Positions 1 through 64,000 of a DNA stretch of 64,000 nucleotides are shown piece by piece (the first letter of the stretch is position 1; the number at the start of each line of letters is the position of its first letter). Origin of the DNA: Paenibacillus curdlanolyticus YK9 (lineage in GTDB: Bacteria > Bacillota > Bacilli > Paenibacillales > Paenibacillaceae); the NCBI RefSeq assembly GCF_000179615.1, contig NZ_AEDD01000009.1, positions 124,001-188,000 of the forward strand, written 5' to 3'. A model generated the notes under the pieces. It worked only from the letters and a program-made list of their open reading frames with translations, had not been told where the DNA came from and did no database searches. Both the position numbers and the translations under genes were made by a program.

Positions 1-1290
1 GACGCTGCCTTCAAGCAAATGCGCGGCTACGACGTCGGGGCGTTCGGAGTATCGCACCAGCGGGTAGGGATTCCAGCCCCGCTTCACCGTCGCTTCTTCC
101 AGCTGCTTGTCCGCGAGCGGGAGGCCGTCGAGCTTCACCTGCTTGATTTTATCCCGTATCGACTCCACAAGCTCCGTATCGGCGATATCATCGATATAAG
201 CGATGCAGACATCCGTTTGCGTGCGCTCGCCCACCCTGACGATTTCGTAACGCAGCTGCGGATCGCGCAGGCGGCGCCGCACGAGGGAAACGTTCACCAT
301 CAGCGTCTCCACAAAACCATCGCGCGCGCCGCGAACGACCCGCTCTAGCGACGGCTCGTCCGGCCCGCGAGCCGGGAAGTTTTTGGCATCGATAATAAGT
401 GTCGAGCTCTCGCCTTCGATATAGAAGGCAGTCGCTCCAGCAAGCACCTCGATCAGCATCTCGGTCCAGTCTTCCACAGGCTTCACCTGAACGGCTGGAA
501 CATAGAGATCCATAAAAGCATGCAGCGCATGCGAATCGATCGTATCCTGCTGCAAGTAAGTAAGACGCGTTAATACATCCGTCAGCACGGTGTCTTTGGC
601 TAAGCCGTTCATAAAGAAGCAGGCGATCCGCTTGCCGCCGAGCGTCATTTCACGAACGACAATATCGAAGCTGGTTTTGTATCCCGCTTCATCTTCGAGC
701 TTTTTCAAAAACTGCTCCATCTTCACCGGGATGGGCCTGATGTCCTTATGCTCATTCTTCTTATGGTCGTCCCCATGCCACTGAGGCGGTTTCTTCCCGC
801 TCTCCGCCTCCTGCGATTGCGCCGACTTTCCTCTTTCGCCAGACTCTGGCTCCGAATGAGCCTTCGCTCCCTCGTCGTCCTCCGCTTCGCCTTGACTCGC
901 CGAATTCGCCGAAGGCACCTGTGAGACAAGCTCCGCCGAAATCAGCTCGCGCAAACGCTTGTCATCCTTGAGCAGCGATAGCAACTCAATATGAAGCGGA
1001 TCATGCTCCGCTTCATCTGAATGCTGCTCAGGCTTCGCTTCCGATTTTGCTTGAAGCCGCTTGCCTCTAGTCTCCTCCTCGGAATCGGGCATATCCAGCA
1101 GCACTTCTGACCAATCATCTTCATCGTTTGCATGAGATTGTGAATGAGACTCGGTTTGAGGACGGCTCGCTTTGCTTGGCTTTAGTAAGCTTTCGTCATC
1201 GTCCTCCAGTTGAATGTCCCCAAGCATTTGCAAAGCCTCAGGTATAATGAATGATGCTTCACCATCGGGCTGCTTGTCGCGATTGCGCAT
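1..1290 (-). CDS. spoVAF: SpoVAF-like GerA-family membrane protein, 3' end cut by window edge
   Basis: Reading leftwards from an ATG at 1290 the frame stays open for 430 codons to the window edge, so the C-terminus is missing. AAGGAGGAG lies just before the start. Residues from about 205 onward (after KMEQFLKKLEDEAGYK) match the soluble N-terminal part of GerA/SpoVAF proteins. These belong to the spore inner-membrane germination machinery; the transmembrane part would lie outside the window. The first 200 residues are unusual: acidic, rich in S/E/D/Q/K and apparently disordered, whereas family members usually begin close to the conserved domain. It follows spoVAB by 27 bp, so it is the third gene of a spoVAA-AB-AF cluster. 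The identification rests on the domain plus gene order; another GerA-type A subunit is possible but less likely here. Confidence 0.8.
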   Translation of the reverse strand, partial: MRNRDKQPDGEASFIIPEALQMLGDIQLEDDDESLLKPSKASRPQTESHSQSHANDEDDWSEVLLDMPDSEEETRGKRLQAKSEAKPEQHSDEAEHDPLHIELLSLLKDDKRLRELISAELVSQVPSANSASQGEAEDDEGAKAHSEPESGERGKSAQSQEAESGKKPPQWHGDDHKKNEHKDIRPIPVKMEQFLKKLEDEAGYKTSFDIVVREMTLGGKRIACFFMNGLAKDTVLTDVLTRLTYLQQDTIDSHALHAFMDLYVPAVQVKPVEDWTEMLIEVLAGATAFYIEGESSTLIIDAKNFPARGPDEPSLERVVRGARDGFVETLMVNVSLVRRRLRDPQLRYEIVRVGERTQTDVCIAYIDDIADTELVESIRDKIKQVKLDGLPLADKQLEEATVKRGWNPYPLVRYSERPDVVAAHLLEGSV

Positions 1291-1317
1291 AGGCTTCTCC
1301 TCCTTATCCGGTTCCAA

Positions 1318-1746
1318 TTACCACTGGTAATACAGCCAGTCGAATAACGATCCGACCGTTTTCCCTAACACCATTGCCAGTACGAGCGCCGTAATCTGAC
1401 GGGAAAGCCCGATACGTTTGGCCAATATCGGGAGCACGTTCATCACCTCGGTTAATGCAGCAGCCAGCATGCCGACGAATAGCCCGTCAAACAGTCCGGC
1501 GATCGGCAAAACAATTGGCAGCTGCCAATGAAGCTTCCAATCCATAAAGTCGGCAAACGTCCAGTAGAGCGCGCCTGTAACAACCGCCGTTTCGAACCAG
1601 ACTGAATGTCGATAGGCGTTTCCTAATTGCGCAAGCCTGGGAATTAGATCCAAGATAATGAGCAAGGAAACAAGCCCTGAGCCGACCGCCAATCCTCCGC
1701 CTAACCCTAGCAGCGCCACGAATACGTCACGCGCAAAATCAACCAT
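1318..1746 (-). CDS. spoVAB: Stage V sporulation protein AB
   Basis: A 142-residue, very hydrophobic protein with about four membrane segments, glycine-rich near the N-terminus (LLGLGGGLAVGSGLV), as in SpoVAB of the forespore-expressed spoVA locus. The frame is open upstream to 1824, but the ATG at 1746 gives MVDFARDVF, the family's usual length (about 141) and an 8-bp overlap with the end of spoVAA. That overlap suggests translational coupling. SpoVA proteins act in the spore inner membrane around dipicolinic acid movement; the specific role of AB is not well defined. spoVAC, AD and AE, which lie between AB and AF in B. subtilis, are absent at this position. Confidence 0.85.
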   Translation of the reverse strand: MVDFARDVFVALLGLGGGLAVGSGLVSLLIILDLIPRLAQLGNAYRHSVWFETAVVTGALYWTFADFMDWKLHWQLPIVLPIAGLFDGLFVGMLAAALTEVMNVLPILAKRIGLSRQITALVLAMVLGKTVGSLFDWLYYQW

Positions 1747-2404
1747 TGGTATCACCCGCTGGAGGCGAAGGACGTCGCGCATTCCCATGCTTCTTGCGCA
1801 TCTCATCCGCCACGACGTAGGCATTCACATTCTCTTGATATAAGTACAGCTCCACCTCTAGCGGATTCGGCTCTTCATTGAATCGTTTCTTGAACAGATG
1901 ATTAAAGAAGAGCAGCATCCCGAGGCCAATGCCGACCGAGTAAGGAATCTGAAACCATAGCGGGTGCTCAACCTGCTTGCCGGTCACCAGCTCGGCAATG
2001 CGCTGATGAACCTCCTTCATGCTGACATCCGTGTGAAAATTCATGATCGCAAGCCCTGCGCCGAAGAAAAGCAGCAGCCAGGCGCCGATCAGCACGGCAA
2101 CACGCGGCTTCTCGACCTTCTCGCCGACCATGAGGAGCACCTGCGGGTCGCCGTAGGTTTCAATCGCAAGCGCTGGAAACCGACTTCGGATCACCCGAAT
2201 AATTTGCAGCAAATCGATTACGACCCGGTTGCCGTCAGCCGTTATATGCTTATACAGCACAAGGGAGGACAGCTCGGATTCCAGCTCATCATCTGCAAGC
2301 AGCCGCGCAGCCTGCCCGAGGGTGACCGCCTCCTCTGCCTTCAAATACACACGTTTTCTTAGCCGCATATAGAGCACCGACGGTGCCGACTTCTCATCAT
2401 TCAA
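1739..2404 (-). CDS. spoVAA: Stage V sporulation protein AA
   Basis: A 221-residue protein. The N-terminal half is soluble (begins MNDEKSAPSVLYMRLRKRVY). It is followed by two membrane segments, roughly residues 102-120 (AVLIGAWLLLFFGAGLAIM) and 150-168, and a charged C-terminus, which matches SpoVAA. The start is a TTG at 2404 with GGAGGGG eight bases upstream. It is the first gene of the spoVA cluster and lies 85 bp downstream of sigF, beyond a strong terminator. It is therefore probably transcribed from its own late forespore promoter, as spoVA is in B. subtilis (sigma-G). A CATACTA element at 2450-2456 would suit that. Confidence 0.88.
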   Translation of the reverse strand: MNDEKSAPSVLYMRLRKRVYLKAEEAVTLGQAARLLADDELESELSSLVLYKHITADGNRVVIDLLQIIRVIRSRFPALAIETYGDPQVLLMVGEKVEKPRVAVLIGAWLLLFFGAGLAIMNFHTDVSMKEVHQRIAELVTGKQVEHPLWFQIPYSVGIGLGMLLFFNHLFKKRFNEEPNPLEVELYLYQENVNAYVVADEMRKKHGNARRPSPPAGDTNG

Positions 2405-2449
2405 GCCGCATCCCCTCCATATCCGCGAGTGACTGCACAGGTTCTTGGT

Positions 2450-2456
2450 TAGTATG
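2450..2456 (-). promoter_or_regulatory. Candidate sigma-G/F type -10 element before spoVAA
   Basis: The minus strand reads CATACTA here, the -10 sequence favoured by sigma-G promoters, between the sigF terminator and the spoVAA start. It sits about 45 bp before the TTG. I do not see a convincing TGAATA-like -35 at 17-18 bp, so only half the promoter is supported. Confidence 0.35.
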
Positions 2457-2470
2457 GCTGTGCAGCCAAT

Positions 2471-2505
2471 AAAAAAACCAAATCGCCGGTTATTGGGCGA
2501 TTTGG
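2471..2505 (-). terminator. Rho-independent terminator overlapping the sigF stop codon
   Basis: A perfect 10-bp stem (CCAAATCGCC with GGCGATTTGG, arms at 2478-2487 and 2496-2505) with an 8-nt loop is followed on the minus strand by seven T residues. The TAA of sigF (2490-2492) lies in the loop. It separates spoIIAA-AB-sigF from spoVAA. Confidence 0.9.
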
Positions 2506-3245
2506 TCTTTGATCAACTGCAATATTTTTTTCTCGAGCCGCGACACTTGGACTTGCGAAATGCCAAGCCGGCTCGCCACCTCGGACTGCGTCTGGTCCCG
2601 ATAGTAGCGAAGATAGACGATTAATCGCTCCCGCTCCGCAAGCCCTTCAATCGCTTCGGCTAACGCGAGCTTATCGAACCATCGCTCCTGGGAATCGTCA
2701 GCGATTTGATCCATTAGCGTAATCGGGTCCCCGTCATTCTCGAACACCGTTTCGTGAATCGATGTCGGCGGCTTATTCGCCTCCTGCGCGAATACGACGT
2801 CCTCCGGCGTAATCCCGAGCCCTTCCGCAACTTCCGTGATCGTCGGCAGCCGGCCAAGCGTCTTGGACAGCTCGTCCTTCATTTTGCGAACCTTGTTCGC
2901 CGTTTCCTTCAAGGATCGGCTCACTTTGAGCGTGCCGTCGTCACGAAGGAACCGTTGAATTTCCCCGATAATCATCGGAACCGCATAGGTTGAAAATTTG
3001 ACGTCGTAGGATAAATCGAACTTATCGACTGACTTCAACAAGCCGATACAGCCGATCTGGAACAGATCCTCCGGTTCGTAGCCGCGGTTCATAAACCGCT
3101 GTACGACCGACCATACGAGTCGGATATTGCAATGCACGAGCGTATCGCGCGACACATTGTCGCCGGATTGGCTCAAGGCGATCAGACGCTTCACTTCCGC
3201 GTCTTCCAAATACGGCTGCGCCGTTTGCTTCAAATCGACATCCAT
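2490..3245 (-). CDS. sigF: RNA polymerase sigma-F factor
   Basis: The first forespore-specific sigma factor. The 251-residue protein has sigma-70 region 2 (HCNIRLVWSVVQRF...EDLFQIGCIGLLKSVDKFD...FSTYAVPMIIGEIQRFLRDDG, about residues 40-110), region 3 (about 115-170) and region 4 with a helix-turn-helix (YYRDQTQSEVASRLGISQVQVSRLEKKIL). An in-frame TTG at 3254 exists, but AGGGG is correctly spaced (9 nt) from the ATG at 3245, which I chose. It forms the classic tricistronic unit with the anti-sigma factor and anti-anti-sigma factor upstream. Adjacent spoIIAB starts 20 bp away. Activity is held by SpoIIAB binding until SpoIIAA is dephosphorylated in the forespore. Confidence 0.97.
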   Translation of the reverse strand: MDVDLKQTAQPYLEDAEVKRLIALSQSGDNVSRDTLVHCNIRLVWSVVQRFMNRGYEPEDLFQIGCIGLLKSVDKFDLSYDVKFSTYAVPMIIGEIQRFLRDDGTLKVSRSLKETANKVRKMKDELSKTLGRLPTITEVAEGLGITPEDVVFAQEANKPPTSIHETVFENDGDPITLMDQIADDSQERWFDKLALAEAIEGLAERERLIVYLRYYRDQTQSEVASRLGISQVQVSRLEKKILQLIKDQIAQ

Positions 3246-3265
3246 GAGGTCCAACCCCTATGCGC

Positions 3266-3721
3266 TTAATTAAAAAGCGCTTTTTTCGATTCAATCCGCT
3301 TGGTCATAGCGATACGCGTGCCCCGGCCGGATTCGCTCGTTACTTCAAATTGATCCATGAAATTTTCCATAATCGTGAATCCCATGCCCGAGCGCTCAAG
3401 CTCTGGCTTTGAGGTGTACAACGGCTGGCGGGCAAGCTCGAGATCCTCGATGCCGTTGCCCTCGTCACTGATTACCAAATGAATCGTCTCATTCTCGATT
3501 GACGCTTCGATGGTTACGAATTTAAGCGGATCGCTATCGTAACCGTGAATAATCGCATTCGTCACGGCTTCGGATACGACGGTCTTCAAATCATTAAGCT
3601 CCTCCATCGTCGGATCAAGCTGCGAGATGAAGGCAGCAACGGTGATGCGGGCAAACGCCTCATTCTCGCTGCGAGCCGAAAATGTCAGGTTCATCGAATT
3701 GGCAACGTTCGTCTCATTCAT
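3266..3721 (-). CDS. spoIIAB: Anti-sigma F factor, serine protein kinase
   Basis: A 151-residue GHKL-fold ATPase that binds and inhibits SigF and phosphorylates SpoIIAA. Visible motifs are the N box ([17 protein letters not shown], about residues 44-60), the G1 box ([10 protein letters not shown]) and the G2 region ([13 protein letters not shown]). The start ATG overlaps the spoIIAA stop by 4 bp (ATGA), so the kinase is translationally coupled to its substrate. Length fits the family (about 146). Confidence 0.96.
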
Positions 3722-4071
3722 GATACGACCTCCAGACTCGTGAGCGCGCTGCGCTCATTATCGTGAATCGCCAAAATCTTGAACAAACCTGATAGCTCCA
3801 GCAAACGATACACGCTCTTATTCACATCACAGACCGCCATTTTGCCGCCCTTGGCTTTCAACTGCTTATATCGGCCGAGGATGACGCCGAGACCGGAGCT
3901 GTCCATGAAGAGCAATTCCTTTAAGCTGAGCACCACATGATCGACGTTTCCGTTCATAATTGAATCTTCCATTTTGTAACGGACGACATCAGCCGAATGA
4001 TGATCCAGCTCTCCTTTGAGCCTTACGATCAACACATTGCGGCGATGCTCCAATTCCACTTGAAGACTCAT
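3718..4071 (-). CDS. spoIIAA: Anti-anti-sigma F factor
   Basis: A 117-residue STAS-domain protein, the same length as B. subtilis SpoIIAA. The phosphorylated serine is visible as Ser58 in FMDSSGLGV. When SpoIIE dephosphorylates it, it frees SigF from SpoIIAB. The frame is open upstream to 4137, but the ATG at 4071 has GGGAGGAG upstream and restores the usual N-terminus ([12 protein letters not shown]). It is the first gene of the spoIIA operon, with a sigma-H promoter 30-60 bp upstream. Confidence 0.96.
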
Positions 4072-4102
4072 ATCCTGTTCACTCCTCCCCGTTATGAACA
4101 TG

Positions 4103-4132
4103 GAATTCTCCGCCAGCCCTTGCCATTCCTGC
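4103..4132 (-). promoter_or_regulatory. Sigma-H promoter of the spoIIA operon
   Basis: On the minus strand the -35 GCAGGAATG (4124-4132) and -10 GGAGAATTC (4103-4111) are 12 bp apart. This fits the sigma-H consensus (RnAGGAwWW, 11-12 bp, RnnGAATww) with a single mismatch in the -35. It lies about 35 bp before the spoIIAA start. The B. subtilis operon is likewise transcribed by sigma-H. Confidence 0.75.
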
Positions 4133-4136
4133 CTCA

Positions 4137-4174
4137 CGACAAAACTAGAACCCCAGCGCTATGAGCCGACAAAA
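4137..4174 (-). promoter_or_regulatory. Two candidate Spo0A half-sites upstream of spoIIAA
   Basis: TTTTGTCG occurs twice on the minus strand (4137-4144 and 4167-4174), exactly 30 bp apart and just upstream of the sigma-H -35. The first seven bases of the 0A box TTTGTCRAA match; the last two do not. Position and helical phasing fit Spo0A activation, as known for spoIIA, but the boxes are imperfect. Confidence 0.4.
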
Positions 4175-4251
4175 AACGCTTACACAGGGCGCGTCCAGCA
4201 GGGGGAGAAAAGGCGGTGCAAGATGACCTCGAGCGGGTTTTCTGACACGCC

Positions 4252-5448
4252 CTAGCTAAACAATCCGCCGCAAGTGCGCTTGAACATCGTCCACCAGCCC
4301 GCTTTTGCCACGGACACTGGCGCCTGCACCTCGAACTCGGACAGCTGCTGTTCGCCTTGGTAAACGACGATTCGACCAATCGGATCGCCGATCTTAATTG
4401 GAGCCTTCAATGCATTATTCAGCTTCAGCTCATAGCGAATATTGTCTTTGGACGCGCCTTTGCGCATGAGAACGCTATAAGGATGGGTTGCTTTCAGCTC
4501 CAGCTCCGGAACGGCGCCCTTCTCAATTTTGACCTTCCCAATGGCATCGCCTTGCTTGAAGATCGAGTAGTTGGAGTATTGAGCGAACGAATAGTCAAGC
4601 ATCGATGACACTTCCGCGTTGCGCGTCTTCGTGTTCGGCTCGCCCATTACGACAGCAATAACGCGAAGCCCGTCCCGGCGTGCGGTTGCAGAAAGACAGA
4701 ATTTCGCTTCGTTCGTGAAGCCTGTTTTCAGACCGTCTGCGCCTGTGTAGAACCAAACCAGCTTGTTCGTGTTCACGAGCCAGAACGGCTTCTCGGACGT
4801 TTTGCGCAAATAATCCTGGTACATGCCTGTATATTTCGTAATTTGCGTATGCTTGAGCAGCTCTCTCGACATAATCGCAATATCATGAGCCGATGAATAA
4901 TGATCCGCTACCGGCAAACCGTTGCAGTTGGCAAAATGCGTATCCTTCATGCCGAGCTGCTGCGCTTTCTCGTTCATCATCTTGACGAACTCCGCTTCCG
5001 AGCCTCCGATTTTCTCCGCCATTGCGACCGAAGCATCGTTGCCTGAAGCGAGTGCAATGCCTTTGATCATCTCATCTACGGACATCTCTTCGCCCGGCTC
5101 AAGGAAAATCTGCGAGCCGCCCATGGAAGAAGCGTATTCGCTGGCCGAAACTTTATCTGTAAGCTTGAGCCGCCCGTCGTCAAGCGCCTCCATAATGAGC
5201 AGCATCGTCATAATTTTCGTGATGCTGGCTGGCGGCAGTCGATCATGGCTGTTTTTGTCAAAAATGACGGTTCCGCTATCCGCATCCATCAGTACAGCGG
5301 AGCGAGCCGAAGGCGCCAATGCGGCGTTCGGAGCTGCAGCGGATTGCTTCTGTGCAGCAGGCTCTGCAGCCGCTGCTGATGCAGCAGGAACAACTAGCGC
5401 GAGCGCCACAGCGCTGATGAGTAGTTTGGTACAGATTGATTTCAACAA
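4252..5448 (-). CDS. dacF: D-alanyl-D-alanine carboxypeptidase (penicillin-binding protein) DacF
   Basis: A 398-residue low-molecular-weight PBP of the S11 family, which trims the terminal D-alanine of peptidoglycan stem peptides; DacF acts on forespore peptidoglycan. The signal peptide is residues 1-28 (ends ASAAAA). Catalytic motifs are S75-x-x-K78 (SITK), S135-G-N137 and K241-T-G. The C-terminal beta domain is present (residues about 285-380). It is encoded directly upstream of spoIIAA, the same order as in Bacillus, separated by about 180 bp that hold the sigma-H promoter. Motif spacing and length are normal. Confidence 0.93.
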   Translation of the reverse strand: MLKSICTKLLISAVALALVVPAASAAAAEPAAQKQSAAAPNAALAPSARSAVLMDADSGTVIFDKNSHDRLPPASITKIMTMLLIMEALDDGRLKLTDKVSASEYASSMGGSQIFLEPGEEMSVDEMIKGIALASGNDASVAMAEKIGGSEAEFVKMMNEKAQQLGMKDTHFANCNGLPVADHYSSAHDIAIMSRELLKHTQITKYTGMYQDYLRKTSEKPFWLVNTNKLVWFYTGADGLKTGFTNEAKFCLSATARRDGLRVIAVVMGEPNTKTRNAEVSSMLDYSFAQYSNYSIFKQGDAIGKVKIEKGAVPELELKATHPYSVLMRKGASKDNIRYELKLNNALKAPIKIGDPIGRIVVYQGEQQLSEFEVQAPVSVAKAGWWTMFKRTCGGLFS

Positions 5449-5601
5449 GAATGATCCCTCCTGAGCATGATGCGGCCCAGCCCTCCATTCGGAGCAATAC
5501 CAGAGAGGTGATACTGCTTAATACGAACAGACAGCGGCCAGCTTTTTCCTCTTCATTATGGTCAGGAGCTCAGCAATATATTCCATTTCTTGTGACAAAA
5601 G

Positions 5602-5647
5602 AAAAAAGGAGCTGCCCCACTGCCTTGACGGCTAATGGAGCAACCCC
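5602..5647 (-). terminator. Terminator after pdp
   Basis: In the minus-strand transcript GGGGUUGCUCC can pair with GGGGCAGCUCC over 11 bp with three G-U pairs (arms 5637-5647 and 5608-5618). Six U residues follow, then UCUUUU. It begins 14 bp after the pdp stop. Seen on the plus strand the two arms look like direct repeats, so the hairpin is easily missed. Confidence 0.7.
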
Positions 5648-5660
5648 TGAATTTCTGTAC

Positions 5661-6989
5661 CTATAGGCGGCGCGTCTCATCCGCTGTCACGATGGACAGC
5701 AGAAGCGGCTTGGCCTCTGGCTGAGCCGAGTCAATCGTAAACGCTGCGGCTGTCTCGCTCATAATCGCATCCAATCCGACATACCCCTCATGCGTATGCA
5801 GCACAGCAAGCGTTTCCCCTAACGAAACGGCATCTCCTACTTTTTTCTTCAGCAACATCCCGACAGCATAGTCGATGGCTGCTTCCTTCGTCGCGCGTCC
5901 TGCTCCCAGCTTCATTGCTGCAAGCCCGAGCTGCTCCGCCTGAATGCCCGTCACCCATCCGCTTGATTCCGCTTTGACCTCGACAAACGCTGTGGCTGCG
6001 GGCAAACGATCTGGCTGATCGACCATGGAAGGATCGCCGCCCTGTGCGACGACCAGCGCACGGAACTTGTCGAGCGCTGCGCCAGAACGAAGCGCTTCAC
6101 GCAAAATAAGCTCCGCTTCCTCGATCGAACCGGCCTTTCCCGCAAGCACCGCCATATGGGCAGCAAGCGTTAAGCAGAGCCGCTCCAAATCCTTGGGGCC
6201 TTGTCCCTTCAGCGTCGCGATCGCTTCCGCTACCTCTAAAGCATTGCCAATCGCAGCGCCCAGCGGCTGGTCCATATCGCTAATAACTGCTGCCGTCCGT
6301 CTGCCGACTTCCGTGCCGATATCAACCATCGCTCGCGCCAAATGCTCCGCATCCTCCAGCGATTTCATGAATGCGCCGCTGCCCGCTTTCACATCGAGCA
6401 CGATCACATCAGCGCCGGCCGCGATTTTTTTGCTCATGACAGAGCTTGCGATAAGAGGAATCGACTCGACTGTGGCTGTCACATCCCGGAGCGCGTACAG
6501 CTTCTTGTCCGCAGGCGTCAGATTGCCGGATTGGCCAATGACTGCCAAGCCGATATCGTTCACTTGGGCAAAAAAATCATCGCGCTGCAGCTCGGTGCGG
6601 AAGCCCTCTATTGCTTCGAGTTTGTCAATTGTACCGCCGGTGTGGCCAAGCCCTCTGCCGGACATTTTAGCTACTGGAACGCCAATTGCTGCGACAAGCG
6701 GCGCGACAACCAACGTTGTTTTATCGCCCACGCCGCCAGTGCTGTGCTTGTCCGCTGTCAGCCCATGAATAGCGCCCAGATCAACCGTATCACCGGAATG
6801 CGCCATAGCCATCGTCAGATCCGCGGTTTCTTTCTTGGTCATCCCTCTAAAAAAAACAGCCATTGACCAGGCGGACATTTGATAATCCGGAATCTCGCCT
6901 TGGCAATAGCCTTTTATTAAATAATCAATTTCGGCGAACGTCAGCTGTTCCCCATCGCGCTTCTTATGAATCAAATCCACTGCCCGCAT
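5661..6989 (-). CDS. pdp: Pyrimidine-nucleoside phosphorylase
   Basis: A 442-residue enzyme that phosphorolyses uridine, thymidine and deoxyuridine to base and (deoxy)ribose 1-phosphate. The family signature is clear at about residues 108-124 ([18 protein letters not shown]), and the phosphate-binding KHSTGG loop lies at about 81-86. AGAGGAGG precedes the ATG at 6989. The Spo0E-like gene ends 7 bp upstream and punA and deoB lie further upstream. Together they form a nucleoside salvage set: Pdp and PunA make pentose 1-phosphates and DeoB isomerises them. Confidence 0.95.
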
Positions 6990-6996
6990 CTGCTAG

Positions 6997-7188
6997 TTAA
7001 CCCTCCTCTGTTGAGGCTTTCATTAGCACACGGGTCCGATGCTGCTCGTTTTGTGCCTGCACGATTAATGTATCAAGCATTTGGCTCAAATGCAGCACCT
7101 CCCGGTGCTGGAATGTCTGTCGGCTCAACACGGCATCTACCATAATGCCGCGAAGCTTTTCTACTCGTTCGAGCAATTGGTTTTCCAT
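6997..7188 (-). CDS. Spo0E-like aspartyl-phosphate phosphatase
   Basis: A 63-residue protein with the Spo0E-family pattern: an N-terminal helix (LLERVEKLRGIMVDAVL), a turn, then REVLHLSQMLDTLIVQAQ carrying the S-Q-x-L-D motif (family consensus SQELD, here SQMLD). Members of this small two-helix family remove phosphate from Spo0A and so delay sporulation. GGAGTG precedes the ATG. It is 7 bp upstream of pdp, which suggests co-transcription with a nucleoside catabolic gene. Its promoter region carries a perfect 0A box. Which response regulator it acts on is inferred from the family only. Confidence 0.8.
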   Translation of the reverse strand: MENQLLERVEKLRGIMVDAVLSRQTFQHREVLHLSQMLDTLIVQAQNEQHRTRVLMKASTEEG

Positions 7189-7222
7189 ATCGTTTCACTC
7201 CACTCCTATAATCATAGCAATT

Positions 7223-7252
7223 ATAATACCGATCGGTTTGAAAGTCTGTCAA
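7223..7252 (-). promoter_or_regulatory. Sigma-A promoter of the Spo0E-like gene and pdp
   Basis: Minus strand TTGACA (7247-7252), 18-bp spacer, TATTAT (7223-7228). The spacer ends in the 10-bp palindrome ACCGATCGGT (7229-7238), which could be an operator. The start codon of the Spo0E-like gene is 35 bp downstream. Confidence 0.65.
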
Positions 7253-7288
7253 AATCGGTCGGCGGAGCGGAACTATTATCTTCTGTAT

Positions 7289-7297
7289 TTCGACAAA
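7289..7297 (-). promoter_or_regulatory. Spo0A box upstream of the Spo0E-like gene
   Basis: Minus strand TTTGTCGAA matches the 0A-box consensus TTTGTCRAA at every position. It lies 36 bp upstream of the -35 element of the promoter at 7223-7252 and 10 bp past the punA stop codon. Confidence 0.5.
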
Positions 7298-7306
7298 TAC
7301 TGATCC

Positions 7307-8167
7307 TTAAAGCTTCGTTACGACCTCCGACACGAGCTTCAGAAAACGAGCTTTCACGCGTTCTGTCGTTTCGATAACCTCATCATGCGACAACGGCTGA
7401 TCCAGAATGCCGGAAGCCATGTTGCTGATGCATGAAATGCCGAGCACCTCAATGCCGCAATGGCGCGCCGCAATGACTTCGGCAACCGTCGACATGCCTA
7501 CCGCGTCGGCTCCCAGCGTACGCATCATCCGAATCTCTGCCGGCGTCTCGTAGGAAGGACCCAACACGCCTACATATACGCCCTCTCGAAGCGAGAAGCC
7601 GCTCGCCTGCGCCGTTTCCTGTGCGATCGCACGGAATTTACGGCTATAAGCCTCTGACATATCCGGGAAGCGCACGCCGAACCGATCATCGTTTGCGCCG
7701 ATCAACGGATTGCGTCCCGTTAAGTTAATATGATCGGTAATGAGCATAAGATCGCCTGGATCATACCCCGTATTGATGCCGCCAGCCGCATTGGTTACAA
7801 TCAGCTTGGCAACGCCGAGCGATTGCATGACACGAACGGGGAAGCTTGTCAATTCAGGCCCGTAGCCTTCATACATATGGAAGCGGCCCCTCATGAGCAC
7901 GACCGGACGGCCGTTCAAATAACCGATCATCAGCTCGCCCGCATGGCCTTCAACCGTCGAAACAGGGAAGTGAGGAATGCTCGCGTAAGGAATTGTCGTA
8001 ACTTCGGTCAAATGGTCGCCTAATACGCCAAGCCCCGATCCAAGGATCAATCCAATCTCTGGTTTAATTGAGGTTTGAGCGGTTAGGTATGCTGCTGCTT
8101 CCGCATATGCTTCGTTTGGTAGTGTTTCTCCTGCATGATTCGACAATCCAATCATCCTCTCCCACAT
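7307..8167 (-). CDS. punA: Purine-nucleoside phosphorylase
   Basis: A trimeric PNP-type enzyme (286 residues as drawn) that splits purine (deoxy)nucleosides with phosphate. Characteristic stretches are GLILGSGLGVLGD, PHFPVSTVEGHAG, GRFHMYEGY, VTNAAGGINTGY and the base-binding ISCISNMASGI. The start is uncertain: ATG at 8167 has no ribosome site and ATG at 8155 follows GGGAGAGG with no gap. A TTG at 8146 lies 9 bp after that site and may be the true start. deoB ends 25 bp upstream, the same deoB-punA order as in Bacillus (drm-pupG). Confidence 0.94.
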   Translation of the reverse strand: MWERMIGLSNHAGETLPNEAYAEAAAYLTAQTSIKPEIGLILGSGLGVLGDHLTEVTTIPYASIPHFPVSTVEGHAGELMIGYLNGRPVVLMRGRFHMYEGYGPELTSFPVRVMQSLGVAKLIVTNAAGGINTGYDPGDLMLITDHINLTGRNPLIGANDDRFGVRFPDMSEAYSRKFRAIAQETAQASGFSLREGVYVGVLGPSYETPAEIRMMRTLGADAVGMSTVAEVIAARHCGIEVLGISCISNMASGILDQPLSHDEVIETTERVKARFLKLVSEVVTKL

Positions 8168-8192
8168 GTTTTATGGCGCTTCAACGCACGAA

Positions 8193-9371
8193 TCAGCCTA
8201 ATAAATGAAGCAAGCTTTCCCCATTAGGCGGCGGCGTAACGCCAAAGTTATCTGCAATCGTTGCTGCAATGTCAGCAAAAGTGGCGCGGATCCCAACATC
8301 GCCAGGCGTCACAAACGCTGGGCTATAGAGCAGCAGCGGAACATATTCTCGCGTATGATCGGTACCTGCATGAACGGGATCATTGCCATGATCGGCCGTA
8401 ATGATCAGCAAATCGCTCGGGCCAAGCCTTTTCTCCAGCTCCGGCACCGCCCGATCGAAAGCCTCGAGCGCATGACCATATCCGATAGGGTCACGGCGAT
8501 GGCCATACAGGGAGTCGAAATCGACTAAATTCGTAAACAACAGACCTTCGAAGCTTGTTTCAAGCAGATTCAACGTTCGTTGAATGCCGTCGTCGTTGCT
8601 CTTCGTTGGAAACGATTCCGAGATCCCTTCCCCATCAAAAATATCACGGATTTTGCCCACGGCGATGACGTCGTAGCCCTCGTTTTGCAGCGTATTCAAT
8701 ACAGTCGGCGCCGGCGGCTTCAACGCGTAATCATGCCGATTCGGCGTCCGGACGAACGCGCCTGGCGTTCCCGTGAAGGGGCGCGCGATGACGCGGCCTA
8801 CTGCGAACCGTTCATCTCTCGTGAGCGCTCGAGCGATTTCGCAAGCGCGGTACAGCTCCTGCAGCGGAATGACTTCCTCATGGGCAGCAATCTGGAAGAC
8901 GCTGTCCGCAGACGTATACACGATCCAGGAGCCTGTTTCCATATGCGCTTCGCCAAGCTCATCCAAAATGGCGGTTCCGCTGGCCGGCTTATTGCCGATC
9001 ACTTTTCTTCCCGTCTGCTCTTCGAAGGCATGGATTAATTCATCCGGAAAGCCGTTCGGGAAAGTCTGGAAAGGAATTTCAACCTTCAATCCCGCGATTT
9101 CCCAATGTCCGGTCATCGTGTCTTTGCCAACAGAAGCCTCGGACATCTTACCGTAGAAAGCGGCCGGCTCTTCGCTGCAAGGCTGCCAGCCGGGCAGCTC
9201 TGCAATCCGGTCAAGGCCCCATCTGCGAAGCCGCGGCATCTTAAGATCCGGCTTCTCTCTTAATATATGGCCCAACGTATGGGACCCTGTATCTCCGAAT
9301 GCCGGCGCGTCAGGCAGCTCTCCTATGCCTACGCTATCCAGCACAATAAGTGCGATGCGTTGAAACCGCAT
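8193..9371 (-). CDS. deoB: Phosphopentomutase
   Basis: A 392-residue member of the alkaline phosphatase superfamily, interconverting (deoxy)ribose 1- and 5-phosphate. N-terminal metal-binding [13 protein letters not shown], the phosphorylated Thr region ([10 protein letters not shown], about residues 83-92) and C-terminal metal ligands in ITADHGNDP and [12 protein letters not shown] are all present. GAGGAG precedes the ATG. It is encoded between xerD and punA and supplies the step that joins nucleoside phosphorolysis to central metabolism. Confidence 0.96.
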
Positions 9372-9449
9372 GCGTCAGTCACTCCTCTCTCCCACGCACC
9401 GCTCGCCTTGCAAGTTGCTTCACTGTGCCTACGCTAGCTGTCGGCAAGC

Positions 9450-10400
9450 TTACCTTGCTCTAGGATGTGAGCGTTCATATACTTCCTTCATGCGGGACTT
9501 CGTCAAATGAACATATTTTTGCGTAGCAGCAAGTCCGGCATGACCCATCATCTCTTGTACCGCTCGCACATCTGCACCATTCTCAAGCAAATGCGCAGCG
9601 AACGAGTGACGTAGCGAATGAGGCGTCAAATCGCCCTCGATGCTTGCTAGCGCTGCATGTTTTTTTACAATTTTCCAAAGCCCTTGCCGTGTCATCCTTT
9701 CGCCTCGGCGATTGATGAATACCGCTTGCTCCTCCGAATTATCGCGAAGCAGCCGCTCCCGGCCCGATTGCAAATAAGCTTCTAACGAGGCTGATGCGGC
9801 TCGTCCGATTGGCACAATCCGTTCTTTGGCGTTCGCTGAACAACGAATAAATCCAAGCGACACGTGAACATGCTCCAAATCCAGCGCGATCAACTCTGAT
9901 ACGCGAATGCCCGTCGCATACATCGTTTCTAATATAGCTGAATCGCGAAGGCCAGACGGTTCTGCCGGATCGGGCGATGCTAGAAGCAGCTCGACCTGAA
10001 CAGCCGTTAAGATACGCGGTGGCGGACTATCCGGCTTTGGCGCGTCCATATCGGCAGTTGGATCTGCTGTTACACGCTGCTTGTCCATCAAATACCGAAA
10101 AAAAGCGCGGAGCGAGACCCGATAACGGGATAATGACGCATTCTTGCGGCCTTCTTGCCGCAGCGTCAGCCAATAGCGTGCCATATGATGCTTTTGCACC
10201 TGTTCGGGCGCACTAATTCCAGCATCGGCTGCAAACCGGATAAAATGCCTCAAGTCCCGTTCATAGGACATGAGCGTGCTTTCCGATAATGATCGGTCTG
10301 CCGGCCAGTCGCGCAGAAACGATTGCAATTCCGTCTCCATTTGCCCAGCTATCCCTTCTGAAAGTGAATGATGTCGATCACCCATGTATTCAACAGGCAA
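9450..10400 (-). CDS. xerD: Tyrosine recombinase XerD
   Basis: A 316-residue integrase-family recombinase that resolves chromosome dimers at dif with XerC. The N-terminal SAM-like domain covers about residues 22-110. Catalytic residues are R166 (TGIRVSEL), K192, H261 and R264 (HSLRHSF), H287 (GHAGL) and Y296 (KYVHL). The start is a TTG at 10400 with GGCAGGAG about 8 bp upstream; an internal ATG at 10340 has a poorer site. Position between yqzK and deoB is the conserved ripX/xerD locus. No dif site is visible nearby. Confidence 0.92.
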   Translation of the reverse strand: MPVEYMGDRHHSLSEGIAGQMETELQSFLRDWPADRSLSESTLMSYERDLRHFIRFAADAGISAPEQVQKHHMARYWLTLRQEGRKNASLSRYRVSLRAFFRYLMDKQRVTADPTADMDAPKPDSPPPRILTAVQVELLLASPDPAEPSGLRDSAILETMYATGIRVSELIALDLEHVHVSLGFIRCSANAKERIVPIGRAASASLEAYLQSGRERLLRDNSEEQAVFINRRGERMTRQGLWKIVKKHAALASIEGDLTPHSLRHSFAAHLLENGADVRAVQEMMGHAGLAATQKYVHLTKSRMKEVYERSHPRAR

Positions 10401-10424
10401 AGCGAAATCTCCTGCCTAACGAAG

Positions 10425-10655
10425 CTATTCGCCGTACCAATAGAACCAGCGCAGCCGATCGCCCATCGTTCCGCCTTCAGGGGAATGGATTTGTCCGGAT
10501 ACCTTTAAAGCTTGCCCCTGCGGCTCGCGATATGGATCTACAGGCGATATAACATCGATAAGCCATCGATACCCGCCGAATGTCATTATCGTCAGAAGAA
10601 TAAAGGTCAATAGAAACAAAATATGGCCAAACCATTTGCGTACGGAAACGACCAT
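10425..10655 (-). CDS. yqzK: YqzK family (DUF4227) small membrane protein
   Basis: A 76-residue protein with one N-terminal membrane segment (about residues 10-30, ILFLLTFILLTIMTF) and a polar tail containing ISPVDPYREPQGQALKV, typical of the YqzK/DUF4227 family found between fur and xerD in Bacillales. Function unknown. It stops 24 bp before xerD and probably shares its transcript. In B. subtilis fur is the direct neighbour; here ald and a subtilase are inserted between. Confidence 0.8.
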   Translation of the reverse strand: MVVSVRKWFGHILFLLTFILLTIMTFGGYRWLIDVISPVDPYREPQGQALKVSGQIHSPEGGTMGDRLRWFYWYGE

Positions 10656-10768
10656 CCGCTCTCGCCCCCCATGTGACTGCTTATCCTATAGGTACACCAT
10701 ATGCGCCTAGAGGCCCGTTCATTCGGAACGAATCACAGTCTCATGCGAATGAGGAAGCGGATGACTAC

Positions 10769-11878
10769 TTAGATCAAATGAAAAGGCACGTAAGGCAGCC
10801 CGACCGCATCCGCCACCGCTTCGTTCGTCACCGCACCGTTGTACGTATTGACTCCTTTGCGAAGCGCCTCATCCTTGACAGCTGCGGCTAAGCCGCCGTC
10901 GGCAAGCATGCGGGCGTACGGAATCGTCACGTTCGTCAGCGCCAAAGTGGAAGTGCGCGGAACCGCGCCTGGAATGTTCGCGACTGCATAATGGATCACA
11001 TCATGCTTGACATATACCGGGTCCTTATGCGTCGTCGGCCGGTCGACGGTGGCAATGGATCCCCCTTGATCCACGGCAACGTCAACGATGACGGAGCCCT
11101 TCTTCATCGATTGCACCATCTCCTCGGTAACCAGATGCGGCGCCTTCGCCCCCGGAATTAGAACGGCGCCAATTAACAAATCCGCTTTTCGAACCGCGCC
11201 GGCGATATTTTGCGGATTCGACGCCAGCGTGCGAAGTCGTCCGCCAAACACATCGTCGAGGTAACGCATCCGGTCCGTGCTTTTTTCCAAAATAGCGACG
11301 TTCGCTCCCATCCCCAGCGCGATTTTGGCAGCGTTCGTTCCGACGATCCCGCCCCCAATTATGACGACATCTGCGGGCGCGACGCCGGGAACGCCTCCTA
11401 ACAATACGCCGCGTCCGCCATAAAAGGATTCCAAATACTGCGCGCCAAGCTGGACCGACATTCTCCCGGCTACCTCGCTCATAGGCGTTAGAAGCGGAAG
11501 GCTTCCTCCCGGCAGCTGAATCGTCTCATACGCGACGGCGCTTACGCCTCGCTCGACAAGTGCCGCAGCGAGAGCAGGAGCAGCTGCCAGATGCAAATAA
11601 GTAAAGAGCAGCATATCCGGTTTAAAATGGTCGTACTCCTCCGGCAGCGGCTCTTTTACCTTCATAATCATGTCGGCTGTTTGCCAAACGTCTTCTGCTC
11701 GATCCGCCAGCTCTGCGCCTGCATCCGCATAAGCATGATCAGCGAAGCCGCTTCCTGCCCCCGCTCCCTTCTGAACGATCACCTCATGCCCGCCTGCTTT
11801 CAAAATCTCCACGCCTGCGGGTGTCAGCGCTACGCGATACTCGCTGTTCTTGATTTCGGTTGGCACTCCGACTCGCAT
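10769..11878 (-). CDS. ald: Alanine dehydrogenase
   Basis: A 369-residue NAD-dependent enzyme interconverting L-alanine and pyruvate plus ammonia. It begins with the diagnostic [20 protein letters not shown]; pyruvate-binding K is in [13 protein letters not shown]. The Rossmann motif is [15 protein letters not shown] (about residues 168-182) and the catalytic Asp region is [15 protein letters not shown]. The frame opens earlier (11920), but the ATG at 11878 has GAGGAGGA and the conserved N-terminus. It lies divergent from the subtilase gene. Alanine catabolism supports sporulation in Bacillus, which suits this neighbourhood. No clear terminator is seen downstream. Confidence 0.95.
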
Positions 11879-12045
11879 CCTGATTCCTCCTCGCAATTGG
11901 TCGTTCGTCGATTGATGCAAGCTCTCCTCTTATTGTTGTATGAGCCATGCACGTCCAATGACAGTCCTACACGATACGTTTCTCACCCATTATCAAAAAT
12001 ATGTGCGCCATACGGCGCCTGCCCATGCTCGGACGACATGAGCCC

Positions 12046-12054
12046 CATACAATA
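12046..12054 (+). promoter_or_regulatory. Candidate mother-cell sigma-E/K -10 element before the subtilase gene
   Basis: CATACAATA matches both the sigma-E -10 (CATACAnT) and the sigma-K -10 (CATAnnnTA). It lies 60 bp before the preferred start codon. I cannot point to a good -35 for either factor, so the assignment is partial. Confidence 0.35.
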
Positions 12055-12113
12055 GGTGTAGCCGTAAGCTTCATGTGTACTCATTTGGAACGTTTGAAGG
12101 AGAGACGACAATT

Positions 12114-13415
12114 TTGACCAAATTCCGCTTGGAGCAGCTATTCGGACGAAGCGTACGAACATCCGCTACCAAATATACAACTCGGCATTTGATCGGCTTA
12201 CGAGGAGAAAAATCCTATGCTCGTTTCATCCGTTATATGAATAGCAAAGGGATTAAGCCCATTAAGACGATACGCAGAAACCGAATCATATGCTGTTATC
12301 TCGATGCAAGGTATCTCAACAGCCAGGTTCGCATCGCTTCGCGCGCCGCAGGAATTAAATATATTGAGCGGGACGCCAAGGTTCATGCGCATGTGCTGCC
12401 TGCTGCTAAACCCCGAAATCGCGGCCGAAAAAATAACGAATCCGTCTGCCCTGAGCATGCAACATGGAACATTTGCCGCGTACAAGCGCCGGATGCATGG
12501 ACGCGAACGGAAGGCGAAAACATTCGGGTCGGCATCATTGATACAGGCATCGCCAAGCATTCCAATCTATCGATTGCCGGCGGCGTGAACACGACAGGCG
12601 GCTCATCGTATTATGACGATAATGGTCATGGGACGCATGTTGCGGGGATCGTTGCTGCGACAGGCGACAATGGCATGCAGCCCGGCGTTGCGCCGAAAGC
12701 GAAGCTCTATGCGATCAAAGCGCTGGACAGTGACGGGCTCGGCTATATTTCCGATATCATTCAAGGCATTAACTGGTGTGTAAAGAATAAAATCAATGTC
12801 ATTAATATGAGCTTTGGATTAATGCCCGGGGAACAAAGCACTGCGCTTCAAGAAGCGATTCAGAATGCGTATAAGAAAGGGGTTGTCATCGTTGCATCAG
12901 CCGGCAATAGCGGAGCGGAAAGCGGCCGTATCGACGAGCCCGCCAGCTTCGACGAAACGATTGCTGTCGCTGCCTCTACGCAAAATGACGAAATCGCCTC
13001 CTTCAGCAGCCGGGGCGAGGGCATCGATATTACGGCGCCCGGTGCGCTCATTCGCTCTACTGCTCTTAACAATGGGTATCAGATCATGTCCGGCACGAGC
13101 ATGTCTTGTCCACATGTAACCGGCGGAGCTGCACTGCTGCTCGCCAGCGATTCCTCGCTAACGCCAGCCGACGTATCGTCAAAGCTCCAAGCCTGGGCAA
13201 AAACCTTGTCCGGCTACAACCGCTTGGCGCAAGGCAGCGGCTTGATGCAGCTTGCTGGGTGCGGTGCAGGCGCTAATATCGCTCCCTCCGCGCCGCCGCT
13301 TGTGAACAAACACGCAAACGTCTTTTCCCGCTCGCAATCGGTACGTCGGAAAGCAAAACGGACACGTGCCCAGACGCGAACACGGACGCGGCAAGCTAGC
13401 ACAAAGCGAAAATAA
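12114..13415 (+). CDS. Subtilisin-like serine protease (S8) with a polybasic C-terminal tail
   Basis: A 433-residue subtilase. The catalytic triad is Asp143 (GIIDTGI), His172 (NGHGTHVAG) and Ser329 (SGTSMSCPHV); the oxyanion Asn is in ASAGNSG. Residues about 20-100 look like an I9-type propeptide (HLIGLRG...IKYIERDAKV). No signal peptide or membrane segment is seen, so it is either intracellular or exported unconventionally. The last 25 residues are mostly Arg/Lys/Thr (begins VRRKAKRTRAQTR), which is rare in this family. I chose the TTG at 12114 because GAAGGAGAG lies about 10 bp upstream; the frame extends to a GTG at 12075 without a ribosome site. It is the only plus-strand gene in the first 15 kb, inserted between ald and fur. 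A mother-cell type -10 element upstream suggests a sporulation role; this is inference. Confidence 0.88.
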   Translation: MTKFRLEQLFGRSVRTSATKYTTRHLIGLRGEKSYARFIRYMNSKGIKPIKTIRRNRIICCYLDARYLNSQVRIASRAAGIKYIERDAKVHAHVLPAAKPRNRGRKNNESVCPEHATWNICRVQAPDAWTRTEGENIRVGIIDTGIAKHSNLSIAGGVNTTGGSSYYDDNGHGTHVAGIVAATGDNGMQPGVAPKAKLYAIKALDSDGLGYISDIIQGINWCVKNKINVINMSFGLMPGEQSTALQEAIQNAYKKGVVIVASAGNSGAESGRIDEPASFDETIAVAASTQNDEIASFSSRGEGIDITAPGALIRSTALNNGYQIMSGTSMSCPHVTGGAALLLASDSSLTPADVSSKLQAWAKTLSGYNRLAQGSGLMQLAGCGAGANIAPSAPPLVNKHANVFSRSQSVRRKAKRTRAQTRTRTRQASTKRK

Positions 13416-13458
13416 AAACAGGCGACCACCGCACGGTTTCCCGCGGTAGTCGCCTGTT
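13411..13458. terminator. Long hairpin between the subtilase gene and fur
   Basis: Arms 13417-13432 and 13443-13458 (AACAGGCGACCACCGC with GCGGTAGTCGCCTGTT) pair over 16 bp with one mismatch and a 10-nt loop. A T-rich run (TTTTTATT) follows on the minus strand, so it ends fur transcripts. On the plus strand the following bases are not T-rich, so termination of the convergent protease gene there is less certain. Confidence 0.8.
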
Positions 13459-13474
13459 GTCTAAGCTGCCTGTA

Positions 13475-13960
13475 CTACGAAGTGCGACCTGACTGCGCCG
13501 TCCCCGTACCTGCATCTTCATTCTTGGCCTGGCATCGATGGCAGACCCCTTGAAAATCTAATCGGTGATCGACAACATGAAATCCGAATTCAAGCTCAAG
13601 ACGCTCCTCGAGCGGTCCTAGCCAGTCCTCCATAATCTCATCCATCGAGCCGCACTGCACACATATTAAATGGTGATGATGGTGCTTGTTGCTATCCGTT
13701 CGCAAATCATAGCGAGCAACGCCATCGCCAAAATTCATCTTCTCAACCACATGCATCTCGCTAAGCAGCTCAAGCGTCCGATATACCGTCGCCAATCCGA
13801 TCTCAGGCGCCTTCTCCTTCACTAGCATAAAGACGTCCTCAGCACTCAGATGATCCTCTTCGTTCTCAAGCAAAACTCGAACCGTCGCCTCACGCTGCGG
13901 GGTTAACTTGTAGCCCTGCGACTGCAGCTGCTGTTTAATTTTCTCGATCCGGGCTTCCAT
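13475..13960 (-). CDS. fur: Ferric uptake regulator family protein (Fur)
   Basis: A 161-residue metal-dependent repressor. The winged helix is residues about 1-85 (KLTPQREATVRVLLE...GLATVYRTLELL). The dimerisation domain has the HHHHH run with following CVQC, a second metal ligand region and a second CHRC; the two C-x-x-C pairs form the structural zinc site. The ATG at 13960 with GGGGGGAAA upstream gives the standard N-terminus (MEARIEKIK). Context spoIIM-fur-yqzK-xerD is the fur position of Bacillus, so Fur is favoured over PerR or Zur. A close match to a sigma-A promoter lies upstream. Confidence 0.9.
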   Translation of the reverse strand: MEARIEKIKQQLQSQGYKLTPQREATVRVLLENEEDHLSAEDVFMLVKEKAPEIGLATVYRTLELLSEMHVVEKMNFGDGVARYDLRTDSNKHHHHHLICVQCGSMDEIMEDWLGPLEERLELEFGFHVVDHRLDFQGVCHRCQAKNEDAGTGTAQSGRTS

Positions 13961-14011
13961 GGTTTCCCCCCTCGCACACGTATTGCGCCCATTGCCGGAA
14001 CATTTGCTTTC

Positions 14012-14041
14012 ATTATATGGGCTAATCGCAAATAAAGTCAA
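14012..14041 (-). promoter_or_regulatory. Sigma-A promoter of fur
   Basis: Minus strand TTGACT (14036-14041), 18-bp spacer, TATAAT (14012-14017). The start codon is 52 bp further on. I see no convincing Fur box overlapping it. Confidence 0.75.
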
Positions 14042-14086
14042 ACGATTTACAGCTTTCGACACCGTAACTTCATCAACGGAAAGACG

Positions 14087-14716
14087 CTATTCCATCAACA
14101 ATGGAGCTGCCCAGCGCATTAACGCAGGCGATACATACGCTTCTACCAAAGAGGCTGCTGAAACTGCAAGTAGCATCAGCACAAGCATCAGACACAGCGA
14201 TGTAAAGGCAGGCCGCAGCTTCCCTTTGCTCTGCATCAGCCGATACCGTATGACATGCAGCGAGAAGGTCAAAGCCGCTACGCTCGCGATCATAATCGCC
14301 GGCACGACGATCATATTCGGCGGTACAACAGATGCAAGCGCGAACAATATCCCTTTCCAGCCATGCTCGCTGACGACTGTTCCAATCGCGAAGCCGACAA
14401 GCGCGCCTTTCAGAAAATCCAATGCCAATACGAACGGAAGGCCGACTACTGTCATGCCCAGCACCCCGATCAATGCAATCCACTTGCCATAAAATACGGT
14501 TCGCGACCAAAAAGCGTCCGTTACATCAGGAAACATGCCAGCTTCCATCGTCTTGACAAAACGATCCAAGTCGCCGGATAAGTTTTGCTGCTGCTCAAGC
14601 GTGAGCGCATGTACAGCCAAAGCGCCGAATACGACGCCGACAGCGAACAGCACGCCGACAAATACGTACAGCATTAGCGAGTCAGCTGTTCGCTGCTTCC
14701 AACCATTCGAGCGCAT
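14087..14716 (-). CDS. spoIIM: Stage II sporulation protein M
   Basis: A 209-residue integral membrane protein with about five hydrophobic segments (for example LYVFVGVLFAVGVVFGAL, and LIGVLGMTVVGLPFVLALDF). It contains the family pattern LKGALVGFAIG followed by HGWKGILFALASVVPPN. SpoIIM anchors the SpoIID-SpoIIP peptidoglycan machinery that drives forespore engulfment. An ATG at 14749 is in frame, but AGAGGTGAT fits the ATG at 14716. It lies between nudF and fur, as in B. subtilis, where it is made in the mother cell under sigma-E. Confidence 0.92.
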   Translation of the reverse strand: MRSNGWKQRTADSLMLYVFVGVLFAVGVVFGALAVHALTLEQQQNLSGDLDRFVKTMEAGMFPDVTDAFWSRTVFYGKWIALIGVLGMTVVGLPFVLALDFLKGALVGFAIGTVVSEHGWKGILFALASVVPPNMIVVPAIMIASVAALTFSLHVIRYRLMQSKGKLRPAFTSLCLMLVLMLLAVSAASLVEAYVSPALMRWAAPLLME

Positions 14717-14823
14717 AGCTATCACCTCTTGTCCATATCCACTCCTCATTCAATGTATGTTTGGACAAGAGTATGTATGACGAGCCCCGTCATGGCTAAA
14801 GCATAAGCGCCGCACAAGATGTC

Positions 14824-15384
14824 TTAGATCTCGCCAGTCAGCTTATACAAGCGCCAAGCATAGACAGCCAATACGGTCTTCGCATCGCTAATTCGGCCCT
14901 CTTCAATATAGGCTAGAGCCTGCTCCAGCGTAATGGCATCCACCCGCAGGTACTCATCCTGATCAAGATTCATCTCGCCTTTTTCAAGTCCTTCGGCCAA
15001 GTAAATATAAAGCTTCTCATCTGCAAAGCCTGGCGACGTATAAAATGCGCTAAGCGGTCGAAGCGACGATGCGCGATACCCCGTTTCTTCTTCGAGCTCG
15101 CGGCCCGCGCATACGATCGGATCTTCATTGGGATCCAGCTTGCCAGCTGGAATCTCGATTTGGAATTTTTCTAACGGCTTGCGGAACTGCTCCACTACAA
15201 GCATACGGTCATCCAGTAAGGCGAGCACAGCCGCTGCTCCCGGATGGCGCACGATTTCCCGAGTCGCCTGTCCTCCGTCCGGCAATTCTATCGTATCTAC
15301 CTGCAAGGAGATGATCTTCCCCTCAAAAATCTGCTTCGTACTAATCGTGCGCTCCTGCCAGCTTTCCAGCCTTTGTTCGCTCAT
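14824..15384 (-). CDS. nudF: ADP-ribose pyrophosphatase (Nudix hydrolase)
   Basis: A 186-residue Nudix enzyme hydrolysing ADP-ribose to AMP and ribose 5-phosphate. The Nudix box is complete at about residues 80-102 (G-KLDPNEDPIVCA-GRELEEETGY) with the REL-EE core. The N-terminal ERTISTKQIFEGKIISLQVD strand pattern is typical of NudF/YqkG. GAGGGGA precedes the ATG. The divergent neighbour is mciZ, the same pairing as in B. subtilis. Confidence 0.93.
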   Translation of the reverse strand: MSEQRLESWQERTISTKQIFEGKIISLQVDTIELPDGGQATREIVRHPGAAAVLALLDDRMLVVEQFRKPLEKFQIEIPAGKLDPNEDPIVCAGRELEEETGYRASSLRPLSAFYTSPGFADEKLYIYLAEGLEKGEMNLDQDEYLRVDAITLEQALAYIEEGRISDAKTVLAVYAWRLYKLTGEI

Positions 15385-15493
15385 CTCTATATCCCCTCAT
15401 TCGTTGTAGTAGTTGAAGACCAGTCATACGTTGTCCCAACGATGCATATGCTCCATTATACCAAATCAAGCCAAGCGGAAGGGGCGTATTGTT

Positions 15494-15646
15494 ATGAAAT
15501 CATATTATGCGCATGAAAGCGTAAGACTGGTCGGAAAAGGATGGGAGATTCGGCGCCAGCTGAAGGAGCTATCTACCCGCCACTCCCCTTCCTCCACAGC
15601 CCCATTGACGCTTGGCGATTATTTGAAACGCCGCACTCCCCAATAA
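15494..15646 (+). CDS. mciZ: Z-ring inhibitor peptide MciZ
   Basis: A 50-residue peptide whose centre, VRLVGKGWEIRRQLKEL (about residues 10-26), matches the conserved core of MciZ (VLVGKAWEIRAKLKEY in B. subtilis). MciZ binds the C-terminal face of FtsZ and blocks Z-ring formation in the mother cell during sporulation. GAAGGGG lies about 10 bp before the ATG. It sits divergently from nudF as expected. The C-terminal part (STRHSPSSTAPLTLGDYLKRR) is longer than the 40-residue Bacillus peptide. A weak sigma-E-like -10 (CATATGCT) occurs about 50 bp upstream. Confidence 0.85.
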   Translation: MKSYYAHESVRLVGKGWEIRRQLKELSTRHSPSSTAPLTLGDYLKRRTPQ

Positions 15647-15663
15647 ATAACGCAGAAGCATGT

Positions 15664-15706
15664 AAGCAGCTATCTCGTTCTAACGAGCTAATTGCTTCGG
15701 CTTTTT
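15664..15706 (+). terminator. Terminator after mciZ
   Basis: An imperfect stem (AAGCA..TA.CTCGTT with AACGAG.TA..TGCTT, arms 15664-15679 and 15682-15697) with a tiny loop is followed by CGGCTTTTT. It begins 18 bp after the mciZ stop. Confidence 0.55.
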
Positions 15707-15711
15707 ACATA

Positions 15712-15766
15712 AAAAGCGCGGGCATCGTCGAGCGGCTTCTTGCCCGCTCGCGCTGCCCGCGCTTTT
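15712..15766. terminator. Bidirectional terminator between mciZ and the M20 peptidase gene
   Basis: A perfect 13-bp outer stem AAAAGCGCGGGCA/TGCCCGCGCTTTT (15712-15724 and 15754-15766) holds an inner 7-bp stem CGAGCGG/CCGCTCG. T runs flank it on both strands. It ends 3 bp before the stop of the minus-strand peptidase gene. Confidence 0.8.
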
Positions 15767-15768
15767 CA

Positions 15769-16899
15769 TTATGTTGCAGAACCTGCTTGACGGATTAGCT
15801 CTACCACAAGCTCAGTCGTCTTCACTAGATCATCGGCTTTAATCTGCTCCTTGGTCGTATGAATATGCTCATAGCCCACAGCCAGGTTAACGGTCGGAAT
15901 GCCCAAGCCGTTGAAAATATTAGCGTCGCTGCCGCCGCCCGAATGGAATGTACGAGGCGTTAAGCCAAGTGCCGTGATCGCCTTTTTCGCCAATTCGACA
16001 ACCTCGTCGCCATCGGTATAATTAAAGGCTGGGTAAATAATCTCGCTCTCGAACTCCGCTTGCGCACCGAACTCTGCCGCAGCCGCTTCCACCGCTTCCT
16101 TCATCGCTACGAGCTGTTTATCCAGCTTATCCTGCACGATGCTGCGCGCTTCCGCATCAAGCTTCACATAGTCGCAAACGATGTTCGTGGCGCCGCCACC
16201 TTCGAAACGCCCGATGTTCGCCGTCGTCTCGCTATCGATACGGCCAAGCGGCATCCTCGCGACTGCTTTGGATGCGACTTGAATTGCGCTAATGCCGTCC
16301 TCTGGATTAACTCCTGCATGCGCAGAACGGCCATGCAGCTTAATCGTCACGCGTGCTTGCGTTGGCGCTGCTACAGCAATATCGCCGATCGCGCCATTGG
16401 AGTCAAGCGCAAAGCCGAGCTTCGCGTTAAGCTTGGAGCCATCCATCGCGCGTGCGCCAAGCAATCCGGACTCTTCGCCTACCGTAATTACAAATTGGAT
16501 GGCTCCGTGCTGCACGTTTTGTTCCTTTAATACACGAATCGCTTCGAACATTGCAGCTAATCCTGCTTTGTCATCAGCGCCGAGAATCGTCGTACCATCC
16601 GAGCGAATATAACCATCGGCATCCAGCTGCGGTTTAATGCCATTGCCAGGCGTTACCGTATCCATGTGCGATGTAAACAGCAAAATCGGCGCATCGGCTG
16701 AACCGTTAGCTGCCAGCGTGGCAAACAGATTGTTCGCGCCATGGCCTGTTTTGGCTGCGGCATCATCTTCCTCAAGCGACAAGCCCAGTGCTGCGAATTT
16801 TTGTTTGAGCACCTCGCTAATGCGCTGCTCATGCTTCGTTTCGCTATCGATCTGGACAAGCTCCATAAACTCCTGAATAAGCCGTTCGCGTTGAATCAT
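15769..16899 (-). CDS. M20 family metallopeptidase, PepT-like (YqjE type)
   Basis: A 376-residue zinc peptidase. Metal and catalytic residues are visible in TSHMDTVTPG, GADDKAGLAA (bridging Asp), VGEESGLLGA (general base Glu and ligand) and the late His in YEHIHTTKEQ. The dimerisation domain is at about residues 180-290 (RSAHAGVNPEDG). It resembles B. subtilis YqjE and tripeptidase T relatives; substrate not determined from sequence. GGAGGGAA lies 8 bp before the ATG at 16899, preferred over the in-frame ATG at 16914. Confidence 0.87.
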   Translation of the reverse strand: MIQRERLIQEFMELVQIDSETKHEQRISEVLKQKFAALGLSLEEDDAAAKTGHGANNLFATLAANGSADAPILLFTSHMDTVTPGNGIKPQLDADGYIRSDGTTILGADDKAGLAAMFEAIRVLKEQNVQHGAIQFVITVGEESGLLGARAMDGSKLNAKLGFALDSNGAIGDIAVAAPTQARVTIKLHGRSAHAGVNPEDGISAIQVASKAVARMPLGRIDSETTANIGRFEGGGATNIVCDYVKLDAEARSIVQDKLDKQLVAMKEAVEAAAAEFGAQAEFESEIIYPAFNYTDGDEVVELAKKAITALGLTPRTFHSGGGSDANIFNGLGIPTVNLAVGYEHIHTTKEQIKADDLVKTTELVVELIRQAGSAT

Positions 16900-17038
16900 A
16901 CGGATTCCCTCCATTTCAAATTCAAACTTTGTCTATTCTCTAACAGCTGTGCGCACAAGGTGAACGATCTCTCTAATCTATGATAGGATAGAGAGACAAG
17001 CGGTTCAACCGTGTCCATCATGGGAAGGAGAAACGTCA

Positions 17039-17140
17039 ATGTTCAGCAGTCGTACTGTCAAAATCGTCGTCTTGCTTATGCTTGCCGCGATGCTCTTATC
17101 AATCGTTGTCTCCGGCATCAGCTGGATGTTTATCGGATAA
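17039..17140 (+). CDS. prli42: 33-residue membrane peptide resembling Prli42
   Basis: An ATG with AAGGAG at ideal distance opens a 33-residue frame: a short basic N-terminus (MFSSRTVK), a single membrane helix (IVVLLMLAAMLLSIVVSGI) and a tiny tail. This matches the layout of Prli42, the membrane miniprotein that anchors the stressosome in Listeria and is widespread in Firmicutes. Its 3' end overlaps the 3' end of convergent lipB by 42 bp. Identity is by pattern and length only; a generic small hydrophobic peptide is the alternative. Confidence 0.7.
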   Translation: MFSSRTVKIVVLLMLAAMLLSIVVSGISWMFIG

Positions 17141-17842
17141 TAGTCCGGAAGGCGCTACACAACCGAACTGGCGGCAAAATAGCGGAAGCAGCTCCTCAGC
17201 CGCCCGTTCCGGTGACATCGTAAGCCCCGTCAAATCCTCGAACGAGGTTACGCCGTATTCCGTTATGCCGCACGGCACAATGCCTTGAAACCCTTCATCT
17301 CCTATGCCTGCCTTCAAATTCAAAGCAAATCCGTGGCTCGTCACAAACCCGCGGCGCGTACGCGCTCGATTAAACTTGACGCCAATTGCCGCAATTTTGG
17401 AATGCCCAACCCATACGCCTGTATAAGCTTCTTTTCGGCCGCCTTCAACGCCATATCCCGCAAGCCAATCGATAATGACCTGCTCTAACTGGCGAAGATA
17501 ACCGTGTAGGTCCAACCCTTCCGCAGGCAAATACAACAGAGGATATCCGACCAATTGACCAGGTCCATGATAGGTAATGTCCCCGCCCCGGTCGATTTCA
17601 AACACGGAAATGCCCTGTTCTTGCAATTGCGCTTCATCCAGCAGCAGATGCTCGGGATGGCGATCCGAACCTAGCGTATAAGTCGGCGGATGCTGAAGAA
17701 GGAGCAGCGTCTCGCTCTGCTCCTCCTTATCAATGCCGGTTACGTATGATTTCTGGAGCTCCCATGCTTCTGCGTAACCAATGAGCGGGATGTACCGAGC
17801 GGTTAAGAGCCGATCCGATTGTGTTGTTATCGTCATCGTCAT
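17099..17842 (-). CDS. lipB: Octanoyltransferase (lipoate biosynthesis)
   Basis: A 247-residue enzyme moving octanoyl from acyl-carrier protein to lipoyl domains, the first step in making lipoyl cofactors. Diagnostic RGGDITYHGPGQLVGYPL at about residues 84-101, the acyl-accepting Cys in GIVPCGI and the conserved Lys in KIAAIGVKF are present. It lies 58 bp downstream of the E2 gene of the branched-chain dehydrogenase, whose lipoyl domain is a likely target. LipB is less usual in Bacillales, which often use LipM/LipL. The last 20 residues overlap the convergent Prli42-like gene. Confidence 0.93.
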   Translation of the reverse strand: MTMTITTQSDRLLTARYIPLIGYAEAWELQKSYVTGIDKEEQSETLLLLQHPPTYTLGSDRHPEHLLLDEAQLQEQGISVFEIDRGGDITYHGPGQLVGYPLLYLPAEGLDLHGYLRQLEQVIIDWLAGYGVEGGRKEAYTGVWVGHSKIAAIGVKFNRARTRRGFVTSHGFALNLKAGIGDEGFQGIVPCGITEYGVTSFEDLTGLTMSPERAAEELLPLFCRQFGCVAPSGLLSDKHPADAGDND

Positions 17843-17900
17843 CTGCCTCGTTTCATCATCTGCTTCATCTTGCTAAATAGTTTAAAAACTGCATGCAAAC

Positions 17901-19280
17901 TTAGTACAGCTTCGTCTCGATGGAGAAGCTTTCTAAATTCTCTTTGACCCGCTGCAGGAATCGTCCGCAAATGACGCCGTCGAGAATTCTGTGGTCAAGC
18001 GACAAACACATATTCGCCATCGATCTGACCCCGATCATGTCATTAATGACGACTGGACGTTTCACAATCGATTCGAACGTTAAGTTGACAGCTTGCGGGT
18101 ATACAATGGTCGGATAGGACAAAATCGAACCGAAGGAGCCCGTATTGTTTACGGTCAACGTACCGCCACCCATATCCGCCATCGTCAGCTTCCCTTCACG
18201 TCCGCGACGTGCAAGGTCGTCGATTTCGCGAGCGAGGCCAGCGATATTTTTCTGATCCGCATTCTTGATAACTGGCGTTGCTACCGAATCTTCCGTACCG
18301 ACAGCAAGGGAGATGTTGATGTCGCGTTTTACGATAATTTTGTCCGTCGCCCATGTCGAGTTGATGATCGGGTAATCCTTAACCGCATTCACGACTGCCT
18401 TCAGCACAAATGCCAGATAAGTCAAGTTGACGCCCTCGCGTTTTTGGAACTCGTCCTTGAGCTTGTTGCGCAGCTGAACGAGGTTCGTGACATCGACCTC
18501 GATCATCATCCACGCGTGCGGGATTTCAGTGACGCTTTGCTTTACGTTCCGTGCAATAGCGTTGCGAATAGGCGTGATGTCAATGAAATGCTCGCCCCGG
18601 CCCGGGATTTCCGTCTCCGCTTCGATTTGCGGAATGCGCGGCGTCTCAGACAGGTGAAGACCTGTCGTACGCACTTGCTGCTCGGCTTGCGCTGCTCCTG
18701 CGGGATCAACGCTCGTAGCTGGAATCGATGTCACCGTGCCGCCGCCTGCAGCGACCTGCTGTCCCGACGTTACGAAAGTAATGACGTCCTTACGCGTTAC
18801 ACGACCGCCCATGCCTGTGCCGCGAATCAATTGAAGATCCACGCCATGCTCTGCAGCAATACGTTGAACGGCTGGCGAATAACGATGGTGCATAGCGCCA
18901 CCTGCTACCTCAAGGTCGCTCGCACCAGTCGCTGCTACTGTGTTCGCAGCTTTCTGCGATCCGTATACGGGAAGCGTTGCGCCAGCGGGTTCAGCCGCCG
19001 CATGCGCTGCATCCGGAGTAGCGGCTGCATTCGCATCCTCGGTTTCAATAATGCAGATTGGCGTTCCAACCGGCACCTCTTCCCCGTTGCCAACCAAGAT
19101 CGTTACGAGTTTGCCGTTAACGGTCGAAGGAATTTCTGCATTTACTTTATTCGTTATGATTTCACAGATAGGCTCATACATGCCGATCGAATCGCCCGGC
19201 TGCTTCAGCCACCTGTCGATCGTCGCTGAAACGAGCGATTCCGCTAGCTTCGGCATGACGATTTCGGTCAACGATTTCAT
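17901..19280 (-). CDS. bkdB: Branched-chain 2-oxoacid dehydrogenase E2 (dihydrolipoyl acyltransferase)
   Basis: A 459-residue E2 core protein. One lipoyl domain (residues 1-82) has the lipoylated Lys45 in ITNKVNAEI. An Ala/Pro-rich linker follows, then a peripheral subunit-binding domain at about 131-168 (RYSPAVQRIAAEHG...GGRVTRKDV), a second linker, and the acyltransferase core ending with catalytic LSLDHRILDG. It transfers acyl groups from E1 to CoA. It is last in the lpd-bkdAA-bkdAB-bkdB gene order. E1 context and the domain sequence favour branched-chain acids over pyruvate. Confidence 0.9.
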   Translation of the reverse strand: MKSLTEIVMPKLAESLVSATIDRWLKQPGDSIGMYEPICEIITNKVNAEIPSTVNGKLVTILVGNGEEVPVGTPICIIETEDANAAATPDAAHAAAEPAGATLPVYGSQKAANTVAATGASDLEVAGGAMHHRYSPAVQRIAAEHGVDLQLIRGTGMGGRVTRKDVITFVTSGQQVAAGGGTVTSIPATSVDPAGAAQAEQQVRTTGLHLSETPRIPQIEAETEIPGRGEHFIDITPIRNAIARNVKQSVTEIPHAWMMIEVDVTNLVQLRNKLKDEFQKREGVNLTYLAFVLKAVVNAVKDYPIINSTWATDKIIVKRDINISLAVGTEDSVATPVIKNADQKNIAGLAREIDDLARRGREGKLTMADMGGGTLTVNNTGSFGSILSYPTIVYPQAVNLTFESIVKRPVVINDMIGVRSMANMCLSLDHRILDGVICGRFLQRVKENLESFSIETKLY

Positions 19281-19318
19281 GGCTATTCATCTCCCAACTG
19301 GCCTTGCCGCCCTATTGA

Positions 19319-20305
19319 TTAATACAAAGCTAGCTGTTGCATGGCCTCTTTCACTTTTTGTTTATTCAGCATGAAAAATTTCTCGCCTGGCGGATTAATC
19401 GGCATCGCCGGAACATCCGGTCCGCATACTCGCATGATCGGAGCATCTAGCTCGTACAGCAACTCCTCAGCGATAATAGCTGCAACCTCTGCGCCAATGC
19501 CGCCCGTCTTATTGTCCTCATGGACGATCATAACCTTGCCTGTTCGGCGGACTGCCTCGAGGATCGCTTCTTTATCGAGCGGCTGCAGCGTACGAAGATC
19601 GAGAATATGAGCGCTAATGCCCTCTTCCTCTTGCAGCTCAGCAGCGGCCTCCATTGCAAAGTGCAGCGGGAGACTGTAAGAAATAACCGTGATGTCGTCG
19701 CCTTCACGAAGTACGTTCGCCTCGCCGATCGGCACGATATAATCCGTTTCCGGCACTTCGCCCGTGATGAGCGTATAACATTTTTTATTTTCAAAGAAAA
19801 GGACAGGGTCCGGATCGCGAACGGCTGCTTTTAATAAGCCTTTCGCGTCATAAGGTGTAAACGGAGCTACAATTTTGAGGCCCGGTGTTCCGAAGAAGAC
19901 AGACTCTGGACATTGCGAATGATATAATCCGCCGAAAATGCCGCCGCCAATCGGCGCGCGAACGACGATCGGACAGTTCCAATCGTTATTCGACCGATAG
20001 CGGATTTTGGCCGCTTCACTAATAATTTGATTCGTTGCCGGGAACATAAAATCTGAATACTGCATCTCGGCTATCGGCTTCATTCCTACCATTGCTGCGC
20101 CGATTGCAACACCTGCGATTGCGGATTCCGCAAGCGGTGTATCAAGCACGCGATGTTCGCCGAATTGCTGCTGCAGCCCTTTGGTCGTCGTAAACACGCC
20201 ACCTTTTAATCCAACGTCTTCACCGAGAATGAATACATTCTCGTCCCGCTCTAATTCCTCTTTCATCGCGAGACGAAGCGCATCAATATACTCCATAACT
20301 GGCAT
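19319..20305 (-). CDS. bkdAB: 2-oxoisovalerate dehydrogenase E1 beta subunit
   Basis: A 328-residue transketolase-like subunit of the branched-chain 2-oxoacid dehydrogenase. It opens with MPVMEYIDALRLAMKEELERD and holds FILGEDVG (thiamin diphosphate activation Glu) and the FENKKCYTLI region seen in branched-chain E1 beta. It is 2 bp from the end of bkdAA and 38 bp before bkdB. The complex makes branched acyl-CoAs, the primers for iso/anteiso fatty acids, the dominant membrane lipids of this group. Confidence 0.93.
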   Translation of the reverse strand: MPVMEYIDALRLAMKEELERDENVFILGEDVGLKGGVFTTTKGLQQQFGEHRVLDTPLAESAIAGVAIGAAMVGMKPIAEMQYSDFMFPATNQIISEAAKIRYRSNNDWNCPIVVRAPIGGGIFGGLYHSQCPESVFFGTPGLKIVAPFTPYDAKGLLKAAVRDPDPVLFFENKKCYTLITGEVPETDYIVPIGEANVLREGDDITVISYSLPLHFAMEAAAELQEEEGISAHILDLRTLQPLDKEAILEAVRRTGKVMIVHEDNKTGGIGAEVAAIIAEELLYELDAPIMRVCGPDVPAMPINPPGEKFFMLNKQKVKEAMQQLALY

Positions 20306-20307
20306 AC

Positions 20308-21336
20308 TTAGTTGCTCCCTTCCGCGTCACCGTCATAGACATGCAGCAACGAGCTTTCCGGCGTCGGGAACGGTGCTTTGTCCGCATAAGTCGTTGCTTC
20401 GTCAAGCATCACTCGAATATCTGCCAGCAGCTGTTCTTCCTGCTGCTCGGACCAGATGCCAGCTTCAAGCAAATATTGCTTAAACTTCGGAATGCCATCC
20501 TTCTCACGGTTCTCATCGACTTCTTCTTTCGTCCGGTATGCCAAATCGTTATCCGAAGTGGAATGCGGCGACAGCCGATACATCATCGCTTCAATCAATG
20601 TCGGCCCTTCGCCGTTCAGGCCTCTTTCACGCGCTTCCTTCACGACACGGTACACCTCAAGGGGGTCATTGCCGTCCACACGGAAGCCAGGGAAGCCGTA
20701 ACCAGCTGCGCGGTCCACGATGCGGCCTCCAAGCTGCTTATGTATAGGGACCGAAATGGCATATTGATTGTTCTCGCACATGATGATAACCGGAAGCTTA
20801 TGCACCCCTGCAAAATTGCAGCCTTCGTGGAAATCTCCCTGATTGCTTGAGCCTTCTCCGAAGGTGACCAAGCTTACGAAAGCTTCATTTCTCATCTTGG
20901 CTGCAAGCGCAATACCGACAGCATGCGGGACTTGCGTGGTTACAGGGCTCGATCCTGTCACAATGCGCAGTCTTTTGCTGCCAAAATGGCCTGGCATTTG
21001 GCGGCCGCCGCTGTTTGGATCCTCCGCTTTCGCGAATACCGACAGCATCAGCTCGCGGACTGTCATGCCTACGCTGAGTACAAAACCATAATCCCGGTAA
21101 TACGGCAAGAAATAATCCACATCGCGGTCAAGCGCAAAGCCAGCAGCAACCTGTGCAGGCTCTTGGCCGATGCCCGATACGTGGAAATTAATTTTGCCAG
21201 CCCGTTGGAGCAGCAATACCCGTTCGTCAAACTTGCGTGCCAGTACCATCGTGCGGTACATATCAATCGCTTTCTCATCGGTTAACCCAACCTGATGATG
21301 ACGCGCCACCTGTTTTTTCGATTCCATCTCGTTCAT
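20308..21336 (-). CDS. bkdAA: 2-oxoisovalerate dehydrogenase E1 alpha subunit
   Basis: A 342-residue thiamin diphosphate-binding subunit. The cofactor motif GEGSSNQGDFHEGCNFAGVH...VIIMCENNQYAIS is at about residues 160-194, and the loop SPHSTSDND carries the region phosphorylated in mammalian homologues. AAGGAGGG precedes the ATG. A 190-bp gap separates it from lpd and holds a candidate promoter and a palindrome, so the three genes bkdAA-AB-B may be controlled separately from lpd. Confidence 0.93.
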   Translation of the reverse strand: MNEMESKKQVARHHQVGLTDEKAIDMYRTMVLARKFDERVLLLQRAGKINFHVSGIGQEPAQVAAGFALDRDVDYFLPYYRDYGFVLSVGMTVRELMLSVFAKAEDPNSGGRQMPGHFGSKRLRIVTGSSPVTTQVPHAVGIALAAKMRNEAFVSLVTFGEGSSNQGDFHEGCNFAGVHKLPVIIMCENNQYAISVPIHKQLGGRIVDRAAGYGFPGFRVDGNDPLEVYRVVKEARERGLNGEGPTLIEAMMYRLSPHSTSDNDLAYRTKEEVDENREKDGIPKFKQYLLEAGIWSEQQEEQLLADIRVMLDEATTYADKAPFPTPESSLLHVYDGDAEGSN

Positions 21337-21387
21337 ACAGTTAACCCTCCTTCGCGTTCCTTCAGAACGCGCTGCCGCTTCTACTGA

Positions 21388-21469
21388 TTAACCGATTCGG
21401 TTAAAAATTAAAACCAGGTACTAATACTAGATCATATATATTATAACCGACCTTCAGTAAAAAGGGAAA
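21388..21469 (-). promoter_or_regulatory. Candidate promoter and palindromic operator before bkdAA
   Basis: Minus strand TTTCCC (21464-21469), 18 bp, TATAAT (21440-21445) is a possible sigma-A promoter with a poor -35. About 30 bp past the predicted start is the palindrome TTAACCGA-T-TCGGTTAA (21388-21404), 8-bp arms around one base. I do not recognise the regulator. Confidence 0.5.
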
Positions 21470-21529
21470 CAGCTTGCGCAGCGGGTTTTCTCCCGCCTGC
21501 ACTTGCTGTCCCCTCCTGCTGCATTTTCA

Positions 21530-22960
21530 TTAAAATGCTGTTGAGGCCCCATCCAACGCTAACATCGCCTCGCCAAGCGCCTCCGATAATGTGGGATGCG
21601 GATGAATCGATTGGCCCACTTCCCACGGTGTTGCATCTAGCAGCTGTGCTAGCGAGGCTTCAGCGATTAGATCCGTTGCATGCAGCCCGATAATATGCAC
21701 GCCAATGATATCATTCGTCTCGTTATCTGCAATCACTTTTACAAATCCGTCAGTCTCGCCTGCAACAATCGCCTTGCCGATCGCTTGAAACGGCATTTTT
21801 GCAACCTTCACGTCTATGCCTTTCTCACGAGCTTGACGCTCTGTCCAGCCAACAGACGATGTCTCCGGCCTCGCGTATACGCAGCGAGGGATGAGATGAC
21901 CGGCAATGGCATCAGGCTTCTCGCCATTCAAATGCTCAACAGCGGCTATTCCTTCATGCGCGGCAGCATGTGCCAACTGAACACCGCCGATTACGTCGCC
22001 AATCGCATAGATGTGGCGTTCGCTTGTCTGGTAAAAGGAATTCGTCACGATAAAGCCATTCGCATCCGTACGAATATCCGTATTTTCCAAGCCAAGCCCT
22101 TCCGTATTCGGGATGCGACCAATGCTCACAAGCATGCAAGATGCTTGCAATTCGAGGTCATCTTCCCCGCTTCCAGCCGTTATAGTCAGTCCAGATTCGT
22201 TCGTTTTACAGGTGTCAGCCTTTAACGATACGCTTGTTAAAATCTTGACGCCACGCTTACGCAGCAGCCTTGCCATTTCGCGAGAAACATCATCATCTTC
22301 CGTCGCCAGAATGCGATCCGATGCTTCAACAATCGTGACCTCGACACCAAAATCATTTAATAAGGACGCCCATTCTACCCCGATCACGCCACCGCCTACA
22401 ATCATAATGGAGGCAGGCAAGCTTTCTAGCTTTAGCGCATCATCACTTGTCAAAATGTAACGGCCATCCGCTTCTAACCCAGGAATTTGGCGCGGTCGCG
22501 AGCCCGTCGCTACGATAAGGTGCTTCGAAACGACAGATTCCATCTCTCCATCCGCTAGCTCAACAGCCACCGTTCCGCTTCTTGGCGAAAAAATCGACGG
22601 GCCAATGATGCGCCCTTTCCCGTTAATGATCGTTATGCCGTATTTCGCCATCAGCGACTGCAGCCCGCGATACAGTTGATCTACAGTTTGATCTTTACGC
22701 TGCTGAACCCGGTCAAAATCAATCGAAATCGCGTTTTCAGCAACTGAAATGCCATATGTATGTGCTTTAAGCAGCGTCGCATAAACATCCGCGCTTCTCA
22801 GCAATGATTTACTAGGAATACAACCCTGGTGTAAACAAGTACCTCCGAGCTTGCTCATCTCAATAATAGCCGTTCGCTTTCCCTGCTGGGCAGCACGAAT
22901 TGCTGCGGTATAACCGCCTGGCCCGCCGCCAAGGACGGCCACGTCTACTTCGATTGCCAT
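21530..22960 (-). CDS. lpdV: Dihydrolipoyl dehydrogenase (E3)
   Basis: A 476-residue flavoprotein that reoxidises dihydrolipoyl groups. FAD-binding VAVLGGGPGGYTAA (residues about 6-19), the redox-active disulfide GGTCLHQGCIPSK, NAD-binding IMIVGGGVIGVEWAS, the second FAD motif IYAIGDV and the C-terminal His-Glu pair (IHPHPTLSEA) are present. The ATG at 22960 with GAGGGTG is chosen; the frame extends without support to 23068. The lpdV name is from its place next to bkdAA-AB-B. The ptb, bcd, buk and bkdR genes that precede it in B. subtilis are absent. Confidence 0.92.
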   Translation of the reverse strand: MAIEVDVAVLGGGPGGYTAAIRAAQQGKRTAIIEMSKLGGTCLHQGCIPSKSLLRSADVYATLLKAHTYGISVAENAISIDFDRVQQRKDQTVDQLYRGLQSLMAKYGITIINGKGRIIGPSIFSPRSGTVAVELADGEMESVVSKHLIVATGSRPRQIPGLEADGRYILTSDDALKLESLPASIMIVGGGVIGVEWASLLNDFGVEVTIVEASDRILATEDDDVSREMARLLRKRGVKILTSVSLKADTCKTNESGLTITAGSGEDDLELQASCMLVSIGRIPNTEGLGLENTDIRTDANGFIVTNSFYQTSERHIYAIGDVIGGVQLAHAAAHEGIAAVEHLNGEKPDAIAGHLIPRCVYARPETSSVGWTERQAREKGIDVKVAKMPFQAIGKAIVAGETDGFVKVIADNETNDIIGVHIIGLHATDLIAEASLAQLLDATPWEVGQSIHPHPTLSEALGEAMLALDGASTAF

Positions 22961-23081
22961 CAAGTAACACCCTCTCATAAGCTCCCATAATACCGGATGA
23001 TCCAATTGCATGAAAGATCTGTTCCAGCCTCTGGCTCTATTGTACCTTTTTTTAACGTTGGAAAACATGGTTGAAACAAAA

Positions 23082-23110
23082 TAGACAGCATAAAAAGAGT
23101 ACGGTATGAT
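23082..23110 (+). promoter_or_regulatory. Sigma-A promoter of yqzF
   Basis: TAGACA (23082-23087), 17-bp spacer, TATGAT (23105-23110), 64 bp before the ATG of the small membrane protein gene. Confidence 0.65.
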
Positions 23111-23173
23111 AGAGCATGAGTTTCATAATTAATGAAAAATTGCATGTCATATCAGTGAGGAGAATTTGACCCC

Positions 23174-23479
23174 ATGAAGGCACAACCTAGCGTCGTCGCT
23201 GCACGATTTATCGCTGTTCTGATCCTTGTTATTCCTGGGATTACAGCTACATACGGATTTTTGAAAATGAAGGACGCCCTATACGATTACTTCATCTCTT
23301 TTGGAAATGAAACGAACACCCCTTCATTCGCATGGCTCACTTTTATTGTTGGACTCGTTCTGTTTGCGATTGGCGTCAGTTTCATCGCAGGGTGGATTTT
23401 CTTCCGAGATCGCAAGCATAATTATGTTGCGCCTCGGTTCCGTAAAAAACGCCCTCGTCCAGCGAAACCAACAAACTAA
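23174..23479 (+). CDS. yqzF: DUF2627 membrane protein (YqzF family)
   Basis: A 101-residue protein with two membrane segments (residues about 10-28, FIAVLILVIPGITATYGFL, and 54-77, FIVGLVLFAIGVSFIAGWIFF) and a strongly basic tail (FRKKRPRPAKPTN). This is the YqzF/DUF2627 layout and it sits between spo0A and the bkd genes as in B. subtilis. Function unknown. GAGGAG lies about 12 bp before the ATG. It has its own promoter and terminator, so it is monocistronic. Confidence 0.82.
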   Translation: MKAQPSVVAARFIAVLILVIPGITATYGFLKMKDALYDYFISFGNETNTPSFAWLTFIVGLVLFAIGVSFIAGWIFFRDRKHNYVAPRFRKKRPRPAKPTN

Positions 23480-23484
23480 CTCAC

Positions 23485-23519
23485 AGCCCGAACGCAATAT
23501 ACAGCGTTCGGGCTATTTT
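23485..23519 (+). terminator. Terminator after yqzF
   Basis: A perfect 11-bp stem AGCCCGAACGC/GCGTTCGGGCT (23485-23495 and 23504-23514) with an 8-nt loop, then ATTTTC. Confidence 0.85.
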
Positions 23520-23544
23520 CATTTGTACGCTTCGAAATGATTAC

Positions 23545-23578
23545 AAAAGCCTCTCTAACCATGACGGCTAGAAAGGCT
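23545..23578 (-). terminator. Terminator after spo0A
   Basis: Minus strand AGCCTTTCTA pairs with TAGAGAGGCT (23569-23578 and 23549-23558; one G-U pair), loop of 10, then TTTTG. It lies 66 bp past the spo0A stop. Confidence 0.7.
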
Positions 23579-23644
23579 CCCGATAATCAGCTGAAATCGC
23601 TGGACATTCTCCTATTTAAAGAACGGGCGAATCGCATGTTTATT

Positions 23645-24460
23645 TTAGCTTACTTTGTGCTCAATCCGGAGCTTATCCGCAACCATCGCGATGAACTCGG
23701 AGTTCGTAGGTTTCGACTTGCTAATGTTGATCGTGTAGCCAAACAAATGGCTGATGCTGTCGATGTTGCCGCGTGTCCAGGCAACTTCAATGGCATGACG
23801 AATCGCACGCTCGACACGTGACGGCGTTGTTTTGAATTTTTCTGCAATCGCTGGATAGAGCGTCTTCGTAATCGCTCCCAGAATTTCGATATTGTTATAC
23901 ACCATCGTAATGGCTTCGCGCAAATATTGATATCCTTTGATGTGGGCAGGAACGCCGATCTCATGAATAATGCTCGTGATGTTCGCATCCAGATTTTTGC
24001 CTTTTGCGATCGGAACCACGTTCGATTTTGTTGAAATGGCGGAGCTGCTTGTATAAGTCGATTGCGAAACAACATTCGTATTCACAACGAGCTGGCGAAC
24101 ACGGTTTGCCAAAATCTCCATGTCAAATGGCTTTAGAATGTAATAGGAAGCACCGAGCTGAACCGCTTTTTGTGTAATATTCTCTTGACCAAAAGCAGTC
24201 AGCATAATAATTTTGGGCGCTGGATTCAGATTCATTTCTCTAAGCCGCTCCAGCACGCCCAGTCCATCCAAATGAGGCATAATGATATCAAGGATCAACA
24301 CATCAGGCACTTTTCGAGCATCTTCTAACAGCTGAATAACTTCCTCACCGTTGTATGCCACTCCGGTAACGACCATATCACTTTGTTCGGAAATATATTC
24401 CGAAAGTAAGTTCGTAAATTCCCGGTTATCGTCTGCCAGCAATACTTCAATTTTAGTCAA
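23645..24460 (-). CDS. spo0A: Master sporulation response regulator Spo0A
   Basis: A 271-residue response regulator, end point of the phosphorelay. The receiver domain is residues 1-125 with the acidic pocket D10/D11, phospho-acceptor Asp58 (LILDIIMP), Thr88 and Lys110. A variable linker (about 126-155) leads to the C-terminal DNA-binding domain, with the recognition helix near [17 protein letters not shown] and the conserved [16 protein letters not shown] end. The start is a TTG at 24460 with GGGAGGATC upstream. The neighbour spoIVB is upstream, as in Bacillus. A sigma-H promoter and three 0A boxes precede it, suggesting autoregulation. Confidence 0.98.
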
Positions 24461-24529
24461 AGTATGATCCTCCCTTTATCCTTCAAAATGGCCTATTCTA
24501 AGTTCGTCTGCCCTTCTCGTCTAACCTAA

Positions 24530-24558
24530 GTTTTCGACAAGCCTACTTAAATTCCTTC
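24530..24558 (-). promoter_or_regulatory. Sigma-H promoter of spo0A
   Basis: Minus strand -35 GAAGGAATT (24550-24558) fits RnAGGAwWW exactly; after 11 bp the -10 is GTCGAAAAC (24530-24538), one clear mismatch to RnnGAATww. This mirrors the vegetative-to-sporulation switch promoter known for B. subtilis spo0A. The -10 overlaps an 0A box. Confidence 0.65.
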
Positions 24559-24650
24559 TGTCGAAAATTATTTTTCTTTATTTTTTGTGGGGACTGCTTT
24601 ATAATAAAAAATTTATTACATATACGCTGAAGTTTCGCTTCTATTCGACA
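24533..24650. promoter_or_regulatory. Three Spo0A boxes upstream of spo0A
   Basis: The heptamer TGTCGAA/TTCGACA occurs at 24533-24539, 24559-24565 and 24644-24650. The first lies on the sigma-H -10, the second immediately upstream of the -35, the third about 85 bp further up. Autoregulation through such boxes is established for B. subtilis spo0A. Confidence 0.7.
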
Positions 24651-24704
24651 AAAATCCGCTCGATCTCGCGACATTTTTCAACCTCGGCTGAAACAACTAC
24701 AAAT

Positions 24705-24740
24705 TAAAAAAATCTCAAGGCAATTAAGCCGCCTCGAGAT
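24705..24740 (-). terminator. Terminator overlapping the spoIVB stop codon
   Basis: Minus strand ATCTCGAGGC/GCCTTGAGAT (24731-24740 and 24712-24721, one G-U pair) with a 9-nt loop containing the spoIVB TAA, followed by TTTTTTT. It isolates spo0A from spoIVB transcription. Confidence 0.85.
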
Positions 24741-26058
24741 TTTTGTTCGCTGATTTGAGAAGTACGCCTGCGTCCTGCAGCATCCACTCAATAAAACAAC
24801 CGTAGCCACTCGACGGGTCATTCACAAATACATGTGTAACAGCGCCAACTAGCTTGCCGTTTTGTAAAATTGGGCTGCCAGACATCCCTTGTACAATGCC
24901 CCCCGTTCGTTCAAGCAGGCGCTTATCTGTAATTCGAATCACCATGCCTTTGGTCGCTGGAACGGATTGTTTCGTTACATGAACAATTTCAATATCAAAA
25001 CGTTCAACCTTCTGCCCATCGATAACCGTCCAGATTTCTGCCGGGCCTTCCTTTACCTCTTCAGCAAAAGCAACGGGCACCTTCCGGTTATCGTAGCCAT
25101 GCTCAGGTTGATCCGTCATACCGCCAAAAATTCCGAATGGCGTATTCCGTTTAATATTGCCTAGAATTCTACTCTGTTTCACAAACTGCGCACGTTTTTC
25201 TCCAGGCTCACCATGCTGGCTCTTATTAATCGATGTCACATGGGATTGAAGAATCTGACCATCTCCAACTTCAATTGGCAGTTGCGTATCCATGTCAGTA
25301 ATGACATGCCCAAGTGCCCCATAAACGCCCTGATCCGGTGCGTAAAAAGTTAACGTGCCTACGCCAGCCGCTGAATCGCGAATATACAATCCTAGGCGCC
25401 ACGATTTATCCTCGACATCATAGGAAGGTAATAACTGCCTCTCAACAAGCTTGCCCGATCGTTTGATCGTAAGCTTCAGATGGCGTTTGGTAATGCCTGC
25501 TTGTTCCACGACACTTGCAAGCTTATGGACATCATTAATGGCAGTACCGTCAACCATCGTAATAAGATCGCCTACATGCACATCAGCCACTTCACCTGGC
25601 GATGTTTTCTTGCCGTTATCCTCGTTCACAAGATGGTGACCAACGACCATGATGCCTGCCGATTTCACTTTCACTCCAATCGTCTGTCCGCCCGGAATAA
25701 CATGCAGATCCGGTACGACATTGACCTTTACCGTCTTGAATGGAATGGTACCGAATAATTTCAGCGACATTTCCGTACTTCCAGCTTTCGTTGATTGCAA
25801 AGAAAGCGGTTTGTTCAGATCAACTGACATCGAACGGGAAGAAGAACCATTCACTTGCAGCATTGCGGGATCAACCGTGATTTTTGCATGAACGGGTACA
25901 CCGTAATCCAGTCGCTTGAGTTGGCCGGAGAACAAACGGAGTTCATCAGGAAATGCAGCCAAATGCTGAAACGGAGTAGACGACCCGATCAAGCAAACGA
26001 AGAAAACGAGGACAAGTCCGAACCATCGCTTCCGTTGGATGGAGTTCAATGTATTCAC
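24724..26058 (-). CDS. spoIVB: SpoIVB serine peptidase
   Basis: A 444-residue S55-family protease made in the forespore and secreted toward the intermembrane space, where it cuts SpoIVFA to trigger pro-sigma-K processing. The N-terminal membrane anchor is residues 10-32. A PDZ domain lies around residues 120-205 (SPGEVADVHVGDLITMVDG). The protease domain carries His in GALGHVITD and the nucleophile Ser in QGMSGSPI near residue 390. The start is drawn at a GTG at 26058, which is only 1-2 bp from GGGAG. A TTG three codons later is better spaced and may be used. It lies between recN and spo0A, as in Bacillus. Confidence 0.95.
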   Translation of the reverse strand: MNTLNSIQRKRWFGLVLVFFVCLIGSSTPFQHLAAFPDELRLFSGQLKRLDYGVPVHAKITVDPAMLQVNGSSSRSMSVDLNKPLSLQSTKAGSTEMSLKLFGTIPFKTVKVNVVPDLHVIPGGQTIGVKVKSAGIMVVGHHLVNEDNGKKTSPGEVADVHVGDLITMVDGTAINDVHKLASVVEQAGITKRHLKLTIKRSGKLVERQLLPSYDVEDKSWRLGLYIRDSAAGVGTLTFYAPDQGVYGALGHVITDMDTQLPIEVGDGQILQSHVTSINKSQHGEPGEKRAQFVKQSRILGNIKRNTPFGIFGGMTDQPEHGYDNRKVPVAFAEEVKEGPAEIWTVIDGQKVERFDIEIVHVTKQSVPATKGMVIRITDKRLLERTGGIVQGMSGSPILQNGKLVGAVTHVFVNDPSSGYGCFIEWMLQDAGVLLKSANKNLEAA

Positions 26059-26173
26059 GCTCCCTGCTGTTCCATCGCTTGTCGTGATGAAGGCTAATCG
26101 CCAATGGCGTACCTATAAGGTAACCCCGCCCCGTTTCTTTTATGTCCCGCAAAACCTTCCCTCTCTGGGTTCT

Positions 26174-27880
26174 TTACGCGCCTTTGCGCTGATGCGCCAA
26201 GTCAAGCATTTCTTGTGCATGATGACGAGTCTTTTCCGTTACTTCCACGCCGCCGAGCATACGCGCAAGCTCTTCGATACGACCGATAAGAGTAAGCTCC
26301 GTTACGGACGTGCGCGTACGATTTTCGATGACCGACTTTCTAATTTCATAATGATGATCTGCCATACAAGCAACTTGCGGCAAGTGCGTAATCGAAAACA
26401 CTTGGCAGCCGTTCGACAGCAATGACAGCTTCTCTGCGATGGATTGTGCAGCTCGTCCGCTCACGCCCGTATCGACCTCGTCGAAAATAAGGACAGGAAT
26501 TTGATCAATTGCCGCAAAGATGCTTTTCAATGCCAGCATAACACGAGACATTTCGCCCCCTGAAGCAATCTTAGCAAGCGGCTTTAACGGCTCTCCCGGG
26601 TTCGGAGCCAGCAGGAACACGGCCTCATCCATGCCATGAGGGCCAAGCTTCACTTCTGCTTGGTCATCCTTATAAGTTTGTTCAAGCGCGACACGGAACA
26701 TCGTCCCGCCCATTTGCAGCTGCTGGAGCTCAGATTCGATTGCGGTAGATAACCGACCTGCCGCATGCGCTCGGAGTGAAGACAGCTCATGCGCTAATGT
26801 TACCGCATTAGAATATAGCCGCTGCTCTTCTTCACGCAGCTGCTGCAAACGCTCATCGCGGTTTTCGAGCCATTCGCATTCGGTCTTGATTTTATTGTAG
26901 TAAGTCAATATGTCAGCTGTTGTTTCACCGTATTTGCGCTTGAGATGATGGATCATGTTCAATCGATCGTCTATCCACGCAAGCCGTTCGGGGTCGGCTT
27001 CGATGCTATCGCGGTAATCCCGAAGCGAATATCCCGCATCCTCCGCTTGATAAAAAGCCGATTGAAGCTGCTCCAATAACGGACCAATGGCCGATTTATC
27101 AAACGAACAAATATCCTCCAGCTTCGACACCGCTTTGCCGATTGCATCAAGGCCTTGCTGACCATACAGGAGCTCATAAGCTTCTGCAGCGTTATCCCTT
27201 AGCCGCTCAGCATAAGTTAGCTTGCGTTTCTCTTCCGCTAACGATTCATCTTCTCCCACTTGAAGCTGTGCAGAGGAGATTTCCTCGAGCTGGAATCGAT
27301 ACAGATCAAGCATTTGCATTTGCTTGCGCGACGTTTCTTCGAGCTCACGCAGGGCGGACCTTGCCGACTCATATTGTCTATACAATGAGCTGTACGTCCG
27401 TTTGCGGTCCCCTAACGGTTCGCCTGCATAAGCATCGAGCCACTCCAAATGCTTCTCCGTTCGAAATAAAGATTGATGCTCGTGCTGTCCGTGAATATTG
27501 ACAAGGCATTCGCCTGCTTCGCGCAGTATCGATAAATTGACGGTTTGTCCATTGATTCGGCTGACAGATTTACCTTGTGCGTTCAGCTCACGCCGAATGA
27601 CAAGAAGCTCCTCGGGGGATGCTGACAGACCATTCCGATTCAATACGTCCCAAACCGGATGAGTAGCCGCCATATCGAAAACCGCTTCAATCTCGCTTCG
27701 ATCACAGCCGTGACGGACGAGCTCAGCATGTCCGCGTCCTCCTACGACAAGGCTAAGCGCATCGATCAAAATGGACTTGCCCGCTCCTGTTTCTCCTGTC
27801 AGAACATGAAATCCATTATGGAAAGATACCGTAACCTCTTCAATGACAGCCAAATTCCGAATCGACAATTCGCGAAGCAC
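26174..27880 (-). CDS. recN: DNA repair protein RecN
   Basis: A 568-residue SMC-like ATPase for double-strand break repair. The N-terminal Walker A is LTGETGAGKSILIDAL (about residues 29-44). A long coiled-coil middle (about 160-370) is followed by the ABC signature (IASGGEMSRVMLALK), Walker B (PVLIFDEVDTGVSG) and the H-loop (SITHLPQVA). The start is a GTG at 27880 with AAGGAGGT 8 bp upstream. It lies 23 bp downstream of argR, a conserved pair. Confidence 0.96.
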   Translation of the reverse strand: MLRELSIRNLAVIEEVTVSFHNGFHVLTGETGAGKSILIDALSLVVGGRGHAELVRHGCDRSEIEAVFDMAATHPVWDVLNRNGLSASPEELLVIRRELNAQGKSVSRINGQTVNLSILREAGECLVNIHGQHEHQSLFRTEKHLEWLDAYAGEPLGDRKRTYSSLYRQYESARSALRELEETSRKQMQMLDLYRFQLEEISSAQLQVGEDESLAEEKRKLTYAERLRDNAAEAYELLYGQQGLDAIGKAVSKLEDICSFDKSAIGPLLEQLQSAFYQAEDAGYSLRDYRDSIEADPERLAWIDDRLNMIHHLKRKYGETTADILTYYNKIKTECEWLENRDERLQQLREEEQRLYSNAVTLAHELSSLRAHAAGRLSTAIESELQQLQMGGTMFRVALEQTYKDDQAEVKLGPHGMDEAVFLLAPNPGEPLKPLAKIASGGEMSRVMLALKSIFAAIDQIPVLIFDEVDTGVSGRAAQSIAEKLSLLSNGCQVFSITHLPQVACMADHHYEIRKSVIENRTRTSVTELTLIGRIEELARMLGGVEVTEKTRHHAQEMLDLAHQRKGA

Positions 27881-27903
27881 GAGCGTCTACCTCCTTTGAG
27901 TAA

Positions 27904-28362
27904 TTACATGGCTTCTAATAAGCTGAGCAGTCGTTCGGTAACCTCTCCGCTCTGCTCACGCGTACGGCATATGATGAGTATCGTATCATCGCCGCATATC
28001 GTTCCCATTACTTCGGACCACTCCATATTGTCAATGAGCGCTCCCAATGTATTCGCGGTACCTGGCGAGCATTTCATGACGACCAGATTATCCGTGAAGT
28101 CTATATGAATGAAATGATCAATTAAAGATCGTTTAAGCTTGTGTATAGGGTTGCTCTGACGGGCATCGCCAGGCAACGAATATTTGTACCGCCCGTCTCC
28201 CGTCGGAACCTTGATCAATTGCAGTTCCTTCATATCACGCGAGACCGTCGCTTGCGTTACCTGCAGACCAGCAGTACGTAACGCCTCCACCAGTTCATCT
28301 TGCGTTTCAATAACTTCTTTCGTTACAATTTCCCTAATTCTAAAATGACGTAACCCTTTCAT
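27904..28362 (-). CDS. argR: Arginine repressor ArgR/AhrC
   Basis: A 152-residue hexameric regulator controlling arginine synthesis and breakdown. The N-terminal winged helix contains [30 protein letters not shown] (given as its conserved span, about residues 20-50; the core motif is [11 protein letters not shown]). The C-terminal arginine-binding domain has [20 protein letters not shown] precedes the ATG. It lies between tlyA and recN as in Bacillus, apart from the inserted unknown gene upstream. Confidence 0.95.
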
Positions 28363-28385
28363 TCCTTATATCCTCCTGCTGTCAT

Positions 28386-28853
28386 TTATCGTTCCGAAAC
28401 ACCAAGTTCGAACGTAATTTCATGCACGGTTCGTTCAACCGCATCTACATATAGAACACCGCTGCTCTCAGGTAGCATGAGGGCGTAAGCAATCAATCGA
28501 TCTCTCATCCCGCTGCCTGTCCAATCCATTGGCTGGCGATCTCGCGCGCATTTTACGACATACACGTTCCCATCACGCTCGGCGACGTAATCAATATAAA
28601 GTCGAGATTGAAGCCGACTGCCGTTCCAACCGATTGTTATGGGTACGCGATGCTTGCCTGATGTGACTGTATAGCCATTCGATTCAAGCAAATGTACGCT
28701 CGGTTCATCCGCAGACCACTCGCCGCCCTTACCTAGCCTTAATCGTTTCATCCCCGGCGGGGCATGAAGCCAATTGTATAAAGCCCGATAAATCCAAATA
28801 AGCAGCAAAGCGCCAGTGAGGAGCATCACAAACCAATCGACAGATTGTCCCAA
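28386..28853 (-). CDS. Membrane-anchored protein of unknown function, possibly a degenerate PD-(D/E)XK fold
   Basis: 155 residues. One N-terminal membrane segment (about residues 7-27, WFVMLLTGALLLIWIYRAL) is followed by a soluble alpha/beta domain. The stretch RLYIDYVAERDGNVYVVKCA (about residues 82-101) has the spacing of a restriction-endonuclease-like core, Asp then V-x-K where an active enzyme would have E-x-K. If the fold is right the catalytic Glu is missing. I do not recognise the family. The start is a TTG at 28853 with GGCGAGGG upstream. It sits 23 bp before argR, between it and tlyA, genes that are neighbours in Bacillus. Its role is unknown. Confidence 0.65.
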   Translation of the reverse strand: MGQSVDWFVMLLTGALLLIWIYRALYNWLHAPPGMKRLRLGKGGEWSADEPSVHLLESNGYTVTSGKHRVPITIGWNGSRLQSRLYIDYVAERDGNVYVVKCARDRQPMDWTGSGMRDRLIAYALMLPESSGVLYVDAVERTVHEITFELGVSER

Positions 28854-29121
28854 TGGTATCCCTCGCCTCCATCTCGAATCGCGTCAGATCGATATTGAAA
28901 CATGACCCTCCAAGGAATCATCTCCCAATCCGTTGCGATTGTATCAATTCGAGACGAGAAACGCTGAATCCTCCTGAATATATCACAAGATGAGTCCAGA
29001 CATGTAGAAGCCTTATTAAACGAAGCGATGAATGATGTGACAGCCGACCCAAAAAAGCGAACGCTTGTTTGGTAACCCTAGTGTAACAAATGAACAATGG
29101 CCTGTAAAGGCGAACACGCAC
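28854..29121. other. Leader region upstream of the 155-residue unknown
   Basis: About 270 bp without a credible gene. Only short ORFs without ribosome sites occur. The right end carries a candidate minus-strand promoter and then the tlyA terminator. I see no riboswitch or T-box features that I can name, and no obvious hairpin-plus-T run inside the leader. Confidence 0.5.
29080..29108 (-). promoter_or_regulatory. Candidate sigma-A promoter upstream of the unknown gene and argR
   Basis: Minus strand TTTACA (29103-29108), 17-bp spacer, TACACT (29080-29085), immediately downstream of the tlyA terminator. It would give a leader of about 220 nt before the TTG at 28853. Confidence 0.5.
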
Positions 29122-29166
29122 AAAAAAAAGCATTTTCCATTCGTATCAAAACCGAATGAAAAATGC
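29122..29166 (-). terminator. Terminator after tlyA
   Basis: Minus strand GCATTTTTCATTCG pairs with CGAATGGAAAATGC (29153-29166 and 29130-29143; 14 bp, one mismatch), followed by eight T residues. Confidence 0.9.
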
Positions 29167-29181
29167 TCGCATTTGTAATGC

Positions 29182-30015
29182 TTACCCTTTGCCTGATCGG
29201 AACGTATGGCCAGCTTCCGAGACCAAGGCCGCAATCGCAGCAGCGTCAAGCGTCTTCTGCTCTCCAGGCGAAGCTTCCCAAACCCAGTGCGCTAAAAACT
29301 CGATGTTTCCTTCACCGCCAGTAATCGGCGAGAAGGTTACGTCCTCGAGTCGATAGCCCATATCAGCAGCGAAGCCAAGTACATTTTGCAATACTTCGAT
29401 ATGAACCGATGGCTCCCGCACAACGCCGGATTTGCCAACCTTCTCGCGACCTGCCTCGAACTGCGGCTTGATCAGAGCGACCACATCTCCGCCTTTGCTT
29501 ATTAATCCGCTTAGAGCAGGCAAAATAAGCTTTAAAGATATAAACGAGACATCGATGGATGCAAATGTCGGTACGGGACCTTCCAGATCGCCAGGCTGCA
29601 TATGGCGGAAGTTCGTTCTTTCCATAACACGCACACGCTCATCGTTGCGCAGCGAATAATCAAGCTGATTATAGCCAACGTCAATGGCATAAACGAGCGA
29701 AGCGCCGTTTTGCAGCGCACAGTCAGTAAATCCGCCAGTAGACGCGCCGATATCCAGCATTATGCGACCATCCATCGCTATGTTAAACTGTCGAAGCGCC
29801 TTCTCCAGCTTTAAGCCGCCCCGGCTCACATAAGGATGTGGAGCGCCTTTTACTGTAATGGTAGCTGCCCGAGGCACCTTCATGCCGCTCTTCTCCATAC
29901 GATCGCCGTCCACTAGCACGAGGCCAGCCATTACTGCCGCCTTCGCCTTCTCCCGGCTTTCGTAGAAGCCTTGCTCAACGAGCAGTACGTCTATACGTTC
30001 CTTTGGTATCGTCAT
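29182..30015 (-). CDS. tlyA: TlyA family rRNA 2'-O-methyltransferase
   Basis: A 277-residue protein with an N-terminal S4 RNA-binding domain (residues about 4-60, ERIDVLLVEQGFYESREKAK) and an FtsJ-like SAM-dependent methyltransferase domain (LDIGASTGGFTDCAL, about residues 85-99; later ALIKPQFEA with the catalytic Lys). TlyA methylates the ribose of cytidines in 16S and/or 23S rRNA; B. subtilis YqxC is the relative. GAAGGAG precedes the ATG. It follows dxs by 23 bp and is the last gene before a strong terminator. Confidence 0.92.
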   Translation of the reverse strand: MTIPKERIDVLLVEQGFYESREKAKAAVMAGLVLVDGDRMEKSGMKVPRAATITVKGAPHPYVSRGGLKLEKALRQFNIAMDGRIMLDIGASTGGFTDCALQNGASLVYAIDVGYNQLDYSLRNDERVRVMERTNFRHMQPGDLEGPVPTFASIDVSFISLKLILPALSGLISKGGDVVALIKPQFEAGREKVGKSGVVREPSVHIEVLQNVLGFAADMGYRLEDVTFSPITGGEGNIEFLAHWVWEASPGEQKTLDAAAIAALVSEAGHTFRSGKG

Positions 30016-30038
30016 GTTTCTCCTTCAGGCGAATCGGC

Positions 30039-31934
30039 TTATTGACCGGTAGCGATTCGCTTTTGTCGCGGCATTAAGGATTTCACTTCAGAAGCTACTC
30101 GCTCCGCTGTCAATCCCGTTTCTGCACGCTGTTCTTTAACCGAGCCATGCTCAATGAACAAATCTGGGACGCCAATGATACGTACGTTGACGCCATAAAT
30201 CTGTTGAAGCGAATAGAACTCCATCACTGCGCTTCCGAGTCCGCCCAGCTCTGCGCCCTCTTCGAGAACGATCAATTGCATGCCCTCTTCCGCAAGCGAG
30301 CGAAGCATGTTTTCATCTAATGGCTTAATAAATCGAGCATTAATAATTCTCGGATTCATACCTTCGCGCTTCAAAAGCTCCGCCGCTTCTTCAGCAACTC
30401 CAAGCATTGGTCCGATCGAAATAATGGCAACTTGTTCACCCGTGCGGACGACATCCCACGTACCGATCGGTATTGGGGTCATCTCCGCATCGATCGGAAC
30501 GCCTAATCCATTCGTTCGAGGATAGCGCACTGCGATTGGGCCATCGTTATAATCAATCGCTGTTTTCATCATCCTGCGCAGCTCATTCTCATCCTTCGGC
30601 ATCATCAGCACGAGATTCGGAATGTGGCGCAAGAAAGGAATATCATACACGCCGTGATGGGTTTCGCCATCAGCGCCGACGAAGCCGGCTCGGTCAATGG
30701 CAAACACAACGTTAAGGTTTTGGCGGCAAATATCATGGACGACTTGGTCGTACGCACGCTGCAAGAAAGTCGAATACACTGCAAATACAGGCTTCATCCC
30801 TTCCATTGCAAGCGCAGCAGACATCGTAGCCGCATGCTGCTCCGCGATCCCTACGTCAATCATCCGATCGGGATAACGCGCCGCAAATTTCATTAATCCG
30901 GAGCCTCCCGGCATCGCCGGCGTTACCGCAACAATGCGCTTATCCTGCTCAGCAAGCTCCATCAACGCCTCGGAGAACACCTCGGTGTACATTGGCGGCC
31001 CTGCCGCTTTGACCACTTGCCCTGACTCCATTTTATACGGGGTAATGCCGTGCCATTTGTGCGAATCCGCTTCCGCCGGCAAATATCCTTTGCCTTTGAT
31101 CGTCACAACATGGACAAGCACTGGCCCTTCGACCTGCGATGCCTGCTTCATAATCTCGATAAGCCCTTGCATATCGTGTCCATCGACAGGGCCAAAGTAG
31201 GTGAGCCCGAATTGTTCGAATAAAATGCCGCTTACGAGCAAATATTTGAGACTGTCCTTGAATCGTTCCGCCGTCTTCGCAAGTTTACCGCCGATTGCAG
31301 GGATCTTGTTCAGAAGGCTCTGCAGCTCATCCTTCGCTTTCTGGTAGTGGCGGTCCGTGCGAATTTTGCCCAAATAATGATGCAAAGCACCGACATTCGG
31401 CGCGATCGACATCTCATTGTCATTAAGAATAACCATAAGGTTTTTCTTCTCATGGCCAATATGATTGAGCGCTTCAAGCGCCATGCCACCGGTCAAGGCG
31501 CCATCGCCGATAATAGCAACAACTTTGTTTTTCTCGCCTTTCAAATCACGCGCGAGCGCCATGCCCATCGCAGCAGACAACGACGTGCTGCTGTGACCGG
31601 CCTCCCAAACATCATGCTCGCTCTCTGCGCGCTTGATGAAGCCGCATAGCCCTTTATATTGGCGCAGCGTGTCAAACCGATCACGTCTGCCTGTCAAAAT
31701 TTTATGCACATAGGATTGGTGTCCCACGTCAAATATAAATTTGTCCTCAGGACTATTGAACAGATAATGGAGCGCGAGCGTCAACTCTACTACGCCAAGG
31801 TTCGGCGCAAGATGACCTCCCGTTGTCGAAAGCTTCTCGATTAGAAATTGGCGGATCTCGCCAGCCAATCGTTCAAGCTCTGACACTGATAACTGCTTCA
31901 AGTCTTCAGGACCGTTAATGTTTTCGAGCATCAC
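30039..31934 (-). CDS. dxs: 1-deoxy-D-xylulose-5-phosphate synthase
   Basis: A 631-residue thiamin diphosphate enzyme, first step of the MEP isoprenoid pathway. Motifs: [12 protein letters not shown] with early His, thiamin-binding [15 protein letters not shown] (about residues 145-159) ending at NDNEMSI, and the transketolase pyrimidine domain ([17 protein letters not shown]). The start is drawn as GTG at 31934, directly followed by ATG; AGGAAAG lies upstream. It comes after ispA with a 76-bp gap and is followed by tlyA. The gap contains a TTGTCGAA sequence (31970-31977) resembling an 0A box. Confidence 0.96.
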
Positions 31935-32010
31935 GGTACTTTCCTCGCTTTCGCTACAAACCGATAGTATTGTCGAATCATCGTTGATAAGGCATTTTCA
32001 CCATTATAGA

Positions 32011-32925
32011 TCAATGGTCTCGCTTCATCAAATAATCGGCAATGCCGAACAATCGGGATGGCCCCTCAAGTCCAGCCCGGTCAAGCGCACGCTTTGCATC
32101 TGACGTGAGACGTTCCACTTCTGCGCGGCTTTCATTCAGCCCGATTAAGAACGGATAAGTGACCTTCTGCTGTTCGACGTCGCTATTTGTTTTCTTGCCC
32201 AGCTTGGCTTCATCGCCGACCAAATCCAGAATATCGTCTTGAATCTGGAATGCCAACCCGATCGCAGTACCGAATTTCGTAATTTGCTCTAGCTGCTCCT
32301 CTGTTGCTCCGCCGATCATAGCGCCTGCCCGCAGCGAGAATACGATTAAATCGCTCGTTTTGTGCAAATGGATATAACGCAGCTGGTCAATTGAAGTTAC
32401 GCCTTGCTCGCCGAGCATATCAGCGGCCTGGCCTCCGACCATGCCGGATGCTCCCGCCATCACCGACAACTCCTCGACGATTTTAAGCGAAACTTCTGCG
32501 GAAACGCCGTGCTGGCGCGTAGACTGCACGATCGCATGGAATGCATGCGTCAGCAGCGCATCGCCGGCCAAGATTGCCATCGCGTCTCCAAAAACTTTGT
32601 GGTTCGTCAACTTGCCACGCCGATAGTCGTCGTTGTCCATCGCTGGTAAATCATCATGGATTAAAGAGTACGTATGTATCATCTCGATGGCACACGCTAC
32701 AGGCATTGCAGCCGCTGCTGCACGCGAATCGCATTTGACCGCCTCTGCTGCTGCAAGAACCAGAGCAGGACGCAGACGCTTGCCGCCCGCTTGAAGAGAA
32801 TACATCATCGACTCCTTCAGCAGTGCTGGAACATCCCATGATGTTGGCAAAATGGTTTGAAGGGCAGATTCGACATCAGATGCCGTCTGGCTAATATATT
32901 GTTGGATCGTTAACGAATCGTTCAA
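32011..32925 (-). CDS. ispA: Polyprenyl (farnesyl/geranylgeranyl) diphosphate synthase
   Basis: A 304-residue class I prenyltransferase with both aspartate-rich motifs: DDLPAMDNDD (about residues 92-101) and DDILD (about 232-236), plus GGKRLRPALV. It condenses IPP units into farnesyl diphosphate. The start is a TTG at 32925, 2 bp after the xseB stop. Part of the cluster folD-xseA-xseB-ispA-dxs-tlyA; the MEP-pathway enzyme Dxs downstream supplies its substrates. Confidence 0.93.
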   Translation of the reverse strand: MNDSLTIQQYISQTASDVESALQTILPTSWDVPALLKESMMYSLQAGGKRLRPALVLAAAEAVKCDSRAAAAAMPVACAIEMIHTYSLIHDDLPAMDNDDYRRGKLTNHKVFGDAMAILAGDALLTHAFHAIVQSTRQHGVSAEVSLKIVEELSVMAGASGMVGGQAADMLGEQGVTSIDQLRYIHLHKTSDLIVFSLRAGAMIGGATEEQLEQITKFGTAIGLAFQIQDDILDLVGDEAKLGKKTNSDVEQQKVTYPFLIGLNESRAEVERLTSDAKRALDRAGLEGPSRLFGIADYLMKRDH

Positions 32926-32927
32926 CC

Positions 32928-33176
32928 TTATTCCCCTCTATCCTCGTTTACTGGAGCAAAGGGCTTTCGCTCAACGCCTTGCTCCGTTTCGATGAGCAGC
33001 TCGATTTTACGCTCGACCAGCTCAAGCTTGCTCCCGCAAAGTTGAGAAAGCTTCATGCCTTCCTGAAAAAGCTCGATTGCCGTTTCAAGCGGGACATCGC
33101 CATTCTCCAAACGCGACACGATTGTTTCAAGCTTATCCATTGCTTCCTCAAATGAAACCTGATCATTCGTTTCCAT
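32928..33176 (-). CDS. xseB: Exodeoxyribonuclease VII small subunit
   Basis: An 82-residue helical protein with the family core FEEAMDKLETIVSRLENGDVPLE and LFQEGMKL. It binds XseA to form the single-strand-specific exonuclease VII. The ATG at 33176 is preferred because GAGGAG lies 9 bp before it; the ATG at 33185 abuts the same site. It overlaps the end of xseA. Confidence 0.93.
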   Translation of the reverse strand: METNDQVSFEEAMDKLETIVSRLENGDVPLETAIELFQEGMKLSQLCGSKLELVERKIELLIETEQGVERKPFAPVNEDRGE

Positions 33177-34539
33177 CTTGCTCATCTCCTCTCATCGACC
33201 ATACATGGCAGTCAAGCTGACCGTCCTTGAGCTTAATTCGAACAAGATCGCCTGGTTGAACCTCATTAACCGATCGAATCAGCTTTTGCTCCTGCTCATC
33301 GTAAACGAGGCTGTAACCGCGCGACATGACTTTAAGCGGGCTTAAAGCATCCAATTGCCGAATCGTCCCTGACAATCTTATTTTATGCTGTTTTAATTGA
33401 GAGGCTAATGCCGTCTCCATTCGCGTGCGCAATGCCTGCTGCTTCTCGGCAGCTAATTGAACCGCCTGGCCTGGATGATTCGCGAATAGCGATTGACTTA
33501 AACGCATTAAGCGATTCCGCCCTCGCTCCACGCGACGCTGTGTCAAAAGCGCCAGCCGTTCTTCCAATCGATCCAAACGCTGTGCTTGATCCAGCAAATA
33601 TCGGCGGGGGTGAACAAAAAACGGCGAACGCTTCACGCGTTCGAGCCGCTCGCGACGCGTCCGGACCGCAAGCTGTGCCGACTGGAGAAGCCTATGCTTC
33701 AGACGATCTAGCTCGCGCTTTAGTTCTTCTATATGCGGTACCGCGAGCTCGGCAGCTGCTGTAGGTGTCGCGGCTCTTAGATCAGCTACAAAATCAGCTA
33801 TAGTAAAATCCGTTTCATGGCCTACTGCCGAAATAACCGGAATCGTTGAACTCGCGATTGCACGAGCGACTGCTTCCTCATTGAACGCCCATAGCTCCTC
33901 TAAAGAGCCACCGCCGCGCCCAACAATTAATACGTCGGTTTCAGCCATTCGGTTCATAAATTGAATCGCTTGTACAATCGACTGCGCTGCACCGGTTCCT
34001 TGAACGAGAACAGGGCAGACAATAATCGGAACAGACGGATGGCGCCGCTGCAGCGTAATGATAACGTCACGCACAGCTGCGCCAGTAGGTGAAGTAATAA
34101 CGCCTATTGCTCTTGGGAACGTCGGAAGCTGGCGCTTACGAGAATGATCGAACAGCCCTTCTTCTTCCAGCTTCTTCTTCAGCTGCTCATATGCCAAATA
34201 TAAGCTGCCGATCCCATCCGGCTGCATAGCCGTCACATAATATTGATAATTCCCATCACGCTCGTACACCGAAATATTGCCTCTAGCGATAACCTTCGTC
34301 CCTTCCTTCGGAATGAACGGAAGGGAGCGGTTATGCGAAGCAAACATAATACATTTTAATCGGCTGTCTCGATCCTTCAGCGTGAAATACATATGGCCGC
34401 TGGAGTGATGGGTAAAGTTCGAAATCTCGCCACGAAGCCATACATCGCCCAGAAGCTGATCTGCTTCCAGCTTCATCTTAATGTATCGATTCAATTCCTT
34501 AATGGAATAGATGCGCGGGGCGTTGGACATTGCGGTCAC
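33163..34539 (-). CDS. xseA: Exodeoxyribonuclease VII large subunit
   Basis: A 458-residue catalytic subunit. The OB-fold is at about residues 8-110 (WLRGEISNFTHHSSGHMYFTLKD). The nuclease domain contains GVITSPTGAAVRDVI, LIVGRGGGSLEELWAFN and ISAVGHETDFTIADFVADLRAATPTAAAE (conserved blocks), then a long coiled coil. The start is drawn at a GTG overlapping the folD stop by 4 bp (GTGA); an ATG three codons later is possible. Confidence 0.95.
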   Translation of the reverse strand: MTAMSNAPRIYSIKELNRYIKMKLEADQLLGDVWLRGEISNFTHHSSGHMYFTLKDRDSRLKCIMFASHNRSLPFIPKEGTKVIARGNISVYERDGNYQYYVTAMQPDGIGSLYLAYEQLKKKLEEEGLFDHSRKRQLPTFPRAIGVITSPTGAAVRDVIITLQRRHPSVPIIVCPVLVQGTGAAQSIVQAIQFMNRMAETDVLIVGRGGGSLEELWAFNEEAVARAIASSTIPVISAVGHETDFTIADFVADLRAATPTAAAELAVPHIEELKRELDRLKHRLLQSAQLAVRTRRERLERVKRSPFFVHPRRYLLDQAQRLDRLEERLALLTQRRVERGRNRLMRLSQSLFANHPGQAVQLAAEKQQALRTRMETALASQLKQHKIRLSGTIRQLDALSPLKVMSRGYSLVYDEQEQKLIRSVNEVQPGDLVRIKLKDGQLDCHVWSMRGDEQDGNE

Positions 34540-35396
34540 ACGCTAAGTCCGTGTGCCTTCTTGGCTGCTTTGAGCGTGTTCTGCATAAGCATCGTAATCG
34601 TCATCGGACCGACTCCGCCCGGCACTGGCGTAATAGCGCCTGCTGTCTCCAAGCAATCTTCGTAATGAACATCGCCGACAAGCTTGCCATCTGGCAGGCG
34701 GTTAATGCCTACGTCAATTACGACTGCGCCTGGTTTAATATAAGAACGATCGATCGCATTCGGTTTGCCGATTGCTGCTACGACGATATCCGCTTGGGAT
34801 GCGATCTCCTTCAAGTTTGCAGTACGGGAATGGCAAATCGAAACCGTCGCGTTCTCGCGAAGAAGCAGCATCGCAACCGGTTTGCCGACGATATTGCTGC
34901 GGCCGATAATAACGGCATGCTTGCCTGAAATTTCCGTACCCGAGCGCTTGATTAACTCGATAACGCCAGCTGGCGTACATGGCAGCAGGCTGTCATCGCC
35001 GATGACCAAGTTGCCTACGCTCTCAGGATGGAAGCCGTCGACATCTTTATCTACGCGAATCGCATCGATAACCGCTTTTTCATTGATGTGCTTCGGCAGT
35101 GGAAGCTGTACAAGAATACCGTTAATCGACGCTTGGTTGTTCAGCTTGTCGATAAGCGCCAATAGCTGCTGTTCTGTCGTATCAGCGCCTAGACGATGAA
35201 CCTCCGAATAGAAACCAAGCTGCTGGCATGCCTTTTCTTTGCTGCCCACATATACTTTCGAAGCAGGGTCTTCTCCAACAAGCACGACTGCAAGCCCAGG
35301 CACAATGCCTTGCTGCTGCAGCTTCGCTGCTTCAACCTTTACTTCCTCGCGGATCGTATCCGAAATCAGCTTTCCGTTGATCACTTGTGCTCCCAT
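34536..35396 (-). CDS. folD: Bifunctional methylene-tetrahydrofolate dehydrogenase/cyclohydrolase
   Basis: A 286-residue enzyme of one-carbon metabolism interconverting 5,10-methylene- and 10-formyl-tetrahydrofolate with NADP. Family signatures: EDPASKVYVGSKEKACQQLG with the catalytic Lys, and VIGRSNIVGKPVAMLLL (about residues 162-178), with PGGVGPMTITMLM near the end. AAAGGAGC precedes the ATG. It starts 20 bp after nusB and leads into xseA. Confidence 0.96.
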   Translation of the reverse strand: MGAQVINGKLISDTIREEVKVEAAKLQQQGIVPGLAVVLVGEDPASKVYVGSKEKACQQLGFYSEVHRLGADTTEQQLLALIDKLNNQASINGILVQLPLPKHINEKAVIDAIRVDKDVDGFHPESVGNLVIGDDSLLPCTPAGVIELIKRSGTEISGKHAVIIGRSNIVGKPVAMLLLRENATVSICHSRTANLKEIASQADIVVAAIGKPNAIDRSYIKPGAVVIDVGINRLPDGKLVGDVHYEDCLETAGAITPVPGGVGPMTITMLMQNTLKAAKKAHGLSV

Positions 35397-35416
35397 GTCC
35401 GTATCGCTCCTTTATT

Positions 35417-35887
35417 CTATTCGTCAACCCGTGGTTGGGCATCTGCATTGGACTCTTTAAGCGTACTGATCAGCTTGCCTAATACGCCATTTACAAACTT
35501 GCCGGATTCATCCGTGCCAAAATGCTTCGCAAGCTCAATCGCTTCATTGATAGCCGCTTTAGGCGGAACATCATCGCGAAACAGGATTTCATAGGCTGCA
35601 AGGCGAAGAATTTGCCGATCTACCCGCGACAGCCTGTCCACTTGCCAGCCCGTCAAATATTGCTGCAGCATTTGGTCAATTGCTGTTTTCCGTTCAATCA
35701 CGCCAAAAACAAGCCCGCGTGTGAAAGCATTAACCTTCGCCGCTTCTGCAGGATGCGCGCCGATCTCGTTGTCCTGCTGACGAGCTTCCTCCATCAGCAT
35801 GTCCACCGCTTCTTCGGCCGTTACTTCGTTCATTTCCATCTGGTACAAGCTCTGTACTGCAATTTCCCGTGCTAGTCTCCGTTTCAT
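35417..35887 (-). CDS. nusB: Transcription antitermination factor NusB
   Basis: A 156-residue all-helical protein that with NusE binds boxA RNA in rRNA antitermination. N-terminal RRLAREIAVQSLYQMEMNEV and C-terminal RQILRLAAYEILFRDDVPPKAAINEAIELAKHFG (conserved blocks) identify it. The tail (ESNADAQPRVDE) is acidic. GGGAGG precedes the ATG. First gene of the nusB-folD-xse-ispA-dxs-tlyA run. Confidence 0.95.
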   Translation of the reverse strand: MKRRLAREIAVQSLYQMEMNEVTAEEAVDMLMEEARQQDNEIGAHPAEAAKVNAFTRGLVFGVIERKTAIDQMLQQYLTGWQVDRLSRVDRQILRLAAYEILFRDDVPPKAAINEAIELAKHFGTDESGKFVNGVLGKLISTLKESNADAQPRVDE

Positions 35888-35971
35888 GGGGCCTCCCTAA
35901 CCTTCCGTCATAAACAAGAAAAACGTCTGCCGACGTTCTTTCTTTGTGCGAACGATCCTACCTATAAACAT

Positions 35972-36041
35972 AAAAAAACTATGATCTCCTCCCTGCTCCA
36001 AAGCAGCGGCGCATCGGCCGGCTTCCGGAGTACGGAGGAGA
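35972..36041 (-). terminator. Terminator region after the DUF2273 gene
   Basis: Minus strand TCTCCTCC/GGAGGAGA (36034-36041 and 35985-35992) closes a large GC-rich hairpin and is followed by ATCATAG and seven T residues. A second small hairpin, AACGTC/GACGTT (35922-35937) followed by TTTTTCTT, lies further on before nusB. Together they probably separate the Asp23 module from nusB. Confidence 0.6.
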
Positions 36042-36049
36042 CCACAGGA

Positions 36050-36289
36050 TTACCGGAACGGGCGTTGACGGCCAATCCATCGTTCTATCCACTCTGCTGC
36101 ACGACTGAACGACAGCAGCGATCCTTCACCCGTTTCCAAACGTTTGCCTATCGCATATCCGACACAAATTAAAAAGGCGAATACGAGCATGTCCCAAAAA
36201 CCGACGATCAAATAAATAAGCCCTAGGACGAAACCTGCGACGGCACCGGCAATTCTTCCCGGATACGCGCTGAGCCATTGCTTCCACAT
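36050..36289 (-). CDS. DUF2273 small membrane protein
   Basis: A 79-residue protein with two membrane segments (residues about 13-30, GAVAGFVLGLIYLIVGF, and 33-47, LVFAFLICVGYAIGK), then a basic/aromatic tail. DUF2273 proteins are regular partners of AmaP and Asp23. It starts 15 bp after amaP with AGAGGTGGG upstream. Function unknown, probably part of the same membrane complex. Confidence 0.82.
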   Translation of the reverse strand: MWKQWLSAYPGRIAGAVAGFVLGLIYLIVGFWDMLVFAFLICVGYAIGKRLETGEGSLLSFSRAAEWIERWIGRQRPFR

Positions 36290-36304
36290 CAGGTCAGCCC
36301 ACCT

Positions 36305-36865
36305 CTATTCCACGCGGCTTTTGAATGCAGGCGCTTGTACCACATTCGCGACGAATACCGATACTCCAGCAACGGGAATACCTGTAATTTCCTCAACATG
36401 CCCTTTGACAGAGCGTTGGATTTCTTCCGTTAACGCTGGTATCGAAGTATCGCCTTCAACTACCGTGCGAATGACGATATCGAGCCCTGCGTCCGTGACG
36501 CGAATGCGTGCACGCAAGTCCTTTAGCCCGCGATGACGCGACGCTGCCTTAAGCGCGAGATTTTCAACCGTTTCCATGGAAATGCGAACATCTCCAAATT
36601 CGTTGCGCTGATCGATCGACGGCGTCGAACCGTTGCTGCGCTTAACTGAAACATAGAACAGGCGAAGGCTAATTAAGAACAAAACAACGCCGACTGTCGT
36701 CGCCGTAATTTGAACCCATTGTTCATCGCCGTACAGATTCCGAATGCTGTCGACAACCGTGTCCTCCGGAATCCATCGCACGCCAACACAAAACAGGCCA
36801 ATCGATGCGGCGCCGATTGCAATGCTGTATAGGAATAGCAATAGCTTGTCCACTACTCTGACCAA
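36305..36865 (-). CDS. amaP: Alkaline shock response membrane anchor protein AmaP
   Basis: A 186-residue protein with two N-terminal membrane helices (about residues 6-28 and 50-70) and a cytoplasmic domain (about 90-185) that itself resembles Asp23. AmaP tethers Asp23 to the membrane. An ATG exists at 36886, but the clear GGAGGAGG lies inside that frame and points to the TTG at 36865, giving MVRVVDKLLLFLYSIAI. The gene follows asp23 after a stem-loop that could lower its expression. Confidence 0.85.
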   Translation of the reverse strand: MVRVVDKLLLFLYSIAIGAASIGLFCVGVRWIPEDTVVDSIRNLYGDEQWVQITATTVGVVLFLISLRLFYVSVKRSNGSTPSIDQRNEFGDVRISMETVENLALKAASRHRGLKDLRARIRVTDAGLDIVIRTVVEGDTSIPALTEEIQRSVKGHVEEITGIPVAGVSVFVANVVQAPAFKSRVE

Positions 36866-36895
36866 CGTATAGGCCTCCTCCGGCATGACGGAATG

Positions 36896-36941
36896 AAAAC
36901 CCCCTAGCGCAGAGCGGCATGCCCGATCACGAGGGGGTTTT
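36896..36941 (-). terminator. Hairpin between asp23 and amaP, possible attenuating terminator
   Basis: Minus strand AAAACCCCCT/AGGGGGTTTT (36932-36941 and 36896-36905), 10-bp perfect stem, 26-nt loop, ending in TTTTC about 30 bp before the amaP start. It may reduce readthrough from the abundant asp23 message. Confidence 0.6.
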
Positions 36942-36980
36942 GAACGATCTTGCCTATCCGCGCACGCGCGGTTCGAACAA

Positions 36981-37388
36981 CTATTTCACCCGCTGGAATA
37001 TGTCTTCTTCGTCTGTTTTATCAGCTACCTTAAAGTGAACGTCGTGAATGTGTACATTCACTTCGACAACATGCAAGCCCGTCATTGTTTCAATCGACCG
37101 CTTAACGTTGCGTTGAATCTCGGATGCAATGTCTGGAATGCGGTTGCCGAACTCTACAATGATCGATACATCAACAGCTGCTTCTCGTTGGCCAACCTCT
37201 ACCTTAACGCCTTTGGAAAGATTTTTCCGTCCGAGCAGCTCAGCAATTCCGCCTGCAAAGCCGCCGCTCATGCCGGCTACGCCTTGAACTTCAACCGTCG
37301 CCAATCCGGCGATGACCTCAATGACTTCAGGCGCGATCTGAATACTGCCAATGTCCGTCCGCTCATAATCCGTTGCAATCGTACTCAT
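36981..37388 (-). CDS. yqhY: Asp23/Gls24 family envelope stress protein (YqhY)
   Basis: A 135-residue Asp23-fold protein (IAPEVIEVIAGLATVEVQGV... GNRIPDIASEIQRNVKRSIE ... VNVHIHDVHF). It has no membrane segment and is expected to be held at the membrane by AmaP. In B. subtilis yqhY lies next to accBC and is linked to control of acetyl-CoA carboxylase; the same adjacency holds here (accC ends 134 bp upstream). It has its own strong promoter. Confidence 0.9.
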   Translation of the reverse strand: MSTIATDYERTDIGSIQIAPEVIEVIAGLATVEVQGVAGMSGGFAGGIAELLGRKNLSKGVKVEVGQREAAVDVSIIVEFGNRIPDIASEIQRNVKRSIETMTGLHVVEVNVHIHDVHFKVADKTDEEDIFQRVK

Positions 37389-37467
37389 GATTCATCTGCA
37401 CCTCCCTAAAAGTCGAGCGCATCTCCGAGCTTCTGAGCCGGAGGCTTATCCGCTTCTAATCTCTATA

Positions 37468-37496
37468 CTATAACATCAGGCCAGTTTTATGACAAA
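37468..37496 (-). promoter_or_regulatory. Sigma-A promoter of the Asp23-AmaP module
   Basis: Minus strand TTGTCA (37491-37496), 17-bp spacer, TATAGT (37468-37473); start codon about 80 bp downstream. Confidence 0.7.
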
Positions 37497-37521
37497 CCTT
37501 GGCCAATTCATTATCCGCGTC

Positions 37522-38895
37522 TTAAACCTCTTTGGCCGCAGCTTCCGGATGGTTCACGTCATACTCTTCTAGGAACTTGATGTCGAAGTCGCCGCTTATA
37601 AATTTAGGATGGCTGAGCAGCTTCAGATGGAAAGGAATCGTTGTCCGAATGCCCTCGATATCGAATTCGAGAAGCGCCCGCTTCATACGATTAATCGCTT
37701 CCTCGCGCGTTGCGCCCCATACGATCAGCTTAGCAATCATGGAATCATAATGCGGCGAGATCGTATAGCCAGGATACGCAGCCGAATCGACGCGAACGCC
37801 CAGGCCGCCTGGCGGCAAATAAAACTGTATTTGGCCAGGAGACGGCATAAAGTTGCGATCAGGATCCTCAGCGTTAATCCGGCATTCGATGGCCCAGCCG
37901 TTCACACGGATATCCTCTTGTCCGAAGGAAAGCGGATTCCCCTCTGCAACCGAAATCATCTCGCGAATCAAATCTACGCCGGTAATGAGCTCCGTAACCG
38001 GATGCTCAACCTGAATCCGCGTGTTCATCTCCATGAAGTAGAAGTTGCCATCTGGACCGAGCAAAAACTCGAGCGTACCCGCGCCGGAATATTCAACCGC
38101 AAGCGCTGCGCGAACAGCCGCTTGTCCCATTTTCTCGCGAATCACAGGATCAAGCACCGGGCATGGCGCTTCTTCTACCAGCTTCTGGCGGCGGCGCTGA
38201 ACCGAGCAGTCGCGTTCGAACAAATGAACGGCATTGCCATGCTTGTCCGCCATAATTTGAATCTCGACGTGCTTCATGCCTGTCAAGTATTTCTCTAGAT
38301 AAACGCCCGCATTGCCAAATGCCTTTTGCGCTTCCTGCTGTGCGGTCGTAATTTGCGAAATGAGCGATTCTTCGTTGTCTGCGATCCGGATGCCTTTACC
38401 GCCGCCGCCCGCTGTTGCTTTAATAATGACCGGATAGCCAATCTCGCGTGCGATGCGGATGGCATCATCCATGTCTTCGATAAGCCCGTCTGAGCCTGGA
38501 ATGACAGGAACATTCGCGTCCTTCATTGTTTGTTTTGCAACGGCCTTGTCCCCCATCTTGCTAATTGCAGTTGGCGAAGGACCGATAAACGTAACATTGC
38601 AGGATTCGCAAATTTCGGCGAAGTCTGCATTTTCTGCCAAGAAGCCGTAGCCAGGGTGAATGGCATCACAGCCCGTCAATGTTGCTACGCTCATAATATT
38701 CGTCAGGTTCAAATAACTGTCCTTGGACGGTGTCGGCCCGATGCAATACGCCTCGTCCGCAAGTCGAACATGCAGGGAATCGCGATCTGCCTCGGAATAA
38801 ACAGCGACTGTCGAGATACCTTGCTCGCGGCAGGCGCGAATAATTCGAACAGCGATCTCGCCACGATTGGCGATTAATATTTTATGAAATTTCAA
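37522..38895 (-). CDS. accC: Biotin carboxylase subunit of acetyl-CoA carboxylase
   Basis: A 457-residue ATP-grasp enzyme carboxylating the biotin on AccB. N-terminal [19 protein letters not shown], glycine-rich [14 protein letters not shown] (about residues 157-170), catalytic [14 protein letters not shown] and the C-terminal carboxylase block are present. The start is a TTG at 38895 with AAAGGGG upstream. Second gene of accB-accC, the committed step of fatty acid synthesis. Located beside the yqhY module. Confidence 0.96.
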
Positions 38896-38948
38896 TTGGA
38901 AACCCCTTTCAGCAGCAATATGGAAAATGAGCCGTCAAAAGGACTCTC

Positions 38949-39452
38949 TTACTCCGGCTTAACGAGGAACAGCGGTTGTCCGAATTCCACCAGTTGTCCG
39001 TTCTCAACAAGCACTTCTACGATTTCTCCGCGAACTTCCGCTTCGATCTCGTTCATCAGCTTCATCGCTTCCAAGATACAAACGACCGTTTTATCCGTAA
39101 CGCGCGCGCCCTTCTGAACGAAAGCAGCCGCATCTGGAGATGGCGACGAGTAGAACGTGCCCACCATCGGGGAAACGATTTTGTGCAGAGAAGCATCGAT
39201 TGCCGGAGCTGCTGGCGCTTCCGCTTGTGCCGGAGCAGCGGCTGCCGGTGCTTGTACTGAAGCCGGTGCAGCAACTGGAGCTGCAGCATATACTGGCGCG
39301 ATTGGCGCAGCGGAGGTTTGTACGTTTACGATTTCGGTTTTGCCTGGTTTGCGGATCAAAAGGCGAGTGCCTTCGTTCTCGATTTCCACCTCATGGACAG
39401 AGGTTTGGTCGACTAATTTAATCAGTTCTTTTATCTCGTTCAGTTTGAACAT
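38949..39452 (-). CDS. accB: Biotin carboxyl carrier protein
   Basis: A 167-residue carrier. The N-terminal segment ([16 protein letters not shown]) is followed by an Ala/Pro-rich linker (about residues 48-82) and the biotinyl domain, with biotin Lys in the EAMKLMNEI motif (about residue 132). AAGGAGTG precedes the ATG. It is followed 53 bp later by accC. An extended -10 promoter lies about 110 bp upstream. Confidence 0.96.
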
Positions 39453-39558
39453 CCGAATGATTCACTCCTTCATCATGTAACGAAGCTTGTCCGCTTCGTA
39501 GTCGCGGCATACCAGCCCGCGCAGGGGAAGAATACCAATTGTTACCCATAACGTAAGT

Positions 39559-39569
39559 ATTATAGCATA
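39559..39569 (-). promoter_or_regulatory. Extended -10 promoter of accBC
   Basis: Minus strand TATGCTATAAT (TGn plus TATAAT at 39559-39564). The -35 is weak (TGTTTG at 17 bp). The same 11-mer occurs before lysC. Confidence 0.6.
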
Positions 39570-39638
39570 AACAATTCCGAACAAACATAGTTTTTATACG
39601 CCCTATAGCTTCAGGCACCTAATCGCCCCCCAGCACAA

Positions 39639-39678
39639 AGAGCCCGCCAGATCGGGTTTTCCCGGCCTGACGAGCTCT
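39639..39678 (-). terminator. Probable terminator after spoIIIAH
   Basis: A long interrupted stem (minus strand AGAGC.CG.CAG..CGGG, AAAA loop, CCCG..CTG.CG.GCTCT) begins 32 bp after the spoIIIAH stop. The following TTGTGCT is only weakly T-rich. Confidence 0.5.
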
Positions 39679-39710
39679 AGCGGCTATGCTATTACTTAGC
39701 CTATCAACGC

Positions 39711-40493
39711 TTAACTTACGTATTGAACGGTAACGCGGTCAGGCGTAACATCCAGCGACTTCGTTACCATGTCCACGATTTCGGCTGCCTTGCTGCGCTC
39801 CAGGTTCTCGCTTTGCACAACAACCTTGTAGCGGTCTTGCTGCGTGTCGACGACAGCCATCGGATAGAGCTGGCTCAATTCCTCTTCCAGCGCCGTAATT
39901 TTATCCATTTTTTCCTCGAGCAGATCCAGCTTCGTCGTTGCTTCCTTCGCATCATCGCCGCTTGCATCCTTCGTATTGCTAATGACATTCATCAGTTGGT
40001 CTTGTTCCTTCTGGAACGTTTCTTGCTGTTTGTACTTCACCTCGTTAAAAATGCTGTTCACCGATGCCGTTACGCCTTGCGTCTCCAATTGATCGAGCAC
40101 TTGCTTGTCTTGATCGCTTACCTCATCGACCGCTGCCGCCGTCTCTTTGCCATCTTCACTTGCGGCAGCTTTATCGCCGTCGCCAGCAGCTTTATCGCCC
40201 TTATCGCTTGCGTCCGTTCCCGTTGGATCAGTCGCGCCTGTCGCTTCCGCTTCCGAGCTGCCGCTTACTTCCGCTTGATCGCCTTCGACTTCGTTCACGA
40301 CGATTGCGTCATCTTTGCCGCCCGCTGTCGCTTCGGTTATATTTTGCCCGGCTGTCTTATCTGTCTGCGCATTCTCTGATACGAGGTTGTTGGACGGCGA
40401 ATTCAGATCCTCCGTGAACAAATAATACGCCGACAAGATGACCATCAAGCTGAGCATCGATACGAGCCAAATCGTTTGTCTTTTCGTGTTCAT
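39711..40493 (-). CDS. spoIIIAH: Stage III sporulation protein AH
   Basis: A 260-residue mother-cell membrane protein that meets forespore SpoIIQ across the intermembrane space, forming part of the feeding-tube channel. Membrane anchor at residues 8-26. Residues about 35-130 form a long acidic Ala/Gly/Asp/Glu linker (for example KGDKAAGDGDKAAAS). The C-terminal domain (about 130-260) is a YscJ/FliF-like ring-building module ending VTVQYVS. The linker makes the protein longer than B. subtilis SpoIIIAH (218). GAGGAGGG precedes the ATG. Last gene of spoIIIA. Confidence 0.93.
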   Translation of the reverse strand: MNTKRQTIWLVSMLSLMVILSAYYLFTEDLNSPSNNLVSENAQTDKTAGQNITEATAGGKDDAIVVNEVEGDQAEVSGSSEAEATGATDPTGTDASDKGDKAAGDGDKAAASEDGKETAAAVDEVSDQDKQVLDQLETQGVTASVNSIFNEVKYKQQETFQKEQDQLMNVISNTKDASGDDAKEATTKLDLLEEKMDKITALEEELSQLYPMAVVDTQQDRYKVVVQSENLERSKAAEIVDMVTKSLDVTPDRVTVQYVS

Positions 40494-40550
40494 TGTTGAA
40501 CACCCTCCTCTTCCTACTCTTAAAATGGTTGTATGAAACGTCCGCCTTGG

Positions 40551-41180
40551 CTATTGCTGCTTACGCGGAGCGATGGAGATACGGTTAATCGGAACATTAA
40601 TGCCTTTCTCGACAGCATCAAGAATGAGCCGCTTGACTACAGGGTTTTCCGAGCCTTTGGCGACGATCAGAATGCCGCTGATGCGCGGTTTGATTTTTTT
40701 GGTAATGATCGGCGTCTGATCGCCCGATACTTCGTACAGCACGACTTTTCCGTTCTCGGTCATCGTCGTCAGATGTCGTTTGCCGCCGTTTCGGTCGGAC
40801 TCGTCGTTCACCTGCTGCGACTTGTTAGTTTCCTGTGCGTAAATGACCTCCTCGGTCGAATCGACCGTAACGAGAACATCAACCGTGCCGACGCCAACGA
40901 TTTTCTCCAATATATCTTTCAACCGGCTCTCGATCGGCTGCTCGATCATCGTAAATGGCGAGTCGCTTCCGTGATTCGCCAATGCCGGTACATCCCCTGG
41001 AGGCGGATCAGTCGATTGCGCGGTAGGCGCGACCCGGTTGAACGTCACATAGGAGTTCACGAGCATCAATACGGCGCCGAGCCCTCCGATTAGCAACAGC
41101 CAGCGTAAAGTGCGAACGCGCTTAGGTCCGCCCGCTCCGCCGCCGATTGCCGATTCCAGGCCGTCGAGCCATTTGGCCAC
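40551..41180 (-). CDS. spoIIIAG: Stage III sporulation protein AG
   Basis: A 209-residue protein with one membrane helix (residues about 25-46, LRWLLLIGGLGAVLMLVNSYV) and a C-terminal ring-building domain (MIEQPIESRLKDILEKIVGVG...VDSTEEVIYA). SpoIIIAG makes a large ring in the mother-cell/forespore channel. The start is a GTG with GAAGGGGG upstream. Length is close to B. subtilis (229). Confidence 0.93.
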   Translation of the reverse strand: MAKWLDGLESAIGGGAGGPKRVRTLRWLLLIGGLGAVLMLVNSYVTFNRVAPTAQSTDPPPGDVPALANHGSDSPFTMIEQPIESRLKDILEKIVGVGTVDVLVTVDSTEEVIYAQETNKSQQVNDESDRNGGKRHLTTMTENGKVVLYEVSGDQTPIITKKIKPRISGILIVAKGSENPVVKRLILDAVEKGINVPINRISIAPRKQQ

Positions 41181-41205
41181 CGATAATCCCCCTTCCAGGT
41201 CATCC

Positions 41206-41922
41206 TTAACGATTCATGCGAACTTCGATTTGACTCGGAGACACGCCCCAGCCTTGACGCAGCACATCCGAAACCGCGGCTCGCCATTCCGGCTTGACCG
41301 GATCCTGCTCCACTTCCGATTGCTGCTTGCCTGCATCAGTCGTAGCTCCAATGCTTTCCATGTCCGTGCTGACTGCGATGTCAACAGGCTGAACCGGTTT
41401 AACCTCGTCGCCAGACCGTTTCTCTTCGCTATCCGGCTGCGGCGCTTCTGTTCTCTCTTCCGCAGCTTGCGGCGTCGACGAGAGCGTTACGATCACTTGC
41501 TCGATGCCATCTTCGCCGCTGGCGAGCTTTACGTTTGCAAGCGTGCCTTCAATCCCAAGCTTCTTGTCGATCTGCTTGCTCATTGCCGCGGCTAGCTGCC
41601 GTTCAGCGAGCGCTGCCGCTTGTCGCTGCCGATCCGTTTGCAACTGCTCGGCGTCCTTCGTAATTTGCTGCAGCGTAGGCATCTCGACGGAGCGGCTGGC
41701 GCTTGCCCGCTCCCAAGCTGTCATGCCGTCCTCGACCCGCTGGTTGAAATCGCCCTGGAACAACCGAATGAGCGGCGACAAGATCGTAATCAGAACGATC
41801 AACCCTACGACTAATCGGGCATAACGCTGCATGGCTTTGTTCGGAAGCAGCAGATCGACGATCGCAGCAAGCAGAATGACGGTAATAATGTCTTTGAGCC
41901 AGCCGCTTAGCCATTCCAGCAT
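41206..41922 (-). CDS. spoIIIAF: Stage III sporulation protein AF
   Basis: A 238-residue protein: two membrane helices near the N-terminus (residues about 10-25 and 35-51, LVVGLIVLITILSPLI), a helical stretch rich in Gln/Ala (about 80-115), then a ring-building-like domain and an extended acidic segment before PSQIEVRMNR. Part of the spoIIIA channel. Assigned by operon position and topology; it is somewhat longer than B. subtilis SpoIIIAF (206). Confidence 0.92.
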   Translation of the reverse strand: MLEWLSGWLKDIITVILLAAIVDLLLPNKAMQRYARLVVGLIVLITILSPLIRLFQGDFNQRVEDGMTAWERASASRSVEMPTLQQITKDAEQLQTDRQRQAAALAERQLAAAMSKQIDKKLGIEGTLANVKLASGEDGIEQVIVTLSSTPQAAEERTEAPQPDSEEKRSGDEVKPVQPVDIAVSTDMESIGATTDAGKQQSEVEQDPVKPEWRAAVSDVLRQGWGVSPSQIEVRMNR

Positions 41923-41955
41923 AGGAGCCCCTCCGCAACAAAATTGTTCAGTTCC

Positions 41956-43209
41956 TCATCGCATCATAATGGCCGCATTCCCTGCTGTTAAGATGACGGT
42001 CACAGCCAAGAAGAACATTAAGGCAACAGCCGCCAGCGCAGCGAATACATAGATCATCGTCTTGCCGATCGTCTGCAAGCAGGTGACGATCGGACTTTCG
42101 CCGAGCGGCTGCATGACAGCTGCCGTAACGTTGTAGATGAGGGCAAGCGTCAAAATTTTGAGCGCAGGGAATGCACAGAGAAAGAGAAGAATGACCACCC
42201 CTGCAATGCCAACGGCATTTTTCACGAGCAATGAAGCCGAGATTACCGTATCCGATGCGTCGGAAAACATTTTGCCAACGACGGGAACGAAATTGCCTGC
42301 GACGAATTTGGCCGTACGAAGTGTGACCCCGTCTGCCATGGCGCCGGTTGCGCCCTGCACCGATATGACGCCAAGAAAGAGGCTGACCAATACGCCGAGC
42401 GTGCCGATGCCGATGTTCCGGAGCAGGTTGGCAAGCTGCGTGACCTTGAACTTATCGGTGATGGCGCTGGCGATATGAAGCACCGCAGAGAAGAACAAAA
42501 GCGGAAAAACGACCGTGTAGATAAGCGTGCCTACTGCATGGATCATGAAGACGATCACGGGATGAAGCACCGACACGGTAGCGATGCTGCCGACAGACGC
42601 GAGCAGCGTAAGCAGCAGCGGCACCATGGCCATCATGAACTGAATCATGCCGCCAATCGCGTCCTTCGCGAATCCGATCGCGACGTTAAAGCTGTTGACT
42701 GCGATGACGATCAATACCATATACGAGATGGCATAGGCGACTTTGCTGACCGCGTTGCGCTCGAATGCATTTTGCAGCGTCTCCAGAATGGAGCTGAACA
42801 CGGACAGCAGCACGATGGTGACAAGCAGCTTGCCGTTATAAAGCACTTCGTGCATCATAAACCGGAGCAGCCCGGTTACGACTGTCGACAGCTTCAATCC
42901 TTCGCCGCCGGGCATGATCATCTCTGCGAAGCTGGGTAGATCATGATCGGGGAAATAGCCGCCATATTCGCTCACCAGCGCGCCCCAATATTTTTCAATC
43001 GGATCGGTATCCAGCCCGTTCGCCTGCTCGCCGGCCAACTGATCGGATAATCCGTTATCAGCTGGCTGCGCGCTCGTTGCATTAGGCTCAGCAGCAGCCG
43101 CATGGCCGGGAGAGGCCGCGCCTAGAAGGATGAATAGGCTGATGAAGAGAAGGGCCAACCATCGCTTCAGCTCCATGGCGGAGTCGTTCGTCGTTAGCTG
43201 CAGCTTCAT
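41956..43209 (-). CDS. spoIIIAE: Stage III sporulation protein AE
   Basis: A 417-residue polytopic protein with an N-terminal signal-like segment (WLALLFISLFILLGAASPGHA) and about seven further membrane helices in the C-terminal three quarters. The conserved ELVKNAV-type region reads SASLLVKNAVGIAGVVILL. Likely the channel base of the SpoIIIA complex. GGAGGGTGA precedes the ATG. It follows spoIIIAD by 4 bp. Confidence 0.94.
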   Translation of the reverse strand: MKLQLTTNDSAMELKRWLALLFISLFILLGAASPGHAAAAEPNATSAQPADNGLSDQLAGEQANGLDTDPIEKYWGALVSEYGGYFPDHDLPSFAEMIMPGGEGLKLSTVVTGLLRFMMHEVLYNGKLLVTIVLLSVFSSILETLQNAFERNAVSKVAYAISYMVLIVIAVNSFNVAIGFAKDAIGGMIQFMMAMVPLLLTLLASVGSIATVSVLHPVIVFMIHAVGTLIYTVVFPLLFFSAVLHIASAITDKFKVTQLANLLRNIGIGTLGVLVSLFLGVISVQGATGAMADGVTLRTAKFVAGNFVPVVGKMFSDASDTVISASLLVKNAVGIAGVVILLFLCAFPALKILTLALIYNVTAAVMQPLGESPIVTCLQTIGKTMIYVFAALAAVALMFFLAVTVILTAGNAAIMMR

Positions 43210-43213
43210 CTCT

Positions 43214-43612
43214 TCACCCTCCAGGCGGCATTAGGCCGAGCACCGTCTCGACAATGACATGAATGATCGGCACCGCCATGACGAGGATCAAGACTTTGCC
43301 CGCGAACTCAATCTTAGAGGCAATCCCTTCTTGTCCAGCGTCCCTGACGATCTGGGCGCCGAACTCGGCGATGTAGGCGATGCCAATAATTTTGAGTATC
43401 GTCTTCAAATAGATGGACGGAATGCCTGTCTGTTCTGCAAGCTGCTCCAACATCGAGATGACAGCATCGATCCGGCCGATGACATACAAGAAGATGAACA
43501 GTCCCGTAAAAGCGGCGAGCAGGAATGCGAACATCGGCTTTTGTTCGCGGACGACAAGGATGAGTACCGTTGCGATTAGTCCGAGACCGACAATTTGAAT
43601 GATTTCCAACAT
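43214..43612 (-). CDS. spoIIIAD: Stage III sporulation protein AD
   Basis: A 132-residue membrane protein with four hydrophobic segments, beginning MLEIIQIVGLGLIATVLILV. The ATG at 43612 follows AAGGTGAGC and gives the family length (133 in B. subtilis); the ATG at 43633 has no site. Part of the SpoIIIA export-like complex; AC and AD are small paired membrane subunits. Confidence 0.94.
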   Translation of the reverse strand: MLEIIQIVGLGLIATVLILVVREQKPMFAFLLAAFTGLFIFLYVIGRIDAVISMLEQLAEQTGIPSIYLKTILKIIGIAYIAEFGAQIVRDAGQEGIASKIEFAGKVLILVMAVPIIHVIVETVLGLMPPGG

Positions 43613-43633
43613 GCTCACCTTCCTGCCTGGCAC

Positions 43634-43837
43634 CTACTGGAACAAAAAGATCGTCTTGATTTCCTGGAACAGCTCGTTAAGCAGCCGCACCACCATAAAG
43701 AGGACGACGACAAAGCCAATGACTGTAACCCAATGCGCCATATCTTCCTTGCCCATCTGCTTCAAGACCGTATGAATCATTGCGATGATGATGCCGATGC
43801 CGGCGATTTGAAATATGGCGCTCACATCGATATTCAT
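43634..43837 (-). CDS. spoIIIAC: Stage III sporulation protein AC
   Basis: A 67-residue protein with two membrane helices (residues about 6-22, FQIAGIGIIIAMIHTVL, and 37-56, VIGFVVVLFMVVRLLNEL) separated by KQMGKEDMAHW, the standard SpoIIIAC layout and length (68). Fifteen bp after spoIIIAB. Confidence 0.94.
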   Translation of the reverse strand: MNIDVSAIFQIAGIGIIIAMIHTVLKQMGKEDMAHWVTVIGFVVVLFMVVRLLNELFQEIKTIFLFQ

Positions 43838-43852
43838 GTGTGCAGCACCCCA

Positions 43853-44374
43853 CTAAACCATCAATATAACGACAAGTATTGCCAACAGGACGCCAAGGCT
43901 TCGGCTCATCTTCTCGTACTTCGCTTGCTCATCTCTCGCCGCGTCTTCCTCTGCCTTCAGCTGAACAGCCGCCAACCGCAGGTGCTTGAGCTGGTCATCC
44001 TTATCGCTAATGCCCAACGTTGATCCTAACCGAATCGCGACCGTCAGCTCAGCTGACCGCATCGCGGTCGACGGCCATTGGGAACGGATAGCTGCTTCCC
44101 AGCATTCGTTGAAGGTTCGGCCGTCGCTTTGCTGCAGCTGTGCAGTCACGGCCTCCATTAACCTCGCGGTGGGCTGCTGGACATTCGCTGCAATTCGCGT
44201 TATGGCTTCCGGCAATGGCGTTCGACCGTACACAATCTCGGTTTCCAGCCGCTGCAGCGCGCCAGCGAGCTGCCGAATATGCTTCGGTCGGTCTGCATAC
44301 CTAGCGGCTTGCAGAAAGCCAATCAGCGTCCCAGCGAACAAGATAAGCGCGGCCCCGATCATCTTAACAAGCAT
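43853..44374 (-). CDS. spoIIIAB: Stage III sporulation protein AB
   Basis: A 173-residue protein: N-terminal membrane helix (residues 1-20), a large helical cytoplasmic/intermembrane part and a C-terminal hydrophobic anchor (LGVLLAILVVILMV). The ATG at 44374 with CAGGAG is preferred over 44473 and gives the length of B. subtilis SpoIIIAB (171). Its start overlaps the spoIIIAA stop by 11 bp. Related to GspF-type membrane proteins of secretion systems. Confidence 0.93.
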   Translation of the reverse strand: MLVKMIGAALILFAGTLIGFLQAARYADRPKHIRQLAGALQRLETEIVYGRTPLPEAITRIAANVQQPTARLMEAVTAQLQQSDGRTFNECWEAAIRSQWPSTAMRSAELTVAIRLGSTLGISDKDDQLKHLRLAAVQLKAEEDAARDEQAKYEKMSRSLGVLLAILVVILMV

Positions 44375-45437
44375 CGGTGCGCTCCTGTGGCGGATGCCTC
44401 GTCGGCTCTCGCGGCGCTGCTGGCGAATGCCCTGCTGAGCGGGAACCGGTCCCTGCCGATCCAAACGCAGCATCTTTTACTGCCATCGAGGCGTTCGCCT
44501 CGATAACCCGAACCGACAATCCCGTTTCCGCCCGGCGAAGCACGATACCTTTGGCAAAAGCCCCTTCCTCCAGCAGCCTCCGAATTGCCGGACGCGCAGC
44601 CGCCTCTTGCCAGTCGCCTGCATGCGCGGTAGCGATGACGGAAACGCCTGCCCGTACGGCTTCACGGATCGCCTCTACGTCTTCCTCCCTGCCGATCTCG
44701 TCCACGATCAATACTTCAGGCGACATCGAGCGGATCATCATCATCATGCCTTCTGCTTTGGGACAAGCATCCATCACATCGGTTCTAGGCCCGACATCGA
44801 AAGTCGGCACGCCTCTTACGCTAGCTGCAATCTCGGACCGCTCATCCACAATGCCGACCTTGCGGCCAGGCCAGCCAGCAGCAGCAGTCGACCGCCATCT
44901 GCCGTAACTGATCGATCTCGCGAGATCGCGGATAAAGGTCGTCTTTCCTTGCCTTGGCGCCCCGACAACAAGCGTCGAAGCAATCGAACGCCTTGTCCGG
45001 TCAAGCAGCAAGGGCAAGGTGCTGTCAGCAGCTCCGGCAACGTCTCGCGCGATCCTTACGTTGAAGCCCCCGATATCCCTGATGCTGCGCACTTTCCCAT
45101 CCTCGAGCACCGTCCGTCCTGCAAGCCCGATACGATGTCCGCCTTCAACGGTGATGTAGCCTCTGCGCAGCTCTTCTTCCATCGCATAGATCGAATGGTT
45201 CGTCATTTTCTCCAGCAATCGCCGGCAAAGCTCAGCTGTTGGCTGGTACGCGCCCGCCGGCTCCGTACGAAGCGAACCATCAGGCATCACGAAGGCCGAG
45301 CCTCCGCCTGTCCAAACTTCAAGCGGACGGTTTTCCCGAATTCGAATTTCCTCTAAGCTGGCTTGAGCGGAAGCCGACAGGCGGGAGAGCGCCCCGGTCA
45401 GTTCAGCCGGCAGCAAATGCTTTACGCGTTCCAGCAT
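44364..45437 (-). CDS. spoIIIAA: Stage III sporulation protein AA (secretion-type ATPase)
   Basis: A 357-residue P-loop ATPase powering the SpoIIIA complex in the mother cell. Walker A GAPRQGKTT (about residues 159-167), Walker B VLIVDEIG (about 244-251), then ATAHAGDW. The core ends near residue 318 (VRVIEANA); the last 40 residues are a low-complexity Ser/Pro/Arg tail absent from the roughly 307-residue Bacillus protein. AGGAGG precedes the ATG. First gene of the eight-gene operon, with a sigma-E promoter about 50 bp upstream. Confidence 0.94.
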   Translation of the reverse strand: MLERVKHLLPAELTGALSRLSASAQASLEEIRIRENRPLEVWTGGGSAFVMPDGSLRTEPAGAYQPTAELCRRLLEKMTNHSIYAMEEELRRGYITVEGGHRIGLAGRTVLEDGKVRSIRDIGGFNVRIARDVAGAADSTLPLLLDRTRRSIASTLVVGAPRQGKTTFIRDLARSISYGRWRSTAAAGWPGRKVGIVDERSEIAASVRGVPTFDVGPRTDVMDACPKAEGMMMMIRSMSPEVLIVDEIGREEDVEAIREAVRAGVSVIATAHAGDWQEAAARPAIRRLLEEGAFAKGIVLRRAETGLSVRVIEANASMAVKDAAFGSAGTGSRSAGHSPAAPREPTRHPPQERTDAC

Positions 45438-45484
45438 AGGGCCACGCCTCCTACAGATGTTTGTCCTTATCTCTCGTTGATTCC

Positions 45485-45512
45485 AGTTTATGTGCAGGCT
45501 CCGATAATATGA
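45485..45512 (-). promoter_or_regulatory. Sigma-E promoter of the spoIIIA operon
   Basis: Minus strand -35 TCATATT (45506-45512), 13-bp spacer, -10 CATAAACT (45485-45492). Both fit the sigma-E consensus (kmATATT; CATACAnT with one change). The spoIIIAA start is 48 bp downstream. Confidence 0.7.
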
Positions 45513-45571
45513 CCGATTAGAAGAGCAGATTCGAGATTTTTATAGAATGGCTTTAGCGGAATAGTAGATTG

Positions 45572-45838
45572 CTATTTTTTGATAATGCCAATCATTAAGC
45601 ACGCAACCCCCGCTATGATCCATAGCATCTTGCTGTATGAAATTTTATCCGACATCCCTACCAGGCCGATCGTTGTCGTCGAGATCAGAATAAGAGGGCC
45701 GACAAGTGCTAGCGACGAGTTGACGACAAGCGCCTTATCAATTTCGTTCAGCCGCAGCATAAGCAGCGCAGCGCAAATCTCGATCGAGCCGGAAAGCATT
45801 CGAAGCATCGACATGCTCAGGACGATTTTATTCAGCAT
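45572..45838 (-). CDS. yqhV: YqhV family membrane protein (DUF2619)
   Basis: An 88-residue protein with three membrane segments (MLSGSIEICAALLMLRL, LALVGPLILISTTTIGLVG, LWIIAGVACLMIGII). YqhV lies just upstream of spoIIIAA in B. subtilis and here. Function unknown. GAAGGGGGG precedes the ATG. Confidence 0.85.
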   Translation of the reverse strand: MLNKIVLSMSMLRMLSGSIEICAALLMLRLNEIDKALVVNSSLALVGPLILISTTTIGLVGMSDKISYSKMLWIIAGVACLMIGIIKK

Positions 45839-45962
45839 TGTTTTATCCCCCCTTCCTCCTCTATAAAGCCTATGCGCGCCTGTCCGATTTTAGGCCGGGG
45901 ACACCAGCCCATCATATGCTGCATATATTGCTTTCATGACCATGGAAAGGCGGATTCAACTC

Positions 45963-46673
45963 ATGCAGGTAGGGGTCATTGCAAGTGTGAACGAGGCTCG
46001 TGCAGACCGATTCACGCACCGGACAGCCATCGTAATCGATGTCCTTCGGGCGACGAGCACGATGGTCGCAGCGCTCGAGGCGGGCGTAACAGGCATCGTG
46101 CCGGCAGAAACGGTAATGGAAGCGAGGGCACTCGTGCGTCCGGGAGACTTGCTGGGAGGCGAGCGATTCTGTCGTAAAATCGCAGGCTTCGACCTGAGCA
46201 ACTCGCCTTCCGAATATCGCAAGGATACGGTCGGCGGCAAGCGCATTGTCCTCACGACAACCAACGGCACTCGCGCCATCTTAAAAGCGCTTCGTGCCGA
46301 AAATATTTTAACTGGCGCACTCGTGAATGCGACGGCATGTGCGCGTACCGCTTTGGAGCTGCGTCGAGACGTCGTACTCCTCTGTGCAGGCAGCCATGAA
46401 GAATTTGCGCTTGAGGACGGCTTATGCGCAGGCATGCTGCTCGATCGAATGGAGTCGCTTTGCACGCAATCGGTGGAGACTGATGATTTTGGCAGCGCTA
46501 TGCTCGCCCTGTATCGGAACCGCGCCCATTCGCTAGCGGAAACCATCAGCAACAGCGCTACCGGACGACGCCTAACCAAAATGGGGCTAGCTCGGGATAT
46601 CGAATATTGCGCAGGGACGGATGTTAGCGACGTCGTGCCGCGCTTAAGCGGCGACTCGCTGACGCGCGCGTAG
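45963..46673 (+). CDS. comB: 2-phosphosulfolactate phosphatase (ComB family)
   Basis: A 236-residue enzyme removing phosphate from 2-phosphosulfolactate. Signature blocks: AIVIDVLRATSTMVAALEAG, VLTTTNGTRAI (about residues 97-107), and LLCAGSHEEFALED. I start at the third in-frame ATG (45963), which has GGCGG upstream and gives the usual MxVxVI beginning; ATGs at 45936 and 45942 are in frame. Sulfolactate accumulates in Bacillus spores, so a spore link is possible. No ComA partner is in the window. It opens the stretch that departs from Bacillus gene order. Confidence 0.88.
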   Translation: MQVGVIASVNEARADRFTHRTAIVIDVLRATSTMVAALEAGVTGIVPAETVMEARALVRPGDLLGGERFCRKIAGFDLSNSPSEYRKDTVGGKRIVLTTTNGTRAILKALRAENILTGALVNATACARTALELRRDVVLLCAGSHEEFALEDGLCAGMLLDRMESLCTQSVETDDFGSAMLALYRNRAHSLAETISNSATGRRLTKMGLARDIEYCAGTDVSDVVPRLSGDSLTRA

Positions 46674-46710
46674 GTCGTATTGGCCATAGCAAATCTGTCT
46701 TTCCTCACAA

Positions 46711-46750
46711 AAAAAGCTGGCCATTCGCGCGGAATGGCCAGCTTTCTTCT
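46711..46750. terminator. Bidirectional terminator between comB and the GH13 gene
   Basis: Perfect 14-bp stem AAAGCTGGCCATTC/GAATGGCCAGCTTT (46713-46726 and 46732-46745), loop GCGCG. T run after it on the minus strand (TTTTTTTGTG) and CTTCT on the plus. Confidence 0.9.
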
Positions 46751-46773
46751 GAATTGTTTCTCATTGCATGAGA

Positions 46774-48576
46774 TTAAGATTGAATAAGTACGGTACAGCC
46801 GAATGGCTTGACGATTGGCTGTTGCGCTCCCCACTCTCCGGCTGCTGTAGCCGTGTAGCGTTCGCCGCTGATGCCATCAACAACCGCGCTGCCGCCCACC
46901 GCCGTACCTTCTAGGTTCAACTGAGGCACGTTAATAGGGTTAAACCCGTTATTGATGACGACGAATGCCGTTTCCTCCGCCGTGCGTCGAATGAACCCGA
47001 AAGCGTTGTTCGCTTCATCCACAAACCAAATCCGCATGCTTCCGCTAGTAAGCGAGGCGTGTTTCTTGCGCAGTGCGATCATCGTTCGATAGGTATCGAA
47101 TATCGCGCGATCCTGCGCCTGCTCCTCCCATACCATCGGCTTTCTGCAATCGGGATCATTGTCGCCATGCATGCCAACCTCATCGCCGTAATACACGACA
47201 GGCATGCCGGGCATCGTCATTTGCAGGCATATCGCAAGCTGCATGCGCGACGCTGCCGTCTCTCGCTTATTCCAGCCCCTGCCGCCATTGCGGCAAGCGG
47301 TCAAAAACCGTTCCGTATCATGACTGCCCAGCAGCTGCATCATTGCAGCGAACGCTTGCTCCGTATAACGGGCTTGCAAGCTAACAAGCAGCTCTGTGAA
47401 CGTCTCGGCGCCTATCGTCTGGCGGGCAAAGAAGTCTAGTGCAGCTTCGCGGAACAAATAATTCATGACGCCGTCGAACTGATCGCCATGGAGCCAAGGC
47501 GCCGCATCATGCATAAACTCCCCGACAAGCAGCAACTGGTCGTCAATTCCTTTAATTCGCTCGCGCAGCAGCCTCCAAAATCTCCGATCCACCTCGTTAG
47601 CGACGTCCAGCCGCCAGCCGTCTATCCCGGTCTCGCGAATCCAGTATTCCGCTACATCGAGGAAATAGTCTGCGACAGCGGGACAAGCCGTATTAAGCTT
47701 CGGCATCGTCGTCTCTGCGTTGCCGAACGTCTCATAGTTTGGAGCAGGCTCCTTCACGATTGGCGTGGAATCGATAAAATACCAATCGCGATATTTGGAG
47801 CTATCGCCGTTCTCTACGACATCCTGAAAAGCGAAAAACGCATCGCCGCTATGATTGAACACGGCATCAAGCACTACCCGTATGCCTCGCTCATGCGCTT
47901 GCTTCACAAACTGCTTAAACGTTTCCATGCTGCCAAAGGAAGGGTCAATCTCATAATAATTCGACGTATTGTATTTATGATTCGATGGCGAACGGAAAAT
48001 CGGATTCAAATACATGGCGTTAATGCCGAGCTCGACCAAATGGTCAAGCTTATCGATTATCCCTTGCAGATCGCCGCCATATAACGAAAGTGGCGTCGGC
48101 GGCACCTCGCTGTTCCACGGCTCGGCTTCCGCCGGGCTGATCGAGGGATCGCCATTGTGAAACCGATCGGGGAAAATTTGATAGAAGACCGCTTGCGGCG
48201 CCCAATCCGGAACGGCATGCACTTCATTGCGGCAAATATAAGGAAACTGAAAGCTGCCAGCCAGCTCGCGCTGCGCGGACACGCATCGTTCTCCTACCCA
48301 ATAGGACTCGCCAGCGTGCGTACGGACAAGAAACAAATAACGGACTTTGCGCTTCAGCGCAGGCAGCACAGCCTCATAATAATCGCTATAGCGGTCATTT
48401 CCGATTTTCTCCATCAAAATCGGCTGCTCGGACCCCGGCGAATCATACCGGTCGGCATACAGCGCTTCGCAGGACGCGGCGCTCCCTCTCTTTACTTTCA
48501 ATCTTACTTTCAGTCGGTACTCGTCCAACGGGTAGGCATAAGGCGGTTCGCTCACATGATGAATGGAACTCGGCAT
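46774..48576 (-). CDS. Intracellular GH13 alpha-glucosidase/cyclomaltodextrinase-like enzyme
   Basis: A 600-residue enzyme without signal peptide. An N-terminal CBM34-like domain (about residues 15-120) precedes the GH13 barrel (about 125-500). Catalytic residues: nucleophile Asp324 (GWRLDVANEVD), acid/base Glu353 (VGEFMHD) and Asp420 (GSHDTERF). The C-domain ends at 600. This layout is that of GH13 subfamily 20 (cyclomaltodextrinase, neopullulanase, maltogenic amylase), which hydrolyse imported cyclic or branched maltooligosaccharides. It is divergent from the LacI-type gene with an operator copy 65 bp before the start. AAAGGAGTG precedes the ATG. The exact substrate is not known from sequence. 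Confidence 0.88.
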   Translation of the reverse strand: MPSSIHHVSEPPYAYPLDEYRLKVRLKVKRGSAASCEALYADRYDSPGSEQPILMEKIGNDRYSDYYEAVLPALKRKVRYLFLVRTHAGESYWVGERCVSAQRELAGSFQFPYICRNEVHAVPDWAPQAVFYQIFPDRFHNGDPSISPAEAEPWNSEVPPTPLSLYGGDLQGIIDKLDHLVELGINAMYLNPIFRSPSNHKYNTSNYYEIDPSFGSMETFKQFVKQAHERGIRVVLDAVFNHSGDAFFAFQDVVENGDSSKYRDWYFIDSTPIVKEPAPNYETFGNAETTMPKLNTACPAVADYFLDVAEYWIRETGIDGWRLDVANEVDRRFWRLLRERIKGIDDQLLLVGEFMHDAAPWLHGDQFDGVMNYLFREAALDFFARQTIGAETFTELLVSLQARYTEQAFAAMMQLLGSHDTERFLTACRNGGRGWNKRETAASRMQLAICLQMTMPGMPVVYYGDEVGMHGDNDPDCRKPMVWEEQAQDRAIFDTYRTMIALRKKHASLTSGSMRIWFVDEANNAFGFIRRTAEETAFVVINNGFNPINVPQLNLEGTAVGGSAVVDGISGERYTATAAGEWGAQQPIVKPFGCTVLIQS

Positions 48577-48640
48577 TTCTATTTCGCACTCCTTTTCTTT
48601 TTGTAGTAGAATAGATGTAATTGTGTGGATTTTTCATTTT

Positions 48641-48656
48641 AGGAAACCGGTTTCTT
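48641..48656. promoter_or_regulatory. LacI-family operator, copy 1
   Basis: AGGAAACCGGTTTCTT, containing the 12-bp palindrome GAAACCGGTTTC with the central CG typical of LacI-family sites. It lies between the divergent intracellular GH13 gene and the regulator gene. The same 16 bp occur at 57633-57648. Confidence 0.8.
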
Positions 48657-48719
48657 AATCTAGATTATCATACCTTCTAAGCTTTATCAAAGTTATTTAC
48701 GAGAGGACCTTTGTTCGCT

Positions 48720-49766
48720 ATGAGTAAAATTACAATAAACGATATTGCGAAAGCTGCGGGCGTTGCCAAATCGACCGTCTCTAAAGTATTAAACGATGCC
48801 TCGTCCATCTCAGAGGATACGAAGCGCAAAGTTCGGGAAATTATGAAAGACATGAATTATACGCCCAGCAGCATCGCAACCCAGCTAGCGAAGCAAAGCA
48901 GCAATACAGTTGGCTTGCTCATTGATTTATCGCGCAAAGGCGACTTTCTGAACCATTTCTTCTATCCTATTATCGGCGGTATCGAAAGTATCGTAGGCAA
49001 GCACCAGTATGAGTTAACGATCTGTAATTCCCACGAGTCATCGCAAACGACAACGAACGGTTATGTGCCTGATCCATCCTTTATGGATCGACTCGTCCGT
49101 AATCGCAAGGTAGACGGTTTGCTGCTAGACAGCTCGATCTGGACGCCTCGAACGGAGCTGCTGCTTGGCGAGCTGCATTTTCCGTATGTGCTGCTCGGGG
49201 ATGCGCCGATCGACGCCCCGTATAGCGCGGTTAATATCGACAATGAAGCAGGCGGGCGATTGCTTGCTGGCCATCTCATCAGCCAAGGCTACAAACGGCT
49301 GGCATTCGTCGGAGGCGAACGCGGCGAGCCACTGTTCGAAAGCAGGCTTAAAGGCTGCAGGCAAGCGCTTAGCGAGCAAGGGCTTGCGCTCGATGAATGC
49401 CATATCAAGCACGGCGTTGCGAATGAAGCCAATGGCCGCTTGCTCATGAATCAGCTATTGTCGCTCCCGATAGACGATCGTCCGGACGCCATCATCTGCA
49501 TGAACAATTACACGGCTTTCGGAGCATTGGAGTCCGCTCGAGACGTGGGCGTAGCCGTCCCTACAACGCTTGGCGTTGCAACCTTCGACGATTATCCCCT
49601 TGCACCGTATACAAGCCCGCCGCTTACCTGCCTAAGCATGGATACATTCGAGCTGGGGACGCAGGCAGCCGAGATGCTGATGGCGCGAATCGGCGACTAC
49701 TCTACCCGGGCGGAGAGCAGGCGCATTCCGCCGACCCTCATTGTGCGAGCTTCGACCAGCCGATAA
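48720..49766 (+). CDS. LacI-family transcriptional regulator
   Basis: A 348-residue repressor. The N-terminal helix-turn-helix reads ITINDIAKAAGVAKSTVSKVLND, with the hinge helix near TPSSIATQLAKQ. The periplasmic-binding-like effector domain (about residues 60-345) includes GLLIDLS, LLGDAPID and VGVAVPTTLGVATFDD. The ATG at 48720 is 12 bp from GAGAGGACC; a TTG at 48711 is in frame but too close to it. Flanked by the three glucan-active genes and one operator copy, it most likely controls them and itself, with a maltodextrin-type inducer. The inducer is inferred from context. Confidence 0.9.
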   Translation: MSKITINDIAKAAGVAKSTVSKVLNDASSISEDTKRKVREIMKDMNYTPSSIATQLAKQSSNTVGLLIDLSRKGDFLNHFFYPIIGGIESIVGKHQYELTICNSHESSQTTTNGYVPDPSFMDRLVRNRKVDGLLLDSSIWTPRTELLLGELHFPYVLLGDAPIDAPYSAVNIDNEAGGRLLAGHLISQGYKRLAFVGGERGEPLFESRLKGCRQALSEQGLALDECHIKHGVANEANGRLLMNQLLSLPIDDRPDAIICMNNYTAFGALESARDVGVAVPTTLGVATFDDYPLAPYTSPPLTCLSMDTFELGTQAAEMLMARIGDYSTRAESRRIPPTLIVRASTSR

Positions 49767-49784
49767 TTGCATAACCGATAAAAC

Positions 49785-49823
49785 AAGCCAAGGGCTGCTC
49801 CATAATCGAGCAGCCCTTGGCTT
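49785..49823. terminator. Bidirectional terminator between the regulator and the secreted GH13 gene
   Basis: Perfect 16-bp stem AAGCCAAGGGCTGCTC/GAGCAGCCCTTGGCTT (49785-49800 and 49808-49823), 7-nt loop, with short T runs on both strands. Confidence 0.9.
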
Positions 49824-49867
49824 TTACTCATGAGCCGATTGCAGAAATAGAGTCGGCGTCGTTTTTC

Positions 49868-52800
49868 TTACAGGTCTTTCCAGCGTTGAACCGTCAGGTT
49901 CAATGTCTGTGCTCCACCGCTCGTCGTAATCGTCCGGTTGGCAATGTCAGTACCATTCGAGTTGATTTCAACGTTCGTCCATGCACCGCGCGTGAACTTA
50001 TACGAAATTGCTGTGCCTGCTGCTACTGGAATCGTAATCGAATAAGTTCCGTTTGCATTGCGCGTCATTTTGTAGTTCACATCAGCTGCATTCCAGGCGT
50101 TCAACGTGCTCGCGATGTAAACATCGGCGTTAGCAGGCGTGTTCGCTGGTACCGTCAAATTGATCGTCAAGCTGTCCGCTTGCGGTACGCCTGTCGAGAT
50201 CGAGCCGTTTACAAGCGTGTACGTGCCAACTCCGAACGAATAGTTCGCGGAATTGTTGTTATCCCACGATCCGCTGCCGTTATTGAATGCCGCTTTCAAG
50301 CCATTTGCAGCACCCAAGTCGATCGTTACAACGCTGTAGCCTGCAAAGGAAGAAGCCGTCATCGCTACGCCAGGAGCTGTCGTCCAAGTGGTCGTACCGT
50401 TCACGCTGTAGTGAATGTATTTGTTCGTGAAGCTCGTGTTTTTGTAATAGATCGTTACGGAATTCGTGCCAGCTTGCGGCGTTGTAACCGTCAGGCCCGT
50501 GCTTTCCGTCGATTTGTTGCCTGCTGCATCATACGCTTTAACCGTATACACATACGTCGTGTTCGCTACAGCAGTTGTATCCGTGTAGCTAGCCGTTGCC
50601 GTCGTTCCCTTAAGAACGCCGTCACGATAAACCTCATAGCCTGTTACGCCAACATTATCCGACGAAGCTGTCCAAGTCAGCGGTACAGTCGTTGTCGTTA
50701 CCGTTCCTGCTGTTACGTTAATTGGCGAAGTTGGAGCTTGCGTATCAACACCGCTAGGCGTAGTTACCGTCAAGCCTGTGCTTGCCGTCGATTTGTTGCC
50801 TGCTGCATCATACGCTTTGACCGTGTACACATACGTCGTGTTCGCTACAGCAGTTGTATCCGTGTAGCTAGTCGTTGCCGTCGTTCCTTTCAGAACGCCG
50901 TCGCGATAAACCTCATAGCCCGTTACGCCAACATTGTCCGTCGATGCTGTCCAAGTCAGCGGCACCGACGTTGCCGTCACCGTGCCTGCCGTAACGTTCG
51001 TTGGCGTCGTTGGCGCTGTTGGATCGCCGCCAGTTGGGCCTCCAGCAGTAATCGTGCCCGCATTGAACGTCCACGTACCGAGGTTAAATTTGTAATTCAA
51101 ACCGCCATTGTTATCCCATGTTCCGCTGCCATTATTGAATACAGCTTCCAATTGCGTTGCGTCGCCTACGTTAACCGTAAACTTGTTGTAGCCAGCAACT
51201 TCCGATGCAGGCATTGCTACGCCTGGCGCCGTCGTCCAAGTGCCGCCTACTGGACGGTAGTGGATGAAAGGTGTCGTGTAGCCTTGTTTGTAGTAAACAG
51301 TGACGCTGTTTGTTCCAGCTACAGGCGTCGTGATCGGGAGAATCGAGCTGAGTGCCGATTTATTGCCTGCTGCATCATATGCCTTGACGGTATATGAATA
51401 TGTCGTGCTAGGTTGTACCGTAGTGTCAGTGTACGACGGCGTTGCCGACGTGCCTTTCAGAACGCCATCACGGTAAATTTCATAACCCGTTACAGCAATA
51501 TTGTCCGTCGATGCTGTCCATGAGATCGTAGCGGACGAGCTCGTAACCGTACCAGCCGTCAGGTTAGCTGGCGTTGTAGGTGCTACTGTATCATTTTGTT
51601 GAACCGCATAGATTTTGGAAGAGTTCGCGTCAACCGATACCGTAATTTGTTTGCCTGTTACACCGCCCGATTGAACAGTAACCGTATCCGTACCCAATTG
51701 GTTCGTCAATACAGTGCCAACAGCCAGCGTGCTCTCCGTACGAAGCGGAATCGTAACCGTTTGCGTGCCGTTTGCTGCATTGCTAAATACGCCGATTACT
51801 TCTTGTCCTACGTTCGTACCGGAATCTACACGACGCGAGAATGCATACAGATTTTGTGCTGCCCACATTTCACGTTGTTTACCCGTACGCAAAGCTTCAT
51901 AATTTTTACGAATGCCGTTCAGTTTAGCAACAAACTGATACGTGTTCGTATTTTGGTTGAAGTAGTCTTGAATCACATTGCCATTGCTATCGCGCTTCAC
52001 CATCGACCAACGGTTCCACGTATCCGCGATGCCGCCCGTCATGATTTGATCGTTGCCGTTGCCTTTGTTTTGCTCCGTGCCTTGGAAGACAACTGGCAAG
52101 CCGCGCATTGTGAAGATGAAAGCAAGCGCATTTTGCAGTTTTTGTACATTGCCACCTGCTTCAGTCAAGAAGCGGTTGCGGTCATGGTTGTCGATGAACG
52201 TTACCATGTGGTTCTCGGAGCCGTTATAACGGAAATCCTGTGCCAGCGTGCTTTTCACGTTTGCTTCGAACGATTGGCCGTAAGCGAACGAGTTCAAGAT
52301 CGAGAAGAACATTGGGAAGTCGAGCATGCCCCACTCTGCATTGCTGCCTACCCAGCGGGAAACGAATTCAGCGTTGCCGTCAAAGTTTTCGCCGAACGTA
52401 TTTACGCCCAGATAGGATTGCAGCTCATGAAGAACGGAAGGATTAACCAGCTTCGCAGCATCGACGCGTGCGCCGTCTGCGCCGGTATAATCGAACCAGC
52501 CTTTAATCGAATCGAACATCGCTTGCTTCGCTTGCGCGTTGTCGAAGTCGATATCGTCCAATCCTGCCAAATCGTGATTTTCGAGATAGTCTTGCGTTGC
52601 TGCCGTGTAGCTGCCATCCACCAGCGACCAGTTGATATCGCCGTTATGGTGATACCATGCCGGGTTGTTGAACGGCGCTGCAGGCTGGAGACCCGCGATA
52701 TCGTAGAAGTTGTTCGTGTTGAGCATGTAGTCGCCCACATGGTTTGGCACGACGTCGATAATGATCTTAATGCCCATGCTGTGAGCCGTGTCCACGAGCT

Positions 52801-53272
52801 CCTTCAGCTTTTCTTTCGTGCCGAAGAAAGGATTCGCTTTGTTCGGGTCTTTAACATTGTAGCCGTGGTAAGCCGTGTTGCGGCCCGTACCGTTATTGTC
52901 ACGGCTCGTGATTTGAGGCTCAGCAATCGGAGAAATCCAGATTGCCGTGTAGCCCATGTTTTTGATATAAGGAAGCTTATTAATAATACCTTGCCAGTCT
53001 CCGCCTTTCATGTAGCGGAAGTCCTCGTCGGAATTCTCAGCATAACGAATAGCCGTGCCGGTTGCATTGTTCGAAGTATCACCGTCGGAGAAACGGTCCG
53101 TCATGATTTGATAAATCGTATCATTTTCATCAAGACCATTGCCAATCTTAGCAGCTTCTGCTTGTTTCGCTGGCAGCGGCTGTACGATTCCTGTCAGAAG
53201 AAACGCAGCAAGCAAGGCGATTAAAGAAAGTTTCCAAATCGACTTTTTCGTTTTACTTTTTGTCTTACGCAT
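49868..53272 (-). CDS. Secreted multidomain GH13 enzyme, CGTase-like (candidate isocyclomaltooligosaccharide glucanotransferase)
   Basis: 1134 residues from the ATG at 53272 (GGGAGG 8 bp upstream; an upstream in-frame ATG at 53311 lacks a site). Signal peptide about residues 1-41. The GH13 barrel (about 45-480) resembles CGTases: YQIMTDRFSDGDTSNN, GGDWQGIINKL, NTAYHGYNVKDPNK, IIIDVVPNH. Catalytic Asp271 (GARVDAAK), Glu295 (FGENFD), Asp364 (FIDNHDRNRF). A beta C-domain follows, then FN3 (562-649), CBM25-like (655-744), FN3 (752-839), FN3 (843-932), CBM25/26-like (936-1029) and a CBM20-like starch-binding end (1034-1134). The C-terminal module differs from that of classical CGTase. Four bp after the GH119-type gene, so co-transcribed. 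Specificity (amylase versus cyclising transferase) cannot be read from sequence alone. Confidence 0.85.
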   Translation of the reverse strand: MRKTKSKTKKSIWKLSLIALLAAFLLTGIVQPLPAKQAEAAKIGNGLDENDTIYQIMTDRFSDGDTSNNATGTAIRYAENSDEDFRYMKGGDWQGIINKLPYIKNMGYTAIWISPIAEPQITSRDNNGTGRNTAYHGYNVKDPNKANPFFGTKEKLKELVDTAHSMGIKIIIDVVPNHVGDYMLNTNNFYDIAGLQPAAPFNNPAWYHHNGDINWSLVDGSYTAATQDYLENHDLAGLDDIDFDNAQAKQAMFDSIKGWFDYTGADGARVDAAKLVNPSVLHELQSYLGVNTFGENFDGNAEFVSRWVGSNAEWGMLDFPMFFSILNSFAYGQSFEANVKSTLAQDFRYNGSENHMVTFIDNHDRNRFLTEAGGNVQKLQNALAFIFTMRGLPVVFQGTEQNKGNGNDQIMTGGIADTWNRWSMVKRDSNGNVIQDYFNQNTNTYQFVAKLNGIRKNYEALRTGKQREMWAAQNLYAFSRRVDSGTNVGQEVIGVFSNAANGTQTVTIPLRTESTLAVGTVLTNQLGTDTVTVQSGGVTGKQITVSVDANSSKIYAVQQNDTVAPTTPANLTAGTVTSSSATISWTASTDNIAVTGYEIYRDGVLKGTSATPSYTDTTVQPSTTYSYTVKAYDAAGNKSALSSILPITTPVAGTNSVTVYYKQGYTTPFIHYRPVGGTWTTAPGVAMPASEVAGYNKFTVNVGDATQLEAVFNNGSGTWDNNGGLNYKFNLGTWTFNAGTITAGGPTGGDPTAPTTPTNVTAGTVTATSVPLTWTASTDNVGVTGYEVYRDGVLKGTTATTSYTDTTAVANTTYVYTVKAYDAAGNKSTASTGLTVTTPSGVDTQAPTSPINVTAGTVTTTTVPLTWTASSDNVGVTGYEVYRDGVLKGTTATASYTDTTAVANTTYVYTVKAYDAAGNKSTESTGLTVTTPQAGTNSVTIYYKNTSFTNKYIHYSVNGTTTWTTAPGVAMTASSFAGYSVVTIDLGAANGLKAAFNNGSGSWDNNNSANYSFGVGTYTLVNGSISTGVPQADSLTINLTVPANTPANADVYIASTLNAWNAADVNYKMTRNANGTYSITIPVAAGTAISYKFTRGAWTNVEINSNGTDIANRTITTSGGAQTLNLTVQRWKDL
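50477..51019 (-). repeat. Tandem FN3-coding repeats in the secreted GH13 gene
   Basis: Two adjacent segments (50477-50746 and 50756-51019) encode almost the same FN3 module; the stretch coding TGYEVYRDGVLKGTTAT and AVANTTYVYTVKAYDAAGNKS is near-identical at the DNA level. This points to recent duplication or ongoing recombination. Confidence 0.85.
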
Positions 53273-53314
53273 CAATACAAACCTCCCAATTTTTAATTCC
53301 ATTGCATTCAAAGC

Positions 53315-56300
53315 TTAAAGATCTTTCCACTTCTGTACCGTCAATGCCAAGGTGGACGCGCCCGCTGGAACCGTATAGGTCCGATTCGCGATATCCGCGC
53401 CGTTCGACGCAACTTCCACATTGCTCCAAGTGCCGCGCGTAAACTTGTAGGTAAGTGCAGTTCCGGCTGTTATAGGCAGTGTGATTGAATATTTGCCGTC
53501 ACTGCCGCGCGTCAGCTTGTAGGCTGGATCAATTGGATTCCAGTTGTTCACGCTGCCTGAGAGATAGACATCCGCTGTCGCAGGCGTATTCGCAGGTACA
53601 GTAAGCGTAATCGTAACGCCCTGCGTGGATGGCGGAGGCGTCACTGGCACTCCAGCTGTTATCGTGCCTGAGCTGAAGGTCCACGTGCCAACGCCGAAGT
53701 TGTAGTTGTTGCCGCCATTGTTGTCCCATGTGCCAGAGCCGTTATTGAATACCGCCTCCAGGCCTGTTGCCGTGCCAATATCAACCGTGATCTTGAAGTA
53801 TCCCGTCACTTCCGCCGCTGCCATCTGCACGCCTGGTGCAGTCGTCCATGTTCCGCCCGTCGGACGGTAGTGAATATAAGGCGTTCCATAGCCCGGCTTG
53901 TAGTAGACGGTTACTTTGTTCGTAGTCGGTACTGTGAGCGTTACGCTCACCGGCGTGCTCAATGCGGATTTGTTTCCTGCAGCGTCTACCGCACGCACCG
54001 TGTACGCATGCGTAGCGCCTGGCGTACGACCGTTGTCGGTATACGATAATGAAGTCGTCTGTACGATGACAGCACCGTCACGCAGCACTTCATAGCTTGT
54101 AACGCCCACATTATCAGTCGACGCGCTCCAGCCAATCTGTACGGACGTCCCCGTCGATGCAGCTGTTGCCGTCAGGCCAGCTGGCACTGTTGGCGCCACC
54201 GTATCTGCAGGTACTGGCAGCGTTACGCTTGCCGGTGCGCTCAATGCGGATTTGTTTCCTGCAGCGTCTAGCGCACGCACCGTGTACGCATGCGTAGCGC
54301 CTGGCGTACGTCCATTGTCGGTATACGATAAAGAAGTCGTCTGTACGATGACAACGCCGTCTCGCAGTACTTCGTAGCTTGTCACGCCTACATTGTCAGT
54401 CGACGCGCTCCAGCCAATCTGTACGGACGTTCCTGTTGCTGCAGCCGTTGCCGTCACACCCGCAGGCGTCGTTGGCGCCACCGTATCTGTTGGCTGCGGC
54501 GGCGTTGGCGCTCCAGACGTAATCGTACCGCCACTGAATGTCCAAGTGCCTAGACCGAAGGTATAATTCTTGCCGCCATTGTTGTCCCACGTCCCTGAGC
54601 CGTTGTTGAAGACGGCTTCAAGCCCTGTTGCGGTTCCAACATCAATCGTTTTCTTGAAGTAGCCTGCCGTCTCAGCTGCTGGCATTGCAACGCCTGGAGC
54701 GGTCGTCCACGTTCCGCCTGTTGGACGGTAGTGAATGTATGGCGCTGAATAGCCCGGCTTATAATAGATGGTCACTTCATTGCTTTGATTGTTCGTCGAG
54801 AAGCTGATCAGCGTGCTCTTGCCAGACACGTTGCCGGCAGCATCCTTCGCTGTCACCTCGTACGAATAGGACGTGAGCGAAGCAAGCCCGCTATCGGTAA
54901 ACGTCGGTGTCGTGCTCGTTCCGACTACTGTGCCATTGCGAGAAATTTCATAACTCGTTACGCCTTTGTTATCCGTCGAAGGTGTCCACGAAAGCGTAAT
55001 CGTCGTACGGGATTGCGATGGCGACGTTACGTTCGTCGGAACAGTCGGAGCTTCCGTATCCGGCACGATCGGTTTATCCGTAATGAACGGATAGGTTCCT
55101 TTAATCGTTCCGTTAACGTCTTCTACGATTTTTCCGCCTTCGTTTTTGTACGTGCCTGCGCCTACATATACCGTTTGAATATCGCTCTTCGTTACATTGC
55201 CTTTAGCATCAACTGCCTCAATGTAATAATCGACGAGCTGGTCGCGATAGTCGCCCAAATACGTGTAGAACAGGTCGCCTGTTTCTTGCGCCTTCAGCTT
55301 CTGCAGCACCGCAGTTGTCGAAGCCTGCCAAGCCACGCCGTTCATATCCGGCTTCATATCGCGGCGGTTCATGCTGTAGCTGACCCAATCGCTTACTTTA
55401 GCCGGGTCGATGTTGCTGACGCCGGAGGCTGCCAATTGTGTCGGGTTGTAGACGCGGAACGTATTGTCGGCTGTGTCAGCCGTTTTGTCGCGATGCGTGC
55501 GAACTTTGACTTTAATGTCGTTGATGCCGCTCACATCGTACGCGTACGTATAAACTGCAAACGTATTATCGAAGTATTGCGTCGTCCAGCCTTCCGACTT
55601 GTCCTTGTTTACGCTGCCTGGGTTGTACGGCCAACGCTGCGGCCACCAAACCGAAGGACCAGTCGCATCCTTTGCCAGCTGCTGCTGTACATACGGTTTA
55701 GAGAAGAACAAGGATTGGTTGAATGAAAGCGTCGGTTTAACCGAATCGTCCACATTCTCGTCGTAATAACCGAATCCTGAATCCATTGCTGGAATGAGGA
55801 AGTACCACGACAGCTCGGCAGGGTTCGCGCCGCCTGCATAATCGCGGCTCGCATCGCCCTTCGTCGGGAACGACAGCATCCATGGATTCAACTGGTTGCC
55901 CGGAGGAGCTACTTGGCGGTCAAGCGTTGTTGTCGGCTGCCAGTAGTTCGGATGGTCACCCAGCCAGATTTGCTCAGCTGTTTGCGCATAGTTGAGCGCT
56001 GCCTGCAGCAATGCGAAGTTGCGCTCCAGGTAGTGATAGCCATACTCGAACGATACCGTCATGCCATCCTGCTCGCCATTGATGTTCTTCTTCGGCTCGA
56101 AGTTCGTTCCGTTGACTCGGTTGAAATCAGCGAATTGTCCTTTCCAAATGCCGAATGGCAGCTTCCAGTGATGCCACTGCGGATCGGATGAAGAGTCCCG
56201 CGTATCGATCCAAGAGCCATCCTGAACGTGTACCACATCGTTAGCCGCAGGCGTGTTGGTGCGCAGGTACTCGTCGATACCCATGCCTTTTACGCCGCTG

Positions 56301-57514
56301 TCAGCGTAAGTAACGTTGCCTGCATTACGCCAAGTTTCTTCGGAGCCTGCACGTCCGCTTGCATTGTCGCCGTCATGCGCGATGACGAAGAACTGCTTTT
56401 GCGACGAAATGCCTTCGAACGGCTTAATATCCTTGGCTGTCACAGAACCTTGGTAACCTTCTTCCCATGACTCAGCCTGCGCAACAGGTACGCCAACGAT
56501 TTTGGACTCTGTACCTGTCGTTGGGTTTACGTACTTAACCCAGTGCGGAGTCGAAGCAAATGGGAACTTATTACGAACAACTTGCGCCTCGTTGAACATC
56601 GGCTGCGAGATCCACGAGCCTACTGTGCTCACGTTTTGCAAGTCTGCACGGTTAGGCGGCGACACCATCGTATCTACGCCTGGATCGTTCAAGTAAGGAT
56701 AATCCTTGAGCGTCCGCGAGAAATGGTTATTGCCGATTACCGACCATTGAATCCCCATCTTCTCAAGCACCGGAATAATCCGTTCCGAGAAGCCAAGCTC
56801 TGTCGGGAAATACCCTTTGGACGATTGGAACGAGTTGCCCAAGAAGTTAGGCTGTGCGAACACGACATTCTGATAGATGAGATCTTTCAGCATGTAGTCG
56901 TTGCCAACCAGCGGTCCCATCGAGTGATGGCCTGAAAAATGGATCAAATCCATCGTTCGGTTGCCAAGCGTCGTCTTCAGCGTGTCATACGCCGTCTTCC
57001 AAGGCGCTGCCCAGTTCGTATTGGAGTAAGCAGCAATCCCGCCATGCGACACCAGATCGTTGACGTTCGTCACGGCTGAGCCAGACATCGTTACCTGCAT
57101 TTGCGCCTGTGGATAATTCTGCTTAAGCGTAGTCGCTACGCTCCACGGCCATGTCAGATACGCGCCTACCTTCGCATGATGCGAATAGTAGCTAACGAGA
57201 TCGTCATGCGGCATTGGATTGCCATTGGGCAAATAATACGGGTAATTGGCTGGCGGATTTTGCTTCAGCTCGATGACTTGGCCATCGTACATGTACCGGA
57301 TTGGCGCTCCGACAGCAGCCGATGAATAGCCGGTCGTGTCGTAGTAAGGCCAAAAGTTAGGCATATGATTGTGGTACACGTGGGATGCCGCAATCTCTGC
57401 ATTCGCTTTAGGCGCAGACACGCCAAGAGCAAACGATTGCACAGACAGCAAAGCAAAAAGTCCCATCGTGACGAACTTTCTCGCTCTCTTGCTCGACTTG
57501 GTCCCTGTAAACAA
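53315..57514 (-). CDS. Secreted GH119-type alpha-amylase with FN3 and starch-binding modules (IgtZ-like)
   Basis: 1399 residues. Signal peptide 1-39 (ends PKANA). The catalytic part (about 40-650) begins AASHVYHNHMPNFWPYYD and fits family GH119, a relative of GH57. Candidate catalytic residues are Glu239 (FPTELGFSE) and Asp381 (IAHDGDN), the positions expected from published GH119/GH57 comparison. A linker domain (about 650-815) is followed by FN3 (820-908), CBM25-like (912-1000), two near-identical FN3 (1012-1100 and 1105-1194), CBM25-like (1199-1287) and a CBM20-like end (1298-1399). The founding GH119 member, IgtZ of Bacillus circulans, is also encoded next to a CGTase-like transferase (IgtY). 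A sigma-A promoter, a LacI-type operator and a cre-like site lie upstream. GGGGAGG precedes the start codon. Confidence 0.83.
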   Translation of the reverse strand: MFTGTKSSKRARKFVTMGLFALLSVQSFALGVSAPKANAEIAASHVYHNHMPNFWPYYDTTGYSSAAVGAPIRYMYDGQVIELKQNPPANYPYYLPNGNPMPHDDLVSYYSHHAKVGAYLTWPWSVATTLKQNYPQAQMQVTMSGSAVTNVNDLVSHGGIAAYSNTNWAAPWKTAYDTLKTTLGNRTMDLIHFSGHHSMGPLVGNDYMLKDLIYQNVVFAQPNFLGNSFQSSKGYFPTELGFSERIIPVLEKMGIQWSVIGNNHFSRTLKDYPYLNDPGVDTMVSPPNRADLQNVSTVGSWISQPMFNEAQVVRNKFPFASTPHWVKYVNPTTGTESKIVGVPVAQAESWEEGYQGSVTAKDIKPFEGISSQKQFFVIAHDGDNASGRAGSEETWRNAGNVTYADSGVKGMGIDEYLRTNTPAANDVVHVQDGSWIDTRDSSSDPQWHHWKLPFGIWKGQFADFNRVNGTNFEPKKNINGEQDGMTVSFEYGYHYLERNFALLQAALNYAQTAEQIWLGDHPNYWQPTTTLDRQVAPPGNQLNPWMLSFPTKGDASRDYAGGANPAELSWYFLIPAMDSGFGYYDENVDDSVKPTLSFNQSLFFSKPYVQQQLAKDATGPSVWWPQRWPYNPGSVNKDKSEGWTTQYFDNTFAVYTYAYDVSGINDIKVKVRTHRDKTADTADNTFRVYNPTQLAASGVSNIDPAKVSDWVSYSMNRRDMKPDMNGVAWQASTTAVLQKLKAQETGDLFYTYLGDYRDQLVDYYIEAVDAKGNVTKSDIQTVYVGAGTYKNEGGKIVEDVNGTIKGTYPFITDKPIVPDTEAPTVPTNVTSPSQSRTTITLSWTPSTDNKGVTSYEISRNGTVVGTSTTPTFTDSGLASLTSYSYEVTAKDAAGNVSGKSTLISFSTNNQSNEVTIYYKPGYSAPYIHYRPTGGTWTTAPGVAMPAAETAGYFKKTIDVGTATGLEAVFNNGSGTWDNNGGKNYTFGLGTWTFSGGTITSGAPTPPQPTDTVAPTTPAGVTATAAATGTSVQIGWSASTDNVGVTSYEVLRDGVVIVQTTSLSYTDNGRTPGATHAYTVRALDAAGNKSALSAPASVTLPVPADTVAPTVPAGLTATAASTGTSVQIGWSASTDNVGVTSYEVLRDGAVIVQTTSLSYTDNGRTPGATHAYTVRAVDAAGNKSALSTPVSVTLTVPTTNKVTVYYKPGYGTPYIHYRPTGGTWTTAPGVQMAAAEVTGYFKITVDIGTATGLEAVFNNGSGTWDNNGGNNYNFGVGTWTFSSGTITAGVPVTPPPSTQGVTITLTVPANTPATADVYLSGSVNNWNPIDPAYKLTRGSDGKYSITLPITAGTALTYKFTRGTWSNVEVASNGADIANRTYTVPAGASTLALTVQKWKDL
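53933..54481 (-). repeat. Tandem FN3-coding repeats in the GH119-type gene
   Basis: Segments 53933-54202 and 54215-54481 encode two FN3 modules that differ at only a few residues (shared TSYEVLRDG and DNGRTPGATHAYTVRA). Their DNA is nearly the same over about 250 bp. Confidence 0.85.
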
Positions 57515-57543
57515 AATGATAAACCTCCCCTCTTTTCTCTCTA

Positions 57544-57557
57544 ATTAAGCGCTTTCA
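57544..57557 (-). promoter_or_regulatory. Candidate CcpA cre site before the GH119-type gene
   Basis: Minus strand TGAAAGCGCTTAAT matches the cre consensus TGWAANCGNTNWCA at 12 of 14 positions (the last two differ). It lies between promoter and start codon, suited to roadblock repression by glucose. Confidence 0.45.
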
Positions 57558-57632
57558 TAATGTAGCGGAAAACCGACTAACTACGCCGCATACAACAACC
57601 GAAAATAACCTCCTCACCGTGTGCATAATAAT

Positions 57633-57648
57633 AGGAAACCGGTTTCTT
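57633..57648. promoter_or_regulatory. LacI-family operator, copy 2
   Basis: AGGAAACCGGTTTCTT, identical over 16 bp to the copy at 48641-48656. It starts about 8 bp downstream of the predicted transcription start of the GH119-GH13 operon, a blocking position. Confidence 0.82.
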
Positions 57649-57662
57649 TTCGCTGCTTCATC

Positions 57663-57691
57663 AGATTAGCATGTTGCGCACAACCCGACAA
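57663..57691 (-). promoter_or_regulatory. Sigma-A promoter of the secreted amylase operon
   Basis: Minus strand TTGTCG (57686-57691), 17-bp spacer, TAATCT (57663-57668), giving a leader of about 140 nt to the GH119-type start. Confidence 0.6.
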
Positions 57692-57719
57692 TAGTCCAAA
57701 AGTCCTATATGCGTTCACA

Positions 57720-57754
57720 TAAAAAAAACAGCCCCGAATTATCTCCGGAGCTGT
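57720..57754 (-). terminator. Terminator after lysC
   Basis: Minus strand ACAGCTCCG/CGGGGCTGT (57746-57754 and 57728-57736; one G-U pair), 9-nt loop, then eight T residues. Confidence 0.85.
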
Positions 57755-57770
57755 CTCTTCCAATCGAATC

Positions 57771-59024
57771 TTATCGACGATCCTGCGGTCCGCCTACGAA
57801 CACTTGCTCCGCCGTATCCAAGCCGTATGCCGTATGCAATTCACGTACAACATCATTCAGCTTATCAGCAGCGATTACGCAGGAGCACTTGATCTCCGAC
57901 GTGCTCACCATCTTGATGCTTACGCCAAGCTTCGAGATCGATTCGAACATTGTAGCCGCAACTCCAGGGTTGCTCACCATTCCGGCGCCAACGATCGATA
58001 CTTTCACAAGGTTAACCTCGGAAGTCGTCTCGCGGTATGGCACCTCGCCGCTAATGCTCTCGATAACCTCGATCGCTTTCTCGGCATCATCGCTGGACAA
58101 CGTGAAGGAGAAGTCCGCTTTGCCTCCTTGAACGCCGCTTTGCACGATAATATCAACATCGATTCCGTTATTCGCGAGTGCTCCGAACACTTTCGCCAGC
58201 ACGCCCGGTACATCCTCGACACCTAGAATGCTAATTCTCGCTACGTTCTTGTCAAAAGCAATTCCGCTTACGACCACGCCTTGCTCCATGACCGCTACCT
58301 CCTTCACCGTCGTTCCTTCATTCTGGTTGAAGCTGCTGCGAACAACAAGCTTCACGTTGTTGTGCTTCGCATATTCAACTGCACGCGGATGCAAGACCGC
58401 AGCGCCTAAATGCGCGAGCTCCAACATTTCATCATACGAAATTTCGTTCAGCTTGCGCGCGCATTTGACAACACGCGGGTCCGTGGAATAAATCCCGTCC
58501 ACATCCGTGAAGATTTCGCAAACATCGGCTTTAATTGCGGCCGCAAGCGCAACGGCAGTCGTATCCGACCCGCCGCGTCCGAGCGTCGTAATCTCGCCTT
58601 CTTCAGACATCCCTTGGAAACCGGCTACGATGACGATCTGACCGTCCTCGAGCGATTTGAAAATCCGATCCGGACGAATGTCCGAAATACGTGCTTTAGC
58701 GTGTACCGCTTCCGTTACAATCCCCGCTTGCCATCCTGTGTACGAAACCGCTTGGTGGCCGAACTGGTGTATCGTCATTGACAACAGCGCAACAGAGATC
58801 TGCTCACCTGTCGTCAAAAGCATATCCATTTCGCGAGCTGGCGGGTTCGGGTTCAGTAGCTTCGATTGATCAATTAGATCATCCGTCGTATCTCCCATAG
58901 CGGAGACTACTACGACTACACGGTTGCCCGCTTCCTTCGTTTGAATAATTCGCTGTGCGACCCGCTGCATTCGTTCTGGTGTACCGACGGAGCTTCCGCC
59001 GAATTTCATCACAATCAACGACAA
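57771..59024 (-). CDS. lysC: Aspartate kinase
   Basis: A 417-residue enzyme, first step of the aspartate family (lysine, threonine, methionine, and diaminopimelate/dipicolinate for spores). Kinase domain: VMKFGGSSVGTPERM (residues 4-18), DVCEIFTDVDGIYSTDPR; two ACT domains follow (about 265-410). I chose the TTG at 59024, 8 bp after GGGAGTG; an in-frame TTG at 59060 has no site. Monofunctional, monocistronic, between the amylase locus and efp. No lysine riboswitch fits in the short upstream region. Confidence 0.94.
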   Translation of the reverse strand: MSLIVMKFGGSSVGTPERMQRVAQRIIQTKEAGNRVVVVVSAMGDTTDDLIDQSKLLNPNPPAREMDMLLTTGEQISVALLSMTIHQFGHQAVSYTGWQAGIVTEAVHAKARISDIRPDRIFKSLEDGQIVIVAGFQGMSEEGEITTLGRGGSDTTAVALAAAIKADVCEIFTDVDGIYSTDPRVVKCARKLNEISYDEMLELAHLGAAVLHPRAVEYAKHNNVKLVVRSSFNQNEGTTVKEVAVMEQGVVVSGIAFDKNVARISILGVEDVPGVLAKVFGALANNGIDVDIIVQSGVQGGKADFSFTLSSDDAEKAIEVIESISGEVPYRETTSEVNLVKVSIVGAGMVSNPGVAATMFESISKLGVSIKMVSTSEIKCSCVIAADKLNDVVRELHTAYGLDTAEQVFVGGPQDRR

Positions 59025-59066
59025 AGCTGATTCACTCCCAACCTTGACATTAGCATACAAGACAAT

Positions 59067-59077
59067 ATTATAGCATA
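59067..59077 (-). promoter_or_regulatory. Extended -10 promoter of lysC
   Basis: Minus strand TATGCTATAAT (TATAAT at 59067-59072 with an upstream TGC). No good -35. The start codon is about 40 bp downstream. Confidence 0.55.
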
Positions 59078-59123
59078 CGAACGGGGGATTCGGGTACTGC
59101 TGTCTATAAAATATGCAGAATAC

Positions 59124-59155
59124 AAAAAAAGCGACTCGGACGTATCCGAATCGCT
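59124..59155 (-). terminator. Terminator after efp
   Basis: Minus strand AGCGATTCGGA/TCCGAGTCGCT (59145-59155 and 59130-59140; one U-G pair), 4-nt loop, then seven T residues. Confidence 0.88.
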
Positions 59156-59166
59156 CGCAGAGACAA

Positions 59167-59724
59167 CTAAGCGCGGGAAATGTATTTGCCGTCGCGCGTA
59201 TCGATCAGAAGCGCATCGCCTTCGTTGATGAACATAGGCACTTGCACACTGTGGCCCGTTTCGACTTTCGCTGCTTTCGTAGCGTTCGTCGCCGTGTTGC
59301 CTTTGATGCCTGGCTCGGTTTCGATAACTTTGAGCTCAACGCTCGTAGGCATCGTGATGCCGATAATTTCGCCGTTGTAGCTAGCGATGTTTACCGTCAT
59401 ATTTTCTTTAAGGAAGTTGAGTTCCCACTCAAGCTGATCCTTCTCGAGGTTGAATTGGTCGAACGTTTCGTTGTCCATGAACGTGTACTCGGATCCCGAG
59501 TTGTACAGGTATTGAACGGCACGGTTATCAATCTGTGCGCGGCCGATCGTCTCGCCAGCGCGGAACGTTCTTTCTACCGTGTTGCCGTTACGAAGGTTTT
59601 TGAGCTTGGAGCGTACGAATGCCGCGCCTTTGCCCGGTTTAACGTGTTGGAACTCGATTACCGTGAAAATATCGCCTTCCACTTCAACGGTAAGGCCTGT
59701 TTTAAAATCGTTAACTGAGATCAC
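59167..59724 (-). CDS. efp: Translation elongation factor P
   Basis: A 185-residue three-domain factor that helps ribosomes through polyproline stretches. The modification-site loop KPGKGAAF has Lys32 at its tip; the C-terminal signature region reads [13 protein letters not shown]...[16 protein letters not shown]. The start is a GTG at 59724 with AGGAGGG about 11 bp upstream. Order pepQ-efp is conserved in Bacillales. Confidence 0.97.
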
Positions 59725-59835
59725 AGCTTATGTCCCTCCTAATAATGAGCGAAGCCTGTCCGGCATGAAGCCGGGTGCAGTTCCTGCTATTGTTGCTCTT
59801 CATCTCTGACGATTCACTTGCCCATCGCGTTATTA

Positions 59836-60912
59836 TTAAACGCGCAGCTCGGTGAGCTCTTTCGATGACGATGTCAATATTTTAATCCCGGATTCCGTCA
59901 TAACGATGTCATCCTCAATACGTACGCCCCCAAAGCCAGGGAGGTAAATGCCGGGTTCGACCGTTACCGTCATGCCAGGTGTTAAAATCGTATCGCTTAG
60001 CTTGGATAGACGAGGCGCTTCATGAATTTCAAGTCCAAGTCCGTGGCCCAAGCTGTGCCCAAAATTGTCGCCGTAGCCGTATTTGGCAATAATATCACGA
60101 GCTAAAGCATCCGCTTCTCGCCCCGACATGCCTGGTCGAATGTTCGCCAAGGCATGAAGCTGAGCTTCGAGCACGATATTGTAAATCTCGCGATGCCGAT
60201 CCGATGCACGGCCAACAACGACGGTGCGCGTAATGTCGGAGCAGTATCCTTTGTAATACGCGCCAAAATCAAGCTTCACGAACTCGTCGGTTCCGATAAT
60301 GCGTTCGCTGGCTACGCCATGCGGCAATGCCGAGCGCTCGCCTGACGCGACGATCGTTTCGAAGGATGGGCCAGAGGCGCCGCCCTTGCGCATGAAGGTT
60401 TCCATCTCGAGGCCAACCTCGAGCTCCGTGATGCCTGGTCGAATAATGCCTAGCGCGAACGCATAGGTGCGGTCCGCAAGCTGAGCTGCTTCCTGCATAA
60501 TCGCGATCTCATGCTCGTCCTTTATCATCCGAATAGCTTCAACTAATCCGGATACAGGCCGAAGCGCGATTGTGCCCAATTGCTTGGTCCACTCTGCGAA
60601 TTCAGCGTATGTAACATGCTCTTGCTCGAACGCAACCACGGAAAGCTGTTTGGCAGCAAGCAGATCACGTACCGTCTCGACCGGCTTCGCCGCATGCTCA
60701 ATGATCGTAATGCCTTGCGTCTGCTCTGCTGCCTGCGTCATATAACGGAAATCTGTCAACAGGCAAATATCGCTCGACGTAACAAGCAGCATACCGGAAG
60801 ATCCGGAAAATCCGCTTAGGTACTTGCGATTGTGCGAATACGTCACCAACATGGCCTCAAGGCCTGATTCCGCCAGCTTCTCGCGCAGACGGTCCACTCT
60901 TGTGTTTGCCAT
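59836..60912 (-). CDS. pepQ: Xaa-Pro peptidase (M24 family, YqhT/PepQ-like)
   Basis: A 358-residue metallopeptidase. The N-terminal creatinase-like domain is at about residues 1-125. The catalytic pita-bread domain has metal ligands Asp in KLDFGAYYKGYCSDITRT, His in HSLGHGLGLEIHEAPR, Glu in TVEPGIYL and GGVRIEDDIV. It probably removes or cleaves Xaa-Pro units. GAGGAGG lies before the ATG at 60912, chosen over 60933. Genetic context aroQ-pepQ-efp as in B. subtilis (yqhS-yqhT-efp). Confidence 0.92.
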   Translation of the reverse strand: MANTRVDRLREKLAESGLEAMLVTYSHNRKYLSGFSGSSGMLLVTSSDICLLTDFRYMTQAAEQTQGITIIEHAAKPVETVRDLLAAKQLSVVAFEQEHVTYAEFAEWTKQLGTIALRPVSGLVEAIRMIKDEHEIAIMQEAAQLADRTYAFALGIIRPGITELEVGLEMETFMRKGGASGPSFETIVASGERSALPHGVASERIIGTDEFVKLDFGAYYKGYCSDITRTVVVGRASDRHREIYNIVLEAQLHALANIRPGMSGREADALARDIIAKYGYGDNFGHSLGHGLGLEIHEAPRLSKLSDTILTPGMTVTVEPGIYLPGFGGVRIEDDIVMTESGIKILTSSSKELTELRV

Positions 60913-60967
60913 TCCCGTTATACCTCCTCGCACAATTCAGACCAAGCTTACTCTAGCCGTGCCGTTC

Positions 60968-61408
60968 TTAAGCTCGCGCCAAATGAGCTGCGAGCGCGCG
61001 CAGGCCTAACAGATAGCTATCTGCACCAAATCCAGCGATCTGTCCAACTGCAACTGGCGCTATGACCGAGTGATGCCGGAATTCCTCGCGTTTATGGATG
61101 TTGGACAGATGCACTTCAACTACTGGCAGAGCAACTGTACTTAGGGCATCGCGCAGCGCATAGCTGTAATGCGTTAGCGCTCCTGGATTGATGAGGATGC
61201 CGTCGGCATGGCCGAAAGCTTCATGAATCCGGTCGATAAGCGCGCCTTCATGGTTCGATTGATAACAATCGATGGCAAGGCCAAGCTCTTCGCCGAGCGC
61301 GCGAATCTGTTCTTCGATCGCTGGCAGCGTGTCCGAACCATAGATGCCCGGCTCCCTAACGCCCAGCATATTCAGGTTCGGTCCGTTAAGCACGATTATT
61401 TTGCGCAT
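60968..61408 (-). CDS. aroQ: 3-dehydroquinate dehydratase, type II
   Basis: A 146-residue enzyme of the shikimate pathway. It begins [21 protein letters not shown] (active-site Tyr in this loop), with [15 protein letters not shown] and the catalytic-site [16 protein letters not shown]. The ATG at 61408 with AGGAGGTG gives the family length; the frame extends to 61480 without support. It precedes pepQ. Confidence 0.96.
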
Positions 61409-61527
61409 GCTGCACCTCCTTGCGGCGAATGCCGCTAGCTCCCGCGCAACCGCGCAAAAGTCCATTAGACATTTTACCACAGGCTTAAGCCGTTTGAGAA
61501 GAGTTTCCTGCGCATGCCCTCGAATCG

Positions 61528-62115
61528 CTATGCTTTGCTCTGGCTTGCTTTGGAGCCAATCGGCTCACGCGAAGCTTCGTCCGTAAACTCAAACGCGATC
61601 GAATAGCCGATAAATACGCCCCACAGCGTGAACACGCACAGCTCGGTAAGCAGCGTGTCCCATCCAATAACGGTTAAAGCAGGCGTTATCTTCATTGCAG
61701 GTCCGAGAGCAGCGAATATCGCCACCCACCATAGCAGGCCATAAATAATGCCCATATACGGACCGGCAAGTCTGCCGAATAAGGCGTAATATAACAGTGC
61801 AGCGATCATGCTAAACACAATAAAGACAGCGATGCCTACGGCGTAACCCCAGCCTGTATCCAGAAAACTATGCTTGAAGAAAGGCTCTGCCAGCATGCCA
61901 GGCATTACTTTTGTAAATTGGAGCCAATAGGACACGCCGCGCACGACGCCCCATATCAAGCCCGCAAAAAAACCGAGCGATAAGCAAAAGGTTAACGGAT
62001 TCGTATGCTTTTTGCTGGAATCTCCTTGATCATTTCTTGCATGCTTTTGTGACTTTTGTCCTGACTTATGCGACTGCGGGCTCCACACGACCGCGTGCTT
62101 TTGTTGCCTTGCCAT
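61528..62115 (-). CDS. yqhR: YqhR family membrane protein
   Basis: A 195-residue protein with a basic, polar N-terminus (residues 1-40, many K/Q/S/H) and four membrane segments ([40 protein letters not shown] and two more). Matches YqhR by topology and by lying between aroQ and the divergent yqhQ. Function unknown. The start is uncertain: the frame is open to 62280, and the ATG at 62115 best fits the family start (MARQQKH) although its ribosome site is 13 bp away. Confidence 0.78.
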
Positions 62116-62296
62116 CCGTTGTCCACGCCCTTTCCTATCCTTAGATGTGCAGGTATCCATCTCTAGTATGGCAAGTTCATCCCATCGGTAACCGCCATGC
62201 TGCGCGGACGGTGGCAAACGGTCGTTTAATGAAGTACAATAGAGAAAGCCGCATGAAAAGCAGGCTGTATGCATAAACAAGGAAGGTGAAATCCTT

Positions 62297-63280
62297 TTGC
62301 CGCAATCGAACAGTATCTACGGAGGACAAGCCGTCATTGAAGGCGTTATGTTCGCCGGCAAGCATGTGAACGTCACGGCCGTTCGCCGCAAAACCAATCA
62401 AGAAATCGTTTATTACGAGGTTCCTCGCACAACCAAAAATTGGGTAAAACCATTAAAGCGCATTCCCCTCGTTCGAGGTGTCGTCGGCATATTAGAATCC
62501 AGTGCCAAAGGCTCTCAGCATTTGAATTTCTCCGTAGAAACCTACGCTGCCGATGAGGCAGGAGAAGCGTCTAAGGACGGAGAAGCTTCAACGAGCAGCA
62601 CAGCCGCAACCGACAAACCGAAAAGCTCAGGCCTCAGCCTTAGCGCGATCGTCGGCGTTGCTGTAGCCGGCATCATTTCCTTCATCGTTGGCAAGGCGAT
62701 TTTTACGCTCGTGCCCGCGATGGTCGAACAATTGCTCTTTGGGCAAGCATTCGAGAATATACTATTACACAACCTGATTGAAGGCCTTATCAAAATCGTC
62801 TTCCTGCTTTGCTATTTGTACATCATTTCATTGACGCCTATCGTCAAACGGCTGTTCCAGTATCATGGCGCGGAGCATAAGGTTATAAGCGCTTATGAAG
62901 CTGGCGTGGAGCTCACAGTCAAAAATGTCCAACGTTTCAACACGCTGCATTATCGCTGCGGCAGCAGCTTCATCGTATTTTCCGTGCTCGTCGGGGTAAT
63001 CGTATACTCCTTCTTCCATTGGGATTCGATGTGGGAACGCGTCTACTTGCGCCTGCTGCTGCTGCCTGTTGTGCTCGGCGTCTCGTATGAAGTGCTTCGC
63101 TTCACGAACGCATTGCGAGAAATTCCTGTATTGCGTTACCTCGGCTATCCTGGCCTGTGGCTTCAGAAGCTGACGACCAAGGAGCCGACTGACGATCAGG
63201 TTGCAGTCTCGATCGCTTCCTTCAACCGGATGCGCGAGCTCGACCGCCAGATGGAGCAGTCCAGCTCCAAAGCGTCATAA
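62297..63280 (+). CDS. yqhQ: DUF1385 membrane protein YqhQ
   Basis: A 327-residue protein beginning IYGGQAVIEGVMF with VTAVRR and YEVPR, the DUF1385 signature. After a Ser/Thr-rich acidic linker (about residues 88-112) come about four membrane segments, with YHGAEHKVISAYEAG and RFNTLHYRCGSSFIV conserved. Related to PrmC-associated proteins of unknown role. The start is a TTG at 62297 with GGAAGGTGA upstream. Followed by yqhP. Confidence 0.9.
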   Translation: MPQSNSIYGGQAVIEGVMFAGKHVNVTAVRRKTNQEIVYYEVPRTTKNWVKPLKRIPLVRGVVGILESSAKGSQHLNFSVETYAADEAGEASKDGEASTSSTAATDKPKSSGLSLSAIVGVAVAGIISFIVGKAIFTLVPAMVEQLLFGQAFENILLHNLIEGLIKIVFLLCYLYIISLTPIVKRLFQYHGAEHKVISAYEAGVELTVKNVQRFNTLHYRCGSSFIVFSVLVGVIVYSFFHWDSMWERVYLRLLLLPVVLGVSYEVLRFTNALREIPVLRYLGYPGLWLQKLTTKEPTDDQVAVSIASFNRMRELDRQMEQSSSKAS

Positions 63281-63324
63281 GTCTCGAACGAATGTTGATT
63301 TGGCAGCAGAAAGGGTGATGAGCG

Positions 63325-63651
63325 ATGGTACGGCGGAATAAGGATGCAGCGTGGGGCATCGTCGTGGCGGCTTTAATCGTCTTGGGTCTCGTGCAAATGA
63401 TTTCCCAAATCATGCGAACGGGGCAATGGAGTGCAGTTCTGATCCCGGTAATCGTGCTGGGCGCCGTATTTGTACTTTATAAGTTTCCGCCTGGCGGCCG
63501 TGCCCGTGCCTATCGGACCAGCAACGGACGCAAAGCCTCAGGCCGAACATCGCGCAATGCTGCCAAGCCGCGTTCGCGCAGCAGCAAGACCGTACCTTTC
63601 AAGGTTATCGAGGGCGGCAAAGATGATGATCAGTTCCCTCGTTACCACTGA
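63325..63651 (+). CDS. yqhP: YqhP-like small membrane protein
   Basis: A 108-residue protein with two membrane segments (residues about 8-25, AWGIVVAALIVLGLVQMI, and 37-53) and a very basic Arg/Ser/Lys tail (about 58-90). Its position after yqhQ supports YqhP. Function unknown. Ribosome site AAGGGTGATGAGCG is partly overlapping. Confidence 0.75.
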   Translation: MVRRNKDAAWGIVVAALIVLGLVQMISQIMRTGQWSAVLIPVIVLGAVFVLYKFPPGGRARAYRTSNGRKASGRTSRNAAKPRSRSSKTVPFKVIEGGKDDDQFPRYH

Positions 63652-63668
63652 TAATCGCATGCACAGCA

Positions 63669-63711
63669 AAAAGGCTGCTTTCTATCGCTAATGCGACGAA
63701 AGCAGCCTTTT
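63669..63711. terminator. Bidirectional terminator between yqhP and mntR
   Basis: Perfect 14-bp stem AAAAGGCTGCTTTC/GAAAGCAGCCTTTT (63669-63682 and 63698-63711), 15-nt loop, T runs on both strands. Confidence 0.88.
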
Positions 63712-63725
63712 CTATCTTCATTGCC

Positions 63726-64000
63726 CTATTCATTCTCCATTTGGCTTCGAATCGCTTTTAACTCTTCGAGCCTTGTGCTGTCAACCCGGAAATATTCGAC
63801 CAGCGTCTCAATGCAAGTGATCGAGTCCCAGCTTAGATGATGTTCGATTCCTTCGACGTCACGATATATGTTCTCTTCCTGTACACCGATAATCTCTAAG
63901 AACGATTCCAATAGCTGATGCCGATCTACAAGCCTCTTGCCCATCTTCTTGCCTTTGTTCGTCAATACAAGCCCGCGGTACTTCTCGTATATCAGATAGT
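63726..64000 (-). CDS. mntR: Manganese transport regulator MntR, 5' end cut by window edge
   Basis: The minus-strand frame is open from the window edge to a stop at 63726, giving the last 91 residues or so. [18 protein letters not shown] and the dimerisation helices with metal ligands ([19 protein letters not shown], containing the E-x-x-H-H region) match MntR, a DtxR-family Mn-dependent repressor. Only the N-terminal helix-turn-helix is missing. Order mntR-yqhP-yqhQ agrees with B. subtilis. Confidence 0.9.

Follow-up and report, generated by a model that had tools for sequence, protein, structure and literature searches.

The locus described here, part of a 64,000-nucleotide window from Paenibacillus curdlanolyticus YK9, is probably an igtZ/igtY-like cassette for the use of starch, in which ring-making by secreted enzymes would be followed by import and by opening in the cytosol under LacI control; the ring product, its linkage, the import and the repression are the parts that we infer. 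The igtY/igtZ pair of one Bacillus strain reportedly converts starch into small sugar rings, IgtY being said to close them by an alpha-1,6 bond via intramolecular transfer, and the Bacillus circulans enzymes are the subject of Watanabe et al. 2006. In the cassette proposed, the GH119 enzyme would release maltooligosaccharides by cutting granule-bound starch; the GH13 enzyme would join the ends of these by intramolecular transfer, an alpha-1,6 bond closing each ring. An ABC transporter would import the rings and a cyclomaltodextrinase-type enzyme would open them in the cytosol, while a LacI-family repressor would couple ring-making to ring-opening by acting at GAAACCGGTTTC, which precedes the pair, the repressor's own gene and the cyclomaltodextrinase-type gene alike. 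The features of the locus are listed in Table 1.

Table 1. Features of the locus, in positions of the window
Feature	Position	Strand	Remarks
GH119-family alpha-amylase (IgtZ-like), secreted	53315..57514	-	1399 aa; TTG start after GGGGAGG; signal peptide by eye
GH13 glucanotransferase-like enzyme (IgtY-like), secreted	49868..53272	-	1134 aa; ATG after GGGAGG; signal peptide by eye
GH119 tail, residues 819-1399	53318..55060	-	FN3, CBM25 and C-terminal CBM20 modules
GH13 tail, residues 574-1147	49871..51592	-	collinear with GH119 tail, 57% identity
Operator-like perfect palindrome GAAACCGGTTTC	57635..57646	.	120 bp upstream of GH119 start
Second exact copy of GAAACCGGTTTC	48643..48654	.	divergent region between LacI gene and cyclomaltodextrinase-type gene
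LacI-family regulator	48720..49766	+	ATG start (MSKIT), mechanical TTG start 48711; convergent with enzyme operon
GH13 cyclomaltodextrinase/neopullulanase-type enzyme	46774..48576	-	600 aa; best solved relative TVAII (1bvz)
Terminator-like hairpin, 16 pairs	49785..49823	.	between convergent ends of enzyme operon and LacI gene

The enzyme pair and its likeness to IgtZ and IgtY

The assignment of the 1399-residue protein to GH119, made in the sequence-only reading, is well supported. Glu239 and Asp381, which we take to be the published catalytic pair of the family, are both present, and no sequence departs from them in alignments of 12 and of 29 sequences. The predicted structure (pLDDT 86.5) best matches GH57; the best 18 of the 50 fold matches listed (VIA) are GH57 enzymes, by label or as known members of that family. 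In the model the Glu lies just past strand 202-204 and the Asp ends strand 343-349 (model numbering), and the protein has the features of the GH119-GH57 relation, including the common Glu/Asp catalytic pair. When E-values up to 5 were admitted, a lax limit, 28 of the 29 GH119 members matched the GH57 profile PF03065 (best E 1.1e-5), and this profile was the sole match of the window protein's catalytic part (E 0.0091, residues 230-265), with E239 inside the matched span. Searched as a profile against solved structures, GH119 gave three rows in all, each weak and unrelated (E 0.26-0.91).

The two genes lie head to tail on the minus strand with the GH119 gene first, and their adjacency was read correctly from the sequence. 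The distance of 4 bp given for them, however, hangs on a mechanical TTG start of the GH13 gene at 53311 (ORF 53311-49868, 1147 aa); the ATG at 53272, which follows GGGAGG, is the likelier start and makes the intergenic gap 42 rather than 4 bp. The same array of FN3, CBM25-like and CBM20-like modules had been proposed to end both proteins. The tails are indeed collinear, with FN3 and CBM25 modules in both, but CBM20 passes the Pfam cut-off (23.3 bits) only in the GH119 protein, the last approximately 107 residues scoring 27.6 bits there and 21.1 bits in the GH13 protein.

According to a table in PMC9920598, IgtY has 995 aa with CBM20 at 888-995 (BAF37283) and IgtZ has 1290 aa with CBM20 at 1183-1290 (BAF37284). 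These enzymes, of GH13 and GH119 respectively, have accessions that follow one another, and each carries CBM20 at its C-terminus. In other genera of the family the pairs agree with these published lengths, at for example 991/1288 and 1003/1289 aa, and among eight named Paenibacillus pairs, GH13 first, the GH13 protein has 974-1003 aa in seven and 1172 aa in the remaining one (L142). The likeness to the igtZ/igtY pair holds for enzyme family, recurrent pairing, relatives' lengths and CBM20 placement, but not for order or size in the window: the GH119 gene comes first in the window's genus, and at 1134-1147 and 1399 aa the window proteins exceed IgtY and IgtZ in length. The window's GH13 protein is encoded beside a GH119 gene, and its end scores just below the CBM20 cut-off. 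A further difference is that the parts of the source available to us mention neither a regulator nor a cytosolic hydrolase for the Bacillus circulans pair, and the literature examined, available in part, gave no other example of an igtY/igtZ pair. Orthology with igtY/igtZ is likely, judged from family, length, architecture and context rather than from sequence alignment.

The acceptor side of the GH13 enzyme

The second protein contains a GH13 catalytic domain (PF00128, 180 bits) whose Asp/Glu/Asp triad is intact and conserved in the alignment, and its closest solved sequence matches are CGTases. The claim that it keeps CGTase landmarks therefore stands for the triad, to which several donor-side residues may be added, but fails on the acceptor side, where several residues are changed. 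In CGTase numbering, the positions of Tyr195, Trp101, Trp258 and His233 are all changed in the window enzyme. At the Tyr195-equivalent position, where CGTases (GH13_2) have a central aromatic residue (Tyr/Phe195), 38 of 40 rows of the clade, the window enzyme among them, have His, one has Tyr and one has Asn. A DAAKL motif occurs in 38 of the 40 rows, none of which has the His found after the Lys in CGTases, nor do the other two; a K-H pair stands at this site in a CGTase, in an amylase of the window genome and in another GH13 protein neighbouring a GH119 gene. As judged from the aligned rows, the clade is without a histidine kept by its alpha-1,4-acting relatives. This loss is compatible with a changed acceptor, although it does not prove alpha-1,6 transfer.

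These residues bear on the possibility that the protein is a CGTase of the ordinary kind that forms cyclodextrins, or a close 4-alpha-glucanotransferase that has lost the CGTase tail, whose rings, if any, would be alpha-1,4 only. The CGTase matches and the intact triad agree with such an enzyme, and cyclodextrins would be just as suitable for the linked cyclomaltodextrinase-type enzyme. The classical layout, in which domain C, a TIG domain and CBM20 follow the barrel, was not found: at 1e-3 Pfam detected neither Alpha-amylase_C nor TIG in the window protein, which in the Pfam view has an FN3/CBM25 tail in place of domains C and E, whereas both domains were detected in a CGTase-architecture protein of a relative (locus L109). 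The absence of the tail does not exclude a CGTase, since a three-domain CGTase is known from the title of 6wni, one of the fold matches of the GH13 model. Against this alternative, the window enzyme is only about 33% identical to a CGTase-architecture protein, the Tyr195-equivalent position and the site of the His after the Lys are changed in the clade as described above, the genome of L109 has a clade member as well as its separate CGTase-architecture gene, and lengths and GH119 pairing agree with IgtY. We consider it unlikely, and a plain CGTase was rejected on sequence identity, tail and acceptor residues. The structure predicted for the GH13 protein is of low quality (pLDDT 64.7), too weak for placing subsites, and its fold matches cannot separate subfamilies; in a small GH13 tree, 6 of 10 inner branches were unresolved.

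The palindrome, the LacI-family regulator and the proposed ring-opening enzyme

We scanned 400 bp upstream of the genes for sites matching the palindrome in at least 11 of 12 bases, with 4000 random stretches of the same loci as control. The palindrome was found upstream in 17 of 19 pairs, in 18 of 19 GH13-only loci and in 1 of 15 GH119-only loci, compared with 91 of the 4000 random stretches. The 15 GH119-only loci include one pair (L055) whose GH13 gene was missed by the ORF caller and which has an 11/12 site at 3629, and in L036 and L054 the palindrome lies 622 and 401 bp upstream, beyond the distance scanned. The GH13-only regions examined, 20 in number, came from a set of 32 genomes that have the GH13 enzyme but in which GH119 was not matched; in 30 of them the enzyme reaches 77% identity or more, the other two being G015 and G100. 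It is new here that GAAACCGGTTTC precedes the GH13 gene across Paenibacillaceae, yet precedes few lone GH119 genes.

The helix VAKSTVSKV is identical in the window's LacI-family protein and 22 orthologues. In Pseudomonas, TGAAACCGGTTTCA is reportedly bound by PtxS, a protein of the LacI family (PMC11678583), and the core of this operator is the same palindrome, but there it governs 2-ketogluconate genes, an unrelated pathway. The core palindrome also flanks a second LacI-family gene of the window genome, whose helix reads LSPTTISKV, so there is no one-to-one match between palindrome and regulator. The genome has six exact sites, two of them inside coding sequence, and 42/43 sites with up to two mismatches against 33/31 in a reversed control. 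One-mismatch palindromes also occur upstream of two other large secreted GH13 genes, which are weak regulon candidates because the two-mismatch count is little above the control. Terminator-like sites in the region numbered 8, not above the shuffles' mean of 12.3.

Such palindromes before other secreted GH13 genes would be expected in a general starch regulon, and together with the many amylases among the fold matches of the GH13 model they agree with a GH13 protein that is a hydrolase (a maltogenic or endo-amylase), the pair then being a two-enzyme starch degrader yielding linear sugars. We regard this as decidedly unlikely, because the clade is without the K-H pair kept in the compared amylase and CGTase rows, because several loci have a cyclomaltodextrinase-type gene close to the GH13 gene, and because the layout agrees with IgtY.

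The cyclomaltodextrinase-type protein of the window is probably cytosolic, since no signal peptide was seen by eye, and it scored 613 bits with TVAII and 365 bits with the cyclic maltosyl-maltose (CMM) ring hydrolase. The latter belongs to the CMM pathway (cmmA-G) of Arthrobacter globiformis M6, in which, according to the available parts of PMC7676653, a single extracellular GH13 enzyme, CmmA, forms rings from starch that are imported by an ABC transporter and hydrolysed by a cytosolic GH13 enzyme. The ring of that pathway differs from the one proposed here, but the logic is the same, and the window GH13 enzyme might in principle make a different ring with an alpha-1,6 bond, for example cyclic maltosyl-maltose. 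We hold this to be highly improbable, as the linked hydrolase is of another type, scoring TVAII above the CMM hydrolase, and a GH119 partner is not described for CmmA in those parts of the source. For the IgtY-like enzyme we infer a cyclic isomalto-type product from the likeness to igtY/igtZ, the clade-wide acceptor-site change and the linked cyclomaltodextrinase-type gene. As for import, the L109 importer has its nearest match in the window genome (46% and 53%) on a different contig, and this match carries no such palindrome; the L109 importer need not serve these rings, since in L109 it also adjoins the CGTase-architecture gene.

Distribution in Paenibacillaceae

The suggestion that the operon yields a sugar that only this organism can use is unsupported as worded, because the GH13 enzyme occurs at 77% identity or more in 52 of 295 sampled Paenibacillaceae genomes. 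Of 34 loci from other members of the family, 20 have a GH13 enzyme with an identity of at least about 79% close to the GH119 gene. In raw counts, uncorrected for kinship, 22 of 33 GH119 genomes also have the GH13 enzyme and GH119 is missing from 30 of the 52 genomes with it, so the pairing is optional. Among 80 named loci, which cover the same genomes as the other locus set so that the counts are not additive, a GH13 orthologue was found in at least 15, a lower bound because contig ends truncate the flanks of many.

From these data we tentatively propose, as a possibility falling somewhat short of probable, a Paenibacillaceae-wide regulon that makes a private sugar from shared starch. Rings would be closed outside the cell by IgtY-type alpha-1,6 transfer, a LacI-family repressor at GAAACCGGTTTC would couple their making to their opening by an enzyme in the cytosol, GH119 would have been recruited in some lineages, and the loss of one acceptor-site histidine would mark the switch from alpha-1,4 to alpha-1,6. 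If this is true, an igtY/igtZ-type pathway is widespread and regulated in Paenibacillus and Cohnella. The locus identifies its probable partners, a LacI repressor and a cytosolic hydrolase, and provides a searchable operator and one residue on which the choice of the ring-closing bond may depend.

The GH13 gene found beside GH119 in two loci of Cohnella, L138 and L202, was considered as the IgtY kind and rejected, the ORF being 2005-2102 aa long with the K-H pair and a different C-terminus.

Arrangement and distribution of the enzyme pair

Four things can be read directly from the sequence: the enzymes, their pairing, the tails they share and the pattern of the palindrome. The GH119 and GH13 ORFs are arranged head to tail. 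The sequence-only reading had placed them 4 bp apart, which holds if the mechanical TTG start of the GH13 ORF is used; an alternative ATG at 53272, preceded by GGGAGG, gives 1134 aa and a gap of 42 bp. None of the terminator-like sites listed for the region lies between the two genes, and a 16-pair hairpin separates the GH13 gene end from the convergent LacI-family gene. The flanking genes resemble aspartokinase, efp and a spoIIIA cluster.

Features in the window and in palindrome-bearing loci of its genome (L203, L204, L089)
Feature	Position	Strand	Remark
GH119 ORF, first of pair	57514-53315	minus	1399 aa
GH13 ORF, second of pair	53311-49868 (mechanical start)	minus	1147 aa
600-aa GH13 gene		opposite	past LacI-family gene and on the strand opposite to it; no signal peptide by eye
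ATGAAAGCGCTTAATT	57543-57558	minus	between palindrome and GH119 start
One-mismatch palindromes, L203	8360-8406		tandem pair
One-mismatch palindrome, L204	9434-9447		
Exact palindromes, L089	11283 and 12372		flank second LacI-family gene, which is followed by a 1122-aa ORF

At E 1e-110 or better, the GH13 enzyme was present in 12 of 398 genomes sampled from the class. All 12 belong to the family of the window, and they represent 2 of 146 genera. The GH119 matches of loci L035 and L057 each contain one stop codon; as the listed ORFs start within the matched stretch, these stops appear to be upstream of the gene start, and both genes look intact.

Enzyme family, tails and comparison with the igtY/igtZ pair

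The second protein belongs to GH13, with CGTases as its top solved-structure sequence matches, and it shares about 33% identity with a CGTase-architecture protein encoded in locus L109. Its Asp-Glu-Asp catalytic triad is intact, as are two active-site histidines and a donor-side Asn-Arg; the protein's differences from CGTase fall on the acceptor side. DAAKL was found in 38 of 40 aligned GH13 rows (exceptions KM in L110 and SS in L111); the CGTase, an amylase from the window genome and the GH13 domains of L138 and L202 have K-H there. FGENFDGN, and a His at the position of Tyr195 (CGTase numbering), likewise occur in 38/40. The structure predicted for the GH13 protein is of low confidence (pLDDT 64.7), and the fold matches listed for it are GH13-type enzymes among which subfamilies are not told apart.

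Over 584 residues, the GH119 and GH13 tails of the window share 57% identity, and tail lengths of paired enzymes correlate (r 0.82, 20 pairs). In L044 and L061 within-locus tail identity reaches 88% and 90%, above that of the GH13 tail to any of 19 orthologous tails, pointing to tail conversion; in each of the remaining 18 loci, the GH13 tail has one or more orthologous tails that are closer to it than its same-locus neighbour's. Judged from these comparisons, tails seem to be copied between neighbouring genes from time to time.

A table in PMC9920598 gives IgtY (BAF37283) as 995 aa with CBM20 at 888-995, and IgtZ (BAF37284) as 1290 aa with CBM20 at 1183-1290. We measured 14 of the 15 named pairs (L124 omitted), in each of which the GH13 and GH119 proteins end in near-identical residues. 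Among their lengths, 991/1288 in P. tritici (L191) and 1003/1289 in P. phytohabitans (L176), for example, agree with those of IgtY/IgtZ; Cohnella and window-genus proteins are longer. Because the two accessions are consecutive, igtY is suggested to come first, in agreement with 17 of 20 pairs. GH119 leads in the remaining three (L031-L033) and in the window, which all belong to a single genus. In L138 and L202 (Cohnella), the GH119 neighbour is instead an ORF of 2005-2102 aa with a GH13 domain.

The palindrome and its putative regulator

The window has two exact copies of the palindrome GAAACCGGTTTC: one is upstream of the GH119 gene, the other separates the LacI gene from the cyclomaltodextrinase-type gene. 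Of six exact sites in the genome (reversed control, 0), two lie on either side of another LacI gene and two fall inside coding sequence. With at least 11 of its 12 bases matched and a reach of 400 bp, the palindrome precedes the first gene in 17/19 pairs, 18/19 GH13-only loci and 1/15 GH119-only loci; random stretches drawn from the same loci gave 91 of 4000. It lies within 700 bp in all 14 named pairs measured. Named loci L126-L128 carry GH119 with the palindrome, the GH13 gene being absent from the stretch examined. For seven of eight GH119-only loci of genus g6 (L038, L039, L041-L043, L047, L048), the best partial match upstream is GCAAACGTTTGC, a different palindrome. The L203 and L204 sites precede 930-aa and 1677-aa GH13 proteins, each with starch-binding modules. 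ATGAAAGCGCTTAATT resembles a catabolite-repression (cre) element.

VAKSTVSKV, presumably the recognition helix, is identical in the window LacI and 22/22 orthologues, which are 47-72% identical overall. The Pseudomonas LacI-family protein PtxS reportedly binds TGAAACCGGTTTCA (PMC11678583), which makes the palindrome credible as a LacI-type operator. A second LacI gene beside the same palindrome carries another helix, which counts against a one-to-one match of palindrome and regulator.

Proposed ring opening and import

Systems of the igtY/igtZ kind are already known; added here is the regulatory and pathway context, of which no description was found in the portions searched of openly licensed PMC texts. 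We infer a ring product closed by an alpha-1,6 bond, its import, and repression of the genes. The Arthrobacter cmm pathway, reported to run from starch to ring, import and hydrolysis (PMC7676653), is a worked precedent for such a route.

The 600-aa enzyme matches TVAII best (613 bits; cyclic maltosyl-maltose hydrolase, 365 bits); its relatives (40% or more) occur in 9/54 loci and LacI orthologues in 22/54. The closest importer match in the window genome is on a different contig, without the palindrome. The importer gene of the window genome also has CAAACGTTTG upstream of it. An ABC importer of L109 stands opposite the GH13 gene with the palindrome between, but it also adjoins a CGTase-architecture gene. 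In L111 a related GH13 gene (46%) is grouped with importer genes, a cyclomaltodextrinase-type gene and an ORF that looks LacI-like by eye.
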